Shown here: positions 1 through 37,118 of the stretch, piece after piece
Position numbering within the stretch: the first letter of the stretch is position 1
Layout of the letters: every line of letters starts with the position of its first letter
Source of the DNA: Perkinsus chesapeaki
Lineage: Eukaryota > Perkinsozoa > Perkinsida > Perkinsidae
Assembly: GCA_013115145.1 (NCBI GenBank)
Contig: JAAPAO010000352.1
Span: 1 to 37,118 of the forward strand
Direction of reading: 5' to 3'
DNA length: 37,118 nt
The notes under the pieces: generated by a model
Seen by the model: the letters and a program-made list of their open reading frames with translations, nothing else
Databases searched by the model: none
What the model was told of the DNA's origin: nothing
Position numbers and translations under genes: made by a program

Positions 1-521
1 TACGGTTTTGGAGCTTGGATTTCCCCATCTTGCTTGGATTACCACACATAGCTTGGCTTACAGTGGTCAGCCCATAAGCGATCCGCTGCTAGCGGTTTAC
101 ACAACGGCGGAACAACTCCGCTTCAGCACGTTGTTTCACTTCCATTGGCGACTTGCAACCCCAGTTCGTCTCATTGTTATCTCTTAAGGGCTTGGCCGTT
201 TGCTTACTCGCGGCGGGTCGTTCGCATCGCGAACACAAAACCTCGAGAACTCAAGAAGAAAAAAATGAGTGACACGACAAACTGTTGAACTGAAGAAGCA
301 AGACACAAACATTGTGACACGACAAACTGTTGAACTGAAGAAGCAAGACACAAACATTCTTGAAATGTGTTCCCTGACAGCTTCTGTCATTGGGACACAC
401 CTTCACAAAGGGCGATAGCCCATGAATGAGGAAGATTACTTGATTGAACTACGATGTAGAACGAGTGCCAAGCGCAATCGATCATGATAATAAGTAGCAG
501 ACGCCCATGAGGAGTACATCT
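1..521. other. Region downstream of the protease gene, no gene seen
   Basis: No reading frame here looks like a real protein. The stretch lies beyond the 3' end of the minus-strand protease gene and is the window edge, so a truncated neighbour could enter it. Its only clear structure is the exact tandem duplication at 269-358. Confidence 0.5.
269..358. repeat. Exact tandem duplication, 2 x 45 bp
   Basis: Units 269-313 and 314-358 are identical and begin GTGACACGACAAACTG. Perfect identity suggests a recent duplication. It lies about 160 bp beyond the stop codon of the minus-strand protease gene, so it may fall in or near its 3' UTR. Confidence 0.9.
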
Positions 522-2142
522 TTACACGCATTCTTCACCGGGGTCCAACTCCTCAGCTAAAAGCGGGTAATATGCCTGCCTTAAAATGCCACACTCGCCT
601 AAGGTATCATCGAAATGCTACAAACTTATAAGGTTTACCATCACCGCCTTTTCCACGAATGATCCTGCCATAGCCTTTCATGCCCCAATCCTCACCCCAA
701 GAATTCTTGAATTCCCAATACCTACACCGCAAGTAACGCACGATAGACCATCTTCACTGTCCCAACCCACTTGATGCCTTTGTCATCCTCACCATAGCCA
801 GTTATGAGAACGCTATGGGAAGTCTTTGAGGAAGGGCACGCATCAGCTGAGGCGACGGGGTCGGTAAGATGACAATGTCAAATGAAATACTCACACTTAT
901 AAATACCACCGGTATAAGATTTGAAGTCGGCAGGATATGCATTGAGTATGGCGGATACAGGCTGTTGAGCAACTCCCTCGAGCATCTCTTCGAGATCGCC
1001 TTCTTTAATCGGCCACCAACCAACCAAGTCACCAGGCTGATCGTAGCAAATGTTCACCTCAACGCTATGCCGACTACTCACTCTGAGGCATTGCTTATGG
1101 ACATCTTGTGTGATTTTCGTTTGACAAGTACCAGCCACAGCCTTATATGGATAAGAAGACTCTTTCACAATTCCACGCTCTTCAATATAATGATAAGAGT
1201 TCACTTGAAACCCTCCTTTACAGCCTCTGACAAATACACAGCAATAAAACGTCTTCATAGTGTAAATCCTCTATGGGTGATAAGGTCACTCACTCATTCC
1301 CAAAGCTTGAGCTGCAGTCAACAATCTGTTGGACCGATAGATCTACTAACTTTTTTTTCTTGATCTGGAAGATGCCTTCGGTGGCCTCTGAATGGAACAC
1401 ATGTCATCGAACAGCTTGAGTTTGGCGCATGGGCACAGCCTACTCCGCGCAATAGGTTTGCTTACCAGTTGTCGCCATAGCATAGCAGCAACCACATCCA
1501 TTCTGTTTACGAACTGGAGTGACCGCTCCAGCAGCCCTCCAGTCAACTTTGGCCGGTGGCGCCAATTTTCTCAATCTATTTTTGTGAAGGATACCTGATA
1601 GATTGAACCTCATGTATGATCATCACAACATGATAGCTGGACTATCATAGTTCTCAGTGAGAACTTCTCACCCTCGGTAGAGTTAGGATTGATCATTTTA
1701 CCAGTTTTAGGGGAAATACCATCATTACAAACTAGCCTATCTGTGAACTCTTCATCAGTCAGAGCAGCGAACTCTGTTATTCCTAGCTTAAAAGTGTAAT
1801 CTGAATAGATAGAAGTCCTTATCGAATGGTATCCAGCGAATACTGACTGCCCGCTCACTTTTGGCATTGACTCTCCGAATGTGAGCTAAGGTCTTCCTGA
1901 ATATCTTCAGTCTGCGAGCATCCTCATCGGGGCCGAAATGAAGCTTATACCTGCGAGTCCGAGGCGGACCGAGGGTACAAGCGTAAGACGCCTTAGGCGA
2001 GCTCGCCTATAATCAGCGGCCTATCCAAAGCCTACTTGTATTTGTATTTCTCATATGCTTTATAAGCACTGAGCTTGCCAAACACTAGGGGAATTTCAAA
2101 GACGTAGCTAGTGAGCACGAGCAGCAAACTGGTCCATATCAT
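522..2142 (-). CDS. Cathepsin L-like papain-family cysteine protease, 10 exons
   Basis: Spliced by eye, this gives about 360 residues. The N-terminus [15 protein letters not shown] is a likely signal peptide. An I29 inhibitor propeptide follows ([20 protein letters not shown], then [18 protein letters not shown]). The mature domain starts near [17 protein letters not shown]. Papain residues are present: oxyanion Gln and nucleophile Cys in [17 protein letters not shown], catalytic His in [10 protein letters not shown] and Asn in [10 protein letters not shown]. The end is [16 protein letters not shown], stop at 522-524. The Cys context is unusual: CGSCW has become CGCCY. Nine introns of about 40-90 nt have GT/AG ends; the first two are 1951-2035 and 1801-1858. 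It is probably a secreted or lysosomal endopeptidase made as a zymogen. Family assignment is firm; activity is inference. Confidence 0.9.
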
Positions 2143-2984
2143 ACTTAAGGGTGAGAGGTCTACGGGTTCGACTATAGAATGCATGCTGGCAGGGGACAAA
2201 TTCTCTGTCACGTATTTTGGCTAATTGTCCCTAAATTAGGCCATGATGCCACCAGACGGCATTGCTATGTGATGGATGGGGCCGGTAGAGGTGGCCAAAG
2301 AGAAGAGGTTTTCTGCTTTGCTTTTGTCGAGCGTCTCCAGTGAAGTTGTCGAGAGCTCTCCTTGAAAAGGGTGACCGATGATCGGTCACCCTTTTCCGGT
2401 TGAGCTGGTGCTGTAACTATGTAAAGGAGTAGACAGTATGTATCTGTTGGAGTATTTATTGGCGTAAGCTAGATCATTCTATGTGCACTGGTTTGAGTTT
2501 GGCTATGCTATGATTTCAGTATAGTTTAGTCAGTGTAGGGAGCTGAGAATGGTTATCTTTGCACTGTCCTTTGTAGTTGCGCAGTTTGCTATTAGCTATG
2601 TGATCTACACAGTTGCACGCATACGTTAGGGTTTTCTGCGCCCTTAATAAGCCTTGGGTTATAAGTTCTTGCTGGCACTCAACAACTACACCGTACACAG
2701 CACTATACTGTAGTTCAGACTGAGCTGTTCAGTGAATGTTGCAGCTTCCAGCTAAAGCCGGCTAGCTGCCCTCTTCTACCCTTGCTTGTGTGCATCAATT
2801 GGGTTGCCCAATTTGGGTTGCCCCGCATGACTCGCACAGCTGGGCAACTCGGCAGTGCCGGATCGGCACCAGTGTTACCGTGTCACCAGTTTCACTTGGA
2901 GTGTTATTGAGACCACCAGCGTAAACGGCCTCGTCACTGAGTCACTGACAGTGACTCTGAACGCCACCGCGACGTAGCTCAGCT
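2143..2984. other. Spacer between protease gene and inverted remnant
   Basis: This is the upstream side of the protease gene and should hold its promoter. No TATA box or other promoter element stands out. The one clear structure is the 31-bp palindrome at 2365-2395. No convincing coding exon was found on either strand. Confidence 0.45.
2365..2395. repeat. 31-bp near-perfect palindrome
   Basis: Arms 2365-2379 (AAAAGGGTGACCGAT) and 2381-2395 are exact reverse complements around a single G at 2380. As single-stranded DNA or RNA it would form a 15-bp stem. It lies about 220 bp upstream of the protease start codon. Its role is unknown: a dimeric protein site, a recombination scar or an RNA hairpin are all possible. 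Confidence 0.85.
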
Positions 2985-3520
2985 ACGGTAGCTGTTTTAA
3001 GCGGAACATCAAAAACCCTGGATCTGCATGACTTGCCCTTGAACAGCAGAGATTGAACATCCGCTCAACTTCGAATATCGCATGACGGTGCGGCAGAGGA
3101 CACATTTGTCTCCCGTTCCTCCACCCTTTATTAACGTGATCATTAGTCACGATCAGCCTGATGACTTGGTTTGTTGGCGCCGCCAACCTGGCGGCCGATT
3201 GAAGAAGGCGACCCCGGATTGATGGTAGCGGGAGTCGCGCAAGAGCCTGTATCTGCCACAAGTCAACGCCTACCCTGCTGATTTCCTATACAGATGCTAT
3301 TCATAACTGTGACTGTTTTACTTGATATTACGATAATATTGTTATCGTCTTACGGTTGGACGCTTACGGTCTTACCATCGCTTCAACTAATGTGTGCCCT
3401 TCCTCAAATACGAAGGGTTTTCCCATAGTCTTCCCATAGCGTTCTCATAACTGGCTATGGTGAGGACGACGAAGGCATAAGTGAGTCGAAACTGTGAAGA
3501 TGGTCAGTCCATGTTTTTTG
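2985..3520 (+). pseudogene. Decayed inverted copy of the cathepsin L-like gene
   Basis: Pieces match the intact minus-strand gene but on the plus strand. Near 3150, GATCAGCCTGATGACTTGGT corresponds to the acceptor and exon encoding PGDLVGWW. At about 3230-3290 the frames give GVAQEPVSA and VNAYPADF, matching GVAQQPVSA and LNAYPADF. Near 3440-3480 is [15 protein letters not shown] followed by GTGAGT, which matches the exon with the active-site His and its donor. Frameshifts separate the pieces, and the Cys and Asn exons were not found. It is a partial, broken, inverted paralogue; the two copies could pair as RNA if both were transcribed. Confidence 0.75.
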
Positions 3521-4658
3521 CGCAGCCCTACTCTATGGTGTCTCATCAGCCCAGAGCTCACAGCTCTTCACTAAGACACAAGTTATTAATAATAGCTTTT
3601 TATACTGGGCCCGTCTAGGTTACACCTTTTATCTACGAGTTCGCTTAAACGATATGTTGTCTAGCTGTGTTATCATGTCCGTCGGACTCCGTCCATTGAG
3701 GGAGATAGTGTCTTCTGGTTTGAGGGAGTTTCTTGTACAAACAAGTTGTCTCTACGGTATTGAAGAGCGCCGAAGTTTTTAATGAGACTTGATCAATAGA
3801 CTGACTCTTGATGTATCTCAAGATTGGCTAATCAGTCAAGATCTGTTACTTCGGTGCACGCTAGACTTTCATGCTCCAAGGCATAGTGTTAGTATGCTGT
3901 CAGTCATTCGGAGGTCGTGGTGATAAGTACTAGTGACAATGCCTTTGGACTATAGATTGAATCTATTAGATTCCAAAGACTATAGATACGTTTAGACTAT
4001 AGGCTGTAGATAGACAAGTTCATCTTTGAGGGTATGAGAAGTATTCCGGGAGCGGCCTCGCGTGCTCGCCGTCAAGCGGCTTCCTGCCTCCGGTGCCTGC
4101 GAATATGACGTGCTTCCCTCGAAGAAGAGCTACTTTTGGCAAGAATCTCGCCGCGAAATGATTCCGTCGGCAACAGTAGTGCGCTAGAAACGCACTACTG
4201 TTGCCTTAGCATGCTGAATCATCGGTATAGCTTACAGAGTCGATCGCTGCTCCGGTCTCCCCCCGGAACTCCGAGACTTTTGGCCGCTCATCACCACTCG
4301 TTGAGATAGTGCGCATGTCACGCGACTCGTATGACCGCGTGCGCCGCGCGTCTACGTGCATCGTGCACTGGCTCTGTTTGATGTCTCATGTCCCAGCGAG
4401 GTATATTGCAATTTGAAACAGGCCAGTTTGCTATTCATTTGTATTAATCGGCTAGAGACGAATAGTACTGTAACAGGCAGAGCGAAACTCGAATGCATTC
4501 GACGCTGGCACCCTGGTTCAATCCCTGGTGGTGACGTTTTCGAATTGTTATCGGAAATCTCGCTCGCCACGATATGCGCATTCCCATTATCGGGAAAAGA
4601 TATCTTGCCCGTTGGTGATGCAACGTTCCTCTTCGAGTTATTTTTTCTGATAATTATA
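3521..4658. other. Intergenic region upstream of the RRM gene
   Basis: No convincing exon was found. The main structure is the hairpin at 4169-4205. The frame of the downstream RRM gene stays open from 4356, giving an alternative in-frame ATG and 101 extra codons. That extension is unlike any RRM protein and is rich in hydrophobic residues, so 4659 is preferred as the start. Confidence 0.45.
4169..4205. repeat. Perfect 15-bp stem hairpin with 7-nt loop
   Basis: GGCAACAGTAGTGCG (4169-4183) pairs exactly with 4191-4205 across the loop CTAGAAA. Beyond a short unpaired stretch an outer pair follows, ATGATTC with GAATCAT, which makes a longer interrupted stem. Its 15-bp arm length equals that of the palindrome at 2365-2395, but the sequences are unrelated. 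It lies about 450 bp upstream of the RRM gene. Confidence 0.85.
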
Positions 4659-6179
4659 ATGTCTACTAACTTTGTGAGAACTGATCCTGGTGGGCTTCTG
4701 GATATTCCAACTAGCTCTTTACCTCCTCCTGGTCTCAACATCTCCAAGGATGGCCGTAGTACTAGTCTCTCATCTGAGGGCTGTTCCTTGGTATCTGGTG
4801 CCAATCTGCAAAAGCAGATAGAGTGTTCAATGCCATCTGATTGCCCTCCTGATGAGCTTACATCTGTTATGTGGCGTAATATACCCAATCGATACACTTA
4901 CGAAATGCTTGTCCAAGTAATGAACCAACATGGTTTTGAGTACGGCAATGATCGACAGTATCATAGTGTATATTTGCCTTGGGATGACTATAACAAATGT
5001 AACCGTGGTTATGCATTTATCAACCTAACATCTAGAACAGTTGCTGATAGGTTTATGTCTGTATTTAATGGTTATCAATGGCCAAGGAACACAACCAGAT
5101 CAAGCAAGACAAGCTGTGTCACTTGGGCTACTACTCAAGTCAAACACTTCAGTTTCGATGATTCATCTGGTGATGGTCAGCCAGATGGTGAAATAACAGA
5201 CGGTCGTTTTAGAGCGTCCAGCTGCAGTACTATTACGGGTGGTAACAGCAATACTAATGGTGATGGTCATCGGTCTGCTGATATACAGCTTGATGAAAGT
5301 ATCAATATGCCTGCTAATTACGTAAATCCTCCGCCAGAGAACACGGTATTTGTTGGTGGTTTATCTCCTGCCATTAACACAGCTGATTTAAAGGCTCTTA
5401 TGTCTCGTCAATTTGGTCCTGTAATAGACTGCGAGGTGAAACGGTGCCGCAGTACAGGAAAAAGTCGCTGTTTTGGTTTCTGCAGTTTTGAGAGCTCATC
5501 GTCGGCTGTTGCCGCGGTTAATGCAAGTAACTCAGCTCTACAAGGGAATCCATCGGCAGGTGGACTGTTAAGGCATTTGGGCTCCAGTGCTCGAGTGAAG
5601 CATTACGAGCAGATACCGAGGAGATCATACCCTACAGTAGATGCTACTTCCTCTAATGGTGTTCAACAGCTTGGCATCGGCCATCACTACACCGCTGAAG
5701 CATATAATTATTACGCTCCCCGTGGTGGTAGAGTTGATTGCCTACCAGAGGTTATGCGCTCAGCATCGTCGAGTACAACCGCTCCAACAAGTGTTGGAAG
5801 TAGCCCGACTGTGTTCCCTTCAACCATCGATTCCGGTGTTGTTACCGAGAATGACGATAGAGGAATTGAGACGATTCTTGGAGCTGATGGTAGCAACCAT
5901 TTTGCTGATGAATTAAACCTTGATTGTCTCCGTAACATTTCTGGTGATAATATATTAATTGATAACAAACGTGAAGGTTTGGCTAGAGCAGCTTTTACCA
6001 GTGGCGGCTGCTACTATCTTTATGCTAAAGATATAATAAATAATCCGTCTATCGATGAATCCTATCGAACTCCTTGGGAAGCACCTACTGCAATGGGGAC
6101 GGCCGGTCCTCGTGTTTATGATGAAGATGAGGGTGAAGTAGAGCATGTCACTGCCGATCCTGATTGTGCACAGCAGTGA
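4659..6179 (+). CDS. Mei2-like RNA-binding protein with two RRMs
   Basis: About 506 residues from the ATG at 4659, uninterrupted. Residues about 68-150 form a Mei2-type C-terminal RRM (RRM_2): VMWRNIPNRYTYEMLVQVMN, then SVYLPWDDYNKCNRGYAFIN. Residues about 228-310 form a canonical RRM with RNP2 VFVGGL and RNP1 RCFGFCSF. The rest is Ser/Thr/Gly-rich and looks disordered, with an acidic C-terminus (YDEDEGEVEH). Mei2 proteins bind RNA and control meiosis or differentiation in fungi and plants; the role here is inference. It has no intron although its neighbours have about ten each. The stop TGA lies within CAGTGAGG, which is also a good splice donor, so a further 3' exon cannot be excluded. Confidence 0.85.
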   Translation: MSTNFVRTDPGGLLDIPTSSLPPPGLNISKDGRSTSLSSEGCSLVSGANLQKQIECSMPSDCPPDELTSVMWRNIPNRYTYEMLVQVMNQHGFEYGNDRQYHSVYLPWDDYNKCNRGYAFINLTSRTVADRFMSVFNGYQWPRNTTRSSKTSCVTWATTQVKHFSFDDSSGDGQPDGEITDGRFRASSCSTITGGNSNTNGDGHRSADIQLDESINMPANYVNPPPENTVFVGGLSPAINTADLKALMSRQFGPVIDCEVKRCRSTGKSRCFGFCSFESSSSAVAAVNASNSALQGNPSAGGLLRHLGSSARVKHYEQIPRRSYPTVDATSSNGVQQLGIGHHYTAEAYNYYAPRGGRVDCLPEVMRSASSSTTAPTSVGSSPTVFPSTIDSGVVTENDDRGIETILGADGSNHFADELNLDCLRNISGDNILIDNKREGLARAAFTSGGCYYLYAKDIINNPSIDESYRTPWEAPTAMGTAGPRVYDEDEGEVEHVTADPDCAQQ

Positions 6180-6634
6180 GGTGTTACTATTGCTACCAAG
6201 GGCAAGATGATTATATTGGCAGCATATCTCGTGGAGCATATTGTTTATCATCTATCGGATATTGGATGATACAATAATTATATGATAGTAGCAATTACCG
6301 TCTTTTCTGGTATAATCATTTCTACGATCAAGTAAGGTGCTCATTGTTAGTACCTGTTTAGTAGCGTTTTTTTGTGCCAATTCGCCTGTGGTGTGATGAG
6401 AGGCGCGTAGCTGAGTTTTTGATAGAATCCTTTTTACCATCTGTTATCATATATTACACTAGTATTCTTAATCGTCGTCATTATTATTATGGAACATTGT
6501 ATCAGTATACCGGGTCATTCCTACTTACCATCACCATCATCGAGTAATTATATCACGACTATCAATCCTCGCCATATGTTTTATTTTACATTAGTATGAC
6601 TTGGTGATGGTGTGGATATAGATTGTATTAGTAG

Positions 6635-6877
6635 TATTCGTGGTTTAAGTATGATGGATTATCTCGAGCGTTTACCAAAGACGGCGCTGAACTTATTATT
6701 AAAACTACTACAGTAGTTGTAACTGGCAGCGAGATGTTGGTATTAAGAGATGATTTACGAAGAGATGATCAAATTATTTCAATTCGATCCTGTGTTGAGT
6801 TGTTAGTAAATAGTACAATTAATTTATATAGAATATACAGTATGATTACTAGAAGGTATTATAGCAGAGATGGATGA
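6635..6877 (+). other. Open frame of about 80 codons, possible exon or remnant
   Basis: The frame runs from just after a TAG to TGA at 6875-6877 and includes GLSRAFTKDGAELIIKTTTV and SEMLVLRDDLRRDDQIISIR. It looks protein-like but has no ATG near its start and I do not recognise it. It could be a 3' exon of the RRM gene if the TGA at 6177-6179 is skipped by the overlapping GTGAGG donor, or a leftover of another gene. A second open stretch just after it reads DECGAYTLSEYPYVNTFI and runs into the antisense of the eRF3 3' end. The rest of 6180-6968 is AT-rich with no clear gene. Confidence 0.25.
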
Positions 6878-6968
6878 ATGCGGTGCATACACTTTATCAG
6901 AATACCCATACGTTAATACTTTTATAAACTCAATAAAGGGGCTATTGAAACTTGGTAAAGCTATGAGT

Positions 6969-8903
6969 TTAAGCAGTAGTCTCGGTGGCAGACTTGGGCA
7001 GCTCTACAATCTTACCAATAGCAATAGTTTTACCTAATAAAAGCGTAATTATAACAAAGATACCTATCCTACCTTCATCTCGGAGAGTGAAACGACCAAG
7101 TTGAGGAGTGTGCTTGAATGTATCCACGCACACCTTATTGGTGGTCTCGATGACACCTGAATTAAATGAGGGAAGAATGATAAGTGATGGCTGAGCTACA
7201 TAGGAGCATCTGGCCAGTCTTGGCGAATCGAGGACGCTTTTGTTTAGTCTTCTTTTGCTTATCAACACACTAAAAAGGTCATATTATTCATAGTAAAACA
7301 GCTTGTTGATTTTACCTCTAACAACTTTGTGATGGTACATTCCTCAATGGCGGTATGGACGTGAAGAACGGCAGTGTAACCGATTGTAATGATTGGTCTG
7401 TTGGATAAATTAGCCAAGCAATGATTTAGAGTACTTGCACTACTTGTGCTCTAGAAGATCAGTGATGACAAGCTGAGCTTGGAACTTCTGGACTACTGGG
7501 CAAGGATTCTCGATAGCAGAGAGGACGAAACCTACGAAGAGTATGATAGCTAGAGGTGTCAGAAAAATGCTACCCTTTTGAACCTGCTCCTCGTCGACAT
7601 TCTTCAACTTGAGCCTCACATCCTCACCTATTAAATGACAAATGCTTTAATGAGGCGTTTGGAGACATTACCGGGATTAGCGTATTTGTATTCATCATCT
7701 TCAATGTAGACGGACTGAATCTCGGTAATTGTTTTATTAGGCAGTATTATACACTGCTGACCTGATAATAGGGAATATTCTGACACCTCTAGCTGCCGTT
7801 TCCTACCAGGACATGCCTTTCCTTGCTCTATCTTTCCCATAGCAATAGTTCCCATATCTCTGTAACCATCAACAATTGGCACACGAAGAGGGTCCACAGC
7901 ATCTCTAATGAGATCATCATCATCACGCCAACACGCCAATCCCTTCCGCTCACCTTGGTGGAGGATTAGCGTTATCCAACACCTTGAAAAGTGTAGGTCC
8001 CTTATACCAATCCGAGCCAGGTGCCTTCGGTGATTCCTTGAGATTCTCTCCTGCGAGCGCCCAACTAATATTTTTCTGACACCTCTAGCTACCTACCCTT
8101 GAGTCCGGAGATAGGCAGGAATTGCACATCATCTTGGCTCTTGACGTTGAAACCGCAGCTCTTGAGGAAAGGAGTAAGCTTGTCAACAATCTGGTCATAA
8201 CGGTCCTTCGACCTGTATTAATACCATATTTCCCTCAACTTTCCTCCTAATATTACCAGTTCACTGTAGGATCGTCCATCTTGTTAACAGTAACAATAAG
8301 CTTATTAACACCCAATGTCTTCGCCAACATAGCATGCTCTCGTGTCTGGCCGCCTTTATCAAATCCAGTCTCAAATTCACCTAACTTCGCCGTCACTTCC
8401 CTCCCCACCACCCAGCCTACCCTTTCTTGCTGATATCATCAACACACCAATGTCGGCCTGTGCTGCACCAGATATCATATTAGGAACGTAGTTTTTATGA
8501 CCCGGGGCGTCCAATATAGTAAAGCGCCTGTGTGGCGTCTCGAAATGCGCCCGACCAACCTACCCAACCAATTGCTGCTAATCTCCCATTGGCACGTATC
8601 CCACCTCAACAGTGATGCCCTTCGCCCTCTCCTCCTCGTTGGTATCCATAATATAGGCAAGGAACCACGACTCACGATTCTTATCTTTGGCTTCTCGCTC
8701 GAACTTCTCAATAGTACGGTTGTCCACCAAACCTAAACCCGTCCATACAAGCCCTCCTGCTGTCGCCAAGCCTCACCGGAAAGATACATAATATTTCCGC
8801 AAGTGGTGGATTTGCCAGCATCGACATGACCGATGAACACGAGGTTGAGATGAGGCCTCGGATCAGGCTCCCTCAGATTACTCTGGTTATCAGACGACGA
8901 CAT
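6969..8903 (-). CDS. eRF3: Eukaryotic release factor 3 (eRF3/GSPT-type GTPase)
   Basis: Translation termination GTPase that works with eRF1. The start used is the ATG at 8901-8903, followed by a short N-terminus and [20 protein letters not shown] (P-loop GHVDAGKS). Then come switch [13 protein letters not shown]3 [12 protein letters not shown] and G4 [10 protein letters not shown]. Domains 2 and 3 follow ([20 protein letters not shown], later [20 protein letters not shown]) and the end is [19 protein letters not shown]. Gly-His and C-terminal features fit eRF3 better than EF-1A or HBS1. The long N-terminal extension usual for eRF3 is missing or lies in an unseen upstream exon. At least 13 introns of about 38-60 nt were placed; three carry family A and one family B. 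It is co-oriented with the hydrolase and eIF4G genes. Confidence 0.92.
7532..7573 (-). repeat. eRF3 intron with family A element (inverted copy)
   Basis: A 42-nt intron between exon pieces EEQVQKG and FVLSAIENP. In the sense strand it begins GTAGCATTTTTCTGACACC and ends CGTAG. It carries the family A core (7547-7568 on the plus strand, TAGCTAGAGGTGTCAGAAAA) in the orientation opposite to the two other eRF3 copies. Confidence 0.85.
7762..7806 (-). repeat. eRF3 intron with family A element
   Basis: A 45-nt intron between GKACPG and [10 protein letters not shown]. The sense strand contains CAGCTAGAGGTGTCAGAATA followed by TTC. The core is the same as in the introns at 8051-8096 and, inverted, 7532-7573, while the surrounding exons are unrelated to each other. 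Confidence 0.85.
8051..8096 (-). repeat. eRF3 intron with family A element
   Basis: A 46-nt intron between FLPISGLKG and [10 protein letters not shown]. The sense strand begins GTAGGTAGCTAGAGGTGTCA and continues GAAAAATATT. It shares at least 20 nt with the inverted copy at 7532-7573. Confidence 0.85.
8213..8256 (-). repeat. eRF3 intron with family B element (nearly whole intron)
   Basis: A 44-nt intron between KMDDPTVNW and SKDRYDQIV. The sense strand reads GTAATATTAGGAGG, then AAGTTGAGGGAAATATGGTA, then TTAATACAG. Its reverse complement aligns over about 35 nt with the eIF4G element at 12907-12974, so nearly the whole intron is element. Confidence 0.85.
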
Positions 8904-9234
8904 CAGAATAAAACACCGCTAGACGGAGGAGAAGGGAGGGGAGAGGCGTTAAGGCATCCCGGTTGCAGACAAGACAAAATCGATCAGAATGGCGAGCGCG
9001 ACTGTCGCAGATCAGAAGGCACAGGTTCGATCCGCGGCGAGAGTATTTCCCGACTTTAAACGCAATAGTTTTGATATTATTGTATTTTTCCTTTCTTTAT
9101 GAAATTGAGCGAACTACTTCGCCACAAAGGACATTGGCATTATCAACAGAGATTGTACAGGGCGGAAAGTACTAGTAAAGTAGAACGAAAATTGATTGGA
9201 TAAATTGTTGATTATTTATATAACTACAACAACA

Positions 9235-12200
9235 CTAAGAGGAATCCGGAGCGGTCGTAGAGCCAACTGTTGATGATGGGCTCTTAGGCTCATCATCTTC
9301 ATTAACAGGACGACAAGAGATATCATAAAAGAAATGAGCGATCTCCTTGGTAGCTGGACGGGAGTCTTGCCAACCAACCCATGCGGGGGGCATACCAACA
9401 AAAGCATGTCGTGAATTAGGATATATCTGAATAACAACAACAACTAGGGGATATGTTAACATGACGTGCTGCTGCTGCAACCAGTTAGTATTGATACTCC
9501 TTCCTATGGAACGCTGCCCTCTGCCAAGTGATTTAATTGCGTTGACCGTGTAAAGTAATACTCAGTTTTATCAGCATGCATAACTTATGGGAATGTGATA
9601 TGGTAAATAATAAAATTTGATGATTGTACTAGCCGATAATGGATTTTAATAATCATCTAATATCTTACCAAGTTTCCATGTCATACAGGATCTAATGCGT
9701 TAACCAGACATTGTCACACACAAAGCGGCAACTAAACCGCCGTTTGGTCCAAACGTCGAAATATAATGGAAATGAGTACAAGTGTATATCAATTGGAAAT
9801 GAGATAGAGAGGCTTACTTTCATAGTAACTCGAGCTCCACGTTTGCGGAGATACTCATAAGTAGCCTTGGTGCTGTTAACAAGGATATCTTTACCACCGC
9901 ATTGCAGGTTTATAGGAGGAAGACTCCAAGCTGCTCTGGGAGGCATCTTTTTGATAGCATCCAGGAATTGTGTCGGCTGTCCCTTTTTTAAGTTGGGGTT
10001 ACCAGCGTACCTATTATCAAATAATACCATGGTATAACAGGTTCATCCAACCACATCACAGGAATATACCAAAAAAAGCCCTTATGCAGATATACAATAT
10101 AAAGTAGACAATCATATATACTATTTTATACCAATATTAAATTAATGATTGTCCTCAATGGTGTGGATACTTAATTCCTTTATATGGTCATCTCCTTACA
10201 TTCTCATCGACGCTTCAATGGCGAACTCGCTTATTGCTTGTTCATTAGCCGATATCGACTTGACTCGTCCACAGTGTGTGGCATGCCAAGAGTGAGCATC
10301 CAATACACCGTACCTGCCAATAGCCAACTCACTGATAATACCACCTTCCTCCGGCGGCGCTTACAACTAAATGCGAAATCTGATATGAATCAGATAAGAG
10401 ATAAACTATAATAAGATATAGAAATAGATCTAGAGCATTTTCCGTAGATTCGAGTCATATTGTTTTTGACACTAACAAAGTAACAGATAAAACAAAACCG
10501 ATAAGTATTGCGAGAAAGCCAGGAAAGATTAATTACTATAATTAGACAGCTACTATGAAATGCTGTAAATGGTGGATTCCTATTTATTACGGACATGGAG
10601 AAGAGTCACATAAGGAAGGTATCCCAAGAAGGAGGTCACAAGCTGCTTTACTTACACAGATGCAACACCAAGTATGTGTGGGAGCTGTGATGGATGAATA
10701 GGAGAATAACAACAACCACAAGAGAGCTCCGGCATATCTGAAAAAGGGTGAAGACACGATAATGAGGGTTATGGTACCGAAGCCTTCTGAAGCCCACAGT
10801 GTAGCCATCAATGCTAATGAAGCGCCGGCACTGTCACCCATTATACATATATTATCGAAACCTGAAAGAATACCCAGAAGAGTTGTAGGAAATATGGTAT
10901 GAAAGGCGGGTGTAAGTCCTATCTAAATCAAAGCTTGATCGAATAGCATAGTTCCACTCATCGAACAAGTTGGATTCTTCTGTTTTTTTCTGTCTTATGG
11001 TCATTAGCGTGTGTTAGCCGTGGCTCATATCGAGTCCCGAATCGCTGTAGCCTATCATGAGTTTGATTGGTTTGCACTGATTGGATATTTCATGCCTGTG
11101 TCGGATAATTGATTTCTGCGCAGAAGATTCTTTTGGATTAGCGCGCACCCGCGGATATTGGAAAGTAGGCTATCGGATATTTGAGATGCACGAATTGGGC
11201 GGATATTAGAATGACCGTATTCGCAAGATATTGCACATGACCGAATCGGATAAATGGGTGCTGGTCGGAAATAATTGTGACGCGCCGGATATTTGCCTGC
11301 GGTATCTCGGAAATAACAGTGCGCATGTCGGAAACATGACCGGGAAATGCTGTAGTTTCCGCGAATTACAATATTCAATCATACAATCCAGTTTAGATTA
11401 TCTACGACCTATATCACGTGTGTAAAATGTGAAGGCTTATTCATGTATATAAACGATATACCGTATCCCAGCATATTGTCACAGCGGTTTAGGCCCTCTT
11501 TTACCCAATTGCTCCTTCATGAACTTCATCGCTTGCATTGTCTAAAACAGCATTGCTGATCAGAATCAACTAAGGACACTTACTGATAACAAAGGACATG
11601 GATATGGATGTTCTGGACTGAGAGGATAGTCAATGGAGTATATGGTGAAATTATATGGCGCGCGGGAAAATGCGGTCACACTATGCAGCATAACTGCTGA
11701 ATTGGCAGCCACAAACCCTCCGCCATGAATATATCTGAAATAACATTGATAGTGCTTATAATTTCGCGGCGCGTGACGATATTACAGAATAGGTATGGTT
11801 GCTGCCTCTCCTTCCTGAACGGAATGGGTGGGGCGAATTACGTCGATTGTTTGTCTTTTTTCGGGACCGTAGCGATACCTATTTAGAATACAAGGAATGA
11901 TATAAAAAGGGGGACTATAATATGAAGGAACCTTTCTAGTTCCTCCCAACTATTCCAACATCCGTAGGCTATAACCGCCTCCTTACAGAGACGAGTATAA
12001 AAGGCTTCTCTATGTCAAGAAGTATCTTTTAACCATAATTTCACACGCTAATTTACCTGCCTCGGTACTGCTTTAACTATTTCAGAGTAGCCCACTCCAC
12101 CCCGTTTATATTATTACTCTTTGAAAGTGACGGTACAGTCCTTTGCCGGAGGTATAGCGCCATCCTGCGCTTCTACACCACCAAGACAACCACTAAGTCG

Positions 12201-12667
12201 ACCAGGGAGATGAACATATCTGAAATGCATCCATTATAATAACAACACAGACCAAACAACAGTGATTTTTCAATAATAATAACAATAGCCCTCTTCTTTT
12301 TCTCCTCCGCCTCCTTACTTCATGAGGAAGGGGCCAAAGTTATCCAGTAATATCCTAGTAAAGATAATTATCATATGCCCAATAGGGAGGACCAGACTAT
12401 TCCAAAAGACTCTATTTCGAAGGAAGCCGCAGAGCAACTTCCGTGTGGTGGTCATTTAAGCAGGTCCGTTGAGGACAATACGGTAAAGGAACGTTATTAA
12501 CTACATTAGCAAGCCCGATGCTATTAGTACCTCTGAAATGCCGACCAGAAGGTATCCAAGGAGAACCGCACTATACAGATTATCGCAGTCCCTATTGGGA
12601 TAATTATCCAATTCATAAACCGATCAACGGTTTCTAGATGCCAGAGTGCATCACTAAATGATATCAT
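9235..12667 (-). CDS. GDXG/HSL-type alpha/beta hydrolase with hydrophobic N-terminus
   Basis: Serine esterase or lipase of the hormone-sensitive-lipase family. Joined exons give the oxyanion motif YIHGGGFVAANS, IDYPLSPEHPYP, the nucleophile elbow NICIMGDSAGASLAL, acidic residue in LQCGGKDILVNSTKATYEYL and catalytic His in IYPNSRHAFVG, so the triad is complete. The start ATG at 12665-12667 opens two consecutive, mutually similar hydrophobic exons (12531-12667 and 12319-12421), which suggest an N-terminal membrane anchor. The protein ends in an acidic/Ser/Thr tail (stop 9235-9237). There are about a dozen introns, mostly about 40-60 nt, plus a 643-nt one (10862-11504). Some middle exons (about 9.7-10.4 kb) are less certain. 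The substrate is unknown. Confidence 0.82.
10862..10901 (-). repeat. Family B element at the 3' end of the long hydrolase intron
   Basis: The sense strand reads CATACCATATTTCC, then TACAACTCTTCTGGG, then TATTCTTTCAG. It aligns with the 12907-12974 element right up to the acceptor AG, so here the element supplies the 3' splice site. Confidence 0.7.
11082..11345. repeat. Degenerate periodic array of (C)GGATATT/CGGAAAT words
   Basis: About a dozen related words (TTGGATATT, TCGGATAAT, GCGGATATT, TCGGATATT, TCGGATAAA, CCGGATATT, TCGGAAATA, TCGGAAACA and others) occur on the plus strand at about 11082, 11102, 11153, 11175, 11200, 11224, 11247, 11264, 11287, 11305 and 11329. Spacing is mostly 17-25 bp, close to two helical turns. 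The words between them are not conserved. It lies wholly inside the long hydrolase intron, antisense to that gene. Confidence 0.6.
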
Positions 12668-12683
12668 GATTTCTAATAATATA

Positions 12684-12720
12684 CTAAAACAATCCGCGCT
12701 TCGCTCCGCTGTTATAATAC
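12684..12720 (-). repeat. Short 5' UTR intron with family C core
   Basis: A 37-nt GT...TTTTAG sequence just upstream of the hydrolase ATG. The sense strand is GTATTATAACAGCGGAGCGA followed by AGCGCGGATTGTTTTAG. It shares AGCGGAGCGAAGCG with the ATAD3 intron at 34443-34496 and, inverted, its 12-nt core with the eIF4G intron at 16005-16058. That it is spliced is inferred from its ends only. Confidence 0.6.
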
Positions 12721-12906
12721 AACACATTATCCAATTTAAGAATGTCGATGATGATGATTGTTGTTATTATTATAGAAACAGTACTGCTTGTTGTTGATGC
12801 TCTTGGTGGGGGAGGGACCACTAAAGGCCATTTTAGTAACATTATCGACATTAGAGGAAAGGCTAGTTACCGGCCCAGTCCTCCTATGTGTAATAGAAGA
12901 ATGTAC

Positions 12907-12974
12907 CTGAATAAGAAGGAGAGTTGAGGGAAATATGGTAGTATTAATTATCTATTTACAGTTTAAAGATTAAC
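12907..12974 (-). repeat. Family B element around the apparent eIF4G stop codon
   Basis: From GTTAATC (12974) to TTATTCAG (12907) this looks like an intron and carries the family B sequence TTAATACTACCATATTTCCC then TCAACTCTCCTTCTTATTC. The eIF4G stop TAA at 12963-12965 lies inside it. If spliced, the reading frame continues to 12736 and adds about 57 residues rich in Asn and His. If not, it sits at the start of the 3' UTR. Confidence 0.6.
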
Positions 12975-15900
12975 GTTAAGCCTGTTGGCATATGTAGCCA
13001 CCTTGTCTTCGGTAAAGATATTGTAATCTTGTAAAGTCTTAACCACCTCACCCACGAAGATATCGGCAATGTTAGGGATGTCCAATTTCATATCATCGAT
13101 AATCCTACAACACACTTCACCATCACCACAGTCACTTGAACAGTATCCTACTCGGGGTCCGCGAACTCATCCAAAGCCTTCTCCAAAGCTTCAGTCTCCC
13201 AAGTACCCTTCTTCTCCGAAGAGAACAGCTTGCCCAAAGCCTGACACATCAACAGCAACAATGATGACATAAATACTAATATGAATAACCATCCGAATGA
13301 TAGAAACTCCACCAAACGAATCTGTACTTTAAAAATAGGCACTAGCCGAGGAAATAAACAGACAGCACTTTGTACAGAAATTCGCTAACAGAGCCTATAG
13401 GCTTTGAACACCTACCTTCAAATGAGCCTGTCTTTGCTCCTTCTTTATATCACAACTGGCGCCAATACGATCCAAAAGTATCTTAGTTTGTTCCTCTGGG
13501 GTAGCGCTAATATCGGCAAGCTCCTGTACGGCGTTATCAACCTAACCATCACAACGTTCGTTACAGGACCTCGCCGATGACAACTGTCATCAACGTCCTA
13601 CGTCTAAAGAGGCGCTGAGCTCCTCCAGAGTGCTCTTGACCTGCTTGGCAGGGTCTTCGTGGTCTAAGGGACAATTACCATAAATATGCTATGCAGTCTT
13701 ACGAGAAGGCTTAGACTCGGTGACACTTCTAGAGTCGGAGGAAGGACTAGAAGATCTCTCGGCACCTAAACACACACAAGGAATCGAACCCGGGCCATTT
13801 GAAGCGAAGCGCCGCGCTCTACCGCTGCGCCATTACTTCTGCTAGATAAGTCCTGAGTAGCTCTAGCAGCAACATGTCCCCAAGGAGCTGGAGTGGGACG
13901 AGCCGGTAACGATCCTCGACTGCCAAAAGCTGTGCCTGAATCACCGACGGGATTCATTCGAAATCATACGAAAGTAACATTAGTCCGCAAGCACTTCTCG
14001 GCAATGCTGTGCTTACCGGGTCTCGAAGAATTGGTGGAGGAAAGCCCATGGGGTATGCTGCTCCCCCTCGAGATGGTCCTCTGTAATCCTCCTCCACGTC
14101 TATCAAGCTTACTACTACTGCCAAAGCCTGTACGTGAACGGTTAAGGCCACCTCGACCACCTACAAGGGCGAATCATTCTATCAATGAATTCAATGTCTA
14201 CCATCATTACCACCACTACGGGAGTTCTGACGGCTGAATCGTTCAGTCTCAGCTCTCTCAAGCTCAACTTGACGATGAACCTGAAGATGGAGGATATCTT
14301 AACTGCGGGTATAATATCAGCTTCAGGAAGCAGTAGTAGTATACGGCTTTGTCAACGCATCCTCAAATATGAGCTGCTGTCACTTACAGTCTCATCAGGG
14401 ACTCTCGAAAATGAGCTCTATAAGATAGTAAAAAAGTTTCATAATGTTAACCGAATACAGATAAAGATGTTGGCAGCAGTTGTTCCGGAGTAAGTAGTTC
14501 TCGGTACCCTTGGACCAACTATTATTAGTGTATTTGATAATAATTATCTTGCATCATCGACTACTAGTATTATTACCTATTTCATATTAGTAGTTATAAT
14601 GTTCCATATTATAATATATTAATAATATGAAGCTTTATTTTCACAACGTGTACAATTTCATTTTCTACACTCCACCGCCGCCGCCGACCTCTACAATGTA
14701 TCTTAGCCTACCTCAGAGATGGTAAGAGGGCCATTATCCTTCTTGGGGTCAACCCAGCGATGAGCTCTAAGATCCAGGATATCCTGAACTCGAACCGTGC
14801 AAGATACTCCGAGCTCTCCCTTTTCCTCACCTGGCACATAAATCGTATCCTACTAGAATAATGATCAGCATCCTTGGTAACTTCCTTCAATCTATCAAAC
14901 GCCACAGCAAACCTGCAAAGAGATCATCAACCAATACCACAGCATCCTTCCAAACTGACTCGGTATAATGACTCCATTTGGGGTTGTCAAAAACTGGTCC
15001 AGTCTCTCTCAAGAAAACACACAAGGCTTCGATGCACTCCTCTCTGTACTTTCTCTCCCACATTTGGTTGATCTGACGGAGATGACTATGCAGCAACACA
15101 AGGAGGAAGGGGACAGCATTACACAAACAATGGCGATCTTAGAAGAGATCAACTTCCTTTGGACCAGCTGCGCTACGAACTTGATATTACCGAGCATCCT
15201 TGTCTTGTATCTGATCAGAAGGAAATATGGTATGAATTCATAAGCCATCACCTTACCGTATCTCAGCTTCCTGAAGCTCTTCACCTTGCAATCCACTCTC
15301 AGTAAGCTCCGCTGGAGGGTTGAGGTTCGATTCAAACTCGTGCTGAATGATACCAAACATCTCCCACTACCAACGACTACTACCAACTACTAACTCACTT
15401 GGCACGTATTTAACAAGACGTTTTTAAAGGCCTCCACCTGAGCCTTCCCAGCATCCACATCCTCTAACACTGGCTCTGGACCTAAAGCCAGCATTATCCT
15501 CCCAGTAGTGTACAGCAGCAAAGCTAATAATAGTAAATACCACTGCCGAGTTCGAGAGCGTATGAATTATACTCGTTTATGGACACCACCGCAAACACTC
15601 TCCCAAGCTGGTGGAGTTCTCGACAACTCTCCTACGCATTCCTACTGGAGATCCTCAATTTCAGGACTACCTCATGATTCTGCTTAATATACTTCTCACA
15701 TTTTATCAGGGTTCGGATTGACTCCGGTCAATTCTGACATCATTTACTTTAAAAATATCGAATACTGCTAGTCTCGGTGGAAATATCATTGCCCAACTGA
15801 GGGTGACCTTTGCACTTCCGGCCCCCTCCCCCCTCCTCTGCCCCCCGCCTTACTTTGCTTCAGCCAAATAACCGTTCTTTGGCAGACATCCGCATACATA

Positions 15901-18900
15901 GGAATGAAATGATGCTGCGTGGTGGCCTTTTCAAATAATCGATCAACAAGAGCTTTAATGTGCTCCTGTTTGCATATGCCAGTCTCTGGACTTTGCAATT
16001 GGTTCTGAAAATTGTAAAACATGACACAGAATAAGGGCGGAGCGAAGCTCGACATTACCACTAGCTTATCAAACTTCTCTACAGTCAACTTGTTGAGTAT
16101 AGCAATAATATGCCTCTCGACCTTCTCATCACCAGATTGCTAAGAACACCAGTTTTCATCATCGATAGATCAGTCCGCCTCCTACCTCGAGTTTCAACTT
16201 CTGCTGTGTTGCCCATGAGCTCTCTGAATGCTGCAAAGGCTCCACATACTCATTAGGATCAGCGCGTGGAGGCCTGTCCGAATGACGGCCAGATTTGCCG
16301 CCCTTCCTCCCTAAACCACCACACTCTCTTCCCCCTCCTCCGTCTCTCCCTTACGGCCCTCTTTATGCCTCATCGATCTATGCCTTTCAGCATCCTTCCT
16401 CCAATCCATCCCTTCCTCATCTCCCTTGTGATTCTTCATATGTCCAATCCTGCTACCAACAACAACTCTCCTCCCTACACCCCACACACGGCTACCTAGA
16501 GTTCTTCAGAATCTGTGCCGGTATGTTATGATCGTCGGGTAGCTCCTGGCATTCTGGCAGATCTCTCAATGATCGAAGGAAGTCCAAAGTGTAATGTCTG
16601 AAACAAGGCAAGCACTCAAGGCCCTCGTCGGTCGCTGTGATCAAGCAGTCGCAGGTTCGACTCCCGACTCCGTCATTTCTCCGCATTTTCAGCAAAGAAC
16701 TTTCCCGAGGAAGGCTTCCTTTGCCCCACAAACTGATGAGCTTGTGGGGATGCCTACATTTTGATAAGCCGATCTTCCCCGAGAAATACAAGTCCTACAT
16801 TGTCCTACAAGTTTATATGTTATATTAATAAATAATCTTTCTATTATACCCCATAAGTAAAAGCAGATGTTAACGACGACGACCAAGTTGGCCTTTGGGC
16901 TGTCCCACTTGCCCACATTATTATTACTGATAATCCAGTACAGCATCATAGTTAGGTGTAGCGCTTGGTGTATATCCACCTTCATCTTCGTCATCCTCAT
17001 CCTGCTCCTGCTGCTCCTGCTGCTGCTGCTCTTGCTCCTCCTCCTCCTTATCATACCCTTCCGAGGCAGTGACCTCCTCTTCGTTCTCCTCCCGAGCTGT
17101 CTTCTCCGATTCCTACATTACTTCTTATACTATTTATACCACATTTCTCTCACCTCAGACTCTCGAGCAGCAGTAGCCGCGGCTAGAGCTTCAGCTGAAC
17201 AGCAGCAACAGTTCCCCACATAATCCGTCTCTTCCCCACCTACCCTCAGCAGCAGCAGCCTCTTCCTCAGCCTTCCGTTTAGCTTCTTCCTCTGCCCTCT
17301 TCTCCTTTGCTACCCTCTCTTCCTCCTCAGCCTTCCTAGCGGCCTCTTCAGCAGCAGCCTCCTCAGCAGCAGCAGCAGCCTCCTCCTCAGCAGCAGCAGC
17401 AGCTCGCTCCTCCGCAACCCTCTTAGCCTCTTCTTCTTCAGCCTTCCTAGTTGCCTCTTCCTTCTCCTTGGCAATCCTCTCTTCCTCCTCAGCCTTCTTA
17501 ACTTCCACTTCTTCCTTCTTTGCCTTAGCAGCTGCCAAATCGGCCGCAGCTGTCAATGCGCTTGGGCGCTAAAGATAGCAATTTGCCAACATCAAAGCCC
17601 ATAAACCTTACCCCAGCAGCAGCAGCGGTGGTGGTGCTCTCAGTGACAGTCTTGTCCGCCTAAACAAAGTTATCACTGACCATTTCCCATGCTACCTACC
17701 GGCTTCGTAACAGGGGTCCGCGACGCCCTGGCCGCCCATGCACCCTTCAGCTTCCTCGGTGACACAGGAGGGCTCGCCGGAGCTGTCCCCTCCTCCTCCT
17801 CCACAGCGGGAGCGCTGTGCTTGGGCAAAGTAGGCGAAGGTGTAGCAACAACTGTCCTAGGTGTGGGCATGCCCGAAGCTGGGGTTCTCTTAGGGGTAGG
17901 GTGAGCGGCCACAACAGGCGTGTGAGATTTAGCAGTCATAAGGGTTGGCTTTGTAGTGACAACTAAAGGTGATGTAACACCGATGGCGGTCGAGGGGGCA
18001 GTAAGGTGATGCTGCTGCTTAGCCCTATCAGCCCAAGAGGGCCCTTGAGATAATACAGTGGCCACCTTCTGCGGTGCCTAATAGTTGGTACAACAACAAT
18101 AACACAATGCAGCTACCTCTGTAGCTTCCTCCTCGACATGCTGCTGTTCCATAGCTGCTGCTTTCGGGACTTCAACCTACCAGTAACGAAGACTGTCATA
18201 TCTAAGCCGCCCCACTAAAGTCAACCTCACATTAGTCGCCGCCGCCGAGGCCTTGGTTGGAGCAGCTCGTGGCATGACAGTGGGAGTTTTAGCAACAACC
18301 ACCTTAGGGGTGACCTAAGCGTTTACATAACCAGGTTCAGCAAAGCCCAAGATCCCTACCTTCTGCACCGATGCTACTGCCGGTGGCGCTGCTGTTGTTG
18401 TAGTGGCCTTAAGCTTTGCGGCCCAATTCATAACCTAACAAACCATACAAGGACATCTCCCCCCAACACCTTTACCTTCGGCTTCTCCTCTTCTTCTTCC
18501 TTCTTCCTCTCGGCTTCCTTCCTTGCCTCTTCCTCCTCCAAATGCTTTAACTACCACCACCACAACACCATCCCTCCAATCCTTCCCCCACCTGCCCCCT
18601 TACCGCCTCCTTATCAAGCTTCTTACCAGCAGCTGCTATGGCTGCTGATACCGCCAATGACGGCCCAGATAAATCAATCTTCTCTGGCTCTTTCTTTTCA
18701 GGAGTAACGCTCTTCGTTGGGGTCGTACGACCATTGGCGCTGCCATAAGCGGCTCCCTTGCCCTCAGCAGCTCCCTTGGCGGCACCCTAAATCGCACTTC
18801 CCCTCTACTTCTATTATACAGTAATATTACCTTCCCTCCTTTACCTTTACCAAAACCCTTGCCCCCCTTAACGCCTTTACCAGTAGGCGTCCTTGGCCCC

Positions 18901-19740
18901 CGCAGGTTCGGGTTTTTACGGCCACTCTAATCAAGTGGGTTGAAATTGTAATAATACCGTATTTCCGTCAAATCCTACTTGAGGGTGATGCTGCTGTGGT
19001 CCACCAGCAGCGGCTTGCATGTCTCCAGCGTTACCAGGTACCATCTGACCGAGAGTCTGCATCTCACCAGTTTGAGGGTTGTAGTAAGTTCCCATCTGAG
19101 AGAGTCCATTGACAGAAATAAGGTCAATGCCGCTTACGGGAATAAACTGCTGTTGGTTCATATAATTCACCACATAGGCACCATGAGGAACGTATCTACA
19201 AATACGTCAGATGCGCACTCGACCTTAAGATACGCCTACCCAGGGTATGCAATTAAGTTGGCAGCGGCCATACCGTATTGATATCTAAATCGACGCTTTG
19301 CAGAGAGAGCGGTATAAGAACGAACGCCTCACCCCATTGAGAAGTCCTGCTGCTGCTGTTGTTGCTGCGCTTCCCAGCCGCCCTTTGCTCCAGTAGAAGG
19401 CAAGAGACCATTCTGTTTATTGGACGGTGATGCACCTATCAACAACCACTACGATTAGAGGGAAATACGGTATAATTACCAGACTGGCTGTTTGCACTCT
19501 GGGATGGCCGTCGCTGCTGATCTGTCGGTGTAGAGGTTGAGGATCGATTCTCCGAGTCTCCTTGTACCGTATTTGCTGTTGTTGATGTTGTTGACGTTAA
19601 ATTGTTGTTGGCCACTGCTGCTGCAGTATAGGACCCTAAAACGGCTTAACGTAATCGATAATGGGAGAGAGGAGGCTACCAGGGACAAACTCTGAAGCGT
19701 TCGGATTGAGCTTGCTCGTTGGAGAGGTTTGAGTGGCCAT
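12963..19740 (-). CDS. eIF4G-like translation initiation scaffold
   Basis: The start ATG is at 19738-19740. Parts in order: PAM2-like motif SKLNPNASEFVPG (residues about 9-21); Asn/Ser/Gln-rich region; Gly/Lys-rich RGPRTPTGKGVKGG; long Lys/Glu/Ala coiled coil (about 17.2-17.6 kb); acidic Gln-rich stretch; YTLDFLRSL, fitting the eIF4E-binding YxxxxL motif; MIF4G domain (HIIAILNKLTVEKFDKLV, HIKALVDRLFEKATTQHHFI, then YKTRMLGNIKFVAQLVQ and ILDLRAHRWVDPKKDNGPLT); Arg/Gly/Ser-rich linker (GGRGGLNRSRTGFGSSSKL); C-terminal MA3-like region (LDIPNIADIFVGEVVKTLQD). It would bridge eIF4E, eIF4A and, through PAM2, poly(A)-binding protein. More than 20 short introns carry family B and C elements and a tRNA-like intron; one of about 440 nt is AT-rich (about 14270-14711). 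The C-terminus may extend to 12736. Confidence 0.88.
13766..13836 (-). repeat. 71-nt eIF4G intron made of tRNA-like sequence
   Basis: The intron GTAATGG...GTTTAG lies between coding pieces of the linker near MA3. The sense strand contains a perfect Pol III A box (TGGCGCAGCGG), a 4-bp D stem GCGC/GCGC and a B box (GGTTCGATTCC), 44 nt from A-box start to the T loop (46 in a standard tRNA). The anticodon, T and acceptor stems do not pair well, so it is not a working tRNA. It looks like a tRNA or tRNA-derived SINE fragment now used as an intron. Confidence 0.65.
15211..15256 (-). repeat. eIF4G intron with family B core
   Basis: A 46-nt intron (GTAAGGTGATG...CTGATCAG) joins the MIF4G pieces EIR and YKTRMLGNIKF. 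The sense strand contains TTCATACCATATTTCCTTCT, the orientation opposite to the eRF3 copy at 8213-8256. Confidence 0.8.
16005..16058 (-). repeat. eIF4G intron with family C core (inverted)
   Basis: A 54-nt intron GTAATGTCGAGC...TTTTCAG between VEKFDKLV and NQLQSPETGI in the MIF4G domain. It contains GCTTCGCTCCGC, the reverse complement of the core in the introns at 12684-12720 and 34443-34496. Confidence 0.75.
17113..17153 (-). repeat. eIF4G intron with diverged family B element
   Basis: A 41-nt intron before ESEKTAREENEEE. The sense strand has GAGAGAAATGTGGTATAAAT, differing at only a few positions from the eRF3 copy GAGGGAAATATGGTATTAAT. Confidence 0.65.
18927..18978 (-). repeat. eIF4G intron with family B core
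   Basis: A 52-nt intron joins QQHHPQ to SGRKNPNLRG. The sense strand contains TTGACGGAAATACGGTATTA, the same orientation as the eRF3 copy. Confidence 0.8.
19436..19479 (-). repeat. eIF4G intron with family B core (inverted)
   Basis: A 44-nt intron that starts GTAATTATACCGTATTTCCC and ends TTGATAG, between SQSANSQS and GASPSNKQN. The element abuts the 5' splice site here, whereas in the eRF3 copy the same end abuts the 3' splice site, as expected for an inverted insertion. Confidence 0.85.
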
Positions 19741-20481
19741 GGTGGAAAATACAACTATGATAATCATCAGATATTCGATGTATGCTGCACGCACAAGCAA
19801 AGTCTCCAGTTAACCTATTTTGTATCTTACCACCAACTCAAAGATACGCCTGAAATTTAGCTCCTTATCCCACTTCTTCTACCCCAAAGTACCCCCTCTC
19901 CGCATATCATCAAGCAACCTCGCAAGAATCTTCCATTCCAGTCAGGGCCGGCGGCCCCACAGCATGATAGCGATGAATCGAGAATAAAAATATTACCGTT
20001 AAGTAAGTGCAAGATCTGGTAAGTCTGCAAGATTTACTCTGTACTCGTCTCGCGTATCTTCTCCCGCTGGTGTGTCCCCATTTGATCCGTCGTTAGGATT
20101 GCCTATCTTGTTCTGTGTTGCTATTTTAATTTAGACATAGATAGACACTTTAGGATTTGCTTGGCTAAGATTCAAAATAGGTTAATTCGATGACATCCTA
20201 CATACGAGTTCTATCGCGTTTGGTAGTGCGTCGCATCGTTACTTTTTATAATCGAACTAGCTTGCTTATCACAGTGCTTCAACTAACCGTTTTCTTAACA
20301 TTGAATTGTTACCTTATTCACGTGGGTTGTTCAATCGACCTACTTTGAATCTTACCCCAGCCATCGATTGACACTGTCACCCCCTATAGATTAGACTATC
20401 TGCTTTACCCGTTCCATAAAGCATCTCCAAAGCTTGATTAGTAGACTCAGTGATCGTATTATGGCAGTTTCTTGGTGCAAT
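19741..20481. promoter_or_regulatory. Shared upstream region of eIF4G (-) and Skp1 (+)
   Basis: About 740 bp between two divergent start codons, so it should contain both promoters and 5' UTRs. I see no TATA box or clear repeat, and no convincing exon. The short in-frame extension upstream of the Skp1 ATG does not resemble Skp1 proteins. The promoter assignment is from gene arrangement only. Confidence 0.45.
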
Positions 20482-21581
20482 ATGTCCGAGGAAATAGTTA
20501 AACTCCGTACATCTGATGGCGTTGTTATGACAATGCCACTACAAGCAGCTTGCTTTAGTGTATTGGTTAAGAATATGGTTGATGATGCTAGTGGCAATAT
20601 AAGTGATGAGGTAACAATAATCATTATAAATTCACATTAGTAAATCACACGTTATTGTATAGCAGCCTAGGTTGTTTATTAATAGCTTCTACTAGTTAAG
20701 TACACGTTTATATGTAATCTAACCTCTCTCTTATATTAAACCTTCCCACACTATTTGGCTCACCTCACCAGTCTTGTCAATACTATTATTAATTAATAAC
20801 ACCTGCCGAAACAGTGTGATCTGCATCATATTTAATATTACGTATTATTATACATAGTTTTATTTCTAGCATTAAAGTATTATATAGCCTATTATATCAC
20901 TTCAGGAGATCCCCCTGCCCAACGTATCTTCTAAGATCCTCGAAAAGGTTATTCAGTGGTGCGAGTATCACGTGGACCATTCTACCAGTACCTTCCCTTC
21001 CACATTTCTATTCGGATGTTATCTTCTTCAGGTATTATTAATAAGCCCCTTAAAATGGGCGGTCAACTTAGAGACAATGGCGTAGTCGAATGGGATATCA
21101 AATTTTTGGAAATGCCCGAGGTAGAGTTACCGAAGTCCGTCTCATTTCTTTCTGTATCATTGCGGCATCTCTTCATTAATTTTCCACTATCCGTGACGTC
21201 TCGAAGCTGATATCGGATAAGTTTTGGAGTTGGACTTCTCCGAGTTGGAAATAGTCAAGAAAACATGTCAACTTCATGAGCGTTTTCCCCAAGGCCTGCT
21301 GCCGTCCCCGTTAGTTAGCGGTAGATCGTTTTCTTCCCCCTCAGAAAGAGTTATTCGATGTGATGCTTGCGGCCAACTTCATGGACATCAAACCACTTCT
21401 AGAGCTTTGCTGTGCCTCGGTAACAAATTCTTGTTACGAATTTGGTTATCATAGTATTAAGGTTGCTTCATCGATAAAGTCAAAAACTGTTGAAGAGCTA
21501 CGTGAGGAGCTAGGCGTGGGTGAAGAAGGTTTTACACCTGAGGAGGAGGAAAAGATTCTCAGGGACAACGCCTCATGGTAG
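20482..21581 (+). CDS. SKP1: Skp1-like subunit of SCF ubiquitin ligases
   Basis: Adaptor linking cullin to F-box proteins. Joined exons give MSEEIVKLRTSDGVVMTMPL, IPLPNVSSKILEKVIQWCEY, then WDIKFLEMPE, ELFDVMLAANFMDIKPLLEL and a C-terminal Skp1 domain SIKSKTVEELREELGVGEEG then FTPEEEEKILRDNASW, stop at 21579-21581. Both the N-terminal BTB/POZ-like fold and the F-box-binding C-terminus are complete. The first intron is about 290 nt (from 20611) and the others are about 35-70 nt. One intron ends in TTAAG and is 42 nt, so both spliced and retained forms stay in frame there. The start is chosen because it matches family N-termini and follows no other close ATG. Confidence 0.92.
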
Positions 21582-22430
21582 GCCAGCGCGAAAAACGAGT
21601 CGCTGTTGCGAATGGGTGTATAACACTTGTTGATATATGTATGTTCGAGGAAGAGTGGTAAAATTCCCGCCTAGCTTTGCTAGGATTCGGCGGTGTTGTG
21701 AGAAGATTGTTAAGAGCAATCGAAGGAAACCAGCGCTGTAGCTGTTTCCTGCTGCGTGGTTGGCGCGCTCCAACGATCAGAGGCTCTCTTGCGGACAGTC
21801 GTTACATCATCAGGTGTAAAGAGGCCGCTGATATGCTTAAGGACATTGAGAAGGAGAAGGCTATTCAAGCGGCAGCGGAAGCACAAGAGAGATCTGAGGG
21901 AGCAGATGAAAATGCCGAGGCCAACGCCTAGGAACATTTCTGATAATTCATTGGGAAACGACGGTGATGAGTAATATTTAATGATTTTCTACTAACTACG
22001 ATATATCGTTATTCCAGCAGCAGCAGCGTGAGTTGAGTTAACAGCAGCAAGTCATTCAAAACCTTACGGCTGCGCAAAGATAATGTCATTTAAGAATCGC
22101 CGTAACATCTCCGGTTAGCACAGATTGAAGCAACCAGGATTATTCTTAGCGACAGACCATCCATCGTACTCAGAATGATGAACAAATTGATCCGGCCCCC
22201 GTTCGGGGTCGTAGTCGCCCGTTCCAGCAATATCCGAAGGAGATATCGATAACCAGTTCGTCCTCATACTGTAGCCCTTTCTGTGGTATTCATCGCCTGG
22301 AGCTGTATAAATATATTAAATCATAAGTATTAGAATCCTACATTATACGAATACTTATATTCACATTATCTGAATGTTATTAGCACCACTAATGATTTAT
22401 CATATATTACTACTCAACCCCGTGCTCAGG
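21582..22430. other. Unresolved stretch with small coding-like pieces
   Basis: On the plus strand 21800-21931 reads CKEAADMLKDIEKEKAIQAA and ends ENAEANA before a stop: a charged helix-like C-terminus I do not recognise. At about 22150-22280 one frame gives QIDPAPVRGRSRPFQQYPKE, which looks like disordered protein. No start codon or complete gene could be built. These may be exons of an uncharacterised gene. Confidence 0.3.
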
Positions 22431-22800
22431 GCAACGTAGATGGATTTTTAACCAAGGTATTCGGCATTACTCTCCGCAATACTGGCGAGCTTGAACAGGA
22501 TACTTGTTCGATTGGTGTGACAAAGTTGATAATTGATTGTACCGTTGTAGAGGTACTCACTTCTCAGAACTAGCGCAACAATAGGCGGCATTCTCTATCG
22601 TGGTGCTGCTCTAGTAGTGCTAGGAACGTTAGTACTAGACACACCAAACTGCCCAAGGGTTAGCCGAACTGAAGGCCAAATACAAAAAGGTGCCGCAAAA
22701 GATATAGAAATACGGATACATGCAAGGGCTACTGAAGTAGATTCGGTGAGTCTGAACTAGACTCCATATTTGTTCGATTGAGTAGCAGGTTGATATTATC
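22431..22800 (+). other. Exon-like fragments, possibly NDT80/PhoG-type
   Basis: After an acceptor-like CAG at about 22430 the frame reads NVDGFLTKVFGITLRNTGEL then EQDTCSIGVTKLIID up to a GTACTC donor-like site. GFLTKVFGITLR resembles the GFYLKVFGVKLE stretch of MYRF-type NDT80 DNA-binding domains. A second open piece near 22680-22750 reads GQIQKGAAKDIEIRIHARAT. The similarity is short and recalled from family knowledge, so this is only a hint. Confidence 0.2.
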
Positions 22801-23559
22801 AACCATCGGTAAAGGACTTCCGTTTTTCTTCATTGAGCCTCCACGGCTCTCTGATACTTCTCAGCTCGAAGCTCCTACCGGGTCTCGGTTCTTCAGTTCA
22901 ATAGATGTGCAAAAGTGTTAGTTAATACACTCGAGAGAAAGTGTGTCACTCATACATTGATTGAACACTTTTGTATCGGCCCCACCTGGTTGCGTATATG
23001 CAAAAATATTCGCATTATGGGTATAGGCCGTCAGTAATACGCCTCCTAATGAGAGCCTACGTGAGGCCAGTTCATACTCTAGAGCCTACAGCTTCTCATC
23101 ACCTATGTCAAAAGCAGCAACTCTCCTATGGGAATGCGAGCGAGCACGAATACGATTGAATGCTGAAGCTTGCTGAGGATACCTAGACAACATTTGGATG
23201 AACTTCAACTTGCTCAGAAAACATCGGTTCAAAATGTTGCCTACCACATCCTCAACCGAGCAGTTCGGAAACTTCAGCAAGCCTTTGCGTTTATCAATAC
23301 AAACAGGTTGGGTGTTCAAGATGCAATCCGTTAATTGGTGTTTTAAACCTAGGCTTGCGTATCACTGAAGCATATTCGGGTATGATGAATTATCCACTTT
23401 AAACCGGCTGTTAAGTCGCGTAGTCACTACACCCTACAGTTTTCAATGAAATGCACTACGCCGTAGGTATAAGGTGATAGTATCCGGAAACCAAAAAGTT
23501 GTTTTGCCTAATGATTCACTGTGACTGGACCGTTACGAATGGCATATTAGCTCACCATC

Positions 23560-24092
23560 AGAAGCTACTTCGTAAATTGGCGAAAAGCGAGGAGGAGAAA
23601 CAGTTGCTTAACATTGCTGAAAAGGAGGTTGAGATAACCGAGAGAATAACTCTCTGGTGTAGCTTCAATGGTGTAGCTCGCGGCCGCCGTCCAGCAAGGA
23701 ACCAGGAACACGTTAAGTCTGTCTGTTGATGAAAGTTCGCTGGAGAAAAGGATCGAGGAGGTACATCCGATCTTAGGACTGAAGACTTCGGTTTGGTGAT
23801 CAGATTCGGGTGGAGTTTAGAGAGTATATAGATGCAGCTCTTGAGAAGGTGGTCGACGATGCCAAAGCTTATTGGCACGCTAATGCAGACAGACTGCCGG
23901 AGGTTAAATGGAACTCGTTAACAGGTTGCTGATTTTGGCTACAGAAGCTCGGAATCGAATACGAGTCGGCATCCGAGGGGTTAGAAGAGCGCATCACGAT
24001 TCTTGAGGAAGCAATCGCAAGCAAGCCCACCACCAATGTGAATGACCATGGGGAAACTAACACTGCAGAAGAGGTGCCAGATAGTGCAAGCT
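23560..24092 (+). other. Coiled-coil coding remnants
   Basis: Open, charged, helix-like pieces occur in different plus-strand frames: RKLAKSEEEKQLLNIAEKEV, EYIDAALEKVVDDAKAYWHA and QKLGIEYESASEGLEERITI, the last ending at TAG 24090-24092. Short introns between them are plausible but not proven. I cannot name a family. Confidence 0.35.
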
Positions 24093-24125
24093 AGAGCCCC
24101 GAAAGCTGGCATACTGTGCGGTTAG

Positions 24126-24479
24126 GTGCAGGGTGTGCCGGAAAGAGAGAGGGATATGTGGAGGAAAACACGGTTATGTATGGAGGACCTTGCTGAGGCT
24201 ATTGAAGAGGTGGGCATGGTTGGACAGGAGCAGTTAAGCAGGAATGCTCAGAACAAGAGAGATATTGAAGGGCTCCATACTAGAGTCGAAGAGTGTCGAG
24301 AGGTGTTGGACATTTTGCCGGGAATAATAGAGAGAAATCGAGAGCCGGGTGGCTTAGACACTCGGCAGCGTAGGGAGCTCTCCTGTTTAGATAGGGTCAT
24401 GCTCCTCGAGAGCGACAGTAGCAAAGCGGATGCGCTCGTGGGGGGAAAGAACGCCGAAGAAGAACGAGAACCAAAGTAG
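24126..24479 (+). CDS. Hypothetical coiled-coil protein or exon
   Basis: A 117-codon open frame, charged and helix-rich: MWRKTRLCMEDLAEAIEEVG, later RDIEGLHTRVEECREVLDIL. The upstream sequence stays open across a possible TTAG acceptor, so this may be an internal exon rather than a whole gene. A separate frame just downstream (about 24620-24780) reads REDEILAFLARKRGAPTNRG and looks coding as well. No homologue is recognised. Confidence 0.3.
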   Translation: MQGVPERERDMWRKTRLCMEDLAEAIEEVGMVGQEQLSRNAQNKRDIEGLHTRVEECREVLDILPGIIERNREPGGLDTRQRRELSCLDRVMLLESDSSKADALVGGKNAEEEREPK

Positions 24480-25176
24480 GATACTCGTCCAGAACTGAGA
24501 TCATTTGGAGTAGCAGGCACTGTGCGACAGAAGAAGACCCGGGTGAACGAATCGAGATTGGTGAAGTACTTGAAGGACAGGATGCATCTGGTGAGCGCAG
24601 GGCGTGAATCACACCGTTTGAGGTATCCAGGCTACGGGAGGACGAGATTCTTGCATTCCTGGCACGAAAACGCGGGGCGCCCACAAACCGTGGGCCACAA
24701 TACAACGCTTACTTTCTGAGCGGCTCAGACAAGTATGAGCAATTACAACTGACCCGGTTGGAACCTACCAATTGGACGCGCAATGTATGGCAAAGTTATG
24801 TAATTGGAATGACAGCAGGAATCAAATTTTGAACAGTTAACTCTTTTACCTGGCTAGTTAGGGCTGAAAAGAGAATTTTCAGTTTCAAACACTCGACATT
24901 CCTGACCTACCGAAGGTCGGCCTACCAGGCTATTCATAGTCCAGCACACAAAAACTGTCCCCGTCTGGGAAACACTTCAGAATGGATAAAAGCCGATACA
25001 ACTAGCCTGAGTAGCACTGTTTCACTAACCCTCTAGTTAGAAGTCGGCTTTCCAATAAACTCGACTTAAAAGTTCGCGCATTTGTGGAAACATCTTGGCA
25101 CGATCACCGTGGTCACCTGTGTGCACGCGTGCAACTTGCGCAGAAATACTACCACATTTCCGTCGCATCGCGCCTG

Positions 25177-25418
25177 CAATAAGGCGTCTCCGTGCTATTA
25201 ATGTATGTCGACTGTACTCGAACAGGATCACTTATGTAGTGATTTCCTTTCGTTCACAAGAGTACTCTTGACAAAACCCTAAACCGTGATGAGGAGTTGT
25301 ATACCTTTCCACCCTAATGGAGGTTTAGTCAATACAATAATGTATTCGACTTCGATGATCCATTTACTCTTTTAAGAGTTATTGGGTGTGGGTATTGCTG
25401 AGCGGTTTAATTGTCAAC
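25177..25418 (+). repeat. 242-bp dispersed repeat, copy 1
   Basis: From CAATAAGGCG to GCGGTTTAATTGTCAAC. It matches 36070-36311 in the same orientation, the same length with no gaps and 7 mismatches by eye (about 97%). Flanks on both sides are unrelated. No terminal inverted repeats or coding capacity are evident. Confidence 0.9.
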
Positions 25419-25499
25419 CACGTTCTTCCACCTGTCTAGGAATCGTACTCACTGACGAAGCTGTGCCCAACCATACGATGCCGCTTGGTCCGTTTCGAG

Positions 25500-26440
25500 A
25501 AGTGAGTCGCTCTTATCTTTTAACAAAAAGCCTTCCTTGCAACAGGAGCTCAACAGTAGATTGTCATCGGTAGAGGCCTCATTGTGCGGTCTTGCTCGGG
25601 GGGTAGCTCGATTATCTCAAGTAGGACTATACCTGTCTATCCGTGCTACAGTTTGCGACTCTGTCGGAAATCTCAGATAGTTGGAGTCTTCCCTGGTATC
25701 AAAGCGGATGATCTCGAGAAAGATGTAGATGTTAACGTTCTTCAGTGGCGGGATTGCGCTAATAACATGGTGCTTCTTACTACATGTACTTCATAACGAG
25801 ATTCCTGAGCAATCGTAGGCAATACGCGTCGATAGAACGTGGCGGCTACGATCTCAAGGGCGAGTTAAGTCACTACTCGAAGCCATAGAGTCCAAGGCTG
25901 ACCGCTCGGTGGAAAGATCTAACTGACTTGTAGATGACTTACGGCGTCTTCAGATGGTGAGGTTACTGCAAATATCCCAGGAGCATATAGACATGCAGTT
26001 GGAGCGTCTGGAAGGAGAGCGAAACAGTTGGAAAGAGGTATGTAGGGCGATTGCCTTTCGAGAATATTCCAAGCTGTGAGCAGATGGTAAAAGAGATGGA
26101 GAAGAGAAGCCCGAGCGCAACGGTTTGTCCTCTCTGGGTCTATGAAAAAACTTGTAGCCTTTCAGTTATCATCCACGCGACCGACCTCTTGTATGAGAAG
26201 GAAGCAACGGGAAGGCTCGAACAAGGTGGGCTTAGCGTAAATTGGTCCTGGGTACTTTTACTTCAGACTGCTCAAGAACAGGGGCCCACAACGCCAAGCG
26301 GTCAGAAGTTTAGAATGAGTCGTGATTCGGCCACAGGTGTGACCCATCCCAAATCTTCGTTTATGACCATTCGAAGGTACACTTAAGGCGAGCGTTACTC
26401 CAAGACGGTTACTAGAGATGAAAGCTACTGCAAATGTAAT
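25500..26440 (+). other. Further coiled-coil coding pieces
   Basis: Pieces bounded by plausible short introns: ELNSRLSSVEASLCGLARGV after CAACAG at about 25550; VKSLLEAIESKADRSVERSN at about 25867-25927; and EHIDMQLERLEGERNSWKE before GTATGT at about 26038. Frames between them do not join cleanly and some implied introns would be under 30 nt, so part of this may be degenerate. It is probably related to the pieces at 23.6-24.5 kb. Confidence 0.3.
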
Positions 26441-26587
26441 TGATAATCAAGATACGTGTAAGGTTCAAACACCGCGCCCGGCGACGTCCGGAAGTCGTCC
26501 TCGGATGATACTACCTACTGGTAGTTAAGTGCATGTTCGCAACCTTCAAATTGTGCTTCCAAATCGTTGTTTCGAGTTTAGTGGCTT

Positions 26588-26690
26588 TCCTCGGCGGCGT
26601 CCAGATGCCCCCACCGGGGTTTGAACCTGCGTGGCATTCCATACGCAAGCGCGCAATTCTAAATTGCGACCAACGCGTTGAGCAAATAGA
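26588..26690 (-). pseudogene. tRNA-Leu(UAG)-like relic
   Basis: The minus strand has an anticodon-like hairpin CGCAATTTAGAATTGCG (loop TTTAGAA, anticodon TAG), a long variable arm TGCGT/ACGCA as in Leu and Ser tRNAs, and a B box GGTTCAAACCC. The T stem has two mismatches and the acceptor stem does not pair, so it is probably a decayed tRNA. It lies just upstream of the COX19 start codon on the opposite strand. Confidence 0.4.
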
Positions 26691-26702
26691 TTATTTTTTA
26701 AT

Positions 26703-27301
26703 ATGTCGGGCCACCTGCAACCTTTGATGCCCAAAAGGCGGCCACCGGATAAGGGCAGCTTTCCACTCGATCACTTTAACCAATGCAAGCAGATCCACGA
26801 TAAGTATCCTACGTTGATGCATGCAAGATGCGCACAAGGCCTCCTCAGGTATTTGAAATGCTTACGAACACATAGAAACGATAATAGAAGTTGTCGCTTC
26901 CTAGCTAAAGAGTATCTACAGTGCCGGTGAGCCTTCCCGACTGCTTCTTCGGAAACTTTCCACCTCAGTATGGACCACGGCCTGATGGCGCCAGAACCCA
27001 TGGAACGTCTTGGTTTCACTTCTGAAGATGATCGAGCACGAAAGCCTCGCGAGTTTCGAACCGATACCGTAATTCATTTATATTTTCATATTTTTGTTTT
27101 TTTGATGCTACATAAAGCATCTATCTGCCTTAGGTTCGAGAAGATGAAGGCTGGCTGGCAGGAAGGGATCTATTGGAGGCTCGTGGATGGGTTAGACCTA
27201 GAATGTTCGGTGGCGGTGTCTGGGGCGGAGCTAAACTAGATAATCGTAATAAGGTGGAAGAGGAAGATTCAGAAGAGGTTGATAAGAAGGCTAATAGTTA
27301 A
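26703..27301 (+). CDS. COX19: COX19-like copper chaperone for cytochrome oxidase assembly
   Basis: Twin CX9C protein of the mitochondrial intermembrane space, needed for copper delivery to complex IV. Exons 26703-26803, 26849-26926, 26969-27068 and from the GTTCGAG after the TTAG at about 27133. Splicing joins [18 protein letters not shown] to [14 protein letters not shown] and [20 protein letters not shown], so both CX9C pairs ([11 protein letters not shown] and [11 protein letters not shown]) are exact, followed by the family motif [12 protein letters not shown]. The first intron is 45 nt, so skipping its removal keeps the frame open but breaks the CX9C. A C-terminal extension of about 65 residues (Trp/Gly-rich, then acidic) exceeds the usual length. 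Stop TAA 27299-27301, 84 bp before the BolA start. Confidence 0.92.
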
Positions 27302-27385
27302 GACAGCATGTTTCTGTTATTCCTAATTGTGTTGAGTTCATGCCCATCGATTCCATAGAGTTCGATATAATACCTCTCCCTGTAA

Positions 27386-28054
27386 ATGATCAGACGGTTT
27401 TTCAGTTCCCCTGCCGCTACCAACGCTTATGAGAAATCGGTAAGTCGAATAGGGCAGCTAATATTCCCCGAATCTTGTGAGTAAAGTTGGCATCTAGATA
27501 ACATCGGTGTTCCTCATTTTGTAGTTTTATCGGATCAATCGTCTCATCGTCGTTTATTTCAGTTGGAGGCATTGCTGAGGGCGACTTTATCAGCAACTGC
27601 AACCAAAGTCGAAGATGTTTCGGGTGGATGTGGTTCAAGCTATCGAGTGGAGGTTGAATCCCCCAAATTTGTTGGTACTGCGGGGGAATCTTCCGCGGCG
27701 ATCGGGACGAGCATCAAGCTAGGATACCTTTTTTGTCGCATTGTTATCATCGTCTCTATTGAACGCGAATGCTTTCCCTATTTTCTCTCACAATCCTTTG
27801 TATTAATTTTTCTATGTCTCAGTAAGCTTGGAAAATGCATCTATGTTGGTGCATAGAATCCACGACTTGATCCACTATCACCCACTATTAGTGTATTATT
27901 GACTGTAGGCCTTCCTAAGATCAAGCAACATCAGATGGTAAATAATGCATTGAGGGATGAGATAAAGAAATGGCACGCTATAACGATAATAACCAAGCCT
28001 ACCACCGCTGCCAGCGGTGACGCCGCCGCCGGCGAAGTACAGTCGAAGGAGTGA
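27386..28054 (+). CDS. BolA-like protein, probably mitochondrial (BOLA3/BOLA1 type)
   Basis: Three exons: 27386-27439, 27563-27674 and 27909-28054. The N-terminus MIRRFFSSPAATNAYEKS is Arg/Ser-rich and looks like a mitochondrial presequence. The BolA domain follows: VEDVSGGCGSSYRVEVESPK then LPKIKQHQMVNNALRDEIKK and WHAITIITKP. SGGCG with its Cys and the invariant His of the KQHQMVN helix are present. Such proteins act with monothiol glutaredoxins or Nfu in iron-sulfur cluster delivery. The second intron is about 234 nt. The C-terminus is Ala/Gly-rich, stop TGA 28052-28054. It is adjacent to and co-oriented with COX19, another mitochondrial metal-assembly factor. Confidence 0.9.
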
Positions 28055-28135
28055 CTGAATATTAATTATGTTTCTCGACGATTTGTGGGGTTTGATTTTG
28101 AGAGCTGACTATGGTTATTCAGTTTTTATTATTTG

Positions 28136-29617
28136 ATGGTTTTGGCTGAAAGCTCCTCCTCGGAACAGCAGCAGCAGCAGTCGCCTCAAGTAAGGTCTTG
28201 AGGTGGCCTGAGCAGCAGCACGTGGTGTTTGTCAGATTCCCGGCATGGATACTGTGTCTGGTAGCTCGGCGTCATCAAATGGAAGTATAGAAGGAAGGGA
28301 AAGTGGATCACAGAATGGTAGTAGGATCAGATGGTGGATAGGAATGCGTCGTGATAGGGGGGAATATATCAATATAATTTTAATAAATATATCAATAATA
28401 TTTTACATTGCTTTGGTATGCTGCACTTGCCGCTTGCTCGCCTACTGATAATCTAGCTGCCAGTCTAGTTTCGTCAGTCAGTTAATTTGAGGTGTGAAGC
28501 ACCACCGGCGTCAACGTTGTTCGTGCCATACTGAAACTCAGCTTGTCTTTGTCAATCTTTATTTGGTACTCGCGCCATTAGGCGACCATAGATCTAGTAG
28601 TATTGTTATCGTATATAGTAGGTTCTACTAGCAGAAGGCACACAATAGGAGGAAGTTCCACATCAACTTCGTCTGTCCGAGAGGTTCCGCGAAGGTAATC
28701 CGTGTTGCTGGAATTAGTATCACATTTCCTTCAAATCATCGTCAGGCTTACTACTCTTGACCAGCAATCTGGCATTCGGTACATACCTCTTGGAATTCGG
28801 CATGACAGCTTTGAGGTCGAGCGCCATCAGAGGCTCCTAAAGACCAAGTAGGCCGTTTTAGAATCGATAAAGACACTACGAAGCTGGAAGGTGTCGAGCT
28901 ACTCCAGCACCGAATAGGACGGCTTCGAAAGCCTTCGTGTTTTCTGCCACTTGCCCACTAAGAAATAAGAGTTCCGCACTGCTGATATTGGGGGTTTTAT
29001 GGAATACTATCATAGCTTCCCTAATCGCTGGGAAGCCACTCTCAAGAGCTTTAGAAAGGCGTAGGAACCAACGAAATATCTTTTTAGAGCATTCGAAAAT
29101 AGCAACTATTTCCCTTCGTGGGCCACGCTGTAAGTAAAGACAGCTATTTTGGCGGCTAAGTAGGTATTATACGGAACGGTTCATACTTGTTCGTACTGTC
29201 CTGTTGGATGCCGCCCTTCCCGTAGGTTTTGCCGGTTCGGTCAGAACTGTGAATTCGCTCGAAAGGGGCAGTGCTTCTTCGTACATGCCCCGCAAGAGCT
29301 CAAGTACAGGCCGCCAAGGCCAGATGGATATCCGGTAGGATGTCACGCGCCACGAAATTATCGTGGTTAGTGTTTGTTGTAGCAGGGGGAATCTTAGTTA
29401 AATTTCGTTACGCGGCGCACTGCGAAGATTTCAGGTACGAGATCGTGCTGCCGAAGGGTACGATGATTATGATAATTACTATTACGGTGATGGCGAATAC
29501 TATCCTAATGGACAGTATTACGACAATCCGTCTAACGAAACAGAAGTAGTCGAAGGATACCAACAGCAAGAAGATGGTTATGGATACCAAACTGTTGAGG
29601 TGAAATCGATTGAGTGA
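28136..29617 (+). CDS. Cys-rich protein with CCCH-like spacing, multi-exon
   Basis: The start at 28136 gives MVLAESSSSEQQQQQSPQ and the exon from 28236 IPGMDTVSGSSASSNGSIEG. Later pieces are GGSSTSTSSVREVPRR, then TTLDQQSGIRYIPLGIRHDS followed by FEVERHQRLLKTK. A Cys/His-rich exon near 29180-29330 reads CPVGCRPSRRFCRFGQNCEF then ARKGQCFFVHAPQELKYRPP; its CX5CX7CX3H spacing and the H-A-P-Q-E-L ending recall CCCH RNA-binding zinc fingers. The C-terminus is Tyr/Asp/Gly-rich (YDDYDNYYYGDGEYYPNGQY), stop TGA 29615-29617. The exons between about 28850 and 29160 are not securely joined. Probably RNA-binding, by inference. Confidence 0.55.
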
Positions 29618-29690
29618 TCGATTTTGTGGAAGATATCTGTAGGCTCAAGTTGGAAGGAAGACTTCATCGACTGAGCCGGCGCTGGTCGCC

Positions 29691-30310
29691 ATGGAGTTGG
29701 CGATTCAAGTGAGCGTGTTGGTAATTTTATGAAGTCGATAGGCGTTCCCAGATTCGAGATTTCGTTACCACTCAAGATAGATTACAGTTGCTTGTTCAAG
29801 CAATGAACGTCTTGGCGAGCAGTGAGGCAGCGGAAGGGGATAAATCTTCATGTGAGCCTGGTGATGGTCCCGAGTTCTATCCCTGGTGAAGGTGTTCATC
29901 AATTTAGACTCTCTAAATATCTTGTTTGCTCTCCTGATTATTACGTTATCCGAGTGTCATCTTATGATTCATCGCTGTGCTCCCAGGTGGAATTGGTAAT
30001 GTGGCGTCAACTCTGGCGACGTCTTTCGGAGGATCTCCAGCTACCTCTTCCACCAGAACCGAAGTTACACCGGACAAAGAGAATAAGCGCCCATCAGGCG
30101 CCCAACCGGTGAGTTTGGTGGATAAAGCGTTGGTTAGAGAAAGCTGCACCATGTCTTTTGTTGTATGGACAGTCAAGTGGCGGATATCCGATAAAATTAG
30201 AAGATCATATACAGCAAACAAACTTTGCCAAATTGGACGCTCCCAGCGAAAAAGCGGCTGCTGCTGTCACCACCGCTGAGATGTCTGCGAATTCCTGCGC
30301 CCAACAGTGA
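29691..30310 (+). CDS. Small Ser/Thr/Ala-rich protein of unknown function
   Basis: Four exons join in frame: MELAIQ; IRDFVTTQDRLQLLVQAMNV then LASSEAAEGDKSSCEP; GGIGNVASTLATSFGGSPAT then TPDKENKRPSGAQP; SSGGYPIKLEDHIQQTNFAK and a tail ending AEMSANSCAQQ, stop TGA 30308-30310. About 130 residues. The N-terminal 25 residues could form a helix; the rest looks disordered. A DKENKRP stretch matches the KEN-box degradation signal, which may be chance. No family is recognised. It starts 74 bp after the previous stop codon on the same strand. Confidence 0.55.
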
Positions 30311-30869
30311 TGTCCCGAGTAAGCTCTCATACGCTCGCCAAAGCGTCATTTGCTCTTTCAGATTTGCTGCTACTGGTCGCGCTAATAACTGACAAATATT
30401 ATTGTTTTGAGCTATCCAGCTGCCGTATTGTCTGCCACGCTTTTTTCATATTCTATCGTTGTAGAGGTGTTGTTCGCATCGGTTGCTGTAAGAGCCCCAT
30501 CATCATTACTTTATCAATACACTCACCTTCTTTGTGATTGTAGTGATGGATTGTGATGGTGCTTAGAAAGATGCTTCTGTGCGTGTAGAAGCTTGTTAGA
30601 AGAGTTGAGTTGTTAATTTCAGAGGTGGGCAGCAATGAAGGGGTTCAACGATAATATTCAGAACAGCTTGTCCAAGTAGAGTTCCTTCCCTCGCCGCTAC
30701 AGAGCTCTCGCGATCTTCGAAATGGGTTTTGACTGAGGGAAATTTATTGTTCTTTTTTCCACGTGTTTTTCGAATTCTCTAATAGATTGGTAAGGAGTAT
30801 TCGAGTTATCAATTTTTCGGCATTTTTTATTGGCTTTATTTGCGTAACCGCGCCTCTGTCCAATTCATG

Positions 30870-32530
30870 AGCCTGCGTGTTGGCAGTGCTAACCTTAATA
30901 TGATTCTAGCATCCGGTCGATTGTCTTTGATACTTGCTCTTCTTAATATCCTCAAGGTTGAGGGAAACAATTGGCTGCTGCAATGCAGTAGTTGTGTGGA
31001 TCAGAGCATGTAAGGTTGCTCTCTTAGGTTGCACGCGTGCGCACGTCGTCTATGACAGGTTTGGCGACATATCTCTGAAAAGCGATATTCAACCGGCAAA
31101 TCAAACTAAGCTTTATGAACAGCTCCGGAAAATGCAGGTATACGAGGTTCTTGCTCTGTTGAAGCTCTGAGATATCTTAATGCTGTTCAACCTTTGGAGT
31201 ATCTTTAATCAATTCGACCTTTGGAGTATCTTCTTCCCTTCAACCTCAAAATATGTGTCAGTTGCGTGAGTTCACCCATACAGAGCGCGAGTTCTTCAAT
31301 AAGTTCTTCGCTACAAGACAACTAGGTCTGATTGCACAAGAGTTACAAACGGTTATACCAGAAGCAGTATCACTCATACCAGAAAGAAGGTAAGCTCCAA
31401 AGATATCTTCTTGGGAGAGTTTCGCAAACTCGGAAAGGAGACTTCCTTATCCGGCTTGCTATTGGCGAATTGCTCTTTACACGTCTACCAAGTTTAGTGA
31501 CTAAACTCGTTCTTGGAGGTTACTAGCCCTCTGCCGTTAGAACTACAGTAGGCCATATTGGCCAACATAAAGAAACCCGCGCTGCCTCAGAAATTGGCCG
31601 AGAGAGATCACCATTCTACGCTCGCTCGCAAAATGTCCCTACGTGCGAATGGATAGGCCTCCCTTGGCTCCTCCGCTTCTGCCCTGGAGGGGGGCACAAC
31701 GTAACACGTGACGTAGACAACTTGACTGAATTCAGAAATGTCACAATTGTATAGAAAGACTTCGATGAACATAGGAGAATCTAACTGGTCAAGGTCGGAG
31801 TTCGTATTCTATCCGTTAATGCAATTCACTTTCTATGCGGGGCTCAAGCGCTGCCATTGTGCAACATTATCTCTCAGGTGGACGTCACTTAATGGTACAC
31901 AATCACGCACTAAGAATGTGTAGGTCATCATCATTATTGACATGCTCATACCGTCTTATTCTCATCTCAATATGTTAAGATACATGCTTCGAGAGGCGCA
32001 TCTTTTGATGACAGCCTTGGGGGCACTGCAAGAGTTATCTGGACGCCATGAACATATGGCTGGCGACTACTGGGAAAGGTGGGGTTTTGTCACTGCGCCA
32101 CAAAATTATTTCGTTGAACTAAGTGTATGATATTTTTGCCTCAGAGTTCAAAAATGGAGCGATGAGATGAATAAAATGCAAGCTGAAATGAACAAAGTCA
32201 GCGAGGAGCAATCAAGGCAGACAGAGAAAGTTCAGAGTCTTAATACAAAGGTGTGTAGGAGTATCAAGGACGATGGTCGTGACGTCGTCGTGGAATAGGT
32301 TCATGTTGTCAATCATGATCTGGATCGCCTTGAGACCTCAGTAAAGGTGGCAGATGAACGGGGAAAGAAACAAGAATTTGAAGTTGGTAGACTTAAAGAG
32401 GATCATCGACATTTTACGTCCAGAGTTGAAGATAAAATTGGGTAAGAGGAAGAGGGTGATGATGGTGAGCAATCTGGCGAATATACAGCTTCAAATTAGG
32501 AGTCGGATTAATAAGTTATACTTGATCTAG
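30870..32530 (+). CDS. Peptidase_S74/intramolecular chaperone domain with coiled coil (gene ends uncertain)
   Basis: Exons give SLRVGSANLNMILASGRLSL, then FGDISLKSDIQPANQTKLYE then QLRKMQVYE, then ATRQLGLIAQELQTVIPEAV then SLIPERR, then SYSHLNMLRYMLREAHLLMT then ALGALQELSGRHE. This follows the order of the S74 chaperone domain of phage tail spikes and MYRF-type proteins (SDxxLKTNI, GLIAQEVxxxxPEAV, then a C-terminal helix). A coiled coil follows: WSDEMNKMQAEMNKVSEEQS and HDLDRLETSVKVADERGKKQ. In other S74 domains a Ser stands where this one has the Gly of FGDISLK, so self-cleavage may be lost. Start and stop are not resolved; an exon near 30635 (MKGFNDNIQNSLS) may precede it. A hydrophobic frame at 32709-32876 could be a membrane segment. 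Confidence 0.55.
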
Positions 32531-32879
32531 GCTCGAGTGGAGTGTGATTTATTGCGTGACTTGCTGCGGGCTTACGCGCAGAACAATAGTAGCGGAAATC
32601 GTAATGAACTTGTTGACTTCTGTGGCAATTCGCCACTGGCGAAGAGTCCAAAACGCATACCAGTACATTTGGATGCTCCACTGAATCTCCTCTTGTTGGA
32701 GCTAGTGAATGGCGGGAACCATCTTCTCCTACTCCAGTAGGAGTAAGGAAAGGCCATTCAGTTGTTATAGATTGGCTTTCTTCCTTGTAGCGTCATGGTG
32801 GCTAGCCTTATGTAACAATTATTATTATCCTGAACGTTTGGTCCGTACTGCTGTTGTTAGACTGTCTGCTGTGTAGGTT

Positions 32880-33428
32880 GTTGTTGAAGGAGATGACTCA
32901 AAGGGAAGAAGCTTTGAGCAGAGAGAAGCTAGAAATGCGAAATGCGATCGAATTGGAGGCAGAGAGAAGCAGTCGATCGCTGGGTAGACTAACTGACGAT
33001 TTGTGCAAGGAGTGGTAGGAGTCGTTTACAGGTGACCTGAAGGATACGCTCTCGGCATTGCGATCGCTGCACTACTCGCTGGCATTCCTCGTTGAGGAAT
33101 ACAGACGGGATGCCCTGGAAAGGGGAGAGACTATGAAGGAAAGTGTTGATGAGATGCAAGTGAAGTTGACTAGGCTTAAGTAAGAAGTGAGAAGGGTTAG
33201 CTGCCGTTGAGCTCGCCATTGGTCAGCAACTCTTTGGTTGAGTACGACCGATTCTATCGGGAGCAGTTGGTGAAGTTGGAAGAGGCGAAAGAGAAAGATC
33301 GAAGGAGAATGAAGCTGATTGAGTCGAATGTGACAGAATTGTGGAAGGCCATGGATAAGCAAGCCAGTGCCGACTTGGTGGAGTTGACCAAAAGAGTAGG
33401 GCTGGCGAGTGGTGGCGGGTTTCGGTAA
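32880..33428 (+). other. Coiled-coil exons between the S74 domain and ATAD3
   Basis: Plausibly spliced pieces: MTQREEALSREKLEMRNAIE; after a 48-nt intron DLKDTLSALRSLHYSLAFLV then EEYRRDALERGETMKES; then SLVEYDRFYREQLVKLEEAK then KDRRRMKLIESNVTELWKAM. They read on into the ATAD3 coiled coil without a clear stop, so they may be the N-terminus of ATAD3, the C-terminus of the S74 protein, or a bridge between both. Confidence 0.4.
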
Positions 33429-33439
33429 CGGTGTTTCAG

Positions 33440-35656
33440 GCGGAGCTTGAGGTCGAAGGAACTATGGCAAAGATACGATTGGAGAAGATGCGTCTAGAGA
33501 TGGAGAGGGATAATATGGAGAGGCAAAGAGAGCTCCAGCAACAGGCAGACGAACATCAAGATGAGTGAGGCCTTCTTGAACAGTGACTCAGGATTTAAGC
33601 CGCCTCGATATTTAGACTGCATCGGCGTCGAACAGCGGCCGAGTCGGAGCGTAGAGAGGCACACGATGCTAGATTGATAGAAATGCAGGAGGAGAGCCAG
33701 ATAAGGTGCGTAGTGGTCGCTGTGATAGTAGATGATGACGTTAGTTAGGCAACAGCACAGTGCTCATACACTAGAAATGGAGCGGCTAAATAGGACAGTT
33801 GAGGCTGACCGAGAAAAGGTTGAGGTAAGACGACCTCGAGGATAGTGAGAAATGATTTCTCTGGCTCAGGCGGAGAGTCGTAAGGAGGTGGAGTTGGCTC
33901 GAGTGAGAGAGGAAGCTCGATTGAGGGACAGAAGAGAGAATGAAGATATCAATTTGAGAGAGATAGCTGCCAAAGCACAGCATGATATCCAAGCGATGGA
34001 AGCGAAAGCGAAGGAAGACCGGGAAACAGCTTTACAGGTCGGTGATGGTTGCAGTATTGATTGTCTGATATGTTATTCATCAGAACCTACGAGAATCTGT
34101 TCATCAAGTTCGAGAATCCGTAAAATGGTTCTTCTCCTCCCCAACTCAAGTGCTACGTAGCGTCGCCTTTTTAGCGGGTAAGGTGGTGAGTTTGCAGATC
34201 AGTAGCGATTTAGCTCGTATTACTTATATTTATCATTTTGGCACCAGGCTGGTGCAAGCTAACAATCAGCAACGGGGGCAGCAATAAGCTCAGCTTACTG
34301 TCGAGGTGTTTCTGCAATATCAGGTTGCGCGGCATCTATTTACTTCACTCGTGAGATGGCGATGCTTGCCAGAGATCAGCTTAATAAACGCCTTGGCAAA
34401 CCAAGCCTGCTTCGAAGGACGAGTCGGAAATCATTGTTACATGTAGGTTAATAGTTCATCACGTTTAGCGGAGCGAAGCGGATATTTTCATTTCAGGACC
34501 TGAGAGATTGGCTTCTACATCGTAAGGCTCCATCGCGAGTATTTTCGGATGTTGTACTTCGACCAGATCATTTAATAACGATAAAGCGTCTTGCTGATGC
34601 AACTCGTAGGATCATTACTGCTCTGGAATAGACGGACGATGACCTCTCTAACAGGCACAGCGAAAAGGCGAGGCCAGCCTTTATTGCATTGTATGTTCTA
34701 TGGTCCACCAGGGACAGGGAAAACAATGACTGCAGAGAGATTTGCTGAGTACCGCTGCTGTTGAATCTATCGGATTTGGAGAATTGGTTTAGATACTCTG
34801 GACTGGAATATGCGATAATGTGTGGAGCTGACGTGGCACCTTTGAACGAATCCGCAGTCACTGAGCTTCACAGTCTCTTCGATTGGGTCAAGAAGAGTCG
34901 TCGAGGCGTGCTTCTCTTTATTGATGAGGCTGACGCATTTCTTGGTAGGTTGCTAGTCTGTTATTTATGTAGCTGGTGCCAGGTGCGAGAACAGCAGGTA
35001 TGGGGGAACATATGCGAAATGCTTTAACAACGATGCTGTACCATACAGGGACATCGTCCTCGCAGTTCATGCTCGTCCTTGCGACCAATAGACCAGGAGA
35101 CCTTGATGCTGCAGTTCTTGATAGAATCGATGAGAGCGTCGAATTCGGGCTGCCAGACACTATTGAGCGACATATGATGTGTAGAATGTATTATGATAAA
35201 TATGTTGTGATGCCCATGGAGAAGGCAAAGATGACCAAACTGAAAATAAGTCGTCCCTCGAGCCCCCTACTGAAGGCCGCTGCGATAACAGTTACAAAGG
35301 GTAGCAGATCGGCGCCAAGCGCGGCACGGAAAACGGCGAGTGTTAGACGACGCAGTCGACCGCGTGTTGAGGAGGCAAGTCCGGAGGAGAGCTGCGGAGT
35401 ACCTGAAGGTTACCAGGATCTTGCAGTCGACGACAGTTGCCTTCGCAGAATCGCGGAACGGCTTTCGGGCTTCAGTGGTCGAGAAATTGCAAAGTTGTTT
35501 ATGTCGCTTCAAACGCATATATATTCACTGGGCATAGAGTCAATTGAAGGCGTTAAAGAAGGTGTACTAAATGACGTGGTCGAGTCTAAGCTGGCAGAGC
35601 ACTCCCAAACGGTTGATATGATGGATAATGGCTACAAGTACAGAGGAAGCCGATAA
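33440..35656 (+). CDS. ATAD3: ATAD3-type mitochondrial AAA+ ATPase (start not resolved)
   Basis: ATAD3 proteins span the inner mitochondrial membrane and act in nucleoid and membrane organisation. The coiled coil [20 protein letters not shown] and [20 protein letters not shown] matches the family's N-terminal domain. [18 protein letters not shown] and [20 protein letters not shown] are ATAD3-specific. The AAA+ core has Walker [19 protein letters not shown], the family stretch [20 protein letters not shown], Walker [14 protein letters not shown], sensor 1 [20 protein letters not shown] with the RIDE arginine, and a C-terminal [18 protein letters not shown]. About ten short introns, one (34443-34496) with a family C core. 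Between the DKYVV motif and the GREIA helix is a basic insert rich in Arg and Ser. Stop TAA 35654-35656. The true start lies upstream, perhaps near 32.9 kb. Confidence 0.85.
34443..34496 (+). repeat. ATAD3 intron with family C core
   Basis: A 54-nt intron (GTAGGTTAATAG...CATTTCAG) joins RKSLLH to [10 protein letters not shown] in phase 0. It contains TTTAGCGGAGCGAAGCGGAT, the same orientation relative to transcription as at 12684-12720. Confidence 0.8.
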
Positions 35657-36069
35657 GGAAGACAAGCCTATCAATGTGGTAACTTGAAAGATATTGTTTA
35701 GTTAATGCCCCGTTCATCGTTATATAGTATTACAAGTTGCTCTGTCATGCCCGCCATTATTGGTGTACACGGAAATTGACTATTGCGTTATTGCGTGCTA
35801 GTAAAAGCTTGTAAAGCGATAGCAGTGCCAGGAGAGACGTTCCTACATAATTTCATACGTTAAATCGGTGACCCACTCAGAGTGCCGGGGATTCTGCGGA
35901 CTGCGAAACTGCACCGGTAGGATCTTGATCCACGCAACTCTCAGCATGGCTACAGATTAAGTGGAACTTAACGCCATTTCCATCCCATCTCATTTCGTCA
36001 AGGAAAACCTGAAGGGGGAGACAAATGATTGTGCAATTTTGCATACCACACTTCCCTCAAATCTCACCC

Positions 36070-36311
36070 CAATAAGGCGCCTCCGTTCTATTAATGTATG
36101 TCGACTGTACTCGAACAGGATCACTCATGTAGTGATTTCCTTTCGTTCACAAGAGTACTCGTGACAAAACCCTAAACCGTGATGAGGAGTTGTATACCTT
36201 TCTACCCTAATGGAGGTTTAGTCAATACAATAATGTATTCGACATCGATGATCCATTTACTCTTTTAAGAGTTATTGGGTGTGGGTATTGCTGAGCGGTT
36301 TAACTGTCAAC
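36070..36311 (+). repeat. 242-bp dispersed repeat, copy 2
   Basis: Same length and orientation as 25177-25418 with 7 mismatches by eye. It begins CAATAAGGCGCCTCC and ends GCGGTTTAACTGTCAAC. The flanks differ from copy 1. About 10.9 kb containing ordinary host genes separates the copies, so they are unlikely to be the LTRs of one element. Confidence 0.9.
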
Positions 36312-36590
36312 TAAGTTTTATTTTGACTGATTAGTTTGGTTGATGTATGAATTATTTACGATAAAAGTCCAATAACTTTTGAGCAAAGGCTGTTGAGCAC
36401 CTGAAAATCAGTTAAAGACAGCTTGTTTCATCGATAGTTGTTGGGATATCCGTACTAAGTAAGCATCTCTGGAAGCCATGATAGTAATTTACTACGACGA
36501 TATTGTACGAGATACTGTATGTTGATGCGAAAGTGCTGCCAGCGTGAAGCTGAAGCCTATGCCAATAACTTGCTTGATACACTATCTAAC

Positions 36591-36650
36591 AAACAATTTT
36601 TAATGTACACCTGAACTACCAAACAATTTTTAATGTACACCTAAACGATG
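36591..36650. repeat. Tandem repeat, 2 x 30 bp
   Basis: AAACAATTTTTAATGTACAC plus about 10 bp is repeated at 36591 and 36621, with differences only in the last bases. Confidence 0.8.
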
Positions 36651-37118
36651 AACCATGATAGCGGCATAATTGCCAACGCTGATCACACTTATCCGGATAA
36701 GGCGTTTACATCCGACAACAAGCGTACCAGTAGCACTTATTTGCATGAAGCTAAATTAGAACGCGATGTGGGTACTTAACCGGGAAGCACTGACGGTAAG
36801 ACACCGTGGGAAGAGCCACCACTGAATGTATAAGATAGTCTTATTGGGGAAAATTCGCAGAGCTGAAGGGAAAATCTGCAATGCGTTTGTTGTGACCAAA
36901 ATTGCTGAATGTGATGCGTAATGTACAAGGGAATTTGGTTCCCACAGCTAGTTCATGAGCCGCTATACGTTACTATCACAATATTGTTCTAGCTCTCGCA
37001 TCTTCACATCAAGTGAAGCCTCCCTTCATGCTTTCCCATTAGCGATGCTGTTCCGTAGAACTGTAACCAACTCAAACGCGCAAAGCAATAAACCAGATAC
37101 TTGTCCTTTGAGGCCTGC

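Follow-up and report, generated by a model that had tools for sequence, protein, structure and literature searches.

The closest precedent for the sequence family described here is found in the nematode piRNA (21U-RNA) loci, whose Ruby motif is described as derived from the SNAPc site of snRNA genes, while in Pristionchus copies of the piRNA motif are reported inside introns of active genes (Beltran et al. 2019, PMC6436959). Also comparable are the PSE/USE of SNAPc-bound snRNA genes (PMC7884074, PMC12133305) and the introners of Micromonas (PMC3879977) and of Amoebophrya (PMC7789003), an alveolate lineage related to Perkinsus. The Amoebophrya introners are described as repeated introns, mostly non-canonical, with inverted repeats and with direct repeats at their boundaries (PMC7789003).

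We analysed a stretch of 37,118 nt of Perkinsus chesapeaki DNA (contig JAAPAO010000352.1, hereafter the window) and the 35.4-Mb assembly that contains it. As in the nematode piRNA loci as described, many dispersed copies of a motif of the snRNA-promoter type were found in introns or intergenic DNA and in both orientations, and the fixed distance between motif and initiation reported in nematodes is proposed likewise for the Perkinsus copies. The Perkinsus motif differs from the Ruby motif in being longer (~29 nt) and nearly identical to the element upstream of U3 and U5; furthermore, the organism is a protist, its copies are known here from DNA sequence alone, the YR signal is weak, and near-exact words recover a few hundred places compared with the more than 15,000 piRNA loci given for C. 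elegans (PMC7917550). Like the PSE/USE, the motif is common to U3 and U5 and precedes the start of the RNA by a fixed ~56-62 nt, whereas it was not found at the U2 or SL RNA genes and its binding by SNAPc is predicted.

A search of the window with ATACCRTATTTCC, allowing at most one mismatch, gave six matches against 0.09 expected, and none of 100 shuffles reached six. The original prediction had placed one element, Family B, in at least seven introns of three genes and in both orientations. Both orientations were confirmed, and the presence of one element in many introns holds for the window as well as for copies fetched elsewhere; the exact word occurs at five of the seven places, while two carry one and two changes (Table 1). 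The eRF3 intron is well supported since its excision restores PTVNW/SKDRYDQ (junction at the slash), as in P. marinus eRF3, and the eIF4G intron 15211-15256 is supported by a Pfam MIF4G match that crosses the junction. A gene model that permitted GT-AG introns only called the limits of the eIF4G introns 17113-17153 and 19436-19479 exactly as proposed and merged 18927-18978 into a longer intron, 18787-18978. For the copy at 12929 three sets of limits were obtained: the original prediction had 12907-12974, the gene model gave 12907-13001, and inspection by eye suits an intron of 53 nt, 12907-12959. For the hydrolase copy (10862-10901) intron status is unproven, as no convincing intron model was found.

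Table 1. Positions of the motif and associated features in the window.
Feature	Position	Strand	Basis and remarks
eRF3 GT-AG intron, 44 nt, holding motif	8213..8256	-	splicing checked against eRF3 protein
ATACC strand of the core, inside the eRF3 intron	8221..8233	+	exact; gene on -, motif antisense
Motif core near alpha/beta-hydrolase-like coding region (by eye)	10888..10900	-	exact
Motif core CTACCATATTTCC in eIF4G, gene sense	12929..12941	-	one change (CTACC...); intron limits by eye probably 12907-12959
Motif core, oriented with the gene, within eIF4G intron 15211-15256	15221..15233	-	exact; gene model calls intron
Core variant ATACCACATTTCT, antisense to eIF4G, within intron 17113-17153	17136..17148	+	differs from word at two positions
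Motif core, antisense to eIF4G, within an intron whose limits by eye are probably 18927-18978	18954..18966	+	exact
Motif core, oriented with the gene, within eIF4G intron 19436-19479	19461..19473	-	exact; gene-model intron
Motif core CTACCACATTTCC, promoter element ~60 nt upstream of U3 copy 1	25149..25161	+	motif scan
U3 snoRNA gene, copy 1	25208..25407	+	Rfam RF01848, E 2.1e-20
Weaker motif copy GTATCACATTTCCttcaaatcat	28717..28729	+	motif scan of window
Motif core ATACCACACTTCC, promoter element ~60 nt upstream of U3 copy 2	36043..36055	+	motif scan
U3 snoRNA gene, copy 2	36101..36300	+	Rfam RF01848, E 2.5e-18

Two details of the original prediction were not borne out. The same element end, TTAATAC, was said to abut the 3' splice site in eRF3 and to form the 5' splice site in 19436-19479; the eRF3 intron ends ...GGTATTAATACAG while the eIF4G intron begins GTAATTATACC, and the two ends have the AT-rich side alone in common. 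A diverged copy near 18.8 kb (18787-18830) was recognized neither by eye nor by a scan allowing up to two changes, only the total being given for matches that had three changes plus a weak flank. In short introns the distance from motif to donor ranges from about 2 to 32 nt, and the motif overlaps the splice acceptor in some introns. The Family A word, AGCTAGAGGTGTCAGA, was seen in the eRF3 region only, within the 175 kb checked.

The repeated word is real. The motif has the consensus TTMATACCRYATTTCCNTCAAATC, and the assembly holds 164 exact copies of the word and none of the reversed control, while a degenerate word gave 470 matches against 49 for its control. Among 100 matches listed in the degenerate-word scan, core positions 5-6 are a purine followed by a pyrimidine in 92 (AT 41, GT 24, AC 21, GC 6); the AC type is that of the U3 and U5 genes and is also present among the listed core variants, and five of the 20 AC loci fetched (L116, L121, L124, L129 and L130) fit short introns. 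Fetched copies are over-represented within introns of 38-54 nt. Equal density in intergenic DNA had been named as the result that would count against an intron element, and in an approximate version of this comparison the introns preferred by the gene model contained 32 of the 92 copies tested and 54 of the 368 positions drawn at random; the same low-powered model called 51 of the 92 copies intergenic.

The original prediction overlooked that the motif stands at a fixed position upstream of both U3 genes of the window and of U5 genes elsewhere. Twelve U3 loci were found, two of which (L097 and L098) were left out as their 5' end was not placed; in nine of the remaining ten the core lies at -60 to -62, and two diverged copies (L099 and L100) retain it, with different promoter DNA in between. 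Both U5 genes carry the core at -56/-57, one of them as an exact core (TTCATACCACATTTCCGTC), and 18 of 19 letters in the element of the U5 gene L107 agree with the consensus of the intron copies. Of two U4 genes, one (L109) has its best upstream match, a weak one, at -58 and the other (L110) has the motif at -33. The motif was not found at the one U2 gene or at four SL RNA places; a U6 gene was looked for and none was found. TTGTGT occurs within 60 nt upstream of the core in seven of the 11 U3/U5 genes. Given its positions at U3 and U5, the motif is probably a local, PSE-like snRNA promoter element, and the intron motif is very probably the same motif. The assembly encodes a SNAPC3 exon. A single match to the Piwi domain was also observed; it contains a TAG codon in frame.

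The sequence downstream of the intron copies carries, on the same strand, a weaker version of the U3/U5 layout, an AT-rich, a GC-rich and again an AT-rich segment, which is partly shown and in a statistical sense. In windows picked after viewing the intron copies, GC content of 119 copies (both window U3 promoters and the doubly fetched locus L125 left out) is 0.354 at +27-33, 0.519 at +33-43 and 0.393 at +48-58, compared with 0.23, 0.76 and 0.26 in the 11 U3/U5 genes, which are not independent because the U3 genes among them are mutually related. The +48 window has the lowest GC among windows of 8, 10 and 12 nt over -195 to +215 (z about -4), and for one window a GC content this low was reached in none of 5000 random placements. 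The dip is similar in both orientations relative to the modelled gene (sense 0.386, n = 59; antisense 0.400, n = 60). A reading of the 'second box' as an antisense 5' splice site was rejected, being at best partial since composition is alike in both gene orientations.

The word [AT]A[CG][CG]C, one of 12 patterns tried downstream and likewise picked after viewing the intron copies, starts at +31 in nine of the 11 U3/U5 genes and in seven of the 119 copies; positions average 0.76 copies, and no other position exceeds four. AGG is found at +32 in seven of the 11 genes and AGG[CGA] at +32 in eight of the 119 copies (mean 1.35), while AAGG at +31 occurs in three copies (mean 0.59; other positions reach three or four) and TAAGG at +30 in none of the 119. 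A first per-position composition test gave no clear start-site signal. YRNT peaks at +57 among 213 positions (0.14 vs 0.073); YR is not raised in the short-intron subset, its frequency at +57 being 0.24 in the confident short-intron group (n = 34) and 0.38 in the rest (n = 85), and YR at exactly +57 is missing in nine of the 11 U3/U5 genes. C/D box, T-run and TTGTGT showed no enrichment around copies, and no Rfam RNA was found near copies at the thresholds used (20 long loci and 20 AC loci); the hairpin of L127 gave two sub-threshold MIR8001 matches.

We give an even chance to the reading that Family B is a putative bound DNA motif, a PSE-like snRNA/snoRNA promoter element scattered in both orientations, and not a mobile intron. 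The copies are probably promoter-like units and not bare sites. From the sequence it is possible, though somewhat doubtful, that they are actually transcribed into small RNAs. The nearest alternative is binding without promoter output, in which the PSE-binding factor, or a relative of the same specificity, would use the intron sites for enhancer, pausing or chromatin-organising functions. The identity of the motif with the U3/U5 promoter element, together with the lack of Rfam RNAs and of a terminator signal near the copies, fits such binding, but the directional composition downstream agrees with the U3/U5 layout, and we regard binding alone as unlikely.

Less probable again is an introner-like mobile element, a short DNA that can integrate in both orientations and either generates an intron able to be spliced or turns into one, as the original prediction implied. 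The repeated sequence inside introns resembles the introners of Amoebophrya (PMC7789003) and Micromonas (PMC3879977), both orientations are present, and CAG acceptors lie within the motif in some introns. Copies are clustered, with 15 adjacent pairs under 5 kb against 2.3 expected among 100 exact copies listed (four of these pairs are in the window and one is the L013 pair), and variants of the core are in part associated with variants of the flank, CG at +15/+16 being found in 8 of 25 AC, 3 of 39 GT and 1 of 56 AT copies, which hints at copying. Two near-perfect head-to-head pairs (L013 and L127; 4 of 123 fetched rows have a partner within 60 nt) look like a tiny inverted-repeat element. On the contrary, the block common to the 121 distinct sites is only ~29 nt long, covering about -6 to +23 of the core, with likeness running out at about -9 and +24, and includes neither whole introns nor splice sites; beyond it nothing is common, no two sites share flanks and no near-identical copies were seen. 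Short target-site duplications, predicted at exon junctions, gave no signal in a test anchored on the motif block and not on intron ends (best z 3.7 in 3780 tests, with null values reaching 4.2). Local copying, an idea from the 8221/12929 pair, was rejected, as likeness within 51 pairs of neighbouring copies did not exceed that within 7168 pairs of distant copies (p = 0.48). Apart from one 48-nt match, the assembly has no further copy of the eIF4G region that could serve as a paralogous empty site. The eIF4G introns with the motif are, by eye, within the size range of other eIF4G introns, and the motif is fixed upstream of U3 and U5. Compared with the Amoebophrya introners as described (PMC7789003), the common block is shorter than an intron, no such end repeats were found, and the introns fit GT-AG, the only type permitted by the gene model. 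The introner model is not supported by flanks, local-pair likeness or target-site duplication.

An old, decayed short-repeat (MITE) family, with an end resembling an snRNA promoter by chance, is very improbable. The inverted pairs and the subfamily-like variants would suit it, but the two head-to-head pairs are the only ones among the fetched rows and paired inverted copies do not form a unit, distinct sites have no flanks in common, and the close agreement of the U5 element at L107 with the intron consensus counts against it. The concentration of core changes at three positions (12 of 15 changes in 175 kb, at positions 0, 8 and 12) is a weak argument against it, since two of the ten sites counted are the U3 promoters, and the A to C change at position 0, which creates an AG acceptor in antisense copies, can be favoured as acceptor. 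A splicing signal acting at the RNA level, as branch site, pyrimidine tract or enhancer, is the least probable of all, for although the motif is enriched in introns and supplies acceptors in some copies, it occurs in both orientations (ATACC sense 26/41, antisense 15/41, p = 0.12, equal use being compatible with these counts), at variable spacing to splice sites, and also upstream of U3 and U5.

Under the promoter-element reading, the many motif copies inside ordinary short introns, in either orientation, would be sites that a SNAPc-like complex may bind, and short, sequence-diverse noncoding RNAs would start ~57 nt beyond the motif, running with the host gene or against it, as at nematode piRNA loci. 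The wider proposal, drawn by analogy with those loci (PMC6436959), that Perkinsus has independently of nematodes evolved genome-wide intron-embedded mini-promoters for such RNAs, an alveolate counterpart of SNAPc-driven piRNA loci, is tentative and rather doubtful.

A word repeated in introns in both orientations is not necessarily an introner. If the promoter-element reading is true, the element behind snRNA promoters in a parasitic alveolate would be revealed, widely dispersed within protein-coding introns, and the start sites of an undescribed small-RNA class would be predicted almost to the base. It would represent a second, independent co-option of the snRNA promoter machinery for dispersed small-RNA genes, and introns may hold many hidden small-RNA start sites.

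Searches of the assembly (35.4 Mb in 884 contigs, of which the window is contig C282) confirmed that the repeated word is real, as six copies were found in the window where 0.09 were expected, far above chance. The exact word occurred 164 times genome-wide while its reversed control gave 0 matches, and the degenerate form ATACCNNATTTCCNTC with at most one mismatch was found at 470 places against 49 for the control. Alignment of the 92 copies with an exact core yielded the consensus TTMATACCRTATTTCCSTCAAATC, and the information in this alignment was confined to approximately -5 to +23 (positions relative to the core), with little beyond apart from downstream composition signals. Among the 100 places listed, 92 had R followed by Y as the two free letters of the core (AT 41, GT 24, AC 21 and GC 6), the remaining variants being AA (5), TA (2) and GA (1). 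A further repeated word, GCGGAGCGAAGC/GCTTCGCTCCGC, was present ten times in 175 kb (fetched loci L009-L028 and the window).

Position upstream of the U3 and U5 genes indicated that the motif behaves as a proximal sequence element (PSE). The window contains two U3 snoRNA genes (Rfam RF01848), each with the motif about 60 nt upstream; 12 U3 matches were obtained genome-wide, and the core started at -60 to -62 in nine of the ten U3 genes whose 5' end could be placed. Two diverged U3 copies keep the motif position despite differing in the DNA that separates the motif from the gene. The U3 match in locus L096 lacked the upstream motif and is perhaps a pseudogene. Both U5 genes carried the motif at -56/-57, exact in one of them. 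Of two U4 hits, one gene showed a weak match at -58 and the other, below threshold, a match at -33. The motif was found neither upstream of the single U2 gene nor at any of four SL RNA places, and a U6 gene was looked for and not found. The usual branch-site-pairing region of U2 is GTGTAGTATCTG; that of the U2 gene in locus L089 is GTGTATGTATCTG, seemingly one base longer, and the DNA upstream of this gene has no more than a partial, reversed match to the motif, GGCGGAAATAC. The genome also encodes an exon of SNAPC3, described as one of the subunits of the complex that binds PSEs (PMC7884074).

Perkinsus introns have been reported as GT-AG, 39-1622 nt long and for most <100 nt (PMC3101222), and the eIF4G model of the window, in which 27 of the 38 modelled introns measure 39-60 nt, agrees with these sizes. 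Over its full length, the eRF3 protein of the window shares 86% identity with Perkinsus marinus eRF3, and comparison with the latter backs the eRF3 motif intron. Our small gene finder was trained on the fetched loci, allows GT-AG introns only and has low power on 600-nt loci; called freely, it assigned 31 of the 92 copies to introns and 10 to exons and called the other 51 intergenic, introns making up 15% of the sequence. When an intron was forced over each copy, model-preferred introns held 32/92 copies versus 54/368 random positions; introns of 38-54 nt held 30/92 versus 40/368 (p 1.4e-6), and those preferred outright by the model 17/92 versus 10/368 (p 5e-7). By this gene model, the copies are enriched in introns of 38-54 nt. 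Thirty of the 92 forced-intron peptides, chosen by us and for the most part the longer ones, were compared with Pfam: 22 matched at E <= 0.01, 15 of them above the curated cut-off, and the match crossed the motif intron in five, with no clear crossing in the other 17.

Locations of features in the window and in other contigs and loci of the assembly
Feature	Location	Observation
Pfam match across motif intron	L011	EF-hand pair, over cut-off
Pfam match across motif intron	L055	TPR, over cut-off
Pfam match across motif intron	L085	CDC50, over cut-off
Pfam match across motif intron	window, 15211-15256 (eIF4G)	MIF4G, over cut-off
Pfam match across motif intron	L064	coatomer gamma, E 7e-4, under cut-off
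Head-to-head motif pair	L013, 3613-3641	near-perfect palindrome
Head-to-head motif pair	L127, ~220-282	near-perfect palindrome
U3 matches, partial or diverged ones among them	C578:4793 (L096), C285:34561, C827:9177
snRNA cluster	C487:17856-22687	U2, sub-threshold U4 and U5 inside 5 kb
snRNA cluster	C665:92074-92435	second U5/U4 pair
Family A word AGCTAGAGGTGTCAGA in eRF3 introns (by eye)	window, 7548-7563, 7779-7794, 8075-8090	two in same orientation, one reversed
tRNA-like stretches (by eye)	window, 13747-13822, 16598-16757, ~26600-26680	B-box-like sequence; two within modelled eIF4G introns

Outside the three eRF3 introns, the family A word was absent from the 175 kb checked; it perhaps reflects copying among introns within one gene. 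ARAGORN called no tRNA genes in the window.

The original prediction interpreted the motif introns as an inserted element present in both orientations. The reading as an introner is not supported, given flank identity at background, no local likeness, the lack of flanking direct repeats and a variable distance to the donor. Across 123 fetched rows representing 121 distinct sites, no extra identity was detected outside -9..+24, in-register and shifted comparisons being equal, and the sole exceptions were the two doubly fetched sites. Copies within 15 kb resembled each other no more closely than those from different contigs did (51 vs 7168 pairs, p = 0.48), the direct repeats expected of target-site duplication were not found beside the motif block, and the motif-to-donor distance in short introns ranged over ~2-32 nt. 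On the other side, CG at +15/+16 was found in 8/25 AC-core, 3/39 GT-core and 1/56 AT-core copies, and these linked core and flank variants give some sign of lineage structure. Two head-to-head motif pairs were identified, their arms differing at tolerant R/Y positions only; the locus of one, L127, has a weak miRNA-like Rfam match (E 0.027), far under its cut-off.

If the intron copies were promoters, as we set down before testing, RNA would start 43-47 nt past the core end. The first, per-position test revealed no clear start-site signal. Later composition tests on 119 copies showed that GC content drops at +27-33, rises at +33-43 and drops again at +48-58, the last being the lowest among 8-, 10- and 12-nt windows across the scanned flanks; all GC extremes listed lie downstream, on the strand of U3/U5 transcription. 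The values in these three windows were similar for either orientation relative to the modelled gene (sense 0.347, 0.529, 0.386; antisense 0.361, 0.510, 0.400). At +48-58 the value was also similar for copies within confident short introns (0.394) and for those elsewhere (0.393), so that the layout does not track gene structure. The same windows, selected on the intron copies, gave 0.23, 0.76 and 0.26 in 11 U3/U5 genes, many of which are relatives. The pattern [AT]A[CG][CG]C at +31 was found in 9/11 U3/U5 genes and in 7/119 intron copies (per-position mean 0.76), while AGG at +32 occurred in 7/11 U3/U5 genes and AGG[CGA] there in 8/119 copies versus 1.35. YRNT peaked at +57 (0.14 vs 0.073), but the copies in confident short introns showed no excess of YR there (0.24 vs 0.38 in the rest). 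These downstream promoter-like signals, several of them picked post hoc, are modest.

No paper treating Perkinsus together with a proximal sequence element was found in the open-licence literature, and among the matches listed there on Perkinsus introns and snRNAs, titles and abstract openings contained nothing on such a motif. In nematodes, the snRNA SNAPc motif is described as the origin of the piRNA motif, and Pristionchus piRNAs are reported inside introns of active genes (PMC6436959). The genome of P. chesapeaki gave one Piwi-domain match, carrying an in-frame TAG. From the sequence signals we infer that the intron copies may be transcribed: SNAPc or a relative would bind the intron motif as at U3/U5, the bound factor would recruit a polymerase, and this would start a short RNA ~57 nt from the motif.
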